Source of the DNA: Nitratireductor basaltis
GTDB taxonomy: Bacteria; Pseudomonadota; Alphaproteobacteria; Rhizobiales; Rhizobiaceae
Reading direction: 5' to 3'
DNA length: 64,000 bases
Assembly: GCF_000733725.1 (NCBI RefSeq)
Contig: NZ_JMQM01000001.1
Location: 124,001-188,000 of the forward strand
The notes below the pieces were generated by a model. That model worked only from the letters and a program-made list of their open reading frames with translations, had not been told where the DNA came from and made no database searches. Below are positions 1 through 64,000 of this stretch, in pieces. Numbering within the stretch: the stretch's first letter is position 1; each line of letters starts with the position of its first letter. The position numbers and the translations under genes were made by a program.

Positions 1-9
1 GGCCAGGCG

Positions 10-867
10 TCAGGCCTTGGTGCGGGCAAGTCCCTCACGGGCGGGCTCATAATTGGCGTCAAGCTGGAGCGCGCGGCTGTAGGACCGTGCAGCCTTGGCC
101 TTGTCGCCCTGTTGCTCATAGACGAGCGCCTGGTTGGCCCAGCTCTCGGCCAGATTCTCGTCCAGTCGAATGGCCGTATTGAAGTCGGTGAAGGCGTTTT
201 CGGTGTCGCCCAGCGCCAGATACGAAACGCCGCGGCCATTATAGCCGTAAGGCTGGTCGGGGGAGAGGGAGATCGCGGTCGCAAAATCCTCGATGGCGTA
301 TTGATGCTGATTGCTGGCCTGATAGAGCAGCCCCCGACGCAGATAGGCGCGCGGATCGGTAGTGTCGAGCTGGATGGCCCGTTCGAAGTCCTGGAAGGCT
401 TCCTGGGTGCGGCCGTTCAGCCGGTAGATCTCGCCGCGTCCGATATAGGCGGTGTCGTAATTGGGGTTGATGCTGATCGCCTGGGTGTAATCGTTCACCG
501 CATTGGCATTGTCACCCATACGGCGATAGATGAGCGCCCGGTTGGCATAGGCGCGGGCGGAGCGCGGGTCGAGCTGAATGGCCTTGTTGAAGTCTTCCAG
601 CGCTTCGCGATAACGGCCCGCACGACCCAAGGCGGCGCCACGGATGTTATAGGCCTCCGGATCATTGGGAGTGCGTTGGATGACGGCAGTCAGCGATCCA
701 ATGTTTTCCTGGGACCCTTGCGCGGTATCGATGCGCGCCAGATCATCAACCGTGTCGGCGGGGCTGCAGGCTGCGAGTGGGACGATCAGGAATGCTGCCA
801 TCCCCATCTTGCGGAGTACGGTCCCACCAAATCTTGTCCCAAGCTCTGCCATCGGTTTCAAACCCAC
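10..867 (-). CDS. TPR-repeat lipoprotein
   Basis: A tetratricopeptide-repeat protein predicted to be a lipoprotein. The N-terminal hydrophobic stretch ends in a lipobox, L-A-A-C, with the acylated cysteine at about residue 34. From about residue 55 to the end there are roughly six TPR units, each with the typical A-Y-x-N-R-A and A-x-x-D-F-x-x-A-I patterns. Such proteins are scaffolds for protein-protein contacts in the envelope; the partner cannot be told from the sequence. The start used is a GTG at 867 with a GAGGAA ribosome-binding site a few bases upstream; an ATG at 852 (280 residues) is the alternative and keeps the same signal. It lies downstream of rpsU on the same strand but a strong terminator (927-960) separates them, so it probably has its own promoter. 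In Rhizobiales a TPR lipoprotein next to rpsU is a familiar arrangement. Confidence 0.85.
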   Translation of the reverse strand: MGLKPMAELGTRFGGTVLRKMGMAAFLIVPLAACSPADTVDDLARIDTAQGSQENIGSLTAVIQRTPNDPEAYNIRGAALGRAGRYREALEDFNKAIQLDPRSARAYANRALIYRRMGDNANAVNDYTQAISINPNYDTAYIGRGEIYRLNGRTQEAFQDFERAIQLDTTDPRAYLRRGLLYQASNQHQYAIEDFATAISLSPDQPYGYNGRGVSYLALGDTENAFTDFNTAIRLDENLAESWANQALVYEQQGDKAKAARSYSRALQLDANYEPAREGLARTKA

Positions 868-926
868 CCATTCCTCGAATTAAAGCTGTTGCGCATCCTG
901 CGCTGCCAGTTCCGTTGTCGCAAACG

Positions 927-960
927 AAAAAGGTGGCGCTGATCTCGCGATCACGCCACC
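927..960 (-). terminator. Rho-independent terminator of rpsU
   Basis: Read on the minus strand, GGTGGCG plus TGATC pairs with GATCA plus CGCCACC around a GCGA tetraloop with one bulged base, followed directly by five T. It lies about 40 bases after the rpsU stop. Confidence 0.9.
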
Positions 961-997
961 CATGCCGTAAGGCAGGAAATCGTCAAGAAAACGGCAA

Positions 998-1222
998 TCA
1001 GCGAGCTGCCGGCCGTCCCAGAACGCCTTCACGCTGCGCGCGCTTGCGAGCCAGCTTGCGCGCACGGCGCACGGCTTCGGCCTTTTCACGGGCGCGCTTT
1101 TCAGAAGGCTTTTCGTAATGCCCGCGCATCTTCATCTCGCGGAAAATGCCTTCGCGCTGCATCTTTTTCTTAAGCGCGCGAAGCGCCTGATCAACATTGT
1201 TGTCGCGGACGAGTACCTGCAC
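998..1222 (-). CDS. rpsU: 30S ribosomal protein S21
   Basis: Small basic ribosomal protein bS21 (74 residues) of the 30S subunit, which helps mRNA recruitment near the anti-Shine-Dalgarno end of 16S rRNA. The N-terminus [20 protein letters not shown] and the [11 protein letters not shown] segment are diagnostic. The tail after residue 50 is strongly Arg/Lys/Ala rich, as in other alphaproteobacterial S21 proteins. The start is GTG at 1222, preceded by an AGGAAA ribosome-binding site; no ATG fits the conserved N-terminus. The gene is monocistronic: a terminator follows at 927-960 and the upstream region (1223-1425) is shared with a divergent gene. Confidence 0.97.
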
Positions 1223-1425
1223 CGGGGTTTCCTGTCATAGCGTTGATGGTTTACCTGCATTCACGCAGGCAGTGCCCGCAGCGGAAATTTCCACCGCGAA
1301 ATGGGGCGGCTCATAGCAGATGCTCATGAAGCTGTCGAGCTTTTTTCGTCTGATGTGCTTCTTTACCTTCCTCAAACCTCTCTCCGATAGAAATCCGTGA
1401 TGTTGTGTCGGCTAAGGGGGCGGGG

Positions 1426-2484
1426 ATGAGCGAACTGGCAGGCCGTGAGGTTCGATTTCGCAATACGGACATTGCGTTGATGCTAGTAGCTGTTCTTCCT
1501 GCTCTTGGCGTGGGAGGTTACGGGCACCTGATGCTGGGCATCGAAATCCTCGACAAGGGCGAGCCCGATTTCTCACTCTTCGGTGTTGCGAAAACGCTGT
1601 CGGCCATCGTGGCGGCCTTGGGAATAGTGCTTGTTGGCGCGCAGCTGAGAGGACGTAACGCGACAAGCATTCCGCCTCTGGTTCTGCGTTCGCTATCCGG
1701 CAGCATGCTATTTCTTCTCGCCACGGCGCTGGCAGTGATCCTGGTTCCGCGCAGCCTCAACCATTTCGTGCGCGAATTGCAGCCGCTGAGCGTTCTCACC
1801 GAGGTGGTGCTTGTGGGGGCGCTTGTCTTTCTGGTGCTGAGCGTGTCCTCCGCCTGGCGCACCGGGCTTGGAACGCTTATGGGAATCAATGGAAGCGTAA
1901 TCCACGCGCTTCTGTCAGGTGCCGTGTTCCTGATCCTGATGGAAGAGACTTCATGGGGACAGCACTGGATCGGCTTCGGGACGCCGGAGGCGTTCAAGGG
2001 CAATCTCCAGAACGAGACCAATCTCCATAATTTCTATACCTACAGGTTTGAGCTGGTCTATTACAGCACCGCCGTTCTGGCTTTCGTCTTGCTGCCGGCT
2101 TTCTGGCCCAAGCGATTGCCGCAGATGCTGTCGCAGCTTGGCTATTATGTTCCTCCGACATGGTTCGCCTTGTTCGCCCTGCCGGTCTGCGGGCTGATGT
2201 ATGAATCGTGGAACATCATTCCCTACCAGATCTGGTTCTTTTGCGGCCTTCTGACAGCTGTCGTGATCGGGAGGAACGATACCAAGCTGCGCATGGCCGC
2301 ATTGATCCAGGCCGCGCTTCTCATGCTTTCGCAACTGGTCTTCCTGACACTCGGTCACAATATGGAAGATGGCTATGAGCTTTCAGAAGTCCGCGAGTTT
2401 TTCATCAGCGTGCTTATTGCGGGCTATGCGTTGATTACGTGGCGTCGCGCAACGGGCGAGGGGGCTTCAGCTTCGTCAACATAA
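1426..2484 (+). CDS. Polytopic membrane protein of unknown function with an E-E-T-S-W-G-Q motif
   Basis: A 352-residue integral membrane protein with about ten hydrophobic segments spread over its whole length. Two polar motifs stand out around residues 170-200: E-E-T-S-W-G-Q followed by G-T-P-E, and then N-E-T-N-L-H-N. I recall similar motif pairs in uncharacterised bacterial membrane proteins; acidic, Trp and His residues inside a membrane protein suggest a catalytic or ligand-binding pocket, but no reaction can be assigned. The ATG at 1426 is chosen because AAGGGGG lies five bases upstream; a GTG at 1405 would add seven residues without a site. The C-terminus (ATGEGASASST) is polar. It is divergent from rpsU and sits directly before an EcfG-type promoter, but is not driven by it. 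Confidence 0.8.
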   Translation: MSELAGREVRFRNTDIALMLVAVLPALGVGGYGHLMLGIEILDKGEPDFSLFGVAKTLSAIVAALGIVLVGAQLRGRNATSIPPLVLRSLSGSMLFLLATALAVILVPRSLNHFVRELQPLSVLTEVVLVGALVFLVLSVSSAWRTGLGTLMGINGSVIHALLSGAVFLILMEETSWGQHWIGFGTPEAFKGNLQNETNLHNFYTYRFELVYYSTAVLAFVLLPAFWPKRLPQMLSQLGYYVPPTWFALFALPVCGLMYESWNIIPYQIWFFCGLLTAVVIGRNDTKLRMAALIQAALLMLSQLVFLTLGHNMEDGYELSEVREFFISVLIAGYALITWRRATGEGASASST

Positions 2485-2497
2485 TCATCGTCGCCAA

Positions 2498-2523
2498 GGA
2501 ACCGCCTGCCATCACCTTGCGTT
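2498..2523 (+). promoter_or_regulatory. EcfG (general stress response) promoter
   Basis: GGAAC at 2498-2502, a 17-base spacer, and CGTT at 2520-2523 match the known consensus of the alphaproteobacterial general-stress sigma factor EcfG (GGAAC-N16/17-CGTT) without a mismatch. It would start transcription at about 2530, just before the small duplicated-motif gene. Confidence 0.85.
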
Positions 2524-2532
2524 GAGGGGTAA

Positions 2533-2874
<342 letters not shown>

Positions 2875-2880
2875 TGTCGC

Positions 2881-2915
2881 GTGCAGGCGGAACTCATTGA
2901 GAGTTTCGCCTGCAC
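2881..2915 (+). terminator. Terminator-like hairpin after the small stress gene
   Basis: Arms 2881-2895 and 2901-2915 are complementary over 15 bases with one G-T wobble and a five-base loop. It begins six bases after the stop codon. There is no T tract, so it could also be an mRNA-stabilising 3' hairpin. Confidence 0.6.
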
Positions 2916-3048
2916 CGAGCGTTAAGAAAACTTTCCTGGCTCTTGCAGGTAGAAGCGGGTGTGGGCAAAAACATTTGTTCCAGCCATCACTTTACGATTA
3001 TGATTTTCCCGACCGGGGTTTGCACGCCGGTTGCGAGGGGTGACTTCT

Positions 3049-4596
3049 ATGTATGCGGTGGCGCCTGAACCCTACGAACACCTGGAATCTGCAAAGCACC
3101 TGCTCGACGGCCTGCGTCTGGCGGGGGTTGGCGTATGGCGTTGGAAGGTCGACAGCGATTTTCTGCTCTGGACCGACAATCTGACCGAGGTTCATGGCGC
3201 GCCGGCCAGTCGTTACGATGCGACACTCGACAGCTTCAAGCGCGATGTCCATCCCGATGATCTTGACGATGTCTGGCGCGCGATCAGCATCTCCGTTCAG
3301 ACCGGCGAGCCATACAGCTTCATTTACCGCACCAATCCCAAGGTGACCGACCAGGTCCGCTGGATCGAAACCAGAGGCGGTCTGGTGCTCGATGAGAACG
3401 GTGAGAAATGGCTCACCGGCGCCTGCATGGATGTCACCACGCGGGTACGTGCCGAAATGCAGTTGACGCGGCGATTGCGGCAGCAGAGGGCCCTGGAGGA
3501 ACTGGGAAGCTTCGCACTCGGCGAGGAGTCGCTGCAGGCTGTCGCCGATCGCGCGGTGCGCGTTGCAGCCGATGTGCTGGAAGTGCCGCTGGCAAAGATC
3601 CTGCAGCTGACGAACAGTGGCGAAGAACTGGTACTTCTGTCAGGGATCGGTTGGCGGCGGGGCAGCGAAGGCCATGAGCATGTCAGCAACAACGCTTCCA
3701 CCATGGCCGGTTTTACCCTTCAGGAGGGGCGCCCCGTAATTGTCAGCAATCTGGCACTCGAGACGCGCTTCAGCGGGCCGCAGCTCCTGCATGATCACTG
3801 CGTTATCAGTGGGATGAGCACGGTGATCGCCGGCTCTGACGAGCGGCCATTCGGTGTTTTCAGCGTTTACGCAACGACGGCACGAGCATTCGATCCGGCG
3901 GATGCGGAATTTCTGAACGCGTTGGCGCATATTGTTGCGAACAGCGCCCGCCAGATCGCTGCCACCGAACACCGCATGTTGTTGGTGCGCGAGATGGCGC
4001 ATCGGGCGGGAAACATGCTGCAATTGGTGAACACGCTTGCGCATCGGACCTTCACGCCCAATCACGATCTGGCGAAGGCGCATCGCATATTTGCAGAGCG
4101 CTTGGGTTCGTTATCGCGCTCCAACTTCCTGATCGCCAAGGGCGGCTGGACCATGACGCAGTTTGCCAGCCTGGCCCGCGAAGTTCTGGAGCCGTTCAGG
4201 GACAGGGTGGACATGCGTGGCCGCGACGTGCTCCTGCCACCTGAACTCTGCTTCGATCTCGGGCTCATTCTCCATGAGCTTTCGACCAACGCAGTGAAAT
4301 ACGGCACGCTGAAAAATGTGGAAGGGGCAGTGGAGTTATCCTGGCGCATCGAAAGGGACGCGGAAGCCAAGGAATATTTCCTGATGGAGTGGTCGGACGC
4401 GCTGTCCAAAGGGATGGAGCCTTGCACCCAAACGCGTGGGACAGGCTTCGGTTCGAAGCTCATCAGCCTGCTGGTAGAGCAGAAATGGGGCGGCATGACG
4501 TGTACTGATTCTGAAAACGGCTACCGCTTCAGCTGTCGCGTGCCGTTGAACAACACCGAGCCTGCAAGAAACAGCCTGGGCGGCCAGGCTGCCTGA
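3049..4596 (+). CDS. PAS-GAF sensor histidine kinase, HWE/HisKA_2 class
   Basis: A soluble sensor kinase of 515 residues. A PAS domain (about 18-130, with W-R-W-K and V-H-P-D-D) is followed by a GAF domain (about 150-310) and an HWE-type kinase module. The phospho-acceptor is H318 in R-E-M-A-H-R-A-G-N; the N box is H-E-L-S-T-N-A-V-K-Y-G (N414); W-S-D near 448-450 sits where the family has W-x-E; the glycine-rich box is G-T-G-F-G-S-K (464-470). No transmembrane segment is present, so it senses a cytoplasmic signal. HWE kinases in this order commonly feed the PhyR-EcfG stress pathway, and the gene before it has an EcfG promoter, which makes that role plausible but not shown. Position +3 after the histidine is Gly where Lys is usual. 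The ATG at 3049 has GAGGGG eight bases upstream; a TTG at 3031 is less likely. Confidence 0.88.
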   Translation: MYAVAPEPYEHLESAKHLLDGLRLAGVGVWRWKVDSDFLLWTDNLTEVHGAPASRYDATLDSFKRDVHPDDLDDVWRAISISVQTGEPYSFIYRTNPKVTDQVRWIETRGGLVLDENGEKWLTGACMDVTTRVRAEMQLTRRLRQQRALEELGSFALGEESLQAVADRAVRVAADVLEVPLAKILQLTNSGEELVLLSGIGWRRGSEGHEHVSNNASTMAGFTLQEGRPVIVSNLALETRFSGPQLLHDHCVISGMSTVIAGSDERPFGVFSVYATTARAFDPADAEFLNALAHIVANSARQIAATEHRMLLVREMAHRAGNMLQLVNTLAHRTFTPNHDLAKAHRIFAERLGSLSRSNFLIAKGGWTMTQFASLAREVLEPFRDRVDMRGRDVLLPPELCFDLGLILHELSTNAVKYGTLKNVEGAVELSWRIERDAEAKEYFLMEWSDALSKGMEPCTQTRGTGFGSKLISLLVEQKWGGMTCTDSENGYRFSCRVPLNNTEPARNSLGGQAA

Positions 4597-5385
4597 TCAC
4601 AGCGCGGAGATGCCGCCGTCAATGCCGATGGCCTGGCCCGTCATGAAGCTGTTCGCCGGGTCTGCTGCGAACAGAACGGCTGTCACCACCTCGTCGACTT
4701 CGGCCAGCCGCTTCATGGGCACGCCGCGTGTCAGTTCTGCCTCTGCCTTTTCCTGATCTGCCGGAGACATGGAAAGCATCTCGGTCACCATGTCAGTGCG
4801 CGCGAAGGAGGGGCATACGGCGTTTACCCTGATACCCTTGGCGGCATATTCAGCGGCGGCCGTGCGGGTCAGGCCCACCACCCCGTGCTTTGCTGCAGAG
4901 TAAACAGCCAGTCGTGGTGCGCCACCCAGGCCCGCGACCGATGAAATATTGACGATGGCACCCTTGCGTTTCCCCTTTCGATGCTGCCGCTCCATGACGG
5001 GAAGCTGGTGCTTCATGGCGAAGAACACGCCCAAAAGGTCCACTTCCAGCACCCGACGGGCTTCCTCCGAGGGGATGAGGTGAAAGCGCACAAAAGACTG
5101 CGCTATACCGGCATTGTTGATCGCTATGTCGAGCGTGGAAAAATGCTCCACCGCAAGATCAACGAGTGTCTCGGAGGTGTTTTCGTCGGCGATGTCGCCT
5201 GCATGTGCCACCACCGCGCAATCATGACGCTCCTGCAGCTCCGCAACCAATGTCATGAGCGGTTCGGGCTCGTAGTCGGACAGGACCAGATTCGCCCCTT
5301 CGGCAGCCAGGGCGTGAGCGATCGACCGGCCAAATCCACCGCATGCGCCTGTCAGCAGCACGGTGCGTCCGTCAAAGCGCTTCAT
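4597..5385 (-). CDS. Short-chain dehydrogenase/reductase (SDR)
   Basis: A classical SDR of 262 residues. The nucleotide-binding motif T-G-A-C-G-G-F-G is close to the N-terminus, N-N-A-G-I-A follows at about residue 92, and the catalytic Ser and Y-S-A-A-K lie in the middle. The C-terminus G-Q-A-I-G-I-D-G-G is typical of FabG-like enzymes. It should oxidise or reduce a hydroxyl/keto group with NAD(P)H. It is the last gene of a minus-strand run (SDR, MaoC, APH kinase, SDR) next to a divergent acyl-CoA dehydrogenase, so an acyl-CoA or hydroxyacyl intermediate is a likely substrate. The ATG at 5385 is used; another ATG at 5394 would add three residues. Exact substrate unknown. Confidence 0.88.
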   Translation of the reverse strand: MKRFDGRTVLLTGACGGFGRSIAHALAAEGANLVLSDYEPEPLMTLVAELQERHDCAVVAHAGDIADENTSETLVDLAVEHFSTLDIAINNAGIAQSFVRFHLIPSEEARRVLEVDLLGVFFAMKHQLPVMERQHRKGKRKGAIVNISSVAGLGGAPRLAVYSAAKHGVVGLTRTAAAEYAAKGIRVNAVCPSFARTDMVTEMLSMSPADQEKAEAELTRGVPMKRLAEVDEVVTAVLFAADPANSFMTGQAIGIDGGISAL

Positions 5386-5418
5386 CTGCCCCATGTCCCT
5401 GTTCTTCTGCCCCGCGCT

Positions 5419-6450
5419 TCAAGCGCCTTCAACCAAATCCATTGCCAGATCGGCCATGGTTTCAACCTGCTGACCGTAAGCCTCGGCCTTTTGCGGGTTG
5501 GAGGCGTTGCCGTCAAGCGCACGCTTGTAGACACCCTGGCAGATGGCGGCGAGCCTGAAGAAGGCGAATGCCAGGTAAAAATTCCAATGCGGGATGTCCG
5601 ACAGGCCGCGGCGCTGGGCATAGCGCGACACATAGGCCTCTTCCGTGGGCAGACCAAGCTTGTTGCGCTCGATGCCGCCAAGGCCCTTGAACGCCGAGGC
5701 GTGGGGCAGGCGCCACTGCATGCACTGATAGGACAGGTCGGCCAGCGGATGGCCAAGCGTGGAGAGCTCCCAATCAATCAGGGCGAGGATGTCCGGTCGG
5801 TCGGTAGCGAAGATCATGTTGTCGTGGCGGAAGTCGCCATGCACGAGGCAGCTTTGGCCGTCATCCGGTGGCATGTTTTCGCCAAGCCAGGCGATCAGCC
5901 GGTCCATGTTCGCGATCTCACGGGTTTCGGTTGTGCGGTACTGTTCGGACCAGCGCGCATATTGGCGGGCGAAATAGTCGCCGGGCTTGCCGTAGTCTTC
6001 CAGCCCTGCCGCCTTCACATCCACATTGTGCAAAGCGGCGAGCGTCGCATTCATGGCATCGAAGATGGCGGCACGCTCTTCATTGTGGCGGGCTTCAGGC
6101 AGCGCCGGGTCCCAGAAGATACGACCCTCCACATGGCCCATGAGATAGAACATGCGCCCGAGCGGGTTGTCTTCGTCAGCGAGAAAGAGGACCGGTGGGA
6201 CAGGTACCTCCGTTTCGGCAAGAGCCCGCATGACGCGGAACTCGCGATCAACGCGATGGGCGGACTTCAGAAGCTTTCCGGGCGGCTGGGTGCGCAGCAC
6301 GAATTTGCCCGTGCTCGTCTCCAGCATATAGGTCGGGTTCGACTGTCCCGATCCGAACTTTTCGATATGCGCGATGCTTCCAAGCTGCGCGACGCGATCC
6401 TCCAGAAAGGGCCGAAGCGCTTCGATCTCGGATGCGTTGGCTGCGTTCAT
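5419..6450 (-). CDS. APH-fold kinase, ACAD10/11-type (LvaA-like)
   Basis: A 343-residue phosphotransferase of the APH fold. The Brenner-type catalytic loop is H-G-D-F-R-H-D-N (D206, N211) and the metal-binding Asp is in L-I-D-W-E-L-S-T (D226). The N-terminal G-S-G-Q-S-N-P-T, P-P-G-K-L-L and H-x-V-D-R-E-F-x-V segments match the N-terminal kinase domain of animal ACAD11 closely, not antibiotic kinases. Members of this group (LvaA in Pseudomonas putida, ACAD10/11 in animals) are known to phosphorylate 4-hydroxyacyl-CoA. The start codon overlaps the stop of the MaoC gene by four bases (ATGA), so the two are translationally coupled. The matching acyl-CoA dehydrogenase half is encoded divergently at 7917. 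The role is well supported by similarity; the physiological acyl chain is unknown. Confidence 0.87.
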   Translation of the reverse strand: MNAANASEIEALRPFLEDRVAQLGSIAHIEKFGSGQSNPTYMLETSTGKFVLRTQPPGKLLKSAHRVDREFRVMRALAETEVPVPPVLFLADEDNPLGRMFYLMGHVEGRIFWDPALPEARHNEERAAIFDAMNATLAALHNVDVKAAGLEDYGKPGDYFARQYARWSEQYRTTETREIANMDRLIAWLGENMPPDDGQSCLVHGDFRHDNMIFATDRPDILALIDWELSTLGHPLADLSYQCMQWRLPHASAFKGLGGIERNKLGLPTEEAYVSRYAQRRGLSDIPHWNFYLAFAFFRLAAICQGVYKRALDGNASNPQKAEAYGQQVETMADLAMDLVEGA

Positions 6451-6926
6451 GCGTCCTCCCCCGTCCGGTCGGGCATTGCCAGTGTCAGCCAGCGTGCGGT
6501 GATGGCCGGCTTAACGGAGTTCTCGATCTCCATGGCGAGATCATAGTGGATCTCGACAATGCCCGAAGGGCGCACCCGCAGTTCGGCAAGATGAAAGCGC
6601 GTGCGGATGCGCGCGCCGCATTTGACCGGATTGAGGAAGCGGATCTTGTCGAAGCCGAAATTGACGCCCATGCTGGTGCCCTCAAGCCGTGGCACGGCCT
6701 CGAAAACCATCGTGGACAGAAGAGAGAGTGTGAGGAAGCCATGCGCAATGGTGCCGCCATAGGGCGTTTCCTTCGCAGCGCGTTCCGGGTCGGTGTGGAT
6801 GAACTGGTGATCGTCCGTCGCGTCGGCGAACTTGTCGATCATGTCTTGTGTGACCATGCGCCACTCGGACACGCCCACTTCCTGGCCTACAAGTTCGCGG
6901 GCCGCATCGATTGAGATCATCATCAT
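6447..6926 (-). CDS. MaoC-family acyl-CoA hydratase/dehydratase
   Basis: A 159-residue single hot-dog domain protein. The R-hydratase/MaoC signature is present: D-A-T-D-D-H-Q-F-I-H-T-D near residue 38 carries the catalytic Asp/His pair, followed by Y-G-G-T-I-A-H-G-F. It should hydrate trans-2-enoyl-CoA to 3-hydroxyacyl-CoA or do the reverse. Three consecutive ATG codons open the frame; the first is used, and no clear ribosome site distinguishes them. Its stop overlaps the start of the APH-type kinase, and an SDR lies 36 bases upstream, so this is the second gene of the acyl-CoA operon. Confidence 0.9.
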   Translation of the reverse strand: MMMISIDAARELVGQEVGVSEWRMVTQDMIDKFADATDDHQFIHTDPERAAKETPYGGTIAHGFLTLSLLSTMVFEAVPRLEGTSMGVNFGFDKIRFLNPVKCGARIRTRFHLAELRVRPSGIVEIHYDLAMEIENSVKPAITARWLTLAMPDRTGEDA

Positions 6927-6962
6927 GAAGGCGCATCAAGCTCCGTTGGTCATCTTGTTCTT

Positions 6963-7781
6963 CTAGTCGCGGAACAGCCTGATGCCGTGCTGCACGGATT
7001 GGCCCCCGTCAATCGGCAGGATTGCTCCGGTCACGTAAGCGCCTGCGCGCGAGCACAGATACAGGGTGGCACCTGCGATGTCATCCGGCTGGCCGATGCG
7101 ACCCAGCGGCACGCGTGCGCCGACCTTGGCAGCTTTCTCATCGGAGCCGGTCGCAAAGGCGGTCATACGGCTTTGGAAGGGGCCGGGAGCGAAGGCGTTC
7201 ACCGTAATGCGCTTCTCGGTAAATTCGTCTGCAAGCGTGCGGGTCAGGTGATGCACGGCAGCCTTTGAGGCGGTGTAGGAATAGGCGCCTTCCGCGACGG
7301 GTTGGCTACCCATGACCGAACCGAGATTGATGATCCGCGCGGGATCGGCATCGGTGGCTGCCGCCTGAAGCTGGGGCAGAAGCTGGCGGGTCAGGTGGAA
7401 GAGCCCCGTCACATTGACACTCATCACCCGCGCCCAGGCGCTGTAGGGGAAGCTTTCCAGACGCTCGCCCCAGCTGACACCTGCATTGTTGAACAGGATG
7501 TGGAGCTTGTCGCCACGCTCGCCGACTGCCTTTGCCAGTGCGTTGACGCCTTCTTCCGTTCCTACATCGCCGGCAAAGCCTTCAGCCGAACCTGCCGCAT
7601 CAAGGGCGTTCAGCTCTTCTGCCGTTGCCTCGCATTCCTCCCCCCGGCGCGAAGCAATCATGACATGTGCGCCGGCATGAACAAGTGCCGTGGCAGCCAT
7701 ATGGCCGATGCCCGAAGCACCGCCGGTCACCAGCGCGCGCTTTCCCTTCAACGAAAAGAGTTCCTCCACGTAGCTCATCAA
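6963..7781 (-). CDS. SDR family oxidoreductase, first gene of the acyl-CoA operon
   Basis: A 272-residue classical SDR with T-G-G-A-S-G-I-G for nucleotide binding at about residues 19-26, N-N-A-G-V-S at about 97, and the active-site tyrosine and lysine in Y-T-A-S-K. The C-terminal P-I-D-G-G motif is normal. It differs clearly from the SDR at 4597, so the two probably act on different steps, for example keto/hydroxy conversion at different carbons. It heads the minus-strand operon and is divergent from the acyl-CoA dehydrogenase; the 135-base gap should hold both promoters. Substrate not known. Confidence 0.88.
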   Translation of the reverse strand: MMSYVEELFSLKGKRALVTGGASGIGHMAATALVHAGAHVMIASRRGEECEATAEELNALDAAGSAEGFAGDVGTEEGVNALAKAVGERGDKLHILFNNAGVSWGERLESFPYSAWARVMSVNVTGLFHLTRQLLPQLQAAATDADPARIINLGSVMGSQPVAEGAYSYTASKAAVHHLTRTLADEFTEKRITVNAFAPGPFQSRMTAFATGSDEKAAKVGARVPLGRIGQPDDIAGATLYLCSRAGAYVTGAILPIDGGQSVQHGIRLFRD

Positions 7782-7916
7782 GTCTCCTCATCCTTGAGCC
7801 GCCCGCCACTTTCGAGTGATTGACAGGCGGGGGCAGTCTGTTCACCTTTCACGCTTTCGTAAAGGGCGGGTTTTCGCCGGCACGTCCAGCAGGCCAGATG
7901 GCGGGAGGAGATGCGG

Positions 7917-9158
7917 ATGGACGAGATGAATCTCGGCATGAGCGAGCGGCTGAAGCCGATCCATGAAAAGGTCGCGGCCATGGTGCGCGACGAGATCATG
8001 CCGCTTGACGAGGAATTTCTTGCCGAGGTCGGACACGAGGGCAATCGCTGGACCTATACCAAACGTCAGACTGAGATACTGGAAGGACTGAAGGCCAAGG
8101 CAAAGGAGCGCGGCCTGTGGAATTTCTGGCTGACGGATTCCGAGCGCGGCTACGGGCTCAATACGGTTGAATATGCCTATCTGGCAGAGGAGATGGGCAA
8201 GGCGCATCTGGGGGCGGAAGTCTTCAACTGTTCGGCACCGGACACAGGAAACATGGAGGTTCTGGAGCGTTTCGGGCGGCCTGAGCACAAGGAGCGCTGG
8301 CTGAAGCCGTTGCTGCAAGGAGAGATCAGGTCGGCCTATCTGATGACCGAGCCGGATGTCGCATCATCGGATGCCACGAACATTTCCATGCGCTGCGAGC
8401 GCGATGGCGACGAATATGTGCTCAATGGCGAAAAGTGGTGGTCATCAGGTGCGGGTGATCCGCGCTGCTCGATCTATATCGTGATGGTGCATACGCCCGA
8501 TCCCGACCGATCACGCCATGAGCAGCATTCGATGATCCTTGTGCCGGCAGACACGCCCGGCGTGACCGTTCTGCGTCCGATGCTCGTTTACGGCGAGGAT
8601 GACGCACCGCACGGGCATATGCACATCCGCTTTGAGAATGTGCGCGTGCCGGCAGACCATCTGCTGGTGGGCGAGGGGAAGGGTTTTGCCATTGCACAGG
8701 GGCGGCTTGGGCCGGGGCGTATCCATCACTGCATGCGGGCCATCGGACAGGCGGAGCGCGCGCTGGAGCTGATGTGCAAACGCGCGTTGGAGCGTAAGGC
8801 ATTCGGCAAGCGCCTGGCGGAACTGGGTGCCAATTTCGACATCATCGCGGATTGCCGCATGGAGATCGAGATGGCGCGGCTTTTGTGCCTCAAGGCGGCA
8901 TGGATGATGGATCAGGGCGATCCCAAGGCGGCGGCACCCTGGATCAGCCAGATCAAGGTTGCCGCACCGCGCATGGCGCTTAAAGTGGCGGATGAGGCGG
9001 TGCAGCTGTTCGGAGCGCAGGGGATCAGTCAGGACACGCCGCTGGCACGCGCATGGACGCATCTTCGCACGCTTCGCATCGTCGATGGTCCGGATGCGGT
9101 GCATCGCCGCCAGATCGCGCGCACGGAGCTGAAGAAGTACACTCAGGAAAAGATCTGA
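7917..9158 (+). CDS. Acyl-CoA dehydrogenase, ACAD10/11 clade (LvaC-like)
   Basis: An FAD-dependent acyl-CoA dehydrogenase of 413 residues. Segments such as W-W-S-S-G-A-G, Q-H-S-M-I-L-V-P, Q-G-R-L-G-P-G-R-I-H-H-C-M-R and, near the end, D-G-P-D-A-V-H match the dehydrogenase domain of animal ACAD11 and bacterial homologues. In that group the enzyme acts after a kinase has phosphorylated a 4-hydroxyacyl-CoA, allowing the hydroxyl to be removed or moved; the matching kinase is encoded just across the divergent promoter. The start used is ATG 7917, six bases after GGAGGAG; ATG 7911 abuts that site and is unlikely. A stem-loop at 9166-9196 follows the stop. Confidence 0.9.
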   Translation: MDEMNLGMSERLKPIHEKVAAMVRDEIMPLDEEFLAEVGHEGNRWTYTKRQTEILEGLKAKAKERGLWNFWLTDSERGYGLNTVEYAYLAEEMGKAHLGAEVFNCSAPDTGNMEVLERFGRPEHKERWLKPLLQGEIRSAYLMTEPDVASSDATNISMRCERDGDEYVLNGEKWWSSGAGDPRCSIYIVMVHTPDPDRSRHEQHSMILVPADTPGVTVLRPMLVYGEDDAPHGHMHIRFENVRVPADHLLVGEGKGFAIAQGRLGPGRIHHCMRAIGQAERALELMCKRALERKAFGKRLAELGANFDIIADCRMEIEMARLLCLKAAWMMDQGDPKAAAPWISQIKVAAPRMALKVADEAVQLFGAQGISQDTPLARAWTHLRTLRIVDGPDAVHRRQIARTELKKYTQEKI

Positions 9159-9165
9159 GTTCGAT

Positions 9166-9196
9166 TGTCAGGCGGTTCTCAAGGAGCCGCCTGACA
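9166..9196. terminator. Stem-loop between convergent genes
   Basis: Arms 9166-9175 and 9187-9196 are perfectly complementary (TGTCAGGCGG) and the stem continues inward for a few more pairs. It separates the convergent acyl-CoA dehydrogenase and RND genes. No T tract on either side. Confidence 0.55.
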
Positions 9197-9209
9197 TGTC
9201 CATTCCAGC

Positions 9210-12200
9210 CTAGTTCGATAGGGATGTTGCCTGATCGAGTTCGCGATTGAGGCGTGCTTCCTCTTCGACCTTCGGCGTGATGAAGCGGCCGAGCAGAAGA
9301 TAGGCTACCGGTGTCAGATAAAGGGTGGAGACCGCGGAGAGCCCGAGGCCACCCACAATTACCCAGCCCAGCGCAACACGTGCTTCCGCACCGGCTCCCG
9401 TTGCAAGGATCAGCGGGATGCCGCCAACCACGGTACAGATCATGGTCATGGCGACCGGACGCAGGCGGATGATGGATGCGCGTTCCACCGCTTCACGCAC
9501 ACTCAGCCCCTGATCGCGCAGCTGATTGGCGAATTCCACGATCAGGATGCCGTTCTTGGCCATGATGCCCACCAGCAGGACGAGCCCGATCTGGCTGTAG
9601 ACATTGAGGCTCTGGCCGGTCAGCAGAAGCGCGAAGATGGCGCAGGCAAGGCCGAGCGGCACGGTTGCCATGATGATCAGCGCGCTGACGAAGCTTTCGA
9701 ACTGGGCCGCGAGGACCAAAAGGATGATCACGATGGCAAAGCCGAAGATCGTGAACATGCTGTTGGTGGTTTCGCCAAGGGAGGCAGCTTCTGCCAGGGG
9801 CACGATGCGCGCGCCCGGGGGCAGATGATCCTCTGCGATCTGCTGCACTTCCGCGAGTGCGTCGCCCAGGGCAAAACCGTCAGCCAGGCCGGACGTGATG
9901 TTGATGACGCGCAACTGGTTTTCGCGACCAAGGGAGGGCGGCACGGCCTGTTCGGTAAGCGTCGTGATGGTCGAGAGCGGCACGAAGCGGCCGTCGCCCG
10001 TCTTGATGAAGATGTTTTCCAGATCCGTCGGATCGTTGATTGGGTTCAGCGTCGAAAGCATCTTCACGTCGATGCTCTTGTCGTCGAGGAACACCGAGCC
10101 GACCGAGCGGCCATCCAGAAGGGCTTGGATCGCCTGGCTCATGCCCGAATAGTCGATACCGAGGTCGGCGGCGCGTTCGCGGTCGATCACCACTTTCAAC
10201 TGCGGCTGGGTGGCATCACGGGAGAGGCGGGGGCGGTCGAAGCGGTCATCCTGCTCCATCTCGGCGAGGATCGCATTTGCTGCCGTTGACAGCCGATCAT
10301 AGCTGCTGCCGGCAACCGCGAATTGCAGACCACTGCCTGACCCGCGAATGCCGAGGCTGTTTGGCTGGAAGGCGAATGCGCGCACGCCTGGGACTTGCGC
10401 TGCCAGGGCGTTGATCTCGTCGAGGATCTCCTGCTGGCTGCGTTCACGCTCGTCCCATGGTGCAAGACCGAGGATGAGGAAGCCGCTATTGGAGCCGCCG
10501 CGACCCGAAACGGAGAACGTGCTGCGTACATCGCCGCTTTCAATCAGAGGTGCGACGAGTGCTTCGATACGGCGAAGCTGCCCCGCCAGATAATCCGCGC
10601 TCACGCCCTGTGGGGCGGAGACCCGCATGAAGGCCATCGCGCGGTCTTCGTTGGGGGTCAGTTCGCTCTTGATGGAGCCGTAGAGGCTGAACGCGGCTGC
10701 TGCGAACAGCACCGAAGCGATGATGATGACCGAGGGGGCGTTCAAACAGAAGCGCAGGGTTGCGGCATAGAGGCTCGAGAACAGAGCGCCTATGCGATCG
10801 CCGAGGCCGTTCTTCCGCTTCGTGCTCTCATCCTGCCGTACACCTGCAGCAAGCAATCGTGAAGCCAGCATCGGGCACAGGGACAGTGCGACGATGGAAG
10901 ACAGGAAAACCGAGATTGCGAGCACGAAGCCGAATTCGCGGAACAGGCCGCCAGCCTGGCCTGGCAGGAATGAGAGCGGAACGAAAACCGCCACCAGTGT
11001 TGCCGTCGTCGCAATGACAGCGAAGAAGACTTCCTGCGTGCCAAGGACGGCTGCAGCGCGCGGACCCATGCCTTCATTGCGGCGGCGCACGATGTTCTCC
11101 AGCACCACGATCGCGTCGTCCACGACGAGACCTGTCGCCAGGACGAGGGCCAGCAGCGTCAGGATATTGATGGAAAAGCCGGCGAGATAGATCGCCGCCA
11201 CCGTGCCGATCAGTGCCACGGGGATGGCGACGCCGGGAATGATGGTGGCGCGGATGTCGCGCAGGAACATGAAGATCACGAGAAGCACGACCGTCACGGA
11301 GATGCCGAGTGCGATCTGAACCTCGTGAATTGCGCCTTCGATGAAGGTCGCATCGTCACTGGTGATTTCCAGCGTCGTGCCTTCCGGCAGGTTCGGACGG
11401 ATCGCCTCAACCGCTTCACGCACACCGTTGGAGATTTCCAGCGTGTTCGATTGAGCCTGGCGAACAATGCCAAGGCCGATGCCGCTCTTGCCATTCGCGC
11501 GCAGGATGGTGCCGCCGTCGTCGGGGCCGAGCGTCACGGTTGCGACATCGCCGAGGCGCACATTGCGTGACAGTTCGACTGCTTCGAAATCTTCAGCGGT
11601 CTCAATGGACGAGGTTGCGCGGACGATCAGGTCCTGGGTGCTGTTGGTGATCGAGCCCGCTGGCGCGTCAAAGGCAATTGTGTTGAGAGCGCTTGAGACA
11701 TCAGCAACCGAGAGGCCGAGGCTGGCGAGACGTGTCTGATCAATGTCGATGCGGAAGATCTTGTCGCGGTCGCCAAAGACCTGCACGTCAGCCACCCCTG
11801 GGACAGCGGCAAGCCGGTCGGCGACTTCCTCTTCCACCAGCACCGTCATGTCTTCCACCGACATGGTCTCCGATGTGAGAGCAAGGCGCAGCACTGCCTC
11901 GGCGTCGTCATCCGCCTTCACTACCGTCGGGGAATCCGCTTCATCCGGAAGCTGGTTCTCGATGCGGCCTACCGCATCGCGCGCATCGGAGGCGGCAGTG
12001 TCGAGATTTACCTCTTCCGAGAACTCGACCGTAACGCGGCTGCGGCCGAAAGAAGACTGGGAAGAAATCGCCGTCACGCCGGAAATGCGCGCAACGGCGC
12101 CTTCAACGAAATCGGTGATTTCGCGGTCGATCGTTTCTGCGGCTGCACCGTCAAAGGTGGTCGTTATCGAGATGACGGGTCTGTCGACATCGGGAAGCTC

Positions 12201-12335
12201 GCGCACTTCCACGCCGTAAAGGGCTGCAAGGCCGGCAACAGCGATCAACGTGTTCACGACAAATGCAAAGACCGGACGACGGACGAAGAGTGCGGTCAGT
12301 CCGACGGTGCCGCTGGAGTTGTTTTCGGTGCTCAT
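9210..12335 (-). CDS. RND efflux transporter, inner-membrane permease (HAE1 type)
   Basis: A 1041-residue resistance-nodulation-division permease of usual length, with two blocks of membrane helices and two large periplasmic loops. TM4 carries the proton-relay Asp pair in V-V-D-D-A-I-V-V, and the matching lysine is in G-I-M-A-K-N-G-I-L. P-V-A-M-T-M near the end of the second membrane block is also typical. It exports small hydrophobic compounds with the adaptor encoded just upstream; no outer-membrane channel gene is nearby, so a shared TolC-like protein is expected. The ATG at 12335 with AGAGGA upstream is preferred. A GTG at 12353 overlaps the adaptor stop (GTGA) but lacks a ribosome site. 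Fourteen bases separate the two genes. Confidence 0.94.
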   Translation of the reverse strand: MSTENNSSGTVGLTALFVRRPVFAFVVNTLIAVAGLAALYGVEVRELPDVDRPVISITTTFDGAAAETIDREITDFVEGAVARISGVTAISSQSSFGRSRVTVEFSEEVNLDTAASDARDAVGRIENQLPDEADSPTVVKADDDAEAVLRLALTSETMSVEDMTVLVEEEVADRLAAVPGVADVQVFGDRDKIFRIDIDQTRLASLGLSVADVSSALNTIAFDAPAGSITNSTQDLIVRATSSIETAEDFEAVELSRNVRLGDVATVTLGPDDGGTILRANGKSGIGLGIVRQAQSNTLEISNGVREAVEAIRPNLPEGTTLEITSDDATFIEGAIHEVQIALGISVTVVLLVIFMFLRDIRATIIPGVAIPVALIGTVAAIYLAGFSINILTLLALVLATGLVVDDAIVVLENIVRRRNEGMGPRAAAVLGTQEVFFAVIATTATLVAVFVPLSFLPGQAGGLFREFGFVLAISVFLSSIVALSLCPMLASRLLAAGVRQDESTKRKNGLGDRIGALFSSLYAATLRFCLNAPSVIIIASVLFAAAAFSLYGSIKSELTPNEDRAMAFMRVSAPQGVSADYLAGQLRRIEALVAPLIESGDVRSTFSVSGRGGSNSGFLILGLAPWDERERSQQEILDEINALAAQVPGVRAFAFQPNSLGIRGSGSGLQFAVAGSSYDRLSTAANAILAEMEQDDRFDRPRLSRDATQPQLKVVIDRERAADLGIDYSGMSQAIQALLDGRSVGSVFLDDKSIDVKMLSTLNPINDPTDLENIFIKTGDGRFVPLSTITTLTEQAVPPSLGRENQLRVINITSGLADGFALGDALAEVQQIAEDHLPPGARIVPLAEAASLGETTNSMFTIFGFAIVIILLVLAAQFESFVSALIIMATVPLGLACAIFALLLTGQSLNVYSQIGLVLLVGIMAKNGILIVEFANQLRDQGLSVREAVERASIIRLRPVAMTMICTVVGGIPLILATGAGAEARVALGWVIVGGLGLSAVSTLYLTPVAYLLLGRFITPKVEEEARLNRELDQATSLSN

Positions 12336-12349
12336 GACAGCGCTTCCTC

Positions 12350-13549
12350 TCACGAACCGCGTTGGTCGCGTGCAGGTGCATCGCCGGCAATCCGCGGCTC
12401 TGAGCCCTCACGCACGGCATGGACGCCTTCGGTCACAACCCGGGTGCCCTCAACGAAATCCGCGTCGACCAAAACGCTGTCGGTGTTGCGCTGGACGATC
12501 TTCACTGGCTTCTGGTTGGCCACACCATCCACGACCGCCCAGACATATGCGCCATCATTGCCCCATTGGATGGCGAGCGGCGGCACGGCAGCGTAGAGAT
12601 CGCCGTCGAAGCGAAGAGTGACCTTGAACGCCATGCCTGAGCGGAGGCGGTCCTGCGCATTTGCGATCTTGCCCTGTACACGCAGGGTGCGGCTTTCGCT
12701 GTCGATCTGGTTGTCGATGGCGGAGATTTCGCCTTCATAAGCTTCAGCTGGGCGGGCAACCGACTGCGCAGTCAGTGCCATGCCTGTCGCAACCTGCTGT
12801 GCGTAGCGTTCCGGAATCCAGAAATCGACCAGAATGCTGGAGCGGTCCTCGATCTGGGCGACCGTGTCGGATGTCGTGACATAAGCGCCCTGGCTAACAG
12901 GCAAGATGCCCACGACACCCGCAATCGGCGCGGCGATGATGCGGCGTGAGAGGTTCAGTTCCGCATCGCGCAATGCAAGCTCCGCATTGCGCACGGCAAG
13001 CTCGGCTTCGGTCTGCTGGACGGCGGTAACGGTATTGGAAGAGCGCAGGGCCGAGATGCGTTTCAGTGTGGCCTGAGCGTCTTCCAGCGCAATCTTCGCG
13101 CGGTCCAGAGCGATCGTTTCAGCGTCACTGTCGAGGCGCGCGATCACATCTCCCGCGTCCACGCGCGCTCCGGCTTCGATCGTCATTTCGGTAATGCGGC
13201 CGGATGCGAAGGGGCGCACTTCCACGGAACTCTGCGCGCGACCCGTGCCAATGGCCGACAGCCTGTCATTTATGGTCGCGGTGGTGACCGGTTCAGCTAC
13301 CACGGCCGTGTCCATGCCAGGCCTGCCGCGCCCGCCGGGACGTCCACCCGGGCGGCCCGGCTGTTCGCCGCCGGAGGCCTGCCCGCGGCCGGAAGTCTGC
13401 TGATCGGGAGAGGTTGCTGCCGCAGCCGGCCCGCCTTCCAGGCCCCAACGCGCAGCAATATCCTTTGCGCCGGGGAAAAAGAGATACCAGCCGGCGCCAG
13501 CGACGATCAGGAGCATGAGGCTCAAAAAAGCCTGCTTCCACCACTTCAT
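12350..13549 (-). CDS. RND efflux periplasmic adaptor (membrane fusion protein)
   Basis: A 399-residue HlyD-type adaptor linking the RND permease to an outer-membrane channel. One N-terminal membrane anchor (about residues 7-24) is followed by an unusual Gly/Pro/Arg/Gln-rich linker to about residue 80, then the lipoyl half (G-R-I-T-E-M and A-G-D-V-I-A-R-L), an alpha-helical hairpin (about 130-185), the other lipoyl half (A-P-I-A-G-V-V-G) and the beta-barrel. The start is the ATG at 13549 with GGGAGA upstream, better than a TTG five codons earlier. It is the first gene of a two-gene operon. The 230 bases upstream (13565-13795) are partly AT-rich and hold no recognisable regulator gene. Confidence 0.92.
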   Translation of the reverse strand: MKWWKQAFLSLMLLIVAGAGWYLFFPGAKDIAARWGLEGGPAAAATSPDQQTSGRGQASGGEQPGRPGGRPGGRGRPGMDTAVVAEPVTTATINDRLSAIGTGRAQSSVEVRPFASGRITEMTIEAGARVDAGDVIARLDSDAETIALDRAKIALEDAQATLKRISALRSSNTVTAVQQTEAELAVRNAELALRDAELNLSRRIIAAPIAGVVGILPVSQGAYVTTSDTVAQIEDRSSILVDFWIPERYAQQVATGMALTAQSVARPAEAYEGEISAIDNQIDSESRTLRVQGKIANAQDRLRSGMAFKVTLRFDGDLYAAVPPLAIQWGNDGAYVWAVVDGVANQKPVKIVQRNTDSVLVDADFVEGTRVVTEGVHAVREGSEPRIAGDAPARDQRGS

Positions 13550-13795
13550 CTGAAATTCTCCCAAGGGGAATCAATAATACAATTCGCGCTGCATCCGCAG
13601 AAATGGCGGTGGCAGGGTGCGTATTCTTCATACGCCACACGCGGTGCGCGTTTCACGCGTTAAATTATTAAATTGTTGTAAGGCTTAGCATCTGCCTGTG
13701 CCGCGAATGTGGCGCTTCAGGAAAGAATGCAGGTGCGCATCGGCGGGGTGCAGCCATGCTGCAACCGAAGATGTCGTTCAAATTTCTGGGAAGGA

Positions 13796-13870
13796 TGGTG
13801 GGCGTGACTGGGATTGAACCAGTGACCCCTTCGATGTCAACGAAGTGCTCTCCCGCTGAGCTACACGCCC
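13796..13870 (-). tRNA. tRNA-Val (anticodon GAC)
   Basis: Read on the minus strand the 75-base gene folds as a cloverleaf: acceptor GGGCGTG/CACGCCC with discriminator A and encoded CCA, D arm with AGCTCAGCGGGAGAGC, anticodon stem CTTCG/CGAAG around TTGACAT (anticodon GAC), and T arm GGTTCAATCC. It reads valine codons GUC and GUU. Confidence 0.96.
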
Positions 13871-13967
13871 ATCCGACGCGGCGCATAGACCACAAGTTCC
13901 AAGCGCCCGTCAATAGCCTCTCGAACAAAAATCAAACTTTGCCGTCGAGGTTTATCGGCAAGCCCCT

Positions 13968-14330
13968 TCAGGCTGCCTGAAGCAGCTTTTCCACCTCGTT
14001 GACGAGATCGCGCAGATGGAAGGGTTTGGACAGGACCTTCGCGTCACGCGGCGCCTCGGAATCGGGGTTCAGCGCGACCGCTGCGAATCCGGTGATGAAC
14101 ATGACTTTCAGGTCAGGATCGATCTCGGTTGCACGGCGGGCAAGCTCAATTCCGTCCATTTCGGGCATGACGATGTCGGTGAGCAGCAGCGAGAACGGCT
14201 CCTCACGCAGGCGGGAATAAGCGCCAGCGCCATTGTCAAAATCCACCACATCATGGCCAGCGCGTTCCAGCGCCTTGACCAGGAAGCGGCGCATGTCTTC
14301 ATCATCTTCCGCAAGCAGAATTCGTGCCAT
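13968..14330 (-). CDS. cpdR: CpdR, single-domain response regulator
   Basis: A stand-alone receiver domain of 120 residues with no output domain. The acidic pair and phospho-acceptor are in A-E-D-D-E and L-L-T-D-I-V-M-P (Asp at about 52), with the conserved Thr in F-I-T-G-F and Lys in L-S-K-P-F. The start MARILLAEDDEDMRRFLVKA and the neighbourhood (divergent N-formylglutamate amidohydrolase) are those of CpdR in rhizobia and Brucella. In its unphosphorylated form CpdR brings ClpXP to the cell pole and promotes turnover of CtrA and other cell-cycle proteins; the CckA-ChpT relay phosphorylates it. A GGAAG ribosome site precedes the ATG. Confidence 0.93.
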   Translation of the reverse strand: MARILLAEDDEDMRRFLVKALERAGHDVVDFDNGAGAYSRLREEPFSLLLTDIVMPEMDGIELARRATEIDPDLKVMFITGFAAVALNPDSEAPRDAKVLSKPFHLRDLVNEVEKLLQAA

Positions 14331-14524
14331 ATCAACTTCCGCGTCTCAACGGGCAGCCGGAACCCGGCGCCTTCAACCTCATTGCTATATGATTCGGGCA
14401 CGGTAAATATCAAGTGAATGTTGGCCGTGTCGCCATGGACAGAACACCGTGATGGTGGCACGCTTTCCAGGATGGGGCGCGTGACGTGTCTATTGGCGAT
14501 GTCGCGGCGAACGGGAATATGTGA

Positions 14525-15412
14525 ATGGGCGCAGTAGAAGATTTCGGCAATGTTCCGGCCTTCAAGGTCGTGGAACCTGCACAAAAAGCGCCTTTCGTCT
14601 TCAATTCACCCCATAGCGGCTGCCACTATCCGGAACGGTTTCTTTCCATGAGCCGGCTGGATGCTATCGCGATCAGGCGCTCCGAAGATTGTTATGTGGA
14701 CGAGTTGTTTGCGCCGGCGCCTTCGCTCGGTGCGCCTCTGCTCAGTGCGAATTTTCCCCGTGCTTATCTGGACGTGAATCGGGAGCCGTGGGAACTGGAT
14801 CCGCGCATGTTTCGGGAACCGCTTCCACCATACGCCAATATTCGTTCACCGCGGGTAGCAGGCGGTCTTGGTACAATTCCACGCCTGGTTGGCGAGGGGA
14901 TGGAGATCTACAAGACCCGCATCGGGCTCGATGAAGCCCTGTCGCGTATCGATGGCATCTATCGGCCTTACCATGCGTGTCTGGCAGATATTCTTGCGCG
15001 AACTCGGGCGCAGTTCGGCTATGCGATCCTGGTCGATTGTCACTCGATGCCGGCCAATATTCGCACCGGTGAACTGGGGCTGCGGCCTGATTTCATCATA
15101 GGTGATCGCTTCGGGGCTTCTGCCAGTCCGGCATTGGTCGAGCGCGCGATCCGGATTCTTGCCTCCAAGGGCTATACGGTCGCGCATAACAAGCCATATG
15201 CAGGCGGCTTCATCACCGAGCACTATGGCAGGCCGGTCGAACAGCTTCACGCAATGCAGATCGAGATCAACCGTGGCCTCTACATGAATGAGAAGGATCT
15301 GACCCGCACGGACGGCTTCGACCGTCTGGCCGAAGACCTGCGATCCTTCATGGTGGAGCTGATGGATATTCCCGTACAGCACTTCGTGGTGCCTCCGCTG
15401 GCTGCGGAGTAG
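14525..15412 (+). CDS. N-formylglutamate amidohydrolase
   Basis: A 295-residue member of the N-formylglutamate amidohydrolase family, a zinc-dependent hydrolase that releases formate from N-formylglutamate in one route of histidine breakdown. Metal-site motifs are visible: N-S-P-H-S-G-C-H-Y-P near residue 28 and D-C-H-S-M-P near residue 177. Length is normal. No other hut genes are present, so it may also act on other N-acyl amino acids. It is divergent from cpdR (194-base gap with nothing else recognised) and is followed by hisN on the same strand after about 220 bases, an arrangement familiar in Rhizobiales. Confidence 0.9.
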   Translation: MGAVEDFGNVPAFKVVEPAQKAPFVFNSPHSGCHYPERFLSMSRLDAIAIRRSEDCYVDELFAPAPSLGAPLLSANFPRAYLDVNREPWELDPRMFREPLPPYANIRSPRVAGGLGTIPRLVGEGMEIYKTRIGLDEALSRIDGIYRPYHACLADILARTRAQFGYAILVDCHSMPANIRTGELGLRPDFIIGDRFGASASPALVERAIRILASKGYTVAHNKPYAGGFITEHYGRPVEQLHAMQIEINRGLYMNEKDLTRTDGFDRLAEDLRSFMVELMDIPVQHFVVPPLAAE

Positions 15413-15633
15413 CAGTTTCCGATACCGTCCAAAAAAGACCGCATCGCCTTGGCGACACGGCCACTAGTCCAGGGAGGAAACGCCCTTGCTGTAGGGCAGG
15501 GCAGCATGTCATCTACCCTGAGAATCACTTTATGTGGTGCAGTGCAGGTGTCAATTTGAAGCGCGTGCTGCGGGTTCATCTTGCACAATTTATTGGCCGG
15601 CAGAGGCTTTGTCCGGGTCCAGGAGAGCGGAAT

Positions 15634-16407
15634 TTGATCGTCGAACGGGAATTCTTGCGCCGAATCGCGAAGGCTGCAGCAGCCGAGACGCTGCCGCGCT
15701 TCCGTGCTCATGGTGATGTGTCGAACAAGCTTTCGGGCGGGTTTGACCCCGTGACGGAGGCCGACCGGATGGCGGAGCGCGCGATCCGCGCATTGATCGA
15801 GGAGCAGTTTCCCGATGACGCCATTCTTGGCGAGGAGTTCGGCATCAAGGAGGGCACGAGCGGGCGTGAATGGGTGATCGACCCGATTGATGGCACGCGC
15901 GCTTTCATTTCGGGCATTCCGCTTTGGGGCACGCTTGTGGGGCTGAAGGTCGATGGCCGGGCAGTTGCCGGGATGATGGCGCAGCCATTTACCGGCGAGC
16001 TTTATGTTTCAGACGGCAGCGCCGGCTTCTACGAGGGACCGGGCGGAGAGCGCAGGCTTGCAACGCGCAAGACCAGCGCGCTTGCGCAGGCGACGGTCTG
16101 CACCACGACGCCCAGTCTTTTCCTGGACGGCAAGCGGGCATTGTATGACGCGGTGGAAGCCGCATCGCAGCTCGCACGTTACGGAACCGATTGCTATGCC
16201 TATGCCATGCTGGCGAGCGGCAATGTCGATCTGGTGATCGAGTCCGGTTTGCAAGCCTATGACATCGTCGCGCTGATCCCGGTGGTCGAGGCGGCGGGAG
16301 GCGTCATCACGGATTGGCAGGGTGGGCGTGCCGAGCAAGGAGGCGACGTGATCGCTGCCGCCACACCGGAGCTTCATGCAGAGGCGCTGGCGCTGCTGCG
16401 CAGCTGA
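15634..16407 (+). CDS. hisN: Histidinol-phosphatase, inositol-monophosphatase family
   Basis: A 257-residue phosphatase of the IMPase superfamily. The metal-binding motifs are E-E-F-G (about residue 68), W-V-I-D-P-I-D-G-T (about 82) and the late A-Y-D-I-V-A-L segment. In actinobacteria and rhizobia this subgroup removes phosphate from L-histidinol phosphate, the step before HisD. The start is taken as TTG 15634 after AGGAGAGCGG; the open frame extends 34 codons further upstream, but that part lacks conservation with IMPases and has no good ribosome site. Upstream (15413-15633) there are only short hairpins. Other IMPase substrates cannot be ruled out. Confidence 0.85.
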   Translation: MIVEREFLRRIAKAAAAETLPRFRAHGDVSNKLSGGFDPVTEADRMAERAIRALIEEQFPDDAILGEEFGIKEGTSGREWVIDPIDGTRAFISGIPLWGTLVGLKVDGRAVAGMMAQPFTGELYVSDGSAGFYEGPGGERRLATRKTSALAQATVCTTTPSLFLDGKRALYDAVEAASQLARYGTDCYAYAMLASGNVDLVIESGLQAYDIVALIPVVEAAGGVITDWQGGRAEQGGDVIAAATPELHAEALALLRS

Positions 16408-16412
16408 GCGCG

Positions 16413-17357
16413 TCAGGCGATTTCACCCGTTTTCGAGAAAGCCGAGAATGCCGCTAGCACCTGCTCGCGGTAAAGGTCCTTCTCCTGCAGCATTTCATGG
16501 CGCGCGCCATCAACGGTCAGCGAAGACCCGGAACGCAAATGCCTGGCATAGCGCTCGATGGCTGGTGTGGAGACCACCTGATCTGCACCCGCGGCAATGA
16601 AAAGCGTGGGTATGCGGACCGTGGCCATGAAGTCGGGCTCACGCACCTGTTCGGACGCAAGGCATGCGGCATAGATCCAGGAGGCAGTCGGCCCGCCGAG
16701 GCCGAGCTCGGGGTGCGCGCGCACGATGTTCTGGTTGCGGGTGAAGCGCTCCAGATCGGTGGTCAGCCGGTTGCCCTTGAATGGCGGCAGCACGCCACGG
16801 CGTTTCGTGCCCGGAAGATAGCGACTGCCAAGCCCGAGCGCGAAGTAGAAGCCGGCCAGCCTTTTCAGCCACTTCATAGGCAGCGGTGCGGAGAATGTCA
16901 GCGGCGGGGCAAGCAGCACCATGCGTCGAACGCGGTTCACCAGCTTGTCTGCCGCGCTCAGTGCGATCAATGCACCCATGGAATGTGCAAGCAAGTTATA
17001 GGGGGGACGGCAGTCGGGGAGCACGACCTCCTCGAAGAATTGGTCGAGGTCCTGCGCATAGGCCGTGAACCGCTCAACATGTCCGCGTCGCGGGTCTCGG
17101 AGCAGTCGTTCCGATCCGCCCTGTCCGCGCCAGTCGAAAATGGCGACGGTAAAACCGCGCGCGGCGAGGTCACGCATGGTCTCGAAATATTTCTCGATGC
17201 TTTCGTTGCGACCCGTCAGGAGAACGGTCGTGCCCCGGGAGCCGGGCGCCGTCAGGACGGCATAGCGCAGGCGTGTTCCGTCTCGCGCGGTCATATGGGA
17301 AGCCGTTATGCCGTCGGGCAGCGGGTTGTCCGGCGTTTCGTGGAGGATATCAGCCAT
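16413..17357 (-). CDS. Alpha/beta hydrolase, lysophospholipase (PldB-like)
   Basis: A 314-residue serine hydrolase of the monoglyceride lipase/lysophospholipase type. The nucleophile elbow is A-H-S-M-G, preceded by the oxyanion region F-D-W-R-G-Q-G-G-S. The late Asp (A-G-A-D-Q-V-V) and His (D-G-A-R-H-E-M) complete the triad. There is no signal peptide, so it works in the cytosol or at the inner membrane face. The ATG at 17357 (MADIL) is chosen by comparison with related proteins; an ATG at 17387 would add ten residues. The open frame runs on to 17588, but through the hairpin-rich spacer, and is not believed. It converges with hisN, five bases apart. Confidence 0.85.
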   Translation of the reverse strand: MADILHETPDNPLPDGITASHMTARDGTRLRYAVLTAPGSRGTTVLLTGRNESIEKYFETMRDLAARGFTVAIFDWRGQGGSERLLRDPRRGHVERFTAYAQDLDQFFEEVVLPDCRPPYNLLAHSMGALIALSAADKLVNRVRRMVLLAPPLTFSAPLPMKWLKRLAGFYFALGLGSRYLPGTKRRGVLPPFKGNRLTTDLERFTRNQNIVRAHPELGLGGPTASWIYAACLASEQVREPDFMATVRIPTLFIAAGADQVVSTPAIERYARHLRSGSSLTVDGARHEMLQEKDLYREQVLAAFSAFSKTGEIA

Positions 17358-17450
17358 TGGTTCCGCCGCTTCGGGTGATGGGCTCATCTGTCTGCGTGAT
17401 AGCCGGATGGACGGCAAATGCAAAGGGCAGAGGCGGGGAAGATGGGAAGA

Positions 17451-17481
17451 ATGCCGAGGGCAGACTGTCTGCCCCCGGCAT
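17451..17481. repeat. Long inverted repeat I in the spacer upstream of hsp20
   Basis: Arms 17451-17464 and 17468-17481 are complementary over 14 bases with one A-C mismatch and a three-base loop. It lies in the 290-base spacer between two divergent genes. No T tract follows. Confidence 0.7.
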
Positions 17482-17552
17482 CGCCACAGACTGTCGAAGG
17501 GACATAAGACAGCCTGCGAACTCGGAGTATGGACACAGTCTAGTCGAAGGCA

Positions 17553-17593
17553 GATGAATGCAGGCGGAAGGCGTTGTTCAGCCTGCATTCATC
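17553..17593. repeat. Long inverted repeat II in the spacer upstream of hsp20
   Basis: GATGAATGCAGGC at 17553-17565 and its exact complement at 17581-17593 form a perfect 13-base stem with a 15-base loop. It ends 51 bases before the RpoH promoter. Function unknown. Confidence 0.75.
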
Positions 17594-17644
17594 GCTGGCA
17601 GCGGGGATATGGCGGCCCATGCTTGAGTGGTTGAAGAAGAGCCT

Positions 17645-17673
17645 CTTGAACCGGCAAAAATGCATCCCCAAAT
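17645..17673 (+). promoter_or_regulatory. RpoH (sigma-32) heat-shock promoter of hsp20
   Basis: CTTGAA at 17645-17650, 15 bases, then CCCCAAAT at 17666-17673, close to the RpoH consensus CTTGAA-N13/15-CCCCATnT. Predicted transcription start at about 17680, giving a 5' leader of about 100 bases. Confidence 0.8.
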
Positions 17674-17679
17674 AACTTT

Positions 17680-17780
17680 TGCGGTCGCCAATACGGGGCC
17701 GCTGGCCAACACCGGAATGCCCGAAGCGGGTTCCCTTGAAAGGCCATACGCAAACTTGTTGCTCAACAGGAGGACAGACC
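17680..17780 (+). promoter_or_regulatory. ROSE-like RNA thermometer in the hsp20 leader
   Basis: The leader contains serial short hairpins, for example CCCG-AAG-CGGG at 17720-17730. Just before the start codon TTGCT (17759-17763) can pair with AGGAG (17768-17772) of the ribosome site across a CAAC loop, with an internal G-G opposition. The U(U/C)GCU element, the pairing with the Shine-Dalgarno sequence and the G-G pair are known marks of ROSE elements, which melt on heating and control small heat-shock genes in rhizobia. Confidence 0.7.
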
Positions 17781-18248
17781 ATGCGTCATGTCGATTTTTC
17801 GCCCCTCTACCGTTCAACCGTCGGCTTTGACCGGCTCTTCACCATGCTTGATTCCATCGGTCAGCCCGATACGCCGAGCTATCCGCCCTACAATATCGAG
17901 CGCACTGGTGAAGACGCCTATCGCATCTCGATGGCCGTCGCCGGTTTCTCCGAGGACGACATCTCGCTCGAAGCACATCGCAACGTGCTGACCATCAAGG
18001 GCGAGAAGCAGGAGGAAGACCGCGAAGAGAATGTCGAGCTGCTTTACCGTGGCATCGCCTCGCGCAGCTTCGAGCGCCGCTTCCAGCTTGCAGACTTCGT
18101 CGAGGTAGCCGGGGCCACCTTGAAGGACGGCCTGCTTCACATCGAGCTCAAGCGCAATATTCCCGATGAGATGAAGCCGCGCCGCATTCCGATCGCGCGT
18201 GCCAACGGGAATGCCAACAAGCAGATCGAAGCCAAGACCGCTGCCTGA
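17781..18248 (+). CDS. Small heat-shock protein, Hsp20 family
   Basis: A 155-residue small heat-shock protein, an ATP-independent holdase that keeps unfolding proteins soluble. The alpha-crystallin domain runs from about residue 33 to 125, beginning Y-N-I-E-R-T-G-E-D-A-Y and containing A-G-F-S-E-D-D-I and L-K-D-G-L-L. The C-terminal I-P-I (I-x-I) motif for oligomer assembly is present in R-R-I-P-I-A. The ATG at 17781 follows AGGAGGA; the frame is open upstream but that region is the RpoH promoter and leader. Regulation is expected at two levels: RpoH transcription and thermosensor control of translation. A perfect bidirectional terminator follows. Confidence 0.95.
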   Translation: MRHVDFSPLYRSTVGFDRLFTMLDSIGQPDTPSYPPYNIERTGEDAYRISMAVAGFSEDDISLEAHRNVLTIKGEKQEEDREENVELLYRGIASRSFERRFQLADFVEVAGATLKDGLLHIELKRNIPDEMKPRRIPIARANGNANKQIEAKTAA

Positions 18249-18275
18249 TCAGGCGCACCAGATCTCGATAAGATG

Positions 18276-18307
18276 AAAATGGCGGTGCCGCTCGGCACCG
18301 CCATTTT
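18276..18307. terminator. Bidirectional terminator between hsp20 and the bufferin operon
   Basis: Arms 18276-18290 (AAAATGGCGGTGCCG) and 18293-18307 are exact complements over 15 bases, with A4 on one side and T4 on the other, so it can work on both strands for the convergent transcripts. Confidence 0.92.
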
Positions 18308-18310
18308 CGT

Positions 18311-18916
18311 TCAGGTCACTGTTGCCGCGTGGGGAGGCGTTTCAGGCGATGAGTGCCACCAACGCCAAAGCGCCCAGTCCATCGACACGGCTCCTGCGCC
18401 CTTGAGTACAAGATAGCCAAGGAGGAAGGCCCATAGCGTGCGCTGATCCCAGATCAAACCATCGGAGAAGCGGTCGAACCATGCACCGGCTGTTTCAGCG
18501 CCCACCTGGTGTACGGTGATGTCCACGATCGACTGAACGATGATGAAGCCGATCATGCCGAGTGCGGCCAGCCGTGTGAACAGCCCGATCACGATCAGGA
18601 GCGGCAGGAGGAATTCCGCATAGGTTCCCGCCCAGACAATGGGTGTCCAAGGGAAGAAAGATACCTGGGAGACATCGAAACCAGCGGCCTCCACCGCAGG
18701 AAGCGCGATCTGGAAATAGGCGGCATCCGACACGTTGAAGAAACCCAAAAAGCCTTCTTCGACCTTGGTGCGGGCAGAGTTCAGGAAATAGAGATAGAGG
18801 ACGGCAAGAAAGGCGAAGCGGGCGGCGAGGCCTGGAAGCCAATTGTCCGCGAAGTTCTCTACCGCGTTGAAAATCCGGCGGTGGAGGGACACGGCACCTT
18901 CAAAGAGGCTGTGCAT
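18311..18916 (-). CDS. DoxX-family membrane protein of the bufferin operon
   Basis: A 201-residue DoxX-type protein with about four membrane helices (for example F-A-F-L-A-V-L-Y-L-Y-F-L, L-L-P-L-L-I-V-I-G-L-F and L-W-A-F-L-L-G-Y-L-V-L). DoxX proteins are often last in DUF692/DUF2063 operons; a role in thiol or copper redox chemistry at the membrane has been proposed but is not established. The ATG at 18916 is chosen because AAAGGAG lies seven bases upstream; the frame is open to 18958, overlapping bufC. It starts 13 bases after bufC, so it is the fourth gene of the operon. Confidence 0.88.
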   Translation of the reverse strand: MHSLFEGAVSLHRRIFNAVENFADNWLPGLAARFAFLAVLYLYFLNSARTKVEEGFLGFFNVSDAAYFQIALPAVEAAGFDVSQVSFFPWTPIVWAGTYAEFLLPLLIVIGLFTRLAALGMIGFIIVQSIVDITVHQVGAETAGAWFDRFSDGLIWDQRTLWAFLLGYLVLKGAGAVSMDWALWRWWHSSPETPPHAATVT

Positions 18917-18929
18917 GATGCTTCTCCTT

Positions 18930-19706
18930 TCACTGCGCTGGCGACAGCATGGCGCCACGCTCGATCATGAGCGCGATGGCTGACGCCAGATCGAAACCAG
19001 GTTCGGATGCCTGTGCTGACTGAATTGCCTCGGCAAAGTTCTTGCCTGCGCTCAGGCTCTCGAGGAAGACGGCCTGGCCGGAAGAGATCGCTGCCAGTTC
19101 TACCGTGAGCTGCGGACGCGTTACGAGCACGGTCTGCGCATTGGCTGCATTGATGCGGCGACGCGTCATGTCCGACCCGCGATTGGCGTTGAAGATGTCG
19201 AGGATGGCATAGGGCGAAGCGACGATGCGCATGGCGGGGTGGGGGGTGAGCCTGAGGCCTGGCAGATCTTCCGGCTTGCACGACGCAAGCGTTTCACCAT
19301 CAAGCGGAGCGGCGTCGGCTGCGTGATAGGCATCGAGCCATGCCCGTTCGAGCCGTGCGAGATCGGCCAGATAGGGCAGGTGGGACAGCGGCTCGAAGCC
19401 TTCAAGGAAAGTGCTCATCTCGCGGCCATATTCGAAAAGCAGGGGTGAACGCGGCGGATGGCGCTCCACATACATGGCGGCGAGACGACGAAAATTGTCT
19501 TCGGCGATCACGCGTGCGGTTGCTGGATAAATTTCGAGCAGAGCCGACGCGATGCTGTAGGAGACGTTGTTGCGATAAACGTCGAAGCGTTTTTCTGCCG
19601 CCTTGCCGCGTGGTCCGACGATCCGCTCGGGCTTCGATGCGCCGCGCGTGCTCAGAGCCTTCGCCAGGTCCCGGTCATAGCTTTGTGTTTCAGACGAGGT
19701 GACCAT
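18930..19706 (-). CDS. bufC: DUF2063 protein, bufferin-modification partner
   Basis: A 258-residue DUF2063 protein. The N-terminal half has the family pattern [25 protein letters not shown] and Y-G. In bufferin-type clusters this protein is the partner of the DUF692 (MNIO) enzyme and is needed for precursor modification, probably by recognising the peptide. It overlaps the upstream bufB gene by 17 bases, showing tight translational coupling, and is followed by the DoxX gene. It has no signal peptide, so it acts in the cytoplasm before export of the peptide. Confidence 0.9.
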
Positions 19707-20625
19707 TGGCTTCTTTCGCGCCCTTGCGTGAGCGGGCTATTCTGCGCTCCGCGTTCGCCAGAATTTCACCGGCTGCCATGGCTTCGGCCTTGAGAACAGG
19801 CCAGTCAGGTATCTCCGCATCCCACTCGACCAATGTCGGCACCGGACCGCGTTTGCCGATGACATGGCCGTAGAGCGTCCAGACCGGATCGGCCACGGGG
19901 CGATCGTGGCTGTCGATCAGAAGCGGTGCGCCTTCATCATCGGACTGCTCGTCATGGCCTGCGAGATGGATCTCGCCGACATGGTTCAACGGGAAGGCCT
20001 CGAGATACTCCGTGGCGCTGTAGCCGTGATTGGTGGCCGAGACGAAGACATTGTTGATGTCGAGCAGAAGGCCGCATCCGGTGCGATGCACCACTTCCTT
20101 CAGGAAATCCGTCTCCGACCAACTGGATTCGGCAAAGAGAACATAGGTGGACGGATTTTCCAGCAGGATAGGCCGGCCGATCGCGTTCTGGACCTCGTCG
20201 ATGTGGTCGCAGACCCGATCCAGCGTTTCATCCGTGTAGGGCAGGGGCAGGAGGTCATTGAAGAAGATGTCATCATGGGTCGACCATGCCAGATGTTCGG
20301 AGACGAGTGCTGGCTCATAGCGGTCCACAAGGGCGGCGAAACGCTGTAGATGCTCACGATCAAGCGGCTGCAGGCCGCCAATCGACATGCACACACCATG
20401 CAGCGAGACAGGGATGATCTCGCGCAGGCGCGTCAGCAGGGCGTGGGGCGGGCCGCCCGCGCCCATGTAGTTTTCGGCATGGACCTCGAGAAAACCGACA
20501 GGCTCATGATCGGCGATAATGGCTTCGAAATGCTGAGGTTTGAAACTCGCGCCCGCATCGGCCTTGAGGGGGAAAGCCGGGAAGCGGCCGTTCCTGGTTG
20601 CCCTGGTGGGATAGGTTCCGGTCAT
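19690..20625 (-). CDS. bufB: DUF692 multinuclear non-heme iron oxidase (bufferin synthase)
   Basis: A 311-residue DUF692 (MNIO) enzyme with a TIM-barrel fold. Likely iron ligands are spread as in the family: E-V-H-A-E-N-Y, S-L-H-G-V, S-E-H-L-A-W, L-E-N-P-S-T-Y, L-L-D-I-N-N-V, I-H-L-A-G-H and E-W-D. MNIO enzymes oxidatively modify cysteines of ribosomally made peptides; in bufferins the products are thiooxazoles that bind copper. The gene follows the precursor after 23 bases, and the ATG at 20625 has GGGGAG upstream. The neighbours (Cys-bearing precursor with a signal peptide, DUF2063 protein) support the bufferin assignment. The modification itself is inferred. Confidence 0.93.
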
Positions 20626-20648
20626 GATCGCGCTCCCCGGTTGTGAGA

Positions 20649-20954
20649 TCAGGATGGGATGTCGCGATCAAGAGGCTCAAGCGAGCCCATGCGGCCACCG
20701 GGCAATTCTATGTCGGCGCATGTGCCTGCATCCACCATTTTCCAGGCATTGCCTTGGTAATCGACCTTCGAGGTGCCTGCACATGTGGTGCCGGGACCTG
20801 CTGCGCAGTCATTCTGGCCAGCCATGGATACGCCGTAACACTTTTCCTTGGATTGAGCCTGTGCCGTGGTCGCCGTGGCGAGCGTCGCGGCAGAAAGTGC
20901 TGCAGCAACGGAGCCCGCAATATAGGCGGCGCTGAGAGCGGTTTTTCCAGACAT
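20649..20954 (-). CDS. bufA: Bufferin-type precursor peptide (DUF2282)
   Basis: A 101-residue exported peptide precursor. A Sec-type signal peptide covers residues 1-33 and probably ends at A-Q-A. The rest carries four cysteines at 39, 50, 58 and 79 in the DUF2282 pattern K-C-Y-G-V, N-D-C-A-A, T-T-C-A-G and A-G-T-C, plus W-K near 71. In this family, modified cysteines bind copper and protect cells from excess metal. It is the first gene of a four-gene operon with the modifying enzyme next. GGAGGA precedes the ATG at 20954. The leader on the minus strand (20955-21083) contains short hairpins (around 20980-21012) but I cannot assign a sigma factor. Confidence 0.9.
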
Positions 20955-21083
20955 TGATATTCCTCCGTGAAAATCAGCCGGACCATTCCGGCCACCCGAA
21001 GACTGGCAGTCTGCGGCTTCACGGGGAAATCAATCGCATGCGAGTGTTGGTTCACCATCGCGTGATGATGAATCCGTCGGCGT

Positions 21084-22127
21084 CTATGCGAGGAGGTTCA
21101 CCACCGCGTCCACATCTTCCTTGCTGGTCGCAAAGGAAGTCACGAAGCGGTAAAGACCCTCATCTTCGCCGCAGGAAACACCGCGAGGCACAGGCCAGGG
21201 ATAGAAGCGTGCCCCTGCCTGCAGGGCGGTTTCGGCCTTCTGCTTAGCGATGATCAGGAAAATTTCGTTGGCCTGCGGTGTCCAGGCAAGGCGTGCAGTA
21301 CCTGCGGATGCAAGACTGTCGGCGAGGCGTTTGCCCATTGCGTTGGCGTGCCTGGCCGTCTTCAGCCAGAGATCGTCGTTGAAATGGCCTGCGAACTGAG
21401 CCGCCACGAAACGGCTCTTGGAGAAGAGTTGGGCCGAGCGCTTGCGAATGAACGGCATTTCGCGCGCTTTGTCCGGATCCATCACGACGATGGCTTCCGC
21501 GCACCAGCAGCCATTCTTGGTGCCGCCGAAGGAAAGTATGTCGACGCCGCGTTTCCAGGTCATCTCGGCAGGGGTGGTGTCGAGCGATACCAGCGCATTG
21601 GCGAAGCGTGCGCCATCCATATGGAGCGGCAGACCGTGCTTCTTCGCGATCCCTCCGATCATCTCGATCTGTTCGAGATCATAGACGGTGCCAATCTCGC
21701 TGGCCTGGGTGATGGAGACGGAAGCCGGCTGACCTGCATGGATGAATTGTGCAGGATAGTCACCAATAGCGGCTTCGAGCGCTGCAGGATCCATGCGGCC
21801 CAATCCACCTGCTACGCCGCGCAACCGACCGCCGCCTGATAGATATTCCGGGGCGCCGCCTTCATCGGCGATCATATGTGCCGCCTCATGGGCGAAGCAC
21901 ACGCCACCCGGCTTCATGGTCAACGCCATGGAAAGCGCGTTGGCTGCCGTTCCGGTGGAGACGAAGAAGACAGCGACCTCGCGCTCGAAAAGTTCGCTGA
22001 ATTTCTGTTCGACCTGGCGATCCAGTTCGCTGGTTCCATAGGCGCTGGCATGTCCGGTGGAATGTTGCGCAAGCGCTTCGCTGATAGCCGGATGGGCACC
22101 AGCCCAATTGTCGGATGCGAAATTCAT
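21084..22127 (-). CDS. ltaE: Low-specificity L-threonine aldolase
   Basis: A PLP enzyme of 347 residues that splits threonine or allo-threonine into glycine and acetaldehyde. Family marks are the N-terminal D-N-W-A-G-A-H-P, the H-M-D-G-A-R-F-A-N-A segment holding the PLP-contacting Asp, and the Schiff-base lysine in S-F-G-G-T-K-N-G. It is a little diverged from E. coli LtaE but of usual size. It stands alone; gltB is divergent across a 485-base spacer. Related beta-eliminating lyases share the fold, but the D-G-A-R and G-G-T-K-N-G motifs favour threonine aldolase. Confidence 0.88.
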   Translation of the reverse strand: MNFASDNWAGAHPAISEALAQHSTGHASAYGTSELDRQVEQKFSELFEREVAVFFVSTGTAANALSMALTMKPGGVCFAHEAAHMIADEGGAPEYLSGGGRLRGVAGGLGRMDPAALEAAIGDYPAQFIHAGQPASVSITQASEIGTVYDLEQIEMIGGIAKKHGLPLHMDGARFANALVSLDTTPAEMTWKRGVDILSFGGTKNGCWCAEAIVVMDPDKAREMPFIRKRSAQLFSKSRFVAAQFAGHFNDDLWLKTARHANAMGKRLADSLASAGTARLAWTPQANEIFLIIAKQKAETALQAGARFYPWPVPRGVSCGEDEGLYRFVTSFATSKEDVDAVVNLLA

Positions 22128-22327
22128 GAATCAGGTCCTCGATGATGTGGCGCGAGACTGCTTGGAGGGAGGCGGGTAGACAAGCCCGTGGAGGGGAGGG
22201 TTGTGGAAATTTGCGCTCAAAAGCCAAAACTTGCGGGATTAGGTCTGTTTGAGAAATTTTGTTTCAGGGAAGGCGCTGATTTTTTGCTGTTTCGTCTTGT
22301 GCGGCTCCCGCTTTTCTGGCAATTGAA

Positions 22328-22356
22328 TAAATAGGACAGCACTCCTGTCTTATTTA
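22328..22356. promoter_or_regulatory. Operator-like inverted repeat upstream of the gltB promoter
   Basis: Arms 22328-22339 and 22345-22356 are complementary over 12 bases with a single G-T pair and a five-base centre; each arm reads TAAATA-GGACAG or its near-complement. The centre lies about 54 bases before the predicted gltB start. The rest of 22128-22327 shows no gene; it presumably holds the ltaE promoter. Confidence 0.6.
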
Positions 22357-22360
22357 GTCG

Positions 22361-22389
22361 CGTCAACGTCGATAAATCTACGCTATAAT
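22361..22389 (+). promoter_or_regulatory. Candidate sigma-70 promoter of gltB
   Basis: A perfect -10 box, TATAAT, at 22384-22389. A weak -35 (GTCAAC or TCAACG, about 22361-22367) lies 16-17 bases upstream. Predicted start at about 22396. Confidence 0.55.
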
Positions 22390-22395
22390 TCGAGC

Positions 22396-22612
22396 GTGCT
22401 GACGACGGAGAAGCGGCGAAGCGGAACGCCCCGATGCGGTTAGCGTGACGCCACTAGAAGAAGCGGATCCCTGGGAGAGGGAGAACGCTCTTCCGGCTTT
22501 TCGAAAGATATGCCGAACCTTCATAACGGGACGCGCCGCTTCGACGAGTGCCCCGCCTGTAACTGACCGGCACCTTCGCCTCTCCCCAGGGTGCATATTG
22601 GAGGATGTATCG
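22396..22612 (+). promoter_or_regulatory. Structured 5' leader of gltB
   Basis: About 217 bases between the predicted start and the ATG. CCCTGGGAGAGG (22469-22480) pairs with CCTCTCCCCAGGG (22579-22591) in a 12-pair helix with one bulged C. It closes a domain of about 98 bases that contains at least one further hairpin (TTC-CGGC with GCCG-AA, about 22490-22518). The closing helix ends nine bases before the ribosome site GGAGGA (22600-22605). This looks like a cis-regulatory RNA; I do not recognise a known class. Confidence 0.5.
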
Positions 22613-27343
<4,731 letters not shown>

Positions 27344-27433
27344 CTGCCAGATCACTTCAACCACGCAAGGGCCGGCGCGAGATGACGCGACGCCCTCTCA
27401 AGGAGCGCAAGCTCCCGGCAGAAGGACAGACTG

Positions 27434-28891
27434 ATGGGTAAGGTTACAGGTTTCCTCGAGATCGACCGGCAGGTGCACAAGTATCAGCCTGCCTCCGACC
27501 GCATCCGGCATTTCAAGGAGTTCACGCTCCCGATGTCGGACAAGGAGGTCGAGAAGCAGGCCGCGCGCTGCATGGATTGCGGCATTCCCTACTGTCACGG
27601 ACCGACGGGCTGCCCGGTGCACAACCAGATCCCGGACTGGAACGATCTGGTCTATCAGGGGGACTGGGAAACGGCGATCCGCAACCTGCACTCGACTAAC
27701 AACTTTCCCGAATGGACGGGGCGCGTATGCCCGGCACCCTGCGAGGAAGCATGCACGCTCAATCTCGAGGACGTACCGGTTTCCATCAAGACCATCGAGC
27801 AGGCCATCGCCGACAAGGCCTATGAGCTTGGCTTCATCCGGCCTCAGCCGGCAGAGCAGAAGACCGGCAAGAAGGTCGCGATTATCGGCTCCGGCCCATC
27901 GGGCATGGCTGCCGCACAGCAGCTTGGACGCGCTGGTCATGACGTTCATGTCTATGAGCGCGAGAGCAAGCCGGGCGGCCTGATGCGCTATGGCATTCCC
28001 GACTTCAAGATGGAGAAGCACTTCATCGACCGGCGCGTGGAGCAGATGCAGGGCGAAGGCGTTACCTTCCATTGCGGCGTCAATGTCGGTGTCGACAAGA
28101 AGGTGGACGAGCTTCTGGCAGAATATGATGCCGTGCTCTACTGCGGTGGTTCGGAAAAGCCGCGGCCCGCGGGCATTCCAGGCGTCGAACTTCACGGCGT
28201 GCATGATGCCATGCCCTATCTTGTTCAGCAGAATAAGCGGGTAGGTGGTGAGGACATCCAGTCCGTGGCCTGGGCCGAGGAGCCGATCCTGGCCGGCGGA
28301 AAGCATGTCGTGGTTGTCGGCGGCGGCGATACCGCATCCGACTGTGTGGGTACCGCCTTCCGCCAGGGCGCGGTTCGCGTTACCCAGCTCGATATCCGTC
28401 CGAAGCCACCGGAAAAGGAAGACAAGCTGACGGTATGGCCCTATTGGGCGACCAAGATGCGCACTTCTTCCAGCCAGGCGGAAGGTGCCGATCGTGCGTT
28501 CCAGGTGGCAACGCTTGAATTTGTCGGTGACGAGGACGGCAATCTGACCGGCGTGAAGTGCTGTGAGGTTGACGAGAAGCGCAAGCCCATCGCGGGAACC
28601 GAGTTTATCATCAAGGCGGATCTTGCCTTTATCGCCATCGGCTTTGCCGGCCCCCGCGAAGACAGCGTTCTGAAAGACATGGGCGAGCGGCTCGAGACGA
28701 CAACCGACCGCCGCAACTCGACCAATGTCGTCGCTAATGACCGCGATTACCGTTCCAATGTCGACAAGCTCTATGTGGCCGGAGATGTGCGCCGCGGCCA
28801 GTCGCTGGTGGTCTGGGCCATTCGCGAAGGCCGGCAGGCCGCACGCGCCATTGACGAGGCGCTGATGGGCGAGACGGTGCTGCCTCGCTGA
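27434..28891 (+). CDS. gltD: Glutamate synthase (NADPH), small subunit
   Basis: The beta chain, 485 residues, which passes electrons from NADPH through FAD and 4Fe-4S clusters to GltB. The N-terminal cysteines for the clusters are in [10 protein letters not shown] and C-P-A-P-C-E-E-A-C. The FAD-binding motif is [10 protein letters not shown] and the NADPH-binding motif G-G-G-D-T-A-S-D-C. The late [14 protein letters not shown] is conserved. It follows gltB after 90 bases and is surely cotranscribed; AAGGA precedes the ATG. Confidence 0.97.
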
Positions 28892-28928
28892 TCACGTCAA
28901 GGCATGGATGAAGGCGGCCGGGGCGGTG

Positions 28929-30290
28929 TCATTCACCGCTGCCGGCCGTTGTGCTTCCACGGGTCTGCCACGCTTCGCTTTGCACCTGACTGGCGCTGTC
29001 GCTCTGCTGCTGCTCTTGCTCAGTGGAACGAGACACAGGCGGGCGCGCGAGATACTGATCAGCACGCCCGGAAATCGCGGGTGCGTCGAGTTCCGGTCGG
29101 GGCGACTCTTCTTCTGCTTTCAGCTTCCGTTCTGCTTCGAGCATCATCGGGCTGTAGCTTATCGCTGTCTCTTGGGAGCCGCTGATGCGATCCGTTGCAC
29201 CATACAACTCCGGCGAGGCTAGGCTCATGGGGGCCGTACGGTTCTTCTTTTCCGGTTCAGCTTCCGGCGCACTCAAAGCGGCAGTGGCTGGCAGATCAAC
29301 AATGTCTTCCGCCTCGATGTCCGGCTGGATCGCGTTGCCCAGAACCTTGTTGAGCGGTTTCTCGACATAGAAGGCCACCTTGCGCCTTCCTGCACGCGTA
29401 AGGTTGATCCCGTCGCTTCCGCGCAAACGCACGGGCTGACCATTCATGTCCGGCCCGGTGAAGATGAAAGCGCCGTTCTCGTCGACGAAGCCTTCCCATA
29501 TGTCCACAAATGCACCGCCCACGCTTTCGACAGCCTCTTTCTGGATGTCGTTGAATGCGAGCATGTCAGACGACATCGATGAGGACTTGTAGGGTGGGAG
29601 ACCCGTCCAGATCAGCGGGATGTTTTCCTCGGCGATGGTGCTTGCGAATTTTTTGACGCGTTGTCGATATTCCTCGAGCCAGGGATCGCTGCGCGGGGCT
29701 GCCGACCGTCCATCAATGGTCAGATCCTGGCGATCATTCGAACCGATCATGACCACCACGACTGCGGGATCCACCTCTTCGAGGATCGCGGCTATCTCGC
29801 CGTTCCAGTCGTAATAGTCGTCACGCACGAAACCCGAAGAGCCATTCGTGCGGTCGATCACGCGTACGCCCGGGGCCTCTGCATAGGCTGTCTCCAAACC
29901 GTCCGCGAGGCCTCCGGCCATGAAGTCACCCACGACGAGAACACTGCGCGCGTTTTCCAGTTTTTCGGATTGGCTCGCCGTAGCGGCCGGTGCGGTGCGG
30001 GGTGCAGCTTGCTGGCTGGAGCGTTTCTGGCGTCTTGGCTGCTGGCGCGTGCTGCGGGGAGCGGCACGCTGTCTTTGCGGCTTGCTGCGCCTGATCGTGC
30101 GTTTTGGCGGAGCGGCCTCCCGGGGCTTGGGTCCGCCGAAAAGCCGGTCAAACAGGTTCTGCCGCCTGATCAGCTCTTGCGCTTGTGCGGCCTCGACGCT
30201 GATGCCGAGGCCGGTGATTACCAAAGCGAGGCAGAGCGCCACGGCAGTCAGGCTTTGGAGAAGTCGGTATGACCAGTTTCTCTTGACCAA
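28929..30290 (-). CDS. SGNH-hydrolase-fold protein (DUF459), periplasmic
   Basis: A 453-residue exported protein. The signal peptide is residues 1-38 (A-Q-A-Q end), followed by a very basic, Pro/Gln-rich linker (about 40-105) and an SGNH-like domain (about 113-330). The expected blocks are G-D-F-M-A-G-G (in place of GDS), G-S-N-D-R-Q, and G-S-D-G-I-N-L-T, where the usual catalytic His position appears to be Asn. Related proteins modify cell-wall or surface polysaccharides by adding or removing acyl groups, so an envelope role is likely. The start is TTG 30290 with TAGGAG upstream; no ATG fits the signal peptide. It lies 16 bases after the lytic transglycosylase, so the two form an operon. The C-terminal 110 residues are polar and unstructured. 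Confidence 0.82.
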   Translation of the reverse strand: MVKRNWSYRLLQSLTAVALCLALVITGLGISVEAAQAQELIRRQNLFDRLFGGPKPREAAPPKRTIRRSKPQRQRAAPRSTRQQPRRQKRSSQQAAPRTAPAATASQSEKLENARSVLVVGDFMAGGLADGLETAYAEAPGVRVIDRTNGSSGFVRDDYYDWNGEIAAILEEVDPAVVVVMIGSNDRQDLTIDGRSAAPRSDPWLEEYRQRVKKFASTIAEENIPLIWTGLPPYKSSSMSSDMLAFNDIQKEAVESVGGAFVDIWEGFVDENGAFIFTGPDMNGQPVRLRGSDGINLTRAGRRKVAFYVEKPLNKVLGNAIQPDIEAEDIVDLPATAALSAPEAEPEKKNRTAPMSLASPELYGATDRISGSQETAISYSPMMLEAERKLKAEEESPRPELDAPAISGRADQYLARPPVSRSTEQEQQQSDSASQVQSEAWQTRGSTTAGSGE

Positions 30291-30306
30291 GCGGCGCTCC
30301 TATTGA

Positions 30307-31530
30307 TCATCGGCCTCGCAGCCGCTGGAGCACTTCCTTGCTGGGGTGCCCGTCCTGCGTCAAGCCCATGCGGGCCTGGAACTGCCGGATGGCTTCACGC
30401 GAGCCACCGCCGATCTTACCATCGATCTCACCTTCGTAATAACCTAATGCACCCAGACGCTGTTGCAATTCCTGCGTCTCGGAGAAGGAAAGGCGCTGGA
30501 AAGGGCGGTTCCAGTCATTCACCAGACCCCCGACGCCCTGAATCGCATCGGCAAGGAGACCGACGGCGAGAGCATATTTGTCGGAGTTGTTGTAGCGCTT
30601 GATGACAAAGAAGTTCTTGGTCATCAGGAAGGACGGACCTTCCCGGCCGTCCGGAACCTTCAGCTCTGCGTTGCGCGAAGAATCCGGATAGGCCTTGCCA
30701 TTGGCACGCACCACACCGATTTCACCCCAGCGCTTGAGCGACATGGAGCCGGCGGGGAACTTGCGGCCACGTGGCAGAAGCACCTCATAGCCCCAGGTTT
30801 CTCCTGAGCGCCAGCCGTTCTTGCGCAGGAGATTGGCAGCGGTTGCCAATGCATCCGGCTCCGAGTTCCAGATATCACGACGGCCGTCGCCATCCATGTC
30901 AACACCGTAAGCCTGGTAGCTTGTCGGGATGAACTGGGTATGGCCCATTGCACCAGCCCATGAACTTGTAAGCTGGTCGGGGCGCACATCGCCGTTCTGA
31001 AGGATTTTCAACGCAGCGATGAGCTGCGTGCGGGCGAATTTCGACCGACGCTTGTCGGCATAGGCCAAGGTCGCCAGCGCCTGAGGCAGGCTTTTCATCA
31101 CGTTGTCGCGCTTGAGCGCTGCACCGTAGTTGGATTCGATCGACCAGATGGCGAGCAGGATATACCGGCTGACGCCGAACTGACGCTCAATGCGGTCAAG
31201 CCAGGGTTTCAGCTCACGGGCCTTCTGCCGGCCTTCGGCAATGGCAGCTTCCTGGACGCGATTGTCGAAATATTCCCATGCCTCAGCGCGAAACTCGGGC
31301 TGATAGCGTGCTTTTTCCAGAACGGAAGGATCTGGTTCGGTGATACCCCGGAACGCCTGATCATAAACGGCACCGGAAATACCCTGAGATGTGGCGACGG
31401 ACCGGAAATCACGGATCCACCGCTGAAAGCCGGCATCGGCATGGGCCGGCATTGAGAAAATCGTCGCTAAAATAAATACTAAAAACAGCTTCGCAGCGAC
31501 AAAGCCACGGGCGGCTCTGCTAGCAGTCAT
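30307..31530 (-). CDS. Lytic murein transglycosylase (MltB-like, with peptidoglycan-binding domain)
   Basis: A 407-residue periplasmic enzyme that cleaves peptidoglycan to form 1,6-anhydromuropeptides. The signal peptide ends at about residue 31. The catalytic Glu is E132 in W-S-I-E-S-N-Y-G, and A-M-G-H-T-Q-F-I-P-T-S-Y follows, both marks of family 3 (MltB). The last 60 residues form a PG_binding_1 domain (L-Q-Q-R-L-G-A-L-G-Y-Y to the end). The ATG at 31530 is preferred because GGAGG lies five bases upstream; an ATG at 31542 adds four residues. It is divergent from galU and leads the operon with the DUF459 protein. Confidence 0.93.
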   Translation of the reverse strand: MTASRAARGFVAAKLFLVFILATIFSMPAHADAGFQRWIRDFRSVATSQGISGAVYDQAFRGITEPDPSVLEKARYQPEFRAEAWEYFDNRVQEAAIAEGRQKARELKPWLDRIERQFGVSRYILLAIWSIESNYGAALKRDNVMKSLPQALATLAYADKRRSKFARTQLIAALKILQNGDVRPDQLTSSWAGAMGHTQFIPTSYQAYGVDMDGDGRRDIWNSEPDALATAANLLRKNGWRSGETWGYEVLLPRGRKFPAGSMSLKRWGEIGVVRANGKAYPDSSRNAELKVPDGREGPSFLMTKNFFVIKRYNNSDKYALAVGLLADAIQGVGGLVNDWNRPFQRLSFSETQELQQRLGALGYYEGEIDGKIGGGSREAIRQFQARMGLTQDGHPSKEVLQRLRGR

Positions 31531-31622
31531 TGGAACCTCCATCGGAAACCTCGTTCCAGTATGGCCGATTGCGGTTAGTAAAGAGTTTACCCTATGATTA
31601 AGGCGAAACGTATATCGTGCAT

Positions 31623-31661
31623 CATCTTCTACTTCTGATTAGGGAACCCCTGTAGAAGATG
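31623..31661 (+). promoter_or_regulatory. Inverted repeat in the galU leader
   Basis: CATCTTCTAC (31623-31632) and its exact complement (31652-31661) form a ten-base stem with a 19-base loop, ending 47 bases before the galU start. It may be an operator or a leader hairpin. Confidence 0.45.
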
Positions 31662-31708
31662 CGCGTTTTCGGGCTTTGCCCGCCCATTTCTCGTTAGAGG
31701 GACTTCCT

Positions 31709-32608
31709 ATGAAGAAAATCCGTACCGCCGTATTTCCCGTTGCTGGTCTAGGCACGCGTTTCCTCCCCGCAACCAAGGCCTTGCCGAAAGAAATGCTGAC
31801 GGTCGTGGATCGCCCCGTCATCCAGTATGTTGTCGACGAAGCCCGTGAAGCCGGTATCGAGCATTTCATTTTCGTTACGGGCCGCAACAAGTCGGCGATC
31901 GAAGATCACTTCGATCACCAGTTCGAGCTATACGAGACCTTGGAGCGTCGCGGCAAAAAGGAAATCCTGGACAAGCTGAAGGCGATGCAGCCTGAGCCGG
32001 GCCAGGTCAGCTACACCCGTCAGCAGGTTCCGATGGGGCTCGGCCATGCCGTGTGGTGCGCGCGCGAACTCGTTGGCAATGAGCCATTTGCGCTCCTACT
32101 GCCCGACATGATCATGCAGTCGGAGAAGGGTTGCCTGAAGCAGATGGTCGAACTCTACGAGAAGACCGGCGGCAATGTGCTAGCCGTGGAGGAATGCGAC
32201 CCATCCGAGACGCATAAATACGGTATCGTCGGACGGGGTGACGAGGCCCATACCGGCTTCGAGATCACTTCCATGGTAGAGAAGCCGAAGCCCGAGGACG
32301 CGCCATCGCCGTTCTACATAACCGGTCGATACATTCTGCAGCCGGAAATCTTCCACTTCCTTGAAAATCAGGAGACCGGTGCGGGCGGTGAGATCCAGAT
32401 CACGGACGCCATGCGCGCGCTTCTCAAGCAGCAGCGTTTCCATGGGCATATCTACGAAGGGCGCACATTCGATTGCGGCCAGCCGGAAGGTTTCGTGGAA
32501 GCCAATCTTGCATTCGCCCTGCAGCGCGAGGATCTGGCACCCTATGTTGCCGAATTCGCCCGCAACATCATTCGCGAAGAGGCGGTCGATTCCGCAAAGG
32601 TTGCCTGA
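31709..32608 (+). CDS. galU: UTP-glucose-1-phosphate uridylyltransferase
   Basis: A 299-residue nucleotidyltransferase making UDP-glucose from UTP and glucose-1-phosphate, the donor for surface polysaccharides, glycans and osmoregulated glucans. The substrate loop [17 protein letters not shown] is at residues 13-29; [12 protein letters not shown] and the later E-K-P-K and G-G-E-I-Q motifs are conserved. The ATG at 31709 follows AGAGGGA; an upstream TTG would add eleven unconserved residues. It converges with the beta-barrel gene. Confidence 0.96.
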
Positions 32609-32620
32609 TCAGGGATTAAC

Positions 32621-32648
32621 GCTGCGGCGCTGGCTTCAGCGCTGCAGC
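32621..32648. terminator. Hairpin between galU and the convergent beta-barrel gene
   Basis: Arms 32621-32632 and 32637-32648 are complementary over 12 bases with one G-T pair and a GCTT loop. It overlaps the last codons of the minus-strand gene. No T tract. Confidence 0.5.
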
Positions 32649-34231
32649 TTCAGGCCCATGAAGATGCTGCTTGCATCATATTCGCGTGTCTCGTCCGAAC
32701 TGGTGCGTTTCTCGTGCCGCAGACGGCCGGTAAGGCCTGCATAGCGGTTCAACCACCAGGTGGTTGCTGCCTGCGCGCTCAGTGTGAGGTCGTGGGCGCC
32801 ATTGGAGTAATCTTCGTAGGCTGCACCGAAAGCGAGCTCGCCGGAGAGGTTCGCGCGCAGTTCGCGCGACAACCGCAGTGTTCCATCATAAAGCAGCGAA
32901 CCACTGTCGCCTGCCGTACCTGCACTGTTGACGGTCGTGTTCGCGTCAAGACCAACGACGGTCCCCCGCATGGGTGACCATTCCAGCGACGAGGCGAGGG
33001 TGAAGCCCGAAACATCTTCGAGCCGCTCATCGTCCAGTCGCTCGGTCAACCAACCGGCCGAAACCTCGCCTTGCAGTTTTTCAGCTATGTCGACGGAAAG
33101 TCCCGCTCGTACGCCATAGCGGTCGGTGGAGCGTGCATAACCTTCCTGATCGATCTTGTTGTCGAAGACGCGGCGCCCCGCCTCCAGCTCAACAAATGGC
33201 TGGAGAGCAGGTGAGAGATGATAGCCGGTGCGAAGGCGCATAAGGGCCAGGGTAGAATTGCGATCTTCCTGCGAGAGGTTGGAACCGTCCGACAGGGTCG
33301 CGTCGGAGTATTGCTCGCGAACCAGTTCGCCTGTGGCGCTCAGCGAGACGCGCCCAAGGTCCCTGGTAACGCCGAGTGATGCGTTTATCTGATGGCGAAG
33401 CGGATCGTCGGCACTTGCGGTTTCAGGTACGTATTCGGCGGTGTCTTCCTCTACCTGGTAGCCCAGCGCTGCGCGTGCCTGCCATAGATCGGACAGGTCG
33501 AGTTGCAGTGCCGCGTCACCGCCACCTCGAATTTCCCTTATCTCCGCGCCAGACAAAGCGCGCCGTATCGTGCCGTAGCCGGACAAGCTTGCCTCATGGC
33601 GGCTCCAGTCCGAAACGGCATTCAGCCGAAGCGTTGTCTCCGAGAGGAGCGCTTCTTCGGCGTCTGCACTGTTGTCTGCATTGGTGGTGTAGGTCAGACC
33701 CTGTTCGAGGGTTGGAATCGCATTGAACGTGCCGAGGCGCAGGCCAATGGGAGCATATGGATTCGTCTCATCACGGGGTACGGGCACTTGCGTTGGCGGT
33801 ACCGGCCGCGCGGCAAGAGAGCGGGTCTGACCTGTCTCCAGATCCTCAGTGGTACCAGTCAGCGTGCCGTCCGTCGGTGCATCGGCTTCCAGGCCTTCGG
33901 CAAGGGCCGTATTAGCCGCATCGGCATCGTCAGCCCGCGACGCTCGCGGTTCGGGCAGATCGCGGGCGGTAATCCGCGAAAATGGCGCTTGGTCGATTGT
34001 GTAGCCGGGTTCGGCGGTGTCGGGAGACTGTGTGAATGGCTCATAGGTGTTCGAGGGAATGCCGTTGGTTGTCTCGCCGGTGAACAATTGGCGGTTGACC
34101 TGCTCTTCGCTCACGCCACCACGCAACTCGTTTTCCTGTGCGAATGCGTGCGGAAGCATTGCCATGGCCGTGCCTGATGAAAGCACCAGCCATACACATG
34201 CAATCCTGCCCTTGAACGCCTTGCGCGACAT
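32636..34231 (-). CDS. Outer-membrane beta-barrel protein
   Basis: A 531-residue exported protein. A signal peptide (about residues 1-32, ending H-A-F-A-Q) is followed by a polar, acidic segment of about 140 residues and then a region of alternating short strands with aromatic ends, typical of a beta-barrel (about 180-531, for example Y-G-T-I-R-R-A-L-S and L-R-T-G-Y-H-L-S-P). The last residue is Arg rather than the common Phe. Related rhizobial proteins are annotated only as outer-membrane beta-barrel proteins. The ATG at 34231 is used because the signal peptide begins there; the open frame continues upstream into the divergent kpsF region. It sits among envelope genes (galU, kpsF) but no specific cargo can be named. 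Confidence 0.8.
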   Translation of the reverse strand: MSRKAFKGRIACVWLVLSSGTAMAMLPHAFAQENELRGGVSEEQVNRQLFTGETTNGIPSNTYEPFTQSPDTAEPGYTIDQAPFSRITARDLPEPRASRADDADAANTALAEGLEADAPTDGTLTGTTEDLETGQTRSLAARPVPPTQVPVPRDETNPYAPIGLRLGTFNAIPTLEQGLTYTTNADNSADAEEALLSETTLRLNAVSDWSRHEASLSGYGTIRRALSGAEIREIRGGGDAALQLDLSDLWQARAALGYQVEEDTAEYVPETASADDPLRHQINASLGVTRDLGRVSLSATGELVREQYSDATLSDGSNLSQEDRNSTLALMRLRTGYHLSPALQPFVELEAGRRVFDNKIDQEGYARSTDRYGVRAGLSVDIAEKLQGEVSAGWLTERLDDERLEDVSGFTLASSLEWSPMRGTVVGLDANTTVNSAGTAGDSGSLLYDGTLRLSRELRANLSGELAFGAAYEDYSNGAHDLTLSAQAATTWWLNRYAGLTGRLRHEKRTSSDETREYDASSIFMGLKLQR

Positions 34232-34396
34232 CTGCCCCCGGAAACCCTGTGATTGTTGCGCATGGTGCGCCTGGTAACCAAAGCGTAAAGCGGGGTGGTT
34301 AACACATGGTTGAAAATGCCGGGCGATACGCACCATATGCTGCTTCTGACATCATTGAATGGACATGGCAGCGCGAAAGCGCTAATCGGCAATCCC

Positions 34397-35395
34397 ATGT
34401 TGAACAGACAGTCCAAACAGGGTGCGGATGCGGCCGAGGCACTCAACTCGGCGCGTCGCACGATTGAGACGGAGCAGCAGGGGCTGGCCGCCCTCCATGC
34501 TGCGCTGGACAATGGTCTCGCCGAGCCGTTTGCGCGTGCTGTCGAGATCATTTCGGGCATTGAAGGTCGCGTGATCGTCACTGGAGTGGGCAAGAGCGGG
34601 CATATCGCTTCCAAGATCGCAGCCACTTTGGCATCGACGGGTACGCCGGCCTATTTCGTGCATCCTGTCGAAGCGACCCATGGCGATCTCGGCATGATTA
34701 CGCGCCATGACGCAATCGTTGCCTTGTCCTGGTCCGGTGAAACGGCAGAGCTCAAAGGCATCGTCGCTTATGCCAAACGCTTTGCAATCCCACTCATCGC
34801 ACTGACGTCTGGTGCAAGGTCGGCCCTGGGGCGGGAGGCGGATGTGCTTGTCTGCCTGCCAAAGGTCACCGAAGCCTGCCCGCATGGGCTGGCTCCGACA
34901 ACCTCCACTTTGCTGCAGCTTGCCCTGGGCGATGCGCTTGCGGTGGCTCTACTGGAGGCGCGGGGCTTTACTGCCGATCACTTCCGCACTTTTCATCCAG
35001 GCGGCCAACTTGGCGCAAGCCTTACCCATGTCGGTGACGTCATGCATCGCGATGAGCGCATCCCGCTCGTGAAGACCGGCACCAGCATGCGTGAAGCGAT
35101 CCTCGAAATATCGCGCAAGGGCTTTGGGTGCGTCGGTATCATTGACGCGGAAGGATGCCTTTCCGGCATCGTGACCGATGGCGACCTGCGGCGGCATATG
35201 GACAATGACATTCTGGGCATGAGCGTTGATGACGTGATGACCAGGAACCCCAAGACGATTACCGGAGAAACGCTGGTGGCCACGGCGTTGCAGATGGTCA
35301 ATTCGTCAGCGATCACGACGCTTATGGTGGTCGAAGACCGCAAGCCCGTCGGCATAGTCCATCTGCACGACCTTCTGAGGATCGGCGCTGCCTGA
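34397..35395 (+). CDS. kdsD: Arabinose-5-phosphate isomerase, KpsF/GutQ family
   Basis: A 332-residue sugar isomerase converting ribulose-5-phosphate to arabinose-5-phosphate, the first step to KDO for lipopolysaccharide or capsule. The SIS domain (about 40-180) has G-V-G-K-S-G-H-I-A-S-K-I-A and the P-V-E-A-T-H-G-D-L-G segment; two CBS domains follow (about 208-330, with V-T-D-G-D-L-R-R). Several in-frame starts exist (GTG 34295, ATG 34316, 34337, 34397); the last gives the family length, though no start has a strong ribosome site. It is divergent from the outer-membrane protein, and a perfect eight-base hairpin overlaps its stop codon. Confidence 0.92.
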   Translation: MLNRQSKQGADAAEALNSARRTIETEQQGLAALHAALDNGLAEPFARAVEIISGIEGRVIVTGVGKSGHIASKIAATLASTGTPAYFVHPVEATHGDLGMITRHDAIVALSWSGETAELKGIVAYAKRFAIPLIALTSGARSALGREADVLVCLPKVTEACPHGLAPTTSTLLQLALGDALAVALLEARGFTADHFRTFHPGGQLGASLTHVGDVMHRDERIPLVKTGTSMREAILEISRKGFGCVGIIDAEGCLSGIVTDGDLRRHMDNDILGMSVDDVMTRNPKTITGETLVATALQMVNSSAITTLMVVEDRKPVGIVHLHDLLRIGAA

Positions 35396-35403
35396 GCAGC
35401 GCC
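35384..35403. terminator. Hairpin at the kdsD stop codon
   Basis: GGCGCTGC (35384-35391), CTGA loop, GCAGCGCC (35396-35403), a perfect eight-base stem between the convergent kdsD and NfeD genes. No T tract. Confidence 0.5.
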
Positions 35404-35409
35404 CATAGC

Positions 35410-35877
35410 TCACTTCGTGTCGGCCTCGACCAGGAGCTGGGCATCGCGCGTTCCAGTCACGCGCACGCGGCTGCCTGCGGGAAGGTCCGGGCCTTCCACG
35501 CGCCATGTCGTGTCCCCGAGACGGACGCGGCCAAAACCGTTGGCGATCGGTTCCTCAAGAATGGCCGTGCGTCCGACAAGTTGTTCAGCGCGACGGTTCA
35601 GAAGCGGCTGGTCGGTCTCTTCATCTGCAGTCCTGTCCATCAGGCGTTTGCCGATGAGAACAGCGGCGAGCGAGAGCAGCAGGAACACGAGCACCTGCAA
35701 CTGCCAGCTCCAGATTTCGACCGACCAGAGCTGAAGCGAAAGCGCGCCCGTGAGGAGCGCGGCAATGCCGATCCACAACAGGAAGACGCCAGGCACGACT
35801 ATTTCGGCTGCCAGCAGGACGAAACCCAGAACCATCCAGTTCCACGGGCCCAGTTCGGATAGGATGCTCGCGATCAT
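35410..35877 (-). CDS. NfeD-like membrane protein
   Basis: A 155-residue short NfeD protein. Three or four membrane helices (about residues 12-85) lead to a C-terminal OB-fold domain (about 95-155) with V-G-R-T-A-I-L and G-R-V-R-L-G-D-T-T-W-R-V. NfeD proteins pair with SPFH/stomatin proteins, and the SPFH gene lies 13 bases upstream, so they form the usual two-gene operon, thought to organise membrane microdomains or control membrane proteolysis. The ATG at 35877 is used; the frame is open further upstream only inside the SPFH gene. Confidence 0.9.
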   Translation of the reverse strand: MIASILSELGPWNWMVLGFVLLAAEIVVPGVFLLWIGIAALLTGALSLQLWSVEIWSWQLQVLVFLLLSLAAVLIGKRLMDRTADEETDQPLLNRRAEQLVGRTAILEEPIANGFGRVRLGDTTWRVEGPDLPAGSRVRVTGTRDAQLLVEADTK

Positions 35878-35890
35878 GAACAAAGGCCTA

Positions 35891-36841
35891 TCAGTCCTGG
35901 CTTGGTGTGCGGGTTGAGGGCGGGCGGGCGCTGGAGGCGCGACGCATGGGCTTGGCGTCATCGCCGAAAACGTCCTTGGCGATCGAGCCAATGCCGCCGA
36001 GGGTGCCGATCAGCGATGAGGCCTCGAAGGGCATGAGCACGATCTTGTTGTTGGAGGACGAGCCGATGGTGGAAAGTGCTTCGGTGTATTTCTGTGCGAC
36101 GAAGTAGTTCACTGCCTGGACGTCGCCCATGGCGATGGCCTCCGAGACAACCTTGGTTGCTTTTGCTTCAGCCTCTGCGGCACGCTCGCGCGCTTCAGCA
36201 TCGCGGAACGCTGCTTCCTTGCGGCCTTCTGCCTCCAGAATTTCTGCCTGTTTCAGACCTTCGGCCTCAAGGATCTGTGCACGCTTGTTGCGCTCGGCCA
36301 TCATCTGGCGGGCCATGGATTCCACGAGATTGGCCGGTGGATTGATGTCCTTGATCTCGACGCGGGTTATCTTGATGCCCCAGGGATTGGCAGCCTCGTC
36401 GACGATGCGCAGGAGACGCTCATTGATCGCATCGCGATTGGAGAGGAGCTCATCCAGATCCATCGAGCCCATGACCGAGCGGATATTCGTCATGGTGAGG
36501 TTGAGTATCGCGTTTTCAAGGCCGGACACCTGATAGGCAGCCTGCGGGGCGTTGAGAACCTGATAGAAGGCGACACCGTCGACAGCAACGGTGGCATTGT
36601 CGCGGGTGATGATGTCCTGGGTCGGAATGTCGAGTACCTGCTCCATCATGTTCATCTTCGAGCCGACCTGGTCGATGAAGGGAACGATGATGTTCAAGCC
36701 CGGCGAGAGCGTGCGCGTATAGCGGCCGAACCGCTCGACCGTGTAGTTGAACCCCTGCGGCACCGTCTTGATGCCGGAGAAGATGAGAAGCAGTACGAGA
36801 ACAGCAAGAACGAGTAGGACAATATCAAAGCCGGAAAACAT
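35891..36841 (-). CDS. SPFH/stomatin-like protein (QmcA-type)
   Basis: A 316-residue band-7 protein. One N-terminal membrane helix (residues 4-22) is followed by the SPFH domain ([15 protein letters not shown] to about 190, with [13 protein letters not shown]) and a long coiled-coil (about 180-245) rich in E-A-E-G-R-K-E-A. The tail contains [13 protein letters not shown], common in the QmcA group. Such proteins form large membrane rings or rafts. It is cotranscribed with the NfeD gene. The C-terminus is basic and probably disordered. Confidence 0.94.
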
Positions 36842-36965
36842 GCTTTCCTCCGCGAGGCTCGTGGGAAATCAATGCGTGAACCTTATGATGCGGATTATGG
36901 CAGGAGCATTGCGTGCTTGTCACCTGAGCGGCGATCAACAGAAAGTTGAGAGAGACGATTAGTCA

Positions 36966-36998
36966 CAACAAAATGCGCCCGCCGCTTCCGGCAGGCGC
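36966..36998 (-). terminator. Rho-independent terminator of hemH
   Basis: On the minus strand GCGCCTGCCG pairs with CGGCGGGCGC (one G-T wobble) around GAAG, followed by ATTTTGTTG. It lies 33 bases after the hemH stop. Confidence 0.85.
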
Positions 36999-37030
36999 GT
37001 CCAGGTGTTGCGGATGTCAGCCTGAGCAGG

Positions 37031-38095
37031 TCAAACCCAGCCGGCGAGCTCGCGGCGAACCACGCCCTCTATGACCGCCATTCCGAGATCGCTGTCGTTG
37101 AGACACGGGATATGGGTGAAGTTCTCGCCGCCATTCTCGTGGAATATCTCGCCCGCTTCGCCTGCAATCTCCTCCAGGGTCTCAAGGCAGTCGGAGACAA
37201 AGCCGGGATTGAAGACGGCGATGTTTTTCACGCCGTCCTTCGCCAGCTTTTCAACCGTTTTGTCGGTATAGGGCTGCAGCCACTCTTCCGGCCCGAAACG
37301 GGACTGGAAAGTGGTGATGAGCTTGTCCTTCTCCCAACCCAATCGCTCGCGCAGGAGGCGCGTCGTCTTTTGGCAATGGCAGTGATAGGGGTCGCCACGC
37401 CTGAAATAGCTCTGCGGGATGCCGTGATAGGAGGCGAGCACCACCTCGGGCTCGAAGTCGAGCGTCGCGAAATGCCGCTCGATGGATTGAGCGAGTGCCT
37501 CGATATAGACCGGCTCGTCCTGATAGGAGGGGACCGTGCGAATTGCCGGCTGGAAGCGCATCTTCTGCAGCGCCTCGAAGAACTTGTCGTTCACCGTCGC
37601 CGTGGTCGTTGCCGAATATTGCGGGTAGAGCGGGAACATGACAATGCGGTCGCAGCCGCGCTTGATCATGCTCTGCGTCACATCTTCGATGGATGGGTTG
37701 CCGTAGCGCATCGCCCAATCCACCAAAACATTCGGGTGATCGTTCAGCCCATCCTGAAGCTTTTCGGCCTGGGCGCGGGTGAATGTGCGCAGAGGCGACT
37801 CGTTGCGCTCGTAGTTCCAGATCTCCGCATAGGCCGCACCGGATTTCTGCGGGCGTTTGCTCAAGACGATACCGTGCAGGATCGGATACCAGATCGCCCG
37901 TGGCCACTCGATGACGCGGCGATCGGAGAGAAATTCGCGCAGATAACGGCGCATCGGCCAGTAGTCGGTGCCATCCGGTGTGCCCAGATTGACGAGAAGT
38001 ACGCCTACCTTGCCGATCTTGACCGGTGGGTGGGTCTCGGGAAGAGGGCCGACGCTACGCGCCCTGGCCCTGTCGATGTCTGTGGAGATGTTCAT
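37031..38095 (-). CDS. hemH: Ferrochelatase
   Basis: A 354-residue ferrochelatase inserting Fe(II) into protoporphyrin IX, the last step of haem synthesis. The conserved blocks L-V-N-L-G-T-P, F-P-L-Y-P-Q-Y-S-A-T-T, the catalytic His in S-Y-H-G-I-P, G-D-P-Y-H-C-H-C-Q-K-T, and P-G-F-V-S-D-C-L-E-T-L-E-E-I are all present. Length is normal. It is monocistronic with a clear terminator; the preceding spacer holds a perfect 16-base inverted repeat belonging to the neighbouring nucleotidase transcript. No haem- or iron-responsive box was recognised. Confidence 0.96.
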   Translation of the reverse strand: MNISTDIDRARARSVGPLPETHPPVKIGKVGVLLVNLGTPDGTDYWPMRRYLREFLSDRRVIEWPRAIWYPILHGIVLSKRPQKSGAAYAEIWNYERNESPLRTFTRAQAEKLQDGLNDHPNVLVDWAMRYGNPSIEDVTQSMIKRGCDRIVMFPLYPQYSATTTATVNDKFFEALQKMRFQPAIRTVPSYQDEPVYIEALAQSIERHFATLDFEPEVVLASYHGIPQSYFRRGDPYHCHCQKTTRLLRERLGWEKDKLITTFQSRFGPEEWLQPYTDKTVEKLAKDGVKNIAVFNPGFVSDCLETLEEIAGEAGEIFHENGGENFTHIPCLNDSDLGMAVIEGVVRRELAGWV

Positions 38096-38158
38096 GTTTT
38101 GCCCTTTGTCCGCGTCTGAAAGCTAGCGGAGTTGCAAGGGAAAACAATGGTACTTGTG

Positions 38159-38197
38159 GCCGCAGGTCGGTGAAAGCTGTGTTCACCGACCTGCGGC
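38159..38197 (-). terminator. Perfect 16-base inverted repeat after the 5'-nucleotidase gene
   Basis: Arms 38159-38174 and 38182-38197 are exact complements over 16 bases with a seven-base loop, starting ten bases after the nucleotidase stop. No T tract; probably a 3' stabilising or terminating hairpin. Confidence 0.65.
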
Positions 38198-38206
38198 AGG
38201 TCCTTG

Positions 38207-40720
38207 CTACTCGCCGGCCGGAATGACCAGTTCCTGACCAATGGTCAGGGTGGAGCGGCTGTCGAGGTCATTGGCTTCGGCAATCGTTTCCCACTTCTCG
38301 CCGGTGCCGTAATATTCCTTGGAGATCTTCCAAAGGGAATCGCCACGCTTGACCATGTGCTTGCGCTCACCCGTCGCTGCTTCCGCCATGGCGTCTGCTT
38401 CACCGGATGCTGCAGGTTCGGCTTCTTCGGTTGCCATCTCAGGCGCGGTCGCTTCTTTCAGCTCTTCGCCGACCGCTTCCATGACGTTGTCGGCAGCCTC
38501 ATTTGCATCCTGAGCAAGCTCGGTTGCAGTCTCGGTAGCGCTTTCTGCTGCATCACCGACAGCTTCGGCAGTGTCGGAGGCTGCATCTTCTGCCGCCGCT
38601 CCGGCCTCCGAAGCCTCTTTTTCTGCACCGGCCATTCCATCCTCTGCCGCCTCGTTGGCATCCTTGGCCATTTCGGTCATCGTGGATGTTGCATCAGAGG
38701 CAGCTTCACCAGCGGCATCTGCCGCATTGTCGGCCATGGCTTCTGCTTCGCCTGCAGCCTCTGAAGCCGTCGCTTCGGCACCTTCGCTGGCCTCTGCTGC
38801 TTCCTCATTGGCGTCCTTTGCCATCTCGGTCATGGCCGCGGTGGCGTCCTTGGCGGCTTCGGCGGCGATATCCGCGGCGTCTTCGGCTACGGCTTCGGCT
38901 TCATCGGTCACGGCACCTGCAGCATTGGCTGCATCATCAAGGGCTTCTTCCGCAGCTTCTTCAGAGCCGGTCAGCGCCTTCATGGTCTGGGATGCGGCAC
39001 CGGTCATGGACTCAACCACGCCCTTGGCAGTTTCGCCTGCCTTTTCAGCGAGGGTCTGCGTTTTCTCACCGGCCTCTTCCATGGCGTCCTCTGCGGAAGC
39101 CTCTTCATCCGTGCTTTCGGCGAGATTGGTGATGCGACCGTCGGTCTTGGGCTGGTAGGGGCTGTTTTCCGCGAGATAATCCGCCAGAACCTGCTCCAGA
39201 CCCGGACCATAGTCATAGGCGTCCTGGGCATTTTCCGAGAACAGCGAATATCCGTCGCCACCACCGCGCATGAAGTTGTTGGAGGCGACCATATAGGTTT
39301 CATCCGGCTTGATCGGCTCGAAACCGCTGTTCGTCTCGACCTGCACGTCGCTGATGCGCTCGCCTGCGGGTTTGGAAGGATCGAAGCTGTATTTCAGGCC
39401 GGAGACCTGCGGGAAGCGACCGGCGCCGTCCTCGATCTGGCTGACACCGCTTTCAAGCGATTCAACGACGTCGCTGCCCTTAAGGCGGAAGGTCGCGAGC
39501 GTGTTCTGGAAGGGCAGAACCTCCAGAACCTCGCCCATGGTTACTTCGCCTTCGTCGATGGAAGCACGCAAGCCGCCGCCGTTGGTGATCGCGAACTGTA
39601 CGCCCTGATCCTTCGTGCGGTCGAGCATGGCGTCGGTGACAAGGTTACCCATCTCGCATTCGCCGGCACGGCAGTTTTCGCGGCTGCCGTCGATGGGCGC
39701 GCTTGTTTCGGCAACCACCTTGCCTTTCAGCTCTTCAATGGGACCGGCCAGTTCCTTGACGCGCTCGGCTACCTGCTCGTCGGGGGTGACGCCGGCATCG
39801 ATCAGCTTCACATCGCCTTCAGCGGCGACGACGATACCTTCATCATCAAAGGTGACTTCCAGTGCGCCGAGATATTTGGAATAGGAAGCCGCCTGAACCA
39901 CAGGCACCTGATAGCCCTCGGGATTGTCGACCATTGTCGGGTAGGGGCCTTCGGCACCTTCCTGTGTGTTCGAAAGCAACGTGTTGGAATGGCCGCCCAC
40001 GACCACGTCGACGCCAGGGATCTTGGCAATGGCTTCAAGATCACGCGGATAGCCGACATGGGTCAGCGCAATCACCTTGGTGACGCCTTCAGCCTGCACT
40101 TTTTCCACCGCTGCAGTTATGCCGTCGACATCCTCGATGATGTGAACATGCTCGCCGGGGGAAGAAAGCTCGGCCGTGTCATTGGCAACAGCGCCAACAA
40201 TGGCGATCTTCTCGCCGCCCTGCTCAAGGATGACATATTCCTTGACCTGGTCCCCGAGCGCGGAAGCCTCCTGCGCCTTTATGTTTGAACCCAGAACGGG
40301 GAACTCTACCTCACCGAGAAAGGTCGCCAGACCATCTTCGCCATCATCGAATTCATGGTTTCCCACGACCATGGCGTCGGTGCCCATCAGGTTGAGGAAT
40401 TCGGCCTCAACCGCGCCCTTGTAGGTCGTGTAGAAGAGTGACCCCTGGAAGTTGTCGCCGGCATTCAGGAAGAGGACGTTCTGGCCCTCGAGTTCCTCAC
40501 GCGTTTCGCGTACTGCCGTCACGAGCCGCGCCGCACCGCCGAAGCAATTGCCCTCGGTCTCGTCTTCGCCCGAGCAGGTAGAGTCGTATTTGTTGATGGA
40601 CTCAATCCGGCTGTGCCAGTCGTTGATGTGGAGGATATTCAGCGTGTAGTCGGCGAAAGACGAAGTGGCTGAAAGAGCCAGCACGGAACTCGTCGCGGCG
40701 AAGAGGGCCAGTTTCTTCAT
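38207..40720 (-). CDS. Periplasmic 5'-nucleotidase fused to alanine-rich repeats and LysM
   Basis: An 837-residue exported protein. Signal peptide residues 1-23; metallophosphatase domain with I-L-H-I-N-D-W-H (D34, H36), N-A-G-D-N-F (D89) and G-N-H-E-F-D (N121, H122); then the 5'-nucleotidase C-terminal domain with N-G-G-G-L-R and R-G-G-G-D-G-Y to about residue 535. Residues 536-786 are Ala/Glu/Asp-rich, predicted helical, and include a 51-residue repeat present three times. A LysM domain (about 787-837) closes the protein. It should remove phosphate from extracellular nucleotides while LysM holds it on peptidoglycan. Ordinary UshA-type enzymes lack the last two parts. ATG 40720 follows GGGAGA. 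A possible Pho box lies 121 bases upstream. Confidence 0.9.
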   Translation of the reverse strand: MKKLALFAATSSVLALSATSSFADYTLNILHINDWHSRIESINKYDSTCSGEDETEGNCFGGAARLVTAVRETREELEGQNVLFLNAGDNFQGSLFYTTYKGAVEAEFLNLMGTDAMVVGNHEFDDGEDGLATFLGEVEFPVLGSNIKAQEASALGDQVKEYVILEQGGEKIAIVGAVANDTAELSSPGEHVHIIEDVDGITAAVEKVQAEGVTKVIALTHVGYPRDLEAIAKIPGVDVVVGGHSNTLLSNTQEGAEGPYPTMVDNPEGYQVPVVQAASYSKYLGALEVTFDDEGIVVAAEGDVKLIDAGVTPDEQVAERVKELAGPIEELKGKVVAETSAPIDGSRENCRAGECEMGNLVTDAMLDRTKDQGVQFAITNGGGLRASIDEGEVTMGEVLEVLPFQNTLATFRLKGSDVVESLESGVSQIEDGAGRFPQVSGLKYSFDPSKPAGERISDVQVETNSGFEPIKPDETYMVASNNFMRGGGDGYSLFSENAQDAYDYGPGLEQVLADYLAENSPYQPKTDGRITNLAESTDEEASAEDAMEEAGEKTQTLAEKAGETAKGVVESMTGAASQTMKALTGSEEAAEEALDDAANAAGAVTDEAEAVAEDAADIAAEAAKDATAAMTEMAKDANEEAAEASEGAEATASEAAGEAEAMADNAADAAGEAASDATSTMTEMAKDANEAAEDGMAGAEKEASEAGAAAEDAASDTAEAVGDAAESATETATELAQDANEAADNVMEAVGEELKEATAPEMATEEAEPAASGEADAMAEAATGERKHMVKRGDSLWKISKEYYGTGEKWETIAEANDLDSRSTLTIGQELVIPAGE
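38375..38833 (-). repeat. Three 51-residue tandem repeats inside the nucleotidase fusion
   Basis: M-T-E-M-A-K-D-A-N-E recurs at residue 630 and 681, and as A-T-E-L-A-Q-D-A-N-E at 732, an exact 51-residue (153-base) spacing. Between them the sequence is Ala/Glu-rich and less well kept, so the repeat is diverged at the ends. Confidence 0.75.
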
Positions 40721-40840
40721 ATAAGTTCTCCCTTGGGCAGATCTGTTTTCGACAGGTGGACGGGAAGAGTTTTGGCAGTCCCCACTGCCATGTTCTTGAA
40801 CGTCCTGCCGGCGCATCCTGGCGTCTTTTAGTGGGGCACC

Positions 40841-40858
40841 ATGTCAGTTCAGTTACAG
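40841..40858 (-). promoter_or_regulatory. Possible Pho box of the 5'-nucleotidase gene
   Basis: On the minus strand CTGTAAC, four bases, CTGACAT; the PhoB consensus is two CTGTCAT units with the same four-base gap. Matches are five and six of seven. It lies 121 bases before the start codon. Confidence 0.4.
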
Positions 40859-40895
40859 ATTTGAATCATGTTCACACCGCGGGACTGGCGATGCA

Positions 40896-40927
40896 AGAAA
40901 AACCTCGCATCCGCTCAAGATGCGAGG
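40896..40927 (-). terminator. Rho-independent terminator of the PaaK-like gene
   Basis: On the minus strand CCTCGCATC and GATGCGAGG form a perfect nine-base stem with a seven-base loop, followed by TTTTT. It lies 33 bases after the stop at 40961. Confidence 0.9.
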
Positions 40928-40960
40928 CAAAACGTCTTTATCGGCAAAGGGTTGCGAATT

Positions 40961-42214
40961 TCAGCCGGCGTAGTTTCGCTCGTCCGCGATGACCTTTCCG
41001 TCATTGGGGATACCGTCCGGACCCGCCTGTTCCACCCGTGCGCTGAGGCCGGTAATGTCCTTCATGCTGGCCGCGATCGCGTGGATGTCGGGCGCGCTGT
41101 TTCCGCGAGCCTCCACGAGAAGTGACAGCGCGTCGCTTTCGTTCTCGCGCGTCACGACCAGCCGCGCGCGCGAGACTTCGTCATGTCGGCGTAGAAGTTC
41201 GGCCACCTGCCTTGGATCCACGAACATGCCCTTGACCTTGGTGCGTTGGTCGGCGCGACCCATCCATCCGCGGATGCGCCGGTTGGTTCGCCCACAGGGG
41301 CTTGGCTCTTCCATGAATGCGGAAAGGTCACCCGTTCCCAGGCGGATCATGGGATAGAGCGGGTTGAAGGTGGTTACCACCACTTCGCCAACTTCCCCAT
41401 CGGGCACCGGCTCGTCGGTTCCGGGGCGCACGATCTCGACGATGATGTCTTCATTCACCAGCATCCCGGGCAGCGGGTTCCCGTTAGCATCAGCGCTTTC
41501 ATAGGCAATGACGCCGCATTCAGCGCTGGCATAGCACTGCATCACCTTGACGCCGCGCGAGGCATATTCTTCGCGGAGGGAGGGGAAAAGTGCGCCGCCT
41601 GATACAAGGCCGTGCTTGAAGCTCGTCAGATCGTGGCCGGTCTCTGCCGCCTTGTCGAGCATGATCTTGAGGAAGTCCGGCGTGCCGCAATAGACGCTGG
41701 GCTTCAGGCTCGCGGCAGCCTCGACCTGCATCTGCGTGTTGCCTATGCCGGCCGGCAAGACGGTACAGCCAAAAGCGCGTGCGCCTTCATCGAGGATGAA
41801 GCCGCCGGGTGTCATGTGGTAGGCGAAGGCATTGTGAACCAAATCGCCAGGGCGGATGCCGGCCGCGAAGAAGGCACGGGCCGCATTGTAGGGGTCGCTT
41901 CCAGGAGGCTGAATTTCGAAGATGGGGCCCGGGGACATGAAAACGCGGCCGCCGGTCTTTGGCCGAGCTGCCGCGAAGCCACCGAAGGGCGGATTGTTCT
42001 TCTGATGCTCCAGAAGCTCTGATTTGCGAAGAACCGGAATGCGGGCAAGGTCGGCGCGGTCGCGCAGTGCCTCGACGTCAACGCCACCGAGACGGTCTGC
42101 CCAGGCTGTAGAAGAGGCCGCCGCAGTCTTCAGGAAGGCTCTCAGCCTGTCGAGAAGCGCGGCTTCGCGTGCGGCTGGTTCCTGCGTTTCGGTCTGATCG
42201 AAAAAAGCTGCCAT
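40961..42214 (-). CDS. Phenylacetate-CoA-ligase-like AMP-forming enzyme
   Basis: A 417-residue adenylate-forming enzyme of the PaaK group. Visible marks are the aryl/acyl-binding N-terminal region, G-T-P-D-F-L-K, the adenylate motif Y-A-S-A-E-C-G-V-I-A-Y-E, and L-G-T-G-D-L-S-A-F near the hinge, then a C-terminal lid with G-R-A-D-Q-R-T-K-V-K-G-M-F-V. It should activate an aromatic or other carboxylic acid as its CoA thioester. No phenylacetate catabolic genes are nearby, so the substrate is open. The ATG at 42214 has GGGAGGGGAGA upstream; the open frame beyond it runs into the intergenic space. A terminator follows at 40896. Confidence 0.88.
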   Translation of the reverse strand: MAAFFDQTETQEPAAREAALLDRLRAFLKTAAASSTAWADRLGGVDVEALRDRADLARIPVLRKSELLEHQKNNPPFGGFAAARPKTGGRVFMSPGPIFEIQPPGSDPYNAARAFFAAGIRPGDLVHNAFAYHMTPGGFILDEGARAFGCTVLPAGIGNTQMQVEAAASLKPSVYCGTPDFLKIMLDKAAETGHDLTSFKHGLVSGGALFPSLREEYASRGVKVMQCYASAECGVIAYESADANGNPLPGMLVNEDIIVEIVRPGTDEPVPDGEVGEVVVTTFNPLYPMIRLGTGDLSAFMEEPSPCGRTNRRIRGWMGRADQRTKVKGMFVDPRQVAELLRRHDEVSRARLVVTRENESDALSLLVEARGNSAPDIHAIAASMKDITGLSARVEQAGPDGIPNDGKVIADERNYAG

Positions 42215-42333
42215 TCGGTTCTCCCCTCCCTGAGGCGGGAGGGAGTATCGCAGCGGTTCGAGCGCCTGCGCAAGATGAATGATGCGCAGACCGGTTCTGC
42301 AAGGTGGTGCGGTAAAGCTCGCGCCGCAGAAGT

Positions 42334-42708
42334 TCAGCCGCGGCGTGTCAGAACGAAGTTCTGGCCGTTGGCATTGGTGCAATTGAGCTGCTGGTTGGAA
42401 ACCATGGAGCAATTGACCGAAGTCTGCGTCTGGCGGATCAGGGATGTCATGTTGATCGAAACATCACTCGAGCCACGCATCTGGTAAGTGCCTTCAGACA
42501 GCTTGGCGCCCGTATCGGTGGCTACCGAAGTGAAGCGCCCATTGGAGAAGGTGGAGATGGCCACGCCCTGCTGATCCATCCACTGGCCGTCGATCGCCGG
42601 TCCGGAGCGTACCGCGATCTCGCGCGGGGCTGGAGCGACACAGGCAGAAAGTGCGGCAATGAGCGGAACAACTGCTGCAATCGAGGCAGTCTTGCGAATA
42701 TTGACCAT
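42334..42708 (-). CDS. omp10: Outer-membrane lipoprotein, Omp10 family
   Basis: A 124-residue lipoprotein. The signal peptide ends at L-S-A-C (acylated Cys at about 23). The mature part follows the Brucella Omp10 pattern: G-Q-W-M-D-Q-Q-G, F-S-N-G-R-F, T-D-T-G-A-K-L-S-E-G-T-Y, I-N-M-T-S-L-I-R, S-V-N-C, Q-Q-L-N-C-T and the C-terminal F-V-L-T-R-R. The two late cysteines probably form a disulfide. Omp10 is a surface antigen needed for full fitness in Brucella; its biochemical job is unknown. GAGGAGG precedes the ATG. It stands between the PaaK-like gene and homospermidine synthase, all on the minus strand. Confidence 0.9.
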   Translation of the reverse strand: MVNIRKTASIAAVVPLIAALSACVAPAPREIAVRSGPAIDGQWMDQQGVAISTFSNGRFTSVATDTGAKLSEGTYQMRGSSDVSINMTSLIRQTQTSVNCSMVSNQQLNCTNANGQNFVLTRRG

Positions 42709-42786
42709 GCTGGCCTCCTCACTGAACAGATATTTTGGATTGCCCCATTTCGGCACAAAAGCAAGCAAAACTTGTCGGTTATCCGA

Positions 42787-44232
42787 CTATCGCACCAGGA
42801 TGTTGCGGAATTGCCATGGGTCATTCTCATCCAGATCTTCGGCAAAAAGTCCCGGTCGCCCCTCGAGCGGTGTCCAGTCGGTGTAGTAGCCATTGACCGG
42901 ACCGAGATAGGGCATTTGAACCTCGAGGCAACGTTCGAAGTCCATCTCATCCGCTTCGACTATACCCTTGTCGGGATTCTCCAGCGCCCAGACCATTCCG
43001 GCCAGGACGGCAGATGAGACCTGCAGGCCCGTCGCATTCTGGTAGGGCGCGAGTTCGCGCGCCTCTTCCAGTGTCAGCTGCGAGCCATACCAGTAGGCAT
43101 TGCGGTCATGGCCATAAAGAAGAACACCGAGTTCGTCTGCGCCATCCACCAGCTCGTCTTCATCCAGAACATGCTGTTCAGGCTGTGCCTTGCCTCCTGC
43201 GCCGAACATTTCATGTAGCGAAAGCACCGCATCATTGCAGGGGTGATAGGCGTAGTGGCAGGTCGGACGGTAGACGGGTTTGCCGTCCTTGCCATGGACG
43301 GTGAAGTAGTCGGATATGGAGATCGCCTCGTTGTGGGTGACGAGGTAGCCATATTGAGGCCCGGGTGTCGGGCACCAGCTGCGCACGCGGGTGTTGGCTC
43401 CCGGTTGCTCAAGGAAGATTCCCGCCTTCGACCCTTCCTCGTGCGAACGTGCATTATCGGGCATCCAGTTTTCGTGGGTGCCCCAGCCCAGTTCTGCCGG
43501 TTGCAGACCTTCGGCAACAAATCCTTCCACCGACCATGTGTTCCAGAACACGTCCATGGGCTTTGGTTTCTTGGCCCGCTGGGTGTCGCGTTCCGCGATG
43601 TGTATGCCCTTGACGCCGAGGTTGCGCATGAATTGCGCCCAGGCCTCGCGATCATCTGCAGCCGGCGTTTCGACGTCGAGCTTCATGTCGGCTGCAAGAT
43701 TGATCAGCGCCTGTTTGACGAACCATGAAACCATCCCCGGATTGGCGCCGCATGTAGAAACTGCGGTGGTGCCGCCCGGCGCGTTGCGCTTCTCGCGCAA
43801 CAACGTTTCGCGCAGCGCATAGTTCGTGCGCGATGCGTTGTCAGCGGAAGGGTCGAAATAGAAGCCCGCCCAGGGTTCGATCACCGTGTCGATGTAAAGG
43901 ACACCCAGCCTGCGGCAGAGTTTCATCAGTTCGACCGAGGACGTATCCACGGAAAGGTTCACGCAAAAACCCTGACCTTCACCTTCACTCAGAAGCGGCG
44001 TCAGCAGTTCCTCGTGATTGTCTTGGGTCACTGCAGCTTTCAGAAAACGGATCCCGCATTCATCGGCAAATTTCCGGTTCGTTTCGGCAGGGTCGACAAT
44101 TACCATCCGCGAGCGGTCGAAACGGAAATGGCGCTCAAGCAGCGGCAGGGTCCCACGGCCGATGGAACCGAATCCGATCATGACGATCGGCCCTGTGATC
44201 TCGCCGTATACCGGCCACTCCTGCTTTGCCAT
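42787..44232 (-). CDS. hss: Homospermidine synthase
   Basis: A 481-residue enzyme that makes sym-homospermidine, the main polyamine of many rhizobia, from putrescine (and spermidine) with NAD+ as a recycled cofactor. A Rossmann motif, I-G-F-G-S-I-G-R-G, is at residues 19-27, and the family-typical W-A-G-F-Y-F-D-P, G-A-N-P-G-M-V-S-W-F-V and S-W-C-P-T-P-G-P-Q-Y-G-Y segments follow. Length is normal. It is downstream of yciI on the same strand but after a 166-base gap, so it likely has its own promoter. Confidence 0.95.
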   Translation of the reverse strand: MAKQEWPVYGEITGPIVMIGFGSIGRGTLPLLERHFRFDRSRMVIVDPAETNRKFADECGIRFLKAAVTQDNHEELLTPLLSEGEGQGFCVNLSVDTSSVELMKLCRRLGVLYIDTVIEPWAGFYFDPSADNASRTNYALRETLLREKRNAPGGTTAVSTCGANPGMVSWFVKQALINLAADMKLDVETPAADDREAWAQFMRNLGVKGIHIAERDTQRAKKPKPMDVFWNTWSVEGFVAEGLQPAELGWGTHENWMPDNARSHEEGSKAGIFLEQPGANTRVRSWCPTPGPQYGYLVTHNEAISISDYFTVHGKDGKPVYRPTCHYAYHPCNDAVLSLHEMFGAGGKAQPEQHVLDEDELVDGADELGVLLYGHDRNAYWYGSQLTLEEARELAPYQNATGLQVSSAVLAGMVWALENPDKGIVEADEMDFERCLEVQMPYLGPVNGYYTDWTPLEGRPGLFAEDLDENDPWQFRNILVR

Positions 44233-44398
44233 GTAACGTGCTCCTTCAGCCTAGCCGGTCAACCGCATCACGCCATACACGGTTCCTTCAGACATTAAAG
44301 CGGAATCCGTTTGATCAGCAGAACGGGTCAGGCAATGTGCCGGGGCATCATCCGGTGCACCGAGATCAAGATGTTGGTGGCTGAGGTGCCGGAATGGT

Positions 44399-44683
44399 TC
44401 ACTCAACCAGAGATTCCAGCCCTTCAGCGGCGCGGGTGGGGGTGAATTCCGTCACTTCATATTTCGCCACACCATAGGCGGAGAAGGGGTCTTCGGCGAT
44501 GCAGGCTTCGATCGAGGCTCGATCGCCCCGCGCAAGGATGACGCCACCGGTGCGGGGAACCTTGCGACCGGACGCGATGAAGACGCCCTTGTCATAGTAG
44601 CGGTTCACCCACTCCATATGCGCCTGCATGTGTGGTTCCACTTCCTCCAGTGGAACTTCATAGGTAAGTGAAATGATGAACAT
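44399..44683 (-). CDS. YciI-family protein
   Basis: A 94-residue protein with the YciI ferredoxin-like fold. The family His-Asp pair region is partly present: H-M-Q-A-H-M-E-W-V near residue 17 and E-D-P-F-S-A-Y-G-V-A near residue 69. Related proteins act as dehydratases or dehalogenases in small-molecule catabolism, or have no known role. It lies 27 bases after pabB on the same strand and is likely cotranscribed. Function not assigned. Confidence 0.85.
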   Translation of the reverse strand: MFIISLTYEVPLEEVEPHMQAHMEWVNRYYDKGVFIASGRKVPRTGGVILARGDRASIEACIAEDPFSAYGVAKYEVTEFTPTRAAEGLESLVE

Positions 44684-44710
44684 GCATACCCCTTCCGTGA
44701 AAGCGTGTGG

Positions 44711-45868
44711 TCAGCCCAGTGATGCGAAGCGGGCCTTCAGCAGTGCTTCTTCATATTCGCTTTCGGCTACTGAATCGAAGACGATTCCACCGCCTGCGTT
44801 CAACGCCGCTTCCCCTTGGTCGAAGAGCGTCAATGTGCGGATGGCCACGTTGAATTGTGAAGAGCCATCCGGTGCGGCCCAGCCGATGGCGCCGCAGTAG
44901 GCGCCGCGAGGGCCGCTTTCCAGCTTGCGCAGGATTTTCATCGCGCTGATCTTTGGCGCTCCGGTGACCGAGCCACATGGGAAAAGTGCCTGCATGATAT
45001 GCATCAGGCCGATGCCGGGCATAAGCCTGGCGCGTACCGTGCTGACCATCTGATGCACGGTCGGATAGGATTCAATGCGGAAAATGTCGGGAACGTCGAG
45101 CGTTTCAGGCAGCGTGACCCGCGAGATGTCGTTGCGCAGAAGGTCTACGATCATGCGGTTTTCGGCCTGACTTTTCACGTCGTTGCGCAGAAACTCGGCA
45201 TTGGCCTCGTCCTCCGCTTCCGTTTGACCGCGTGGCATCGTGCCCTTCATGGGATGGGTCTCGATCCAACCTTCGGTATCGGTCCGGAAGAAAAGTTCCG
45301 GCGAGCGGGAGAGGAGGGTGGGCCCGCCCAGATTGACCAACGCGGCGTAGCGCACTGGCTGGCGGGCGCGCATGCTGGCGAAGAGCGAAAGGGCCGTGCC
45401 AGACCACGATAGCTCGAACGGGAAGGTCAGGTTTGCCTGGTAGCAATCGCCGCGCGCGATGTGGTTGTGCAGGATGTCGAAGCACGCTCGGTATTGTTCC
45501 ATCTGCCAGAGCGGTACGGGCTGGCTCAGTTCAGCCTGTCCTGTCAGTGCAGGCGGTGGCGATGTTGGCTCGCCAAAGGCTGCCAGATGCAGGAGGGGAA
45601 GGCGGCGGTCGGTCGGCATGGATGCCTGAAGCGCTGGGTCCAGCGCATAGCCTGCCTCATAGGAGAGATAGCCGGCGATCCAGTATCCCCGCTCACGCAA
45701 GGTTTGCGCATGTTGAAGCATGGGCAGGACATCGTCCGCCTCATGCGCGATGAGATGCTCACGTGGGTCGGTGAAGGCGAGAACCTCGCCCTCAAGATCG
45801 TTTTCGAACAGGATGAAGGCCTGTCCGTCTAGCGAATGCGGGCTTTCGGGCCGCGCTGCCTCAGGCAT
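44711..45868 (-). CDS. pabB: Aminodeoxychorismate synthase component I
   Basis: A 385-residue chorismate-binding enzyme of the folate pathway, which with PabA makes 4-amino-4-deoxychorismate. The chorismate-binding half (about 120-385) carries N-L-T-F-P-F, R-S-P-E-L-F, H-P-M-K-G-T-M-P-R-G, I-V-D-L-L-R-N-D-I, G-S-V-T-G-A-P-K and G-G-I-V-F-D-S. Anthranilate synthase (TrpE) is similar but the K-G-T-x-P-R-G lysine favours PabB. The ATG at 45868 overlaps the end of pepF by eight bases, so translation is coupled. No pabA or pabC is beside it. Confidence 0.9.
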   Translation of the reverse strand: MPEAARPESPHSLDGQAFILFENDLEGEVLAFTDPREHLIAHEADDVLPMLQHAQTLRERGYWIAGYLSYEAGYALDPALQASMPTDRRLPLLHLAAFGEPTSPPPALTGQAELSQPVPLWQMEQYRACFDILHNHIARGDCYQANLTFPFELSWSGTALSLFASMRARQPVRYAALVNLGGPTLLSRSPELFFRTDTEGWIETHPMKGTMPRGQTEAEDEANAEFLRNDVKSQAENRMIVDLLRNDISRVTLPETLDVPDIFRIESYPTVHQMVSTVRARLMPGIGLMHIMQALFPCGSVTGAPKISAMKILRKLESGPRGAYCGAIGWAAPDGSSQFNVAIRTLTLFDQGEAALNAGGGIVFDSVAESEYEEALLKARFASLG

Positions 45869-47720
45869 CGCGGTCCAGCGCTTCAAGCTCGTCGATCAGG
45901 CCTTCGATCACCGAGAGACCTTTCGACCAAAAGGCGGGATCGGTGGCATCAAGCCCGAAGGGTGCCAGCAATTCGCTGTGGTGCTTGGTGCCGCCAGCCT
46001 TCAGCATCTCGAAATATTTCTGCTGGAAGCCGCTTTCAGCCTGCTGATAGACCGCGAACAGCGAGTTTACGAGGCAGTCGCCAAACGCATAGGCATAGAC
46101 ATAGAAGGGCGAGTGGATGAAGTGCGGGATGTAGGCCCAGAAAGTCTCATAGCCCTCACGCAGCTTCACGGACGGCCCGAGGCTTTCCTTCTGGATCCCG
46201 ACCCAAATTTCGCCAAGGCGTTCGGCCGTGATCTCACCTTCACGGCGTTCCACATGCACCTTGCGCTCGAATTCGTAGAAGGCGATCTGGCGCACGACCG
46301 TGTTGATCATGTCCTCGACCTTCTGGGCAAGCATCGCCTTGCGTTCGCGCTTGTCCCGGGTGCGGTCGAGCAGCGAGCGGAAGGTGAGCATTTCGCCGAA
46401 GACAGAGGCGGTCTCGGCCAGCGTGAGCGGCGTTGAAGCCATCAGCGCACCCTGTTCGGCGGCCAGAACCTGGTGCACGCCGTGGCCCAGTTCGTGGGCC
46501 AGGGTCATGACGTCGCGCGGTTTGCCGAGATAGTTCAGCATCACGTATGGATGTGCCGAAGGCACGGTCGGATGCGCAAAAGCGCCGGGTGACTTGCCCG
46601 GACGAACAGGCGCGTCAATCCAGTTCTTCTCGAAGAAGCGGCCGGCGATTTCAGCCATTTCCGGGGCAAAGGAACTGTAGGCGGAAAGAACGGTTTCGCG
46701 TGCATCTTCCCAACCGATCACCGCCTGCGGCGTCTCGGGAAGTGGTGCGTTTCGGTCCCAGTGATCAAGCGCATCCATGCCAAGCCACTTCGCCTTCATG
46801 GCGTAATAGCGATGGGAGATGCGCGGATAGGCGTCACGCACGGAAGAAGCCAGCGCATCAACGACTTCACGCTCGACCCTGTTGGCGAGGTGGCGGGAGT
46901 CGGCGACATCCTCGAATTTGCGCCAGCGGTCGCTGATCTCCTTGTCCTTGGCCAATGTGTTCGTGACCAGGGTGAAGATGCGCATATTCCCTTTCAGGGT
47001 TGCGGAAAGTGCCTCTGCGGCGGCCTTGCGCCTTGCGCCGTCCGCGTGCTGCAAAAGGTTCAGCGTCGGCTCAAGCGTAAGCTCCTCGCCATCGACCTCG
47101 AAGCGCAGGCTGGTCATCGTCTCGTCGAACAGGCGGTTCCATGCGGACCGTCCGGTGACATGGCTTTCGTGCAGAAGCTGCTCCAGCTTGTCGTCGAGCT
47201 GGTGCGGGCGCTCCTTGCGCAGGTCCATCACCCAGGGGCGGTAATGGCCGAAAGAGGGATCTGCTTCCAGGGCCTCTTCCAGAAGCGCATCCTCGATCTT
47301 GTTCATTTCCAGCGGCAGGAAAAGCAGGTGGGTGCTGGCGTCGGTCAGCTTCTGCTGCACATCACCATAGAATTTCGCGCGTGCGGGGTTCGAGGTGTCG
47401 TCGGCATAAAGCAGCCCGGCATAGGAACCGATACGGCCATAGATCTCGTCCAGCGCCTCATATTCCCGAAGTGCCTGTCCCAACTTGCCGTCGGCACCCT
47501 TGGCGGCTTCTTCGGCGAGACGGCCTTTCCAGCGTTTTTCGAAGGCCCTGGAATCGGAAGCGGCCTTTTCCAGGTCGTGCTTCAGTTCGGCGCTGTCCAT
47601 GCCCGGGTAGAGATCGTTCAGGTTCCACAGCGGCAAATCGCCTAGCGCTTCTGCGCCCTTGGGGCCCTGTGAACCGGCATCGACGGCGTTTGCCGCTGGA
47701 TAGGCGGAGATTCGTGCCAT
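45861..47720 (-). CDS. pepF: Oligoendopeptidase F (M3 family)
   Basis: A 619-residue cytosolic zinc peptidase that cuts short peptides. The catalytic motif H-E-L-G-H-G-V-H lies about two thirds along, with the third ligand Glu expected in the following T-A-S-V-F-G-E. The N-terminal helical region (F-E-K-R-W-K-G-R-L) is typical. The ATG at 47720 has GGGAG seven bases upstream; an upstream in-frame start at 47741 is less likely. It heads the pepF-pabB-yciI run and is divergent from the NtrC-type regulator. Confidence 0.94.
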   Translation of the reverse strand: MARISAYPAANAVDAGSQGPKGAEALGDLPLWNLNDLYPGMDSAELKHDLEKAASDSRAFEKRWKGRLAEEAAKGADGKLGQALREYEALDEIYGRIGSYAGLLYADDTSNPARAKFYGDVQQKLTDASTHLLFLPLEMNKIEDALLEEALEADPSFGHYRPWVMDLRKERPHQLDDKLEQLLHESHVTGRSAWNRLFDETMTSLRFEVDGEELTLEPTLNLLQHADGARRKAAAEALSATLKGNMRIFTLVTNTLAKDKEISDRWRKFEDVADSRHLANRVEREVVDALASSVRDAYPRISHRYYAMKAKWLGMDALDHWDRNAPLPETPQAVIGWEDARETVLSAYSSFAPEMAEIAGRFFEKNWIDAPVRPGKSPGAFAHPTVPSAHPYVMLNYLGKPRDVMTLAHELGHGVHQVLAAEQGALMASTPLTLAETASVFGEMLTFRSLLDRTRDKRERKAMLAQKVEDMINTVVRQIAFYEFERKVHVERREGEITAERLGEIWVGIQKESLGPSVKLREGYETFWAYIPHFIHSPFYVYAYAFGDCLVNSLFAVYQQAESGFQQKYFEMLKAGGTKHHSELLAPFGLDATDPAFWSKGLSVIEGLIDELEALDRDA

Positions 47721-47860
47721 AGATAGCTCCCTGAAGCTCATAGCCGGCTGGATAAGGTTTCATTCACCGGGTTTGTTGAAAGCCTGTTTAGAGGGCTGTG
47801 GCATAGACTTCCACCCTGCGTTTGAATTCACGCACGATTTCGGGGAGGGCTGTTGCTTTA

Positions 47861-49363
47861 ATGTCGGACCGAGTGCTGATAGTCGATGACGATCCTGCAC
47901 AGCGTCGCCTGCTTGAGGCGGCCGTGCAGCGCATGGGCTTTTCGGCACTTGCCGCGGCAGGTGGCAAACAGGCGCTCGCCATCGCATCACAAGTCCATCC
48001 AGGAAAGCTGAAGGCCGTCATTCTCGACCTCATGATGCCCGGAATGGATGGGCTTGAGGTCATGGGGAAGCTCAGGGCGAGCGGCGTATATGCGCCCGTC
48101 ATCGTGCAGACGGCAAAGGGCGGGATCGAGACGGTGGTCTCTGCCATGCGCGCCGGTGCATTCGATTTCGTGGTCAAGCCTGTATCGCCAGAACGTCTGG
48201 CGCGCGCATTGGGCAATGCACTCAAGGTCGAGAAGCTGGAGGCGTCCAAAAAGGACGTGCAGCCGAAAGGCGCTGCCGGTTTCACGGTGAAGGATATCAT
48301 CACCGAAAGCCCTGCAATGGAGCGGGTTCTGCGGCTCTGCCGCAAGGCCGCAACATCGAATATCCCCGTGCTGATCGAAGGCGAGTCTGGTGTCGGCAAG
48401 GAACTGATTGCGCGTGCGATCAGAGGTGAAAGTAACCGACGGTCAAAACCCTTCGTAACAGTCAATTGCGGCGCCATTCCCCATAATCTGGTCGAGAGCA
48501 TCCTGTTTGGTCACGAGAAGGGCGCCTTCACCGGGGCGAGCGACAAGCACCGCGGCAAGTTTCTGGAAGCTCATGAAGGCACGCTTTTTCTCGACGAGAT
48601 CGGCGAGCTTCCGCCAGAAGTGCAGGTCAAGCTCCTGCGCGCGGTGCAGGAGGGCGAAGTCGACCCCGTCGGCGCCAACAGTCCGCAGCGGGTGGACATA
48701 CGTCTGATCTCCGCCACCAACCGCGACCTGCTCGCCCAGGTTCGCGACGGGCAGTTTCGTGAAGACCTGTATTATCGGCTGAATGTTTTTCCCATCATGG
48801 TGCCGCCACTGCGTGAGCGGAAGGAGGACATCTCCGTTCTGGTCCAGCACTTCATTTCACGTTTCAGCGATGCGGTGACGGGGCCAGGCGTCAAGGGCAT
48901 TTCCCAGCGTGCACTTTCCGTGCTTGCCGCCTATGACTGGCCGGGCAATATCCGCCAACTCGAAAACGCGGTCTTCCGCGCAATGGTGTTGTGCGAAGGA
49001 CATGTGCTGACGGCAGAGGACTTTCCTCAGATCCTGGCGCAGGTGGAAGGGATCGAGGAACTTGTCGCCGATGAGGAGGTGCAGCGAACCAACCGTGCGC
49101 TGCAAACCGGCACGAGCAGCGTGGTTCCCATCGATGGAGATGAACCCGCCGCGGCCACGCAGCCGCTTCATCCAGGCTTGATCCGTGCCATCGGCAATGA
49201 CGGGAATGTCCGGCCGCTGGAAGAGGTGGAGGCGGAAATGATCCGCTTTGCCATTGCCCATTACGGGGGGCAGATGAGTGAAGTTGCCCGCCGACTGGGT
49301 ATTGGCCGCTCGACATTGTACCGCAAGCTCAAGGAACTGGGCATCGATGGTGGGCGGGGCTGA
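47861..49363 (+). CDS. Sigma-54-dependent response regulator, NtrC family
   Basis: A 500-residue activator of RpoN promoters. The receiver domain (1-120) has D10-D11, phospho-acceptor D56 in I-L-D-L-M-M-P, T84 and K106. The AAA+ domain has Walker A G-E-S-G-V-G-K (174-180), the sigma-54 contact loop G-A-F-T-G-A (221-226) and Walker B L-F-L-D-E (242-246). A Fis-type helix-turn-helix (V-A-R-R-L-G-I-G-R-S-T-L-Y) ends the protein. No sensor kinase is next to it, so its partner is unknown. The ATG at 47861 is used, with GGGGAGGG eleven bases upstream; a TTG at 47822 would add 13 residues. Its targets cannot be read from the sequence. Confidence 0.93.
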   Translation: MSDRVLIVDDDPAQRRLLEAAVQRMGFSALAAAGGKQALAIASQVHPGKLKAVILDLMMPGMDGLEVMGKLRASGVYAPVIVQTAKGGIETVVSAMRAGAFDFVVKPVSPERLARALGNALKVEKLEASKKDVQPKGAAGFTVKDIITESPAMERVLRLCRKAATSNIPVLIEGESGVGKELIARAIRGESNRRSKPFVTVNCGAIPHNLVESILFGHEKGAFTGASDKHRGKFLEAHEGTLFLDEIGELPPEVQVKLLRAVQEGEVDPVGANSPQRVDIRLISATNRDLLAQVRDGQFREDLYYRLNVFPIMVPPLRERKEDISVLVQHFISRFSDAVTGPGVKGISQRALSVLAAYDWPGNIRQLENAVFRAMVLCEGHVLTAEDFPQILAQVEGIEELVADEEVQRTNRALQTGTSSVVPIDGDEPAAATQPLHPGLIRAIGNDGNVRPLEEVEAEMIRFAIAHYGGQMSEVARRLGIGRSTLYRKLKELGIDGGRG

Positions 49364-49553
49364 CTGCCAATCGTTCCAACTGCAGGATGTCCGTGCCGCA
49401 TTTCGCCACAACTTTGGCGTATTTAGCATTCATTTACCCTGACATTAGCACCTGCTGTGCCTGCCTAGTTGTTGCCATCGTCATATTGCATTTGTTACCC
49501 AATAAGGGTCGATTAACCATTATCGTCGAGACTTTGGTGGACCAGGGACACCA

Positions 49554-51470
49554 GTGTCTTCCAGGGGACAACTCAAGCCGACAGGCCATGTCTTGATTAG
49601 CATCGACGTACGACATCGTGAGGGGCGCGTTCAGGCATCCCGTTTCACCCGGTTCCTCGCTGGCTTCATGCTGGCGCTGGCTTCGGTGGTCGCTTTCGCC
49701 CCCGCGGTGCAAGCAGAAACGCGGACGCTGAAGCTCTATTTCATCCATACCAAGGAACGCGCGGAGATCACCTACAAGCGCAACGGTCGCTACCTTTCCA
49801 GCGGCCTGAAGGAGATCAACCGCTTCCTGCGCGACTGGCGGCAGAACGAGCCGACCAATATGGACCCCCAGCTTCTCGACCTTGTCTGGGAAGTCTACCG
49901 TGCTTCCGGTGCCCGCGACTACATCCATGTCGTCTCGGCCTATCGCTCCCCCAAGACCAATGCGATGCTGCGCAAACGCTCTTCCGGCGTTGCCAAGAAG
50001 AGCCAGCACATGCTCGGCAAGGCGATGGATTTCTACATTCCCGGCGTGAAGCTTTCCACGCTGCGCAATCTTGGCCTGAAATACTCTGTTGGTGGCGTCG
50101 GCTACTATCCGCGCTCGGGCTCGCCATTCGTGCATCTTGATGTCGGCAGCGTTCGTCACTGGCCGCGCATGAGCCGCAAGGAACTCGCTTCCGTCTTCCC
50201 CGACGGCAAGACCGTGCACGTGCCCAGCGACGGCAAGCCCCTGCCCGGATACAAGCAGGCTCTCGCGGATGTCGAGCGCCGCAAGCGCTCCGGTGGCTCC
50301 ATCCAGATCGCCAAGGACGACGGACGGCGCGGAAAAGGGCTTCTCGCAGCCCTGTTCGGCGGTGGTGCGGATGAGGAAGAGGACAATGCGGAAACCAGTG
50401 CGCCTACGGCTGTAGCGCGTGCCACGCCGCAGCGTGCGGTGCCGCAACAGGCTGCACCCAAGCCCGATCCGACACCTGCGACCATCCTGGCTGCCTTGCC
50501 GGCGCGTTCGCTTCCCGTTCCGCAGGCTGCCCCGCGTGCGAATATTTCCGCGGGTACCCAGCTTGCGCTCGAGCAGGCTGTACCGGCTGCGCCCGAGGCT
50601 GCACCCGTTGCGGAAACTCAGGTTGCTGCCGCACAGCCTGACGTTCCCGACAATATTCCGTTCCAGACCAAGCCGGTCGAGGAAGGACCGTCTGTCGACG
50701 CCGAGACCATCCTGACTGCTGCCAATATCCCGGTCCCGACGCGTCGCCCGGACTACCAGGCGGCAGAGAGCGCGATCCAGCTTGCCTCCGCGGAAGAGCA
50801 GGAGGGTGCCCTCCCGGCCACGGCTTTTGCCACCCCCACCCGTCGCCCGGCCGCGCCTGAGGCAATCAATGAACTGCTGGCCCAGACGCCGAAGCAGGAT
50901 GCACAGCTTGTTGCTGCGGCTGCGCCCCAGCCTGCGCCTGCACCCGCCGATATCGATGCGGCTCCGCAGTTGGCGGCGCAGAAGGCTCAGGAGAAGGCAG
51001 AGGCAACTCTTGTCGCAGCAAGCAATGCCGGTGTGGATGATGAGGTCAAGCCTGCTGCGCTGGCCGCCGTTGAAGCGGATGGTGCTGCCAAGGCTTCCGG
51101 CAATGTCGTCGCGTCTCCGCGTCTTGCCATGCTCAACAGCGGTGGCAGCACTGCAGCGCAGCGCGCGCTGGCTTCCAGCGCACGCACGACAGCCAAGTCC
51201 GCCAAGCCACGTCCAAGCGACGTTCGCCCGCAGCCAAAGGCTATTCCGAAACCTGTTCAGGTGGTCAGTGCGCGCCACGTTCTGAGCCGGGAATCGGTCG
51301 CGCGCAAGGTTGAACCAACGCAGGTGCCAGCCTTCAATCCGCAGATCGCGAAAGCGCCGAGCGCCGTCTACACGACAGGCTTCCAGAAGGCGCTGGACAG
51401 CGAGAATCCCAACCGCCTGACCGGCAAGGCGATCACCTTCCTGTCAGTGGCGAAGTTCGCCACGAACTGA
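49554..51470 (+). CDS. DUF882 M15-like peptidase with a long Ala/Pro-rich tail
   Basis: A 638-residue exported protein. A signal peptide (about 30-54, ending V-Q-A) leads to a DUF882 domain (about 57-205), related to M15 D-Ala-D-Ala peptidases: S-Q-H-M-L-G-K-A-M-D-F gives H152 and D159, and F-V-H-L-D gives H194, the expected zinc ligands. The last 400 residues are Ala/Pro/Gln-rich and disordered with two P-T-R-R-P elements, ending in a more ordered K-A-I-T-F-L-S-V. It probably trims or binds peptidoglycan. The start is GTG 49554, five bases after AGGGA; no better start precedes the signal. TTAACCAT, a CtrA half-site type sequence, lies at 49513. A strong terminator follows. Confidence 0.85.
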   Translation: MSSRGQLKPTGHVLISIDVRHREGRVQASRFTRFLAGFMLALASVVAFAPAVQAETRTLKLYFIHTKERAEITYKRNGRYLSSGLKEINRFLRDWRQNEPTNMDPQLLDLVWEVYRASGARDYIHVVSAYRSPKTNAMLRKRSSGVAKKSQHMLGKAMDFYIPGVKLSTLRNLGLKYSVGGVGYYPRSGSPFVHLDVGSVRHWPRMSRKELASVFPDGKTVHVPSDGKPLPGYKQALADVERRKRSGGSIQIAKDDGRRGKGLLAALFGGGADEEEDNAETSAPTAVARATPQRAVPQQAAPKPDPTPATILAALPARSLPVPQAAPRANISAGTQLALEQAVPAAPEAAPVAETQVAAAQPDVPDNIPFQTKPVEEGPSVDAETILTAANIPVPTRRPDYQAAESAIQLASAEEQEGALPATAFATPTRRPAAPEAINELLAQTPKQDAQLVAAAAPQPAPAPADIDAAPQLAAQKAQEKAEATLVAASNAGVDDEVKPAALAAVEADGAAKASGNVVASPRLAMLNSGGSTAAQRALASSARTTAKSAKPRPSDVRPQPKAIPKPVQVVSARHVLSRESVARKVEPTQVPAFNPQIAKAPSAVYTTGFQKALDSENPNRLTGKAITFLSVAKFATN

Positions 51471-51496
51471 ACCACCTCCAGGAGGCACAAACAAAA

Positions 51497-51530
51497 AAAC
51501 GCCCGGTCAATGACCGGGCGTTTGTTTTTG
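51497..51530. terminator. Bidirectional terminator between the DUF882 gene and eda
   Basis: AAACGCCCGGT (51497-51507), CAATG loop, and the exact complement (51513-51523) with A-rich and T-rich flanks on both sides. Confidence 0.94.
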
Positions 51531-51546
51531 CTGACTTGCGGTTCGT

Positions 51547-52191
51547 TCAGGCGCCGGCGCCAAGCCTGGCAGCTTCTGCTGCCAATGCCTCGATGGCGTT
51601 CCAGTCGCCAGCAGCAATGAGATCATCGGGAGCAACCCAGCTGCCGCCGATGCACACCACATTGGGAAGCGACAGATAGTCGTTCGCATTCTTCGGGGAG
51701 ATGCCACCCGTGGGGCAGAAACGCATGTCCGCGATGGGGGATGAGAGCGACTTCAGGTAGCTTGCACCGCCAGCCTGTTCTGCGGGGAAGAATTTCAGCA
51801 CACGATAGCCTTCATCGCGCATGGCCATGACCTCGCTGGCCGTCACCGCGCCGGGAAGCAGGGGAATGCTTGACTGGCTTGCCGCATCCAGAAGTTCCTG
51901 AGTGGTGCCAGGCGAAACGATAAATTTGGATCCGGCGGATACCGCACGGTTGAAATCCTTGCCGTTGAGGATCGTACCCGCGCCGACAATGGCTTCCGGA
52001 ACTTCGTCGGCAACAAGGCGGATTGCGTCGAGTGCATCGGCGGTGCGCAGCGTAATCTCGATTGCAGGCAGGCCACCCTTTGCAAGTGCGCGTGCCAGAG
52101 GCACGGCATCGGCCAGACGCTCGACCTTGAGAACAGGGATTACCGGCTGACCCGTCAGGATCTCCAGCAGAGTTTCGGTTTTCTTGTTCAA
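51547..52191 (-). CDS. eda: KDPG/KHG aldolase
   Basis: A 214-residue class I aldolase splitting 2-keto-3-deoxy-6-phosphogluconate to pyruvate and glyceraldehyde-3-phosphate in the Entner-Doudoroff pathway (and 4-hydroxy-2-oxoglutarate). Active-site marks are E45 and R49 in E-I-T-L-R-T, G-A-G-T-I-L, and the Schiff-base K133 in V-L-K-F-F-P-A-E. P-T-G-G-I-S and G-G-S-W close the barrel. No other Entner-Doudoroff gene is next to it. Confidence 0.95.
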   Translation of the reverse strand: MNKKTETLLEILTGQPVIPVLKVERLADAVPLARALAKGGLPAIEITLRTADALDAIRLVADEVPEAIVGAGTILNGKDFNRAVSAGSKFIVSPGTTQELLDAASQSSIPLLPGAVTASEVMAMRDEGYRVLKFFPAEQAGGASYLKSLSSPIADMRFCPTGGISPKNANDYLSLPNVVCIGGSWVAPDDLIAAGDWNAIEALAAEAARLGAGA

Positions 52192-52263
52192 TACCGCCTC
52201 CTGCGCGCAGAATTCGTGAAAGGCTATAAGCTGAAACCCCGCCTCATTACAATTGCCGGTGGA

Positions 52264-53163
52264 CTATTGTGCACGCAAAGCATGCCTGTGCCGCGTCACC
52301 CGCTGAAAAAGCCGTCGTGTGTTTCGTAGAAACGCGCCGAGCGGATGAAGCGTTTTCGACGGTGTCTCCTGCCGAGGAGAGAGCGCATCGCGAGTGGCGC
52401 TGTCGAATCGGCCACTCATCGGCAATCCCGTTGCTCTCTGAAAGGATAGCACCGCGTGGCGCGTGGCCGGTCCGAAAATTCCATCGAGCCGGAGCTTGGC
52501 GCCGTTTTGGTTCAGCGCATTCTGGAAATTCAGGATTTCCTTCACGGACAGGCCCTCCCGATCATCTGGCTCATTCTGAACCCTGCGATTGCGGCGATAG
52601 GCGAACGCCAGTTTCAGGTGGTAGCCGTTGCGTGCAAAGGATCTTCCGTTGTAGCCACGCGCGAAGCGCTGCCAGTCGCGGGCCATGAGAGGCTGAAGCA
52701 GGCGGTTCTTTTCCAGGAAGAGCAGCATCAGACGCAACTGGCCGGCAAGGCCGCTGCGCGCCTCTTCGACAAAGGCGTCCACGCTGGAAAACCCGAGCAG
52801 CTTCCAATGCGCACCCATGATTTGCCCCACGCCCCAGGAGGTAGACTCACAGGCCGCTGCGGCGTCGATCTCACATGCCCGTTTCAAAAGCCGCCAACGA
52901 GCCTTCTGGGACGGCGGGTTGCGTACTCCACCAGCTTTCGGACTTGCCAAGCCCGCTGCCACGGCCCGTGCCCGATTGCCCGGGGACAGCCGCCGGTGGA
53001 AGTAGTGTCCCTCAAAGCGGATCATCGGCTCGTTTCGACCATCGATCCGCGCTTGCACGCGTCCTCCGCTTTCCACCTCGATCAATGCCAGCAACAGGGC
53101 GGGTTCGATGCCATATTCGTCTGCGGCTGCCGTGATTGTGTGCCGGGTATCGTGTTCGAACAT
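52264..53163 (-). CDS. Endolysin-like N-acetylmuramidase (DUF3380) with peptidoglycan-binding domain
   Basis: A 299-residue protein without a signal peptide. The DUF3380 muramidase domain (about 5-195) has the catalytic Glu in L-I-E-V-E-S-G-G (E31), then P-M-I-R-F-E-G-H-Y-F and S-W-G-V-G-Q-I-M-G. A PG_binding_1 domain follows (about 205-265), and the last 35 residues are strongly basic. Such two-domain enzymes are common as phage endolysins that cut murein, but no holin or other phage gene is present, so this is a stand-alone copy. The ATG at 53163 has GGGAG eight bases upstream; ATG 53190 would add nine residues. It converges with eda's promoter side and is divergent from trhO. Confidence 0.85.
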   Translation of the reverse strand: MFEHDTRHTITAAADEYGIEPALLLALIEVESGGRVQARIDGRNEPMIRFEGHYFHRRLSPGNRARAVAAGLASPKAGGVRNPPSQKARWRLLKRACEIDAAAACESTSWGVGQIMGAHWKLLGFSSVDAFVEEARSGLAGQLRLMLLFLEKNRLLQPLMARDWQRFARGYNGRSFARNGYHLKLAFAYRRNRRVQNEPDDREGLSVKEILNFQNALNQNGAKLRLDGIFGPATRHAVLSFQRATGLPMSGRFDSATRDALSPRQETPSKTLHPLGAFLRNTRRLFQRVTRHRHALRAQ

Positions 53164-53296
53164 TGTTTTGCTCCCGTTTGCGATGCGCATATTCTTGCTG
53201 AAACAGCGAGAGCGGGGATAAAACGCATTTCACGAGGAGGCGGTTTGTTTCCGCCAACCCTTGTCTTTGCCACGATTGCTGCCTACGAGCCTTGCC

Positions 53297-54238
53297 ATGA
53301 CTGCTGCATCATCATCCCCACGCTATACGGTTCTGGCGCTGTATCGTTTCGCGCATCTCGAAAACCACGAGGCGCTGCGCGAGCCGCTGCTGGCGCTTTG
53401 CCAGCGCGAAGGCATCCGGGGCACCCTGCTTCTTGCTCGTGAAGGCATCAACGGTACGGTGGCAGGAAGCGCCGAAGCGATCGAGGCGCTTGTTGCTCAT
53501 CTGGCAGCGATCCCGGGACTGGGGCAGCCGGATTACAAATACAGCCATGCGAGCGAAATGCCTTTCCGCCGCATGAAGGTGCGGTTGAAGAAAGAGATCG
53601 TAACCATGGGGGTCGAAGGTATCGACCCGCGCGTCCATGCCGGAACCTATGTGGAGCCGAAAGACTGGAACGCGCTTATTTCCGATCCGGATACGGTCAT
53701 CATCGACACACGCAATCGCTACGAGACTGCCATCGGCACCTTCAAGGATGCGATTGATCCGAAGACGGAGACTTTCCGGTCCTTCCCCGAATGGACGCAG
53801 GAGCGGCTGGACGAATTGCGCGGACGCAAGGTGGCGATGTTCTGCACCGGTGGCATCCGCTGCGAGAAGGCGACCGCCTATCTGCGGCAGCAAGGCGTTG
53901 AGGACGTCTTCCATCTGAAGGGTGGCATCCTGAAATATCTGGAAGAGGTTCCTCGTGAGGAAAGCCGTTTTGAAGGCGAGTGCTTCGTTTTTGACGAGCG
54001 CGTCTCGGTGGGGCATGGTCTTGAGGAAGGGGAGGCCGAACTTTGCCGCGCCTGCCGTCACCCGCTTCTTGCCGAAGACCGCATCTCGGATCTGTTCGAG
54101 GAGGGCGTGTCCTGTCCGCACTGCTATCATGACCGCACGGACGCGGACCGGGAGCGTTATCGCCAGCGTCAGCGGCAGATCGAACAGGCGTTGAAAGAGG
54201 GCAAGCCGATACCCATTGGTGATCCTCTGGATGTATAG
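53297..54238 (+). CDS. trhO: tRNA uridine(34) hydroxylase, rhodanese family
   Basis: A 313-residue enzyme (formerly YceA) that hydroxylates U34 of tRNAs on the way to 5-methoxyuridine. The N-terminal acylphosphatase-like part has [13 protein letters not shown]; the rhodanese domain (about 120-215) holds the active loop C-T-G-G-I-R-C (C183, C189). Four late cysteines in C-R-A-C and C-P-H-C may bind zinc. Length is usual. The ATG at 53297 is used; a TTG at 53261 would add 12 residues. Confidence 0.95.
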
Positions 54239-54322
54239 GTGCATGCCTATTGCAATTTATCGTTGTGTCGCTTACCCATCCCCGCGGCACGAAATGCGCG
54301 GTGCAACAACGAGGAGAACACG

Positions 54323-55018
54323 ATGATCGATCCCAAGAAGCTTCTGGACGGTCTGTTGGGTACGCAGATGCCGGGCGGCGAGGGTACTGTCGGTGACAAG
54401 GCCGGTCGGCTTTCCCAGCTTGCCAAGGACAATCCAATAGCTACGGGCGCGATCGCTGCAGTCCTTCTTGGAACCGGTGCTGGTCGCAAGTTGACCGGCA
54501 ATGCAATCAAGCTCGGTGGACTGGCCGCTGTTGCTGGCTTGGCGTACAAGGCTTACCAGAATTACCAGAGCGGCAAGGCACCAGACGCCGCCCGTGAGGA
54601 TGGAGACCTCCTCCCGCCGCCATCCGATACCACCTTTCACCCTGCACAGGCACCGCAGGGCGAGGACGAATTTGCGCTCGATCTGGTGCGTGCCATGATC
54701 GCTGCCGCACGTGCCGATGGTCATATCGATGCGGCCGAGCGCGAGCGCATTTCCGGCCGCCTCAAACAGTCCGGGATGGATGCGGAGGCCGAAGCTTGGC
54801 TCGTCGAGGAACTGGAGAAGCCGGTCGATCTCGATGCGATTATCGATTCCGCGAAGACAGACGCCCAGAAGATCGAGCTCTACACCGCTTCGCGCCTGGC
54901 AATCGAGCCCAACAGCCGGGCTGAGCGCGGTTATCTGGACATGCTTGCCGGTCGCCTTCGCCTTCCCGATCCGCTTGTCGATCACATCGAGGCAACGGTC
55001 GCCGAGGCTTCTGCCTGA
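54323..55018 (+). CDS. DUF533 (YebE-like) protein
   Basis: A 231-residue protein with a hydrophobic N-terminal region (about 38-75, I-A-A-V-L-L-G-T-G-A-G and G-G-L-A-A-V-A-G-L-A-Y), a Pro-rich linker, and a C-terminal TerB-like helical domain (about 110-230) with A-A-A-R-A-D-G-H-I-D-A-A-E. DUF533 proteins are inner-membrane proteins linked to envelope or tellurite-type stress in other bacteria; the function is unknown. The ATG at 54323 follows GAGGAG. A hairpin at 55025-55064 follows. Confidence 0.88.
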   Translation: MIDPKKLLDGLLGTQMPGGEGTVGDKAGRLSQLAKDNPIATGAIAAVLLGTGAGRKLTGNAIKLGGLAAVAGLAYKAYQNYQSGKAPDAAREDGDLLPPPSDTTFHPAQAPQGEDEFALDLVRAMIAAARADGHIDAAERERISGRLKQSGMDAEAEAWLVEELEKPVDLDAIIDSAKTDAQKIELYTASRLAIEPNSRAERGYLDMLAGRLRLPDPLVDHIEATVAEASA

Positions 55019-55024
55019 GGGCGA

Positions 55025-55064
55025 AACCGCCCGCGGTGGAGAAATGCATCTTGCGCGGGCGGTT
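55025..55064 (+). terminator. Hairpin after the DUF533 gene
   Basis: AACCGCCCGCG (55025-55035) pairs perfectly with CGCGGGCGGTT (55054-55064) across an 18-base loop. No T tract. It lies six bases after the stop codon. Confidence 0.5.
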
Positions 55065-55225
55065 CGACGGTCTACTCTGCAATCAGACCTTGATGCGACG
55101 TCTAATACTTTGGTCTTACTTGTGACCGGATGAAGCGCGCCGCTACAGAGGTTGGACTGGCGCAGCCTCTTGTGTCTGCGTTCCCGTGCATCTGCGCGGC
55201 AAAAACAAATGTGGAGGAGCTCATC

Positions 55226-56221
55226 ATGAAATATCTTATCGGTTCGGTGTCCGCCCTGGCGCTCAGCCTTCTCGCATCGAGCGCATATGCTCAGTGCGAT
55301 GATGGCGAGATGGTCATCAAGTTCTCACACGTCGTGGCAGCCAGCGGTCATCCTAAAGGTGATGCGGCAACGATGCTTGCAGACCGCATCAACGATGAGA
55401 TGAACGGTACCGCCTGCATGGAGGTCTATCCGAACTCCACGCTTTATGACGACGACAAGGTGATGGAAGCGCTGCTGCTCGGTGACGTGCAGCTTGCAGC
55501 ACCTTCGCTGTCGAAGTTCGAGGCCTACACGAAGAAGTACCGCCTTTTCGATCTTCCGTTCCTGTTCTCAAGCCTGGATGCGGTCAACAGCTTCATCAAT
55601 TCAGAAGATGGCAAGGGCATGCTCACCATCATGGAAGATGAGGGCTATACCGGTATGGGCTACTGGATGTCCGGCCTGAAGCAGTTCTCAGCCAACAAGC
55701 CGCTTGAGGTGCCTTCGGATGCGTCGGGTCTAAAGTTCCGCGTGCAGACGTCCGATGTGGCCGTAGCCATGATCGAGGCGATGGACGCTTCCGCGCAGAA
55801 GCTCGCCTTCTCGGAAGTCTACAGCGCTCTTCAGACGGGTGTCGTGGATGGCCAGGAGAACTCCTGGTGCAATATCTACACGCAGAAGTTCTTCGAGGTG
55901 CAGGACGGTATCACCAACACCAACCACCAGCTTCTGTCCTATCTTCTTGTGACTTCGACCGAATGGCTGGAAGGCCTTGATGAAGAGGTTCGCAATCAGT
56001 TCGTTTCCATCGTCGAGGACGTGACGAAGCAGGCCAATGACGATGTTGCGCAGAAGGAAGAAACCTGCCGCCAGAACATCGTTGATGCCAATGGCGAAAT
56101 CCGTGAGCTTACCGAAGAGCAGCGCTCGCAGTGGCTTGAGACCATGAAGCCAGTCTGGGAGCAGTTCGAGGACGACATTGGCGCAGACCTGATCAAGGCT
56201 GCCGAAGGCAGCAACTCCTGA
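55226..56221 (+). CDS. dctP: TRAP transporter solute-binding protein (DctP type)
   Basis: A 331-residue periplasmic binding protein of the TRAP family. The signal peptide ends at A-Y-A (residue 21). F-S-H-V-V begins the first lobe, and the carboxylate-binding arginine is expected in G-L-K-F-R-V-Q-T-S, with D-G-Q-E-N-S-W near residue 209. Cysteines at about 24, 58, 211 and 277 could form disulfides, more than in most DctP proteins. It delivers a C4-dicarboxylate or similar acid to DctQM. GGAGGAG precedes the ATG. The 160-base upstream region holds a GGTC-N8-GACC repeat that might be an operator. A strong hairpin separates it from dctQ. Confidence 0.93.
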   Translation: MKYLIGSVSALALSLLASSAYAQCDDGEMVIKFSHVVAASGHPKGDAATMLADRINDEMNGTACMEVYPNSTLYDDDKVMEALLLGDVQLAAPSLSKFEAYTKKYRLFDLPFLFSSLDAVNSFINSEDGKGMLTIMEDEGYTGMGYWMSGLKQFSANKPLEVPSDASGLKFRVQTSDVAVAMIEAMDASAQKLAFSEVYSALQTGVVDGQENSWCNIYTQKFFEVQDGITNTNHQLLSYLLVTSTEWLEGLDEEVRNQFVSIVEDVTKQANDDVAQKEETCRQNIVDANGEIRELTEEQRSQWLETMKPVWEQFEDDIGADLIKAAEGSNS

Positions 56222-56236
56222 TCGTGAGCTGACAGC

Positions 56237-56267
56237 ACTGGCGCATCCCGCTTGCGGGTGCGCCAGT
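56237..56267 (+). promoter_or_regulatory. Intercistronic hairpin between dctP and dctQ
   Basis: ACTGGCGCA and CCCGC (one bulged T between) pair with GCGGG and TGCGCCAGT around a tiny loop. Such hairpins commonly protect the binding-protein mRNA and lower expression of the permease genes downstream. Confidence 0.7.
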
Positions 56268-56332
56268 ATCTTCCGCGCCGAACAAAAACATGTATATCCG
56301 GCGCGGAAAACTGACCCATCGGGGAGGGGTTT

Positions 56333-57028
56333 ATGGCCTTGCTCTGGCCTTCACTGGCATTGATCGTGCTGGTCGCGCTGCTGTTCTTCGCAGAACGACG
56401 TTTTCCTGTCGCAGTCTCGCGCATGGAAGAGAATTTCATCGCAAGTCTGCTTGCCATCATCACGCTTGTCTCCTTCGTGCAGGTGATTGCGCGCTATGGC
56501 TTCAACAGCGGTTGGGGCGGGGCGCTAGAGTTCACGCGCATTGTCTTTGCCTGGATGATCCTGTTTGGCATGAGCTATGGCGTGAAGAACGGCGTTCATC
56601 TGGGTGTGGACGCCTTCGTGAAGCTGCTGCCGAGCCGACTGTTTCGCATTGCGGCCCTCTTCGGAGCCTTCGCAACCTTCGCCTATGCCTTCCTGCTCCT
56701 CTATGCGGGTTGGCTTGCATGGGTGGGTGTGGACATCTCCTCCAACTGGCGTCAATCCGGTGCGATTGGCTACTGGACCTTCATGTTCGACCGGGGGACC
56801 GGTCTGGACGATCTGCGCTATCCCGTCTGGATGCAGGACACGTTCGGTCTTCAGGAGCGCGTGCAGCGCTGGGTGGCCTATCTCATGCTGCCCATTGGTC
56901 TGGCACTTCTGGCTTTCCGCTCGGCCCAGGGCTTCATGCAGATATGGCGCGGAGAGCGCGAGCTTCTGATCGCCGGTCACGAGGCGGAAGATCTCGTAGC
57001 TGAAAACCGCGATGCGCTGAAGGAATAG
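56333..57028 (+). CDS. dctQ: TRAP transporter small permease (DctQ)
   Basis: A 231-residue DctQ subunit, four membrane helices. Family marks include E-F-T-R-I-V-F-A-W-M-I-L-F-G and K-N-G-V-H-L-G-V-D-A. It is longer than usual (about 170-200) because of an extra loop between helices 3 and 4 (about 140-190). It helps hold DctP and DctM together. The ATG at 56333 has GGGAGGGG upstream; dctM starts three bases after its stop. Confidence 0.92.
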   Translation: MALLWPSLALIVLVALLFFAERRFPVAVSRMEENFIASLLAIITLVSFVQVIARYGFNSGWGGALEFTRIVFAWMILFGMSYGVKNGVHLGVDAFVKLLPSRLFRIAALFGAFATFAYAFLLLYAGWLAWVGVDISSNWRQSGAIGYWTFMFDRGTGLDDLRYPVWMQDTFGLQERVQRWVAYLMLPIGLALLAFRSAQGFMQIWRGERELLIAGHEAEDLVAENRDALKE

Positions 57029-57031
57029 ACC

Positions 57032-58651
57032 ATGATCTCGGCCATTCTCTTCCTTCTCGTCCTGACCTTCCTCTTTCTCGGCGTGCCGGTCGCGGTGTCT
57101 CTCGGCCTTTCCTCGCTGATCATCATCATCTTTTTCTCCAGCGACTCGGTCTCGTCCGTGGCGCTGCAACTCTTCAAGGCGTCGCAGAACTACACGCTGC
57201 TGGCGATCCCGTTCTTCGTGCTGGCTTCGGCCTTCATGTCGACAGGCGGCGTGGCGCGGCGCATCATTCGCTTTGCGATTGCCTCGGTCGGCCACTTCAA
57301 GGGCGGGCTGGCCATGGCTTCCGTGCTTGCCTGCATGATGTTCGCCGCACTTTCGGGTTCATCGCCTGCAACGGTCGTTGCCATCGGCACCATCGCCATC
57401 GCGGGCATGCGGCAGGTGGGTTATACACGCGACTTCTCCGCAGGCATCATCGCCAATGCGGGAACGCTCGGCATTCTCATCCCGCCATCCATCGTCATGG
57501 TTGTCTATGCGGCTGCGACGGACGTTTCCGTTGGCCGCATGTTCCTGGCAGGTGTCGTGCCGGGCATCGTCGCCGGTCTTATGCTCATGATCGCCATTTA
57601 TGTGATGGCCCGGGTGAAGAACCTGCCTGCGGAAGAGTGGAAAGGCTTCGGCGAGATCGTGGCTGGCGGCAAGGAAGCCGGGTGGGGCCTGTTCCTCATC
57701 ATCATCATTCTGGGTGGCATCTATGGCGGCGTCTTCACGCCGACCGAAGCCGCAGCCGTGGCGGCAGTCTATGCTTTCGCGGTCGCCCTTTTCGTCTATC
57801 GCGACATGGGACCGATGAAAGGGCAGCCCTGGATTGCCGAAGATGCAAGTCCCAGCGCGCGCATCGGCTTTTCGGGCACGGTCTACGCCGTCGCCTTCTT
57901 CTTCGTCTTCATGATCCTGTCCTTTTTCGCCACAGCGGATATGGACGGCGTGACGCTGCAGGGGCGCACGGTGTTGGGGCTCGTGCTCTCGCTTGGCGTG
58001 ATGTTCGCCTACATCATCTGGCGCGGGCGTCCGCATGGAGACGTGTCGATCCTGGGCGCGCTGCGCGACAGCCTGCCCGTTTGGGGCCGCAATCTAGGCC
58101 TTACCGCGCGAAACTTCTTCCCTGCATTCTTTGCGGAAGACACGCGCAAGGTGATGGTGGAAGCGTCGCGCACGACGATCATGCTGATGTTCATCATCGT
58201 CAATGCACTGCTTTTCGCCCATGTGCTGACCTCGGAGCGCATTCCGCAAACGATCACGGATGCGATGATCGGTGCCGGCTTTACCTGGTTCACCTTCCTT
58301 ATCGCAGTCAATCTTCTGCTGCTTCTGGGTGGGCAGTTCATGGAGCCGTCTGGCCTGCTGCTGATCGTTGCGCCTGTCGTCTTCCCCATCGCGATGGAGC
58401 TTGGCGTCGACCCGGTTCATCTGGGCATCATCATGGTGGTGAACATGGAGATCGGCATGATCACGCCGCCGATAGGACTCAACCTGTTCGTCACATCCGG
58501 CATCACGGGCATGAGCCTGTTGCAGGTGGTGAAGGCGGCGCTTCCCTTTGTGGCCGTGCTCTTCGCCTTCCTGATCCTGGTCACCTATGTGCCGATGCTC
58601 TCGACATGGTTGCCATACAGCCTGATGGGGCCGGAAATCGTGACACGATAA
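57032..58651 (+). CDS. dctM: TRAP transporter large permease (DctM) with an inserted segment
   Basis: The 539-residue sodium-coupled large permease of the TRAP system. Typical features are the helical hairpins, S-G-S-S-P-A-T-V near residue 110, N-A-G-T-L-G-I-L-I-P-P-S near 143, F-T-P-T-E-A near 235 and the late G-M-I-T-P-P-I-G. Usual DctM proteins have about 425 residues. Here residues 259-373 are extra and add about two membrane helices plus polar loops after the first half. The neighbours and the terminator at 58759 show an ordinary dctPQM operon. Confidence 0.93.
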   Translation: MISAILFLLVLTFLFLGVPVAVSLGLSSLIIIIFFSSDSVSSVALQLFKASQNYTLLAIPFFVLASAFMSTGGVARRIIRFAIASVGHFKGGLAMASVLACMMFAALSGSSPATVVAIGTIAIAGMRQVGYTRDFSAGIIANAGTLGILIPPSIVMVVYAAATDVSVGRMFLAGVVPGIVAGLMLMIAIYVMARVKNLPAEEWKGFGEIVAGGKEAGWGLFLIIIILGGIYGGVFTPTEAAAVAAVYAFAVALFVYRDMGPMKGQPWIAEDASPSARIGFSGTVYAVAFFFVFMILSFFATADMDGVTLQGRTVLGLVLSLGVMFAYIIWRGRPHGDVSILGALRDSLPVWGRNLGLTARNFFPAFFAEDTRKVMVEASRTTIMLMFIIVNALLFAHVLTSERIPQTITDAMIGAGFTWFTFLIAVNLLLLLGGQFMEPSGLLLIVAPVVFPIAMELGVDPVHLGIIMVVNMEIGMITPPIGLNLFVTSGITGMSLLQVVKAALPFVAVLFAFLILVTYVPMLSTWLPYSLMGPEIVTR

Positions 58652-58758
58652 GAATTTTCGGGGAGATTTTAATGGTTCGCTAACTTGTTCTTAACGATTG
58701 CGAATCATAATCGGGGAACAGTCGGATCGGCTTTCCTCCTCCCAAGCACGGTTCGAAT

Positions 58759-58792
58759 GGGCGGCCGCTTTCTTAAAGCGCCGCCCTTTTTT
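58759..58792 (+). terminator. Rho-independent terminator of the TRAP operon
   Basis: GGGCGGCCGCTTT (58759-58771) pairs with AAAGCGCCGCCC (58775-58786), one bulged C and a three-base loop, followed by six T. It lies 108 bases after the dctM stop and inside the open frame upstream of the next gene, showing that this part is not coding. Confidence 0.93.
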
Positions 58793-58928
58793 CGAGACCC
58801 TCATTTCCCGCCCGAATTTCGCCCAGATCTCAGTGGAGCGATCGCGACGAGAGTGGCGGAACCTTCTTCTTGAAAAGTGGTTTCACCGCCTCCGGGCGAT
58901 CGCCCGGCACTTCAGGATCGCGGGTCCC

Positions 58929-60710
58929 ATGCTGGAAATATTGTCGGGTTACGAAGCCTATGTCGCGCTGGCGCTGCTGGGGCTGATCTTTGCGTTCTTC
59001 ATCTCGGAACTCTATCCGCCGGAAGTCACTGCAGCGGGCGGTGCGGCGGGCTTCGTTCTTCTGGGTTTTGTCCAGCCCGGCGAGGCGATGGGTGTCTTTT
59101 CCAATCCCGCACCGCTGACCATTGCAGCAATGTTCATCCTTTCCGGCGCCCTTATCCGTACGGGCGTGCTGGAGGCTTTGGCCGATGCGGTGATCAGCCG
59201 GGCCGAAAGCCGGCCTGCAATGGCCGTAATCGTGTTTGTGGTGGTGACGGTGCTTGCCTCCGCCTTCATGAACAACACGCCGGTCGTGCTCATTCTCATT
59301 CCCATCGTCATCAAGCTGGCAGCAGCGCTCGAGATCGCGCCAACGCGCTTTCTGATCCCGCTCTCCTACGCGTCGATACTGGGCGGCACCTGCACCCTGG
59401 TCGGTACCTCGACCAATCTCTTGGTGGATGGTGTTGCGCGGGAAGCCGGGCTCGAAGCCTTTTCCGTGTTCGAGATCACCCCGGTGGGCATCGTGGTTGC
59501 GGTGGTGGGCCTCGGGATGCTGGCGCTACTTGGGCGGCCACTCCTGCCCGATCGCGGTGTGGCCGGTCGTGGCACAGGCGAAGAAGAGATCCAGTTCCTC
59601 TCGGAAGTAACCGTCCGCAACGAAGGCGACTTCACCAGTGCCCCAATCGGGGAGATCGCCGAGTTGAAACGGCCCGGTCTGCGCCTCATTGGACTGCGCA
59701 GCGGGGGTACCACCCATCGCGGCGAACTCACCGAGCGCACGCTCAAGAAGGGCGATACGCTTATCGTGATGGCCACCACTTCCGAGCTACTTACCCTCAA
59801 CGATGAAGCGGATCTGCGGGTCGGTCTGCGGCGCGGTGCCGATCAGGGGGCGGATTCGGTCGTGGTCGAGGCCATCGTCGCGCCGCGCAAGGCCAGCAGC
59901 GGGCAGCGGATCGCCGATCTCATTCTCGGCCGCCGCTTCGGTGTACGCGTTCTCGGCGCGCACCGCCACAGGCACATTCCAGGCCCCGATCTTGAAAATG
60001 TACGTCTTCGTCCTGCCGACAAGCTTCTCCTCGAGGGGCCTCCGAGCGGATTTGATGCGTTGGCAGAAGAAGCCGATCTCGTTTCGGTCTCGCGTCCGGC
60101 AGGCCGGGCATTTCGGCGACGCAAGGCACCGATTGCCATACTGGGCCTTGCCGGTGTGGTCATACTTGCGGCCTGGGGACTGGCCGATATCGGCATACTC
60201 GCCATGATCGCTGTGGCAGCAATTCTGCTTCTGCGCTGCATTGATGCGGATGAGGCGTGGGATTCGATCGAAGGATCGATCCTCGTCCTGATCTTTGCGA
60301 TGCTGATCGTCGGCAAGGGGCTGGAAAATGCCGGGAGCGTCAAACTGATCGTTGGCGCGGTTGCACCGGTTCTGGAAACAATGTCGCCAATGGTGGCGCT
60401 TGTGGCAGTCTACTTCCTTGCCTCGTTCCTGACCGAGCTTGTCACCAACAATGCCATTGCAGTTCTGCTGACACCCATCGTCATTGGCCTTGCGCAACAG
60501 ATGGGACTGGATCCGCGCGCTTTTGTCGTGGCCGTGATGTTCGGTGCCAGCGCCAGCTTTGCCACCCCCATAGGTTACCAGACCAACACTCTGGTCTATG
60601 GCGCGGGCGACTATCGCTTCACCGACTTCCTGAAAATCGGAATCCCGATGAACGTGTTCGTTGGCATCGCCAGCGTGTTGGCCATTGCCTGGTTCTTTCC
60701 GATGGATTGA
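58929..60710 (+). CDS. SLC13-family permease with TrkA-C domains
   Basis: A 593-residue DASS/SLC13-type transporter. Ten or more helices in two halves enclose two TrkA_C (RCK-C) domains (about 210-300 and 310-390). The paired ion-binding motifs are F-M-N-N-T-P-V and L-V-T-N-N-A-I, and G-T-S-T-N-L-L is in the first half. Relatives carry sulfate, dicarboxylates or other anions with sodium. The ATG at 58929 is chosen since the open frame to 58698 runs through the TRAP terminator and lacks the family N-terminus; the ribosome site is weak. Substrate not known. Confidence 0.9.
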   Translation: MLEILSGYEAYVALALLGLIFAFFISELYPPEVTAAGGAAGFVLLGFVQPGEAMGVFSNPAPLTIAAMFILSGALIRTGVLEALADAVISRAESRPAMAVIVFVVVTVLASAFMNNTPVVLILIPIVIKLAAALEIAPTRFLIPLSYASILGGTCTLVGTSTNLLVDGVAREAGLEAFSVFEITPVGIVVAVVGLGMLALLGRPLLPDRGVAGRGTGEEEIQFLSEVTVRNEGDFTSAPIGEIAELKRPGLRLIGLRSGGTTHRGELTERTLKKGDTLIVMATTSELLTLNDEADLRVGLRRGADQGADSVVVEAIVAPRKASSGQRIADLILGRRFGVRVLGAHRHRHIPGPDLENVRLRPADKLLLEGPPSGFDALAEEADLVSVSRPAGRAFRRRKAPIAILGLAGVVILAAWGLADIGILAMIAVAAILLLRCIDADEAWDSIEGSILVLIFAMLIVGKGLENAGSVKLIVGAVAPVLETMSPMVALVAVYFLASFLTELVTNNAIAVLLTPIVIGLAQQMGLDPRAFVVAVMFGASASFATPIGYQTNTLVYGAGDYRFTDFLKIGIPMNVFVGIASVLAIAWFFPMD

Positions 60711-60716
60711 GGTCAG

Positions 60717-61118
60717 CTAGGCTTTGGCGGCCTTTAGCCGCGTGTTGAAGTCAGCTGCGTCTGCGATCAGTTTCCGGAATGCCTCCGGATCCACCGCCGC
60801 ACCTTCCTTCAGGTCGATTGCGCGGCGGGTGCCTGCGGTCAGGCTTGCATTGAACAGCCCCTGCGGATCGGGCAGGGACGCTCCGTAGGCGAAGGTGAGC
60901 TTGACCTTGTCCTTGTAGCTCTCGCCCGTGCAGATGATGCCTTCATGCTCCCACACTGCCACGCCTGACGGGTTGGATGGTTTGCGCCACTTGATCGCTT
61001 CGGTGATGCGCGGGTCGGTGAGGATCAGCTGGCGCACATGCGCCAGCATTGCTCCGCGCCAGCCGCCGAGTGCCTCGAATTTGCGCGTGATCTCCGCTTC
61101 CACTTCGCTCGCGCTCAT
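60717..61118 (-). CDS. DUF1801 protein
   Basis: A 133-residue DUF1801 (YdhG-like) protein with I-K-W-R-K-P-S-N-P near residue 40 and the long K-V-K-L-T-F-A-Y-G segment. The fold resembles small iron-chaperone-type proteins, but the function is not established. The ATG at 61118 follows GGGAGGG; the open frame to 61178 would put 20 unconserved residues in front. It lies 69 bases after the aminotransferase on the same strand. Confidence 0.85.
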   Translation of the reverse strand: MSASEVEAEITRKFEALGGWRGAMLAHVRQLILTDPRITEAIKWRKPSNPSGVAVWEHEGIICTGESYKDKVKLTFAYGASLPDPQGLFNASLTAGTRRAIDLKEGAAVDPEAFRKLIADAADFNTRLKAAKA

Positions 61119-61187
61119 TTTGCCCTCCCATGGGGTGCTGGCGACCGGTGCGAAGGGAATCACAGGCGGTTGTGGCATTCAAGATGC

Positions 61188-62360
61188 TCAACCTTTTGCG
61201 AGAAACTCTCCCATGCGCTCGATGGCGCGGCGGATATTCTCTTCGGAATTGGCGTAGGAGAGGCGGATATAGCCCTCCCCGCACACGCCGAAATCCGGGC
61301 CGCCGATCAGGGCAACGCCAGCCTCTTCCAGAAGCGCTGATGCCAGCTTCTTGGCCTTCCAGCCGGTCTGGCTGATATTGGGGAAGGCATAGAAGGCTCC
61401 CTTGGGGGTGCGGCAGGTGATGTTGGGCAGGCTGTTCAGCCCTTCAACCACGACCTTGCGACGCCTGTCGAAGGCCTGCATCATTTTCTCCACATCGTCC
61501 TGCGGCCCGTCGATTGCGGCAATGCCTGCATATTGGGCAGGTGCGTTGACGCAGGACCAGCAATTGACTGCAAGCTTCCGCACATTCTCATAGAGGCGGT
61601 CAGGCCAGATCGACCACCCCAGACGCCAGCCTGTCATGGCCCAGGTCTTGGACCAGCCATTGAGTACGATCAGGCGGTCGCGGATTTCGGGGAAGGTCAG
61701 GAGCGAGGTGGATTCCTCGCCATCATAGGTCATCACGTCATAGATCTCGTCCGACATGATCGCGACCTGGGGATGCGCCTCAAGCCCCTTCACCAGCTTT
61801 TCGATCTCTTCGCGCGGCGTCACACCACCGGTCGGGTTGGCCGGCGAGTTCAGGATGAGCAGGCGTGTACTGGGCGTGATGAGCGACAATGTTTCGTCCG
61901 CCGAGAAGGCAAAACCGTTTTCTTCGCGGATCGGTACCGGTACGGGTTTTGCGCCGGTAAACTCGATCATGGACCGGTAGATGGGGAAACCGGGATCAGG
62001 GTAGAGAATTTCTGCACCTGGTTCGCCGAACATGGTGATTGCGGCGAACATTGTCGGCTTGCCGCCGGGCAGGATCATGACGTTGTCAGGCGAGACCTCC
62101 ACACCGGTAGTCGCAAGCGTACGCCGCACGACGGCCTCACGGGCTGGCAGGATACCGGTGGCCGGCGTGTAGCCGTGGTGGCCGTCGCGCAAAGCCTTGA
62201 TGGCAGCTTCCACGATATGTTCAGGGGTCTGAAAGTCTGGCTGACCGATGCCAAGATTGATGATGTCGCGGCCCTGCTGCGCCAGTTCCGTCGCCCGTGC
62301 CAGAACCGCAAATGCGTTTTCCTCGCCGATACGGTTAAAGGCTTCTACGGTCTGGAGCAT
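61188..62360 (-). CDS. Class I aminotransferase (aspartate-aminotransferase-like)
   Basis: A 390-residue PLP enzyme, fold type I, subgroup I-gamma-like. The PLP lysine is in N-G-W-S-K-T-W-A-M-T-G-W-R-L-G; N-S-P-A-N-P-T-G-G and S-D-E-I-Y-D are the other cofactor contacts, and the substrate Arg is expected in Y-I-R-L-S. The amino donor cannot be read from sequence; aspartate, alanine or aromatic acids are possible. It is divergent from the acetyltransferase and probably cotranscribed with the DUF1801 gene. Confidence 0.9.
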   Translation of the reverse strand: MLQTVEAFNRIGEENAFAVLARATELAQQGRDIINLGIGQPDFQTPEHIVEAAIKALRDGHHGYTPATGILPAREAVVRRTLATTGVEVSPDNVMILPGGKPTMFAAITMFGEPGAEILYPDPGFPIYRSMIEFTGAKPVPVPIREENGFAFSADETLSLITPSTRLLILNSPANPTGGVTPREEIEKLVKGLEAHPQVAIMSDEIYDVMTYDGEESTSLLTFPEIRDRLIVLNGWSKTWAMTGWRLGWSIWPDRLYENVRKLAVNCWSCVNAPAQYAGIAAIDGPQDDVEKMMQAFDRRRKVVVEGLNSLPNITCRTPKGAFYAFPNISQTGWKAKKLASALLEEAGVALIGGPDFGVCGEGYIRLSYANSEENIRRAIERMGEFLAKG

Positions 62361-62442
62361 GTCGAAAGTCCCCCTGGTGCTGTTGTCCTCGCGGCGCTTT
62401 TGTGATCGTTGCGAATGCTTTCGTCAATCGCGGGACCTTGTG

Positions 62443-63126
62443 ATGAGTGACCTGGATCAATGGAAAACGCGACCGCTTCCACAGCGCAATGCTCTTGCAG
62501 GCCGCCTTGTCACCTTGGAACCGCTTGATCCCGCTCGACATGGAGACGATCTCTTCGAGGCTGCCAATGTGGCGGATGCCGAAGAGCGATTCCGATGGCT
62601 TTTCGAACATCCACCTGCCAACAGAGATGATTTCCAGCGCTGGCTCGAGAAAGCATCCACCACGAGTGACCCGCTCTTCTTCGCTGTTTGCGAGAAGGGC
62701 ACCGGGCGAGCGCTTGGCCGCCAGGCATTGATGCGCATAGATGCGGCCAATGGCGTGGCCGAGATCGGCAGCATCTATTGGGGGCCGGAACTTGCGCGTA
62801 CGGCAGGAGCCACCGAGGCGGTCTATCTGTTTGCGCGCCACGTCTTCGATGATCTCGGCTATCGCCGCTTTGAGTGGAAATGCAACAGCCACAACGAGCC
62901 GTCACGATTGGCTGCTAAGCGGTTTGGCTTCACATTCGAAGGTGTATTTCGCCAGCACATGGTCGCAAAAGGAGCCAATCGCGATACGGCGTGGTTCTCG
63001 ATCATCGACAGTGAGTGGCCTCGATTGCGGGCTTCCTTCGAAGCATGGCTTTCGCCTGATAACTTCGACGAGCGGGGTCGGCAGTTGAAAAGGCTGGTGA
63101 AAATGCGCGAAGGTCACTCCAGTTGA
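62443..63126 (+). CDS. GNAT acetyltransferase (RimJ/RimL type)
   Basis: A 227-residue N-acetyltransferase. The N-terminal R-L-V-T-L-E-P-L starts the fold; acetyl-CoA binding is expected near A-T-E-A-V-Y-L-F-A and N-E-P-S-R-L-A-A-K-R-F-G-F-T-F-E-G, which is the typical end of RimJ/RimL proteins. The acceptor is unknown; relatives modify ribosomal or other protein N-termini or small amines. The ATG at 62443 is used, the longer frame overlapping the divergent aminotransferase being unlikely. Confidence 0.88.
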   Translation: MSDLDQWKTRPLPQRNALAGRLVTLEPLDPARHGDDLFEAANVADAEERFRWLFEHPPANRDDFQRWLEKASTTSDPLFFAVCEKGTGRALGRQALMRIDAANGVAEIGSIYWGPELARTAGATEAVYLFARHVFDDLGYRRFEWKCNSHNEPSRLAAKRFGFTFEGVFRQHMVAKGANRDTAWFSIIDSEWPRLRASFEAWLSPDNFDERGRQLKRLVKMREGHSS

Positions 63127-63176
63127 TTCTCTAGATGCAGCCGCAGGCCGCGTCTTCCTGGAGGGCGGAGAAGGCC

Positions 63177-63380
63177 ATGAAGGACAATCGCGACGCCATC
63201 ATCGCCGCCGCTTTCATCATTATCGGTTTCGGCGTGATCGGCTATTTCATGCCGCGTCTGGTTTTGGCCGTAGGCGAATTCTCGACGCTTGCTGCCGGTG
63301 CAATCGCCCTGCTTTTCGTCCTGGGCTTCTTTCTCATATTCTGGCTGCGGGGCATCTATCAGCGACGCAAGAACCGCTGA
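63177..63380 (+). CDS. Small two-helix membrane protein
   Basis: A 67-residue protein with two membrane helices (about 8-30 and 38-57) and a basic C-terminus R-R-K-N-R. GGAGAAGG lies just before the ATG at 63177, and it follows the acetyltransferase closely. No known family recognised. It converges with the metal exporter, whose end carries a GGCGGCC hairpin (63391-63409). Confidence 0.75.
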   Translation: MKDNRDAIIAAAFIIIGFGVIGYFMPRLVLAVGEFSTLAAGAIALLFVLGFFLIFWLRGIYQRRKNR

Positions 63381-63386
63381 TGATCC

Positions 63387-64000
63387 TCAGGCGGCCAGCG
63401 AGGCCGCCAGAAGAACGAGACCCAATACAAGAACCAGAAATGCCCCGCCTATCTCGATGGCGTGGTGGATGTAGCCGCCGGTGCGGCCATCTCCTGCGAT
63501 ACGCAAGGCAACGTTCTTCGCAGTCACCGCGAGTGTCGCGAGCACGGAGACGGTAATCGCCGTGCCGATCGCCATGGCAAAGACCGAGACAATTCCCCCA
63601 AGCCACAGGGCATTCAGGAACGAAAACGTCAGGACGATGAGGGCGCCGGAACAAGGTCGCATACCGACCGCGGCTATGGCGGACCCCGCTGTTCTCCAAT
63701 CCAGCTTTTCGCCGGTCAGCACATCGGGCGAAGGCGCATGCGAGTGTCCGCATGAGGGACAGGCAAGTTCTTCATCTGCGTGGCGGTGCTCGTGGGGGTG
63801 GTGATGTGCATGGCTGCAGGTTTTACCATGATGGTGGTGATGTGTCTCGGCCGCGGAGAGAGAATGCATCCGGGGCTTTGGCAAAAGCGCTGAAAGCTTT
63901 CGATAGAGAAGCCAAGCGCCGAAAGCGGCGATAAGAGCGAAACTGGCGGTTTCCAGCCAGCGCGTGGCATCGGTCATCGAGACGGTGGTGCCGCGCAGCA
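63387..64000 (-). CDS. Nickel/cobalt efflux protein, NicO/RcnA family (5' end outside the window)
   Basis: The C-terminal part (over 200 residues) of a NicO-type divalent-metal exporter. A helix is followed by a very His-rich cytoplasmic loop (H-H-H-H-H-G-K, H-A-H-H-H-P-H-E-H-R-H) with C-P-S-C-G-H-S-H, then helices including G-M-R-P-C-S-G-A-L-I-V-L-T-F, the signature of RcnA/NicO proteins. The frame stays open to the window end beyond the internal ATG at 63977, so the start lies outside. The His-rich loop points to nickel, cobalt or zinc/copper export; which metal is not clear. Confidence 0.88.
   Translation of the reverse strand, partial: LRGTTVSMTDATRWLETASFALIAAFGAWLLYRKLSALLPKPRMHSLSAAETHHHHHGKTCSHAHHHPHEHRHADEELACPSCGHSHAPSPDVLTGEKLDWRTAGSAIAAVGMRPCSGALIVLTFSFLNALWLGGIVSVFAMAIGTAITVSVLATLAVTAKNVALRIAGDGRTGGYIHHAIEIGGAFLVLVLGLVLLAASLAA

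Follow-up and report, generated by a model that had tools for sequence, protein, structure and literature searches.

We analysed a 64,000-nucleotide stretch of the Nitratireductor basaltis genome (contig NZ_JMQM01000001.1, positions 124,001 to 188,000; hereafter the window), in which Pfam matches and the positions of the open reading frames place a four-gene set, bufA-bufB-bufC-DoxX, on the minus strand from 20954 to 18311 (Table 1). A sequence-only reading of this DNA had described the genes as one operon with 17 bases shared between bufB and bufC, and our study bears this out: the overlap covers 19690-19706, provided that the ATG at 19706 is the start of bufC. An overlap of the same length is also present in five of nine other Nitratireductor loci (L033, L034, L037, L038, and L039), while the remaining ones show a spacing of -20 (L032) or, in three cases, of +1 to +4, all measured with starts chosen by script. 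For the DoxX gene, the ATG at 18916, which gives 201 amino acids and lies 13 bp past bufC, is a more likely start than the listed GTG at 18958. The same-strand gene before bufA (21084-22127) encodes a beta-eliminating lyase-type protein, and its end leaves 129 bp as promoter space; a convergent HSP20 gene comes after DoxX. The nearest named relatives found belong to Nitratireductor, the DoxX protein being 77% identical to one from N. luteus. The whole genome contains a single DUF2282 match and a single MNIO match (E up to 0.001), so the bufferin operon is the only such system found in it, together with two DoxX matches, the second of which is far from the operon.

Table 1. Features of the bufferin locus, with positions counted in the window.
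Feature	Position	Strand	Description
bufA	20649..20954	-	DUF2282 (Buf1) precursor, 101 aa; Pfam PF10048 88.7 bits, cut-off 22.4
bufB	19690..20625	-	MNIO (DUF692) maturase, 311 aa; Pfam MbnB_TglH_ChrH 351.8 bits
bufC	18930..19706	-	DUF2063 partner protein, 258 aa; Pfam PF09836 70.7 bits
DoxX	18311..18916	-	long-type membrane protein, 201 aa, 0 Cys; Pfam DoxX (PF07681) 28 bits
promoter element TTGATTTCC-N2-GTGA	21019..21033	-	64 bp before bufA ATG
inverted repeat TCAC-N6-GTGA	21052..21065	-	upstream of the TTGATTTCC-N2-GTGA element

Pfam searches for DUF2282, DUF692/MNIO, and DUF2063 returned a match in every case (88.7, 351.8, and 70.7 bits, respectively). The bufferin-type identity proposed in the sequence-only reading is further upheld by BufB, whose 383.6 bits pass the equivalog cut-off of 310 bits in the NCBIfam MNIO_BufB model, with DUF2282, DUF2063, and DoxX alongside. 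Among solved structures, BufB matched 3BWW (7.8e-40) and MbnB in a phmmer search. It has been reported that the N175A, D242A, and H244A variants of HvfB are inactive and that 3BWW is 72% identical to HvfB (PMC13419390). Mapped via 3BWW, residues N192, D238, and H240 of BufB are the counterparts of the HvfB site-3 residues, the 3BWW numbers for the counterparts of D238 and H240 being one lower than those of HvfB (D242 and H244). By this mapping, BufB retains the putative counterparts of three residues whose change inactivates HvfB. BufC scored 48.5 bits with the HvfC model, under its cut-off of 142.

The precursor, BufA, starts with what we judged by eye to be a signal peptide (a basic residue at position 4, a hydrophobic stretch, and an end at about AQA before the mature part) and carries four cysteines in a C-x10-C-x7-C-x20-C core. 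Its score with the NCBIfam BufA2 model is 23 bits, below the cut-off of 60, and no NCBIfam BufA1-type model matches it; because it matches DUF2282 in Pfam and stays below the BufA2 cut-off, it is assigned to Buf1 by Pfam, not to Buf2. Judged from these families and their order, the locus is very probably a Buf1 bufferin operon. In the published account of Buf1, the central cysteines are modified and the outer pair forms a disulfide (PMC12452194).

Of the 62 relatives of the DoxX protein located in genome contigs, 58 lie downstream of matches to bufA, bufB, and bufC in the same order, so the arrangement is more than chance. The other four consist of two loci at contig ends (L042 and L048) and two that are decayed or misassembled. 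In these last two, which come from MAGs (L072:3227-3991 and L092:5902-6330), bufA and bufB are gone and the frame of a long-type DoxX is broken, with L072 retaining only the end of bufC; they look as if DoxX decays after the rest of the operon has been lost, although assembly errors may also account for them.

In a family sample of 151 genomes drawn from a larger group, DUF2282 is found in 80 and MNIO in 81 (80 above the cut-off). Each DUF2282 match was taken as one place, so that tandem precursors (G058, G084, and G100) are counted twice. DoxX is present at 86 of the 89 places in this sample, and the other three are at contig ends. In the phylum sample, DUF2282 occurs in 102 of 398 genomes, at 112 places; three of these (G000, G054, and G128) were already in the family sample, and 100 of the other 109 were used, the nine omitted being three tandem neighbours inside other regions and six taken by eye as near-duplicates. 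One place (L235), whose precursor contains an internal stop, was not assigned to a class. DoxX accompanies bufB and bufC at 86 of 94 phylum places, and of the eight that lack it only L276 is ended downstream by a contig end. The emphasis that the earlier reading had put on the DoxX partner is therefore not supported, since DoxX is not unusual here: in addition to these frequencies, 86/89 in the family and 86/94 in the phylum, DoxX is named in print as a core gene of such clusters (PMC12452194).

Other layouts were also observed. At L187, L205, L213, L228, and L238, DoxX adjoins the precursor, and bufB and bufC are nearby on the opposite strand. At five of the 100 phylum places (L220, L229, L240, L257, and L260), models built from the family detected no bufB, bufC, or DoxX within about 4.5 kb on each side; these are perhaps stand-alone precursors.

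The cysteine spacing can be read in the same sets. The 10-7-20 pattern is common to all 58 precursors of the related operons, loci that were chosen by their likeness to the window; one of these precursors, an open reading frame read from a too-early start, has two extra cysteines. Across the 100 phylum places, the middle spacing is x6 in 23, x7 in 57, x8 in 18, and x9 in one, with one unreadable. The sequence-only reading had held that the core differs from described ones, a claim left unsupported because the x7 spacing of the window belongs to the commonest class (57/100) and is shared by all 58 relatives. A rule suggested by the family sample, that operons with a C-x6-C core are without DoxX, was rejected as a detection miss: of the ten family places first scored as having none, six turned out to have a short DoxX of full length, and a seventh (L170), at the end of a contig, has a fragment of one. 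With a short-DoxX model, DoxX is found at 20 of 23 x6 places in the phylum sample; the open reading frames from which this model was built include such loci, which makes its score circular for them, although those frames directly follow bufC.

The DoxX protein of the window passes the gathering score of its Pfam family (28 bits against a cut-off of 23.6, over 46 residues only), and its AlphaFold model is confident, with a mean pLDDT of 89 and helices at 2-49, 90-110, 114-134, and 154-172, among others. A profile made from 44 relatives of this protein separates a long type, scoring above 200 bits (one fragment at 150), from the other bufferin-linked DoxX proteins, which score 47 bits or less and form a short subfamily that occupies the same operon slot elsewhere. 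The long type is nearly restricted to bufferin operons: in the family sample, a DUF2282 gene is found upstream of 42 of its 43 matches, and the one without is a fragment of 91 residues whose genome contains a second long-type protein. In the phylum sample, long-type DoxX occurs at 19 places, every one of them with x7 spacing. On a FastTree phylogeny of BufB from 181 operons, the DoxX type switches nine times by parsimony, and an AU test on a quick 61-row BufB tree rejects the grouping of all long-type operons in a single clade (p-AU 6.3e-7). For this tree, the 181 rows were reduced to 83 by similarity and then to 23 long-type and the 38 nearest short-type rows, and the test result applies to this subset. 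Nine type changes and the rejected clade mean that the slot has been refilled more than once, as may have come about by exchange of DoxX or by recombination with bufB. A division of bufferin DoxX into two types was not found in the openly licensed papers covered.

Twenty-five residues are invariant in 44 long-type proteins, including the polar E101, D132, H136, D157, and R159. We aligned the long type with 109 proteins of the short type and 30 ordinary ones, the latter being the best-scoring PF07681 loci together with the genome's own second gene and not a random draw. In this comparison, 100% of the long-type and 80% of the short-type proteins have P105, where ordinary DoxX has Gly in 96%; for W162 the shares are 100% and 98%, respectively, and ordinary DoxX has Ile there in 53%. 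Position 159 is Arg in the long type, His in the short type (97%), and Asn in ordinary DoxX (86%). Cysteine is absent from 36 of 61 long-type proteins, which speaks against a thiol relay.

The promoter space before bufA holds two short motifs. With up to two mismatches, the element TTGATTTCC-N2-GTGA recurs in the family sample at 34 of the 42 other places with a long DoxX (the copy at L140 is displaced, and L159, a long-type locus nearly devoid of upstream sequence, counts as a miss) and at four of the 46 other family places. Under the same tolerance it was found at none of the 100 phylum places and in one of 500 random pieces; since the 19 long-type phylum places also lack it, the element tracks lineage and not DoxX type. 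The genome has one exact site and one more at one mismatch, against one site for a reversed control pattern. The element site showed no promoter of the sigma-70 type, and the element was not found in the openly licensed papers covered. In an alignment of 38 of the 39 element loci, L140 being dropped because its element sits elsewhere, TCAC-N6-GTGA precedes the element. Exact copies of this repeat are present in 16 of 42 long-type upstream regions, the window included, against 0.18 in single-base shuffles, and in seven of 46 other upstream regions against 0.14. Allowing one mismatch, the repeat stands 31 bases before the element at 23 of 39 loci and at none of the 39 for six other offsets; the copy in the window is one base beyond this usual distance. 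NrsF, which we take to be the DUF1109 anti-sigma of the Caulobacter operon, gave no match in the window's genome at E up to 0.001, in a search whose Caulobacter control was positive.

It has been reported that, in Sinorhizobium meliloti, AGTCAC-N6-GTGACT is required for full activity of the promoter of srlA, a salt and oxidative stress gene with a CenR site, that this activity requires cenK, and that purified CenR binds the srlA promoter in a repeat-dependent manner (PMC9561847); cenR is reportedly an essential gene in this species. The repeat in the window retains the TCAC-N6-GTGA core of this 18-base repeat exactly, and the outer bases differ. The CenR motif of Rhodobacter is given as a direct repeat, TGA-N8-TGA, which according to the Sinorhizobium authors aligns reasonably well with theirs (PMC9561847). 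The element and the CenR-like repeat suggest envelope-stress control, with CenR as a candidate regulator of the bufferin operon that we name at low confidence. ChvI was also considered as the regulator and set aside, as the literature covered gave no motif that would settle its case.

The four-gene arrangement is one that has already been described, and the window adds one more member to a large known class. Precursor, MNIO, DUF2063, and DoxX genes make up the cores of bufferin clusters (PMC12452194), and the Buf1 cluster of Caulobacter vibrioides/crescentus, CC3254-CC3257, has the same DUF2282-DUF692-DUF2063-DoxX order (PMC3511200). It differs in having a DoxX of 150 aa, against 201 aa in the window, and an ECF factor, sigma-F, with a DUF1109 anti-sigma (PMC3511200), whereas the window's genome has no NrsF match. 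The same four protein families are encoded by gigPABT in Cupriavidus metallidurans and by the Legionella GIG operon, and the Cupriavidus order P, A, B, T is that of the window. However, GigT has 156 aa; gigPABT is divergent to an ECF sigma gene (PMC10304878), whereas bufA in the window adjoins the same-strand lyase-type gene. Hvf and fontiphorin clusters likewise combine an MNIO with a DUF2063 partner, but their precursor is an EGKCG repeat protein instead of a DUF2282 protein; hvf also comes with a DoxX-like protein, HvfX, and the DoxX of the window scores 18.7 bits with the HvfX model, under its cut-off of 80.

Starting from the gene identities, order, and conservation observed here, we infer the chemistry, export, and copper role from published homologues. 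BufA would be synthesized in the cytoplasm as a precursor carrying a Sec signal peptide, and BufB, as an iron-dependent MNIO, would act with its substrate-binding partner BufC to turn the two central cysteines into thiooxazoles, the outer two forming a disulfide. The exported peptide would then bind copper in the periplasm and ease copper stress, and DoxX would be an inner-membrane protein of the same pathway, outside the BufBC chemistry. In favour of this explanation we count the family matches, the conserved BufB residues, the operon in 58 of 62 relatives, the frequency of DUF2282 and MNIO in the family sample, and the published function of homologues, as well as the frequency of DoxX, the 42 of 43 long types at bufferins, and the broken DoxX frames in L072 and L092. 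Thiooxazoles in the Caulobacter bufferin are reported to chelate copper and help growth under copper (PMC12452194), and the gig operon of Cupriavidus contributes to copper resistance in some multiple mutants (PMC10304878). Counting against it are the eight of 94 phylum places without DoxX, the report that HvfBC modifies HvfA in Escherichia coli without any DoxX protein (PMC13097082), the scores of BufC and DoxX below the HvfC and HvfX cut-offs, and the lack of a BufA1-type model match.

The role of DoxX had been called open in the earlier reading, and this holds for the literature examined. It has been suggested for Cupriavidus that GigT relays electrons to the quinol pool from Cu(I) in the periplasm (PMC10304878), and our DoxX data would be compatible with this idea; our preferred role, the handling of copper redox by a membrane partner linked to quinone, is speculative and may well be wrong. 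That DoxX instead docks, imports, or anchors the loaded peptide, and is not a redox protein, is likewise possible but doubtful. In favour of this role, P105 and W162 would suit contact with the peptide no less than a site for a cofactor; the invariant polar residues of the long type may point beyond docking, although this point against it is an indirect one. It is rather unlikely that copper binding is incidental and that the operon mainly answers to a different stress (oxidative, gold, chromium, cadmium, or general envelope). Chromium and cadmium induce the Caulobacter operon, which depends on sigma-F (PMC3511200), the name gig stands for gold-induced genes, and the promoter repeat is similar to the CenR site of srlA, the salt and oxidative stress gene; against this, the Buf1 bufferin of Caulobacter has been reported to chelate copper and improve growth under copper (PMC12452194), and copper induces gig (PMC10304878). 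That DoxX is a DsbB- or VKOR-like thiol-disulfide enzyme forming the bufferin disulfide is very improbable, since a protein with no cysteine would require a separate thiol partner. Returning to the quinone-linked partner, we also considered it jointly with the other results: bufferin-linked DoxX proteins would be a functional class of their own, with two interchangeable subfamilies that share the Pro and Trp mostly missing from ordinary DoxX; they would be dedicated to oxidising bufferin-bound copper or passing it on, and the operon of the family would be under the CenKR envelope-stress system and not an ECF sigma factor. Taken whole, this combination is improbable.

Our study describes an ordinary Buf1 operon that had been well identified earlier, in which neither DoxX nor the core is unusual, and its additions, two DoxX types and a promoter element, are modest. 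The DoxX question is narrowed to a protein that is present in most operons as one of two mutually replacing types, many of the long ones without thiols of their own, and P105 and W162 are class-specific residues that can be mutated. The promoter finding offers a testable regulator in a genome that has no match to the NrsF anti-sigma of the Caulobacter system. For the organism itself, and by analogy with the published systems, the operon probably makes a small copper-trapping peptide outside the inner membrane.
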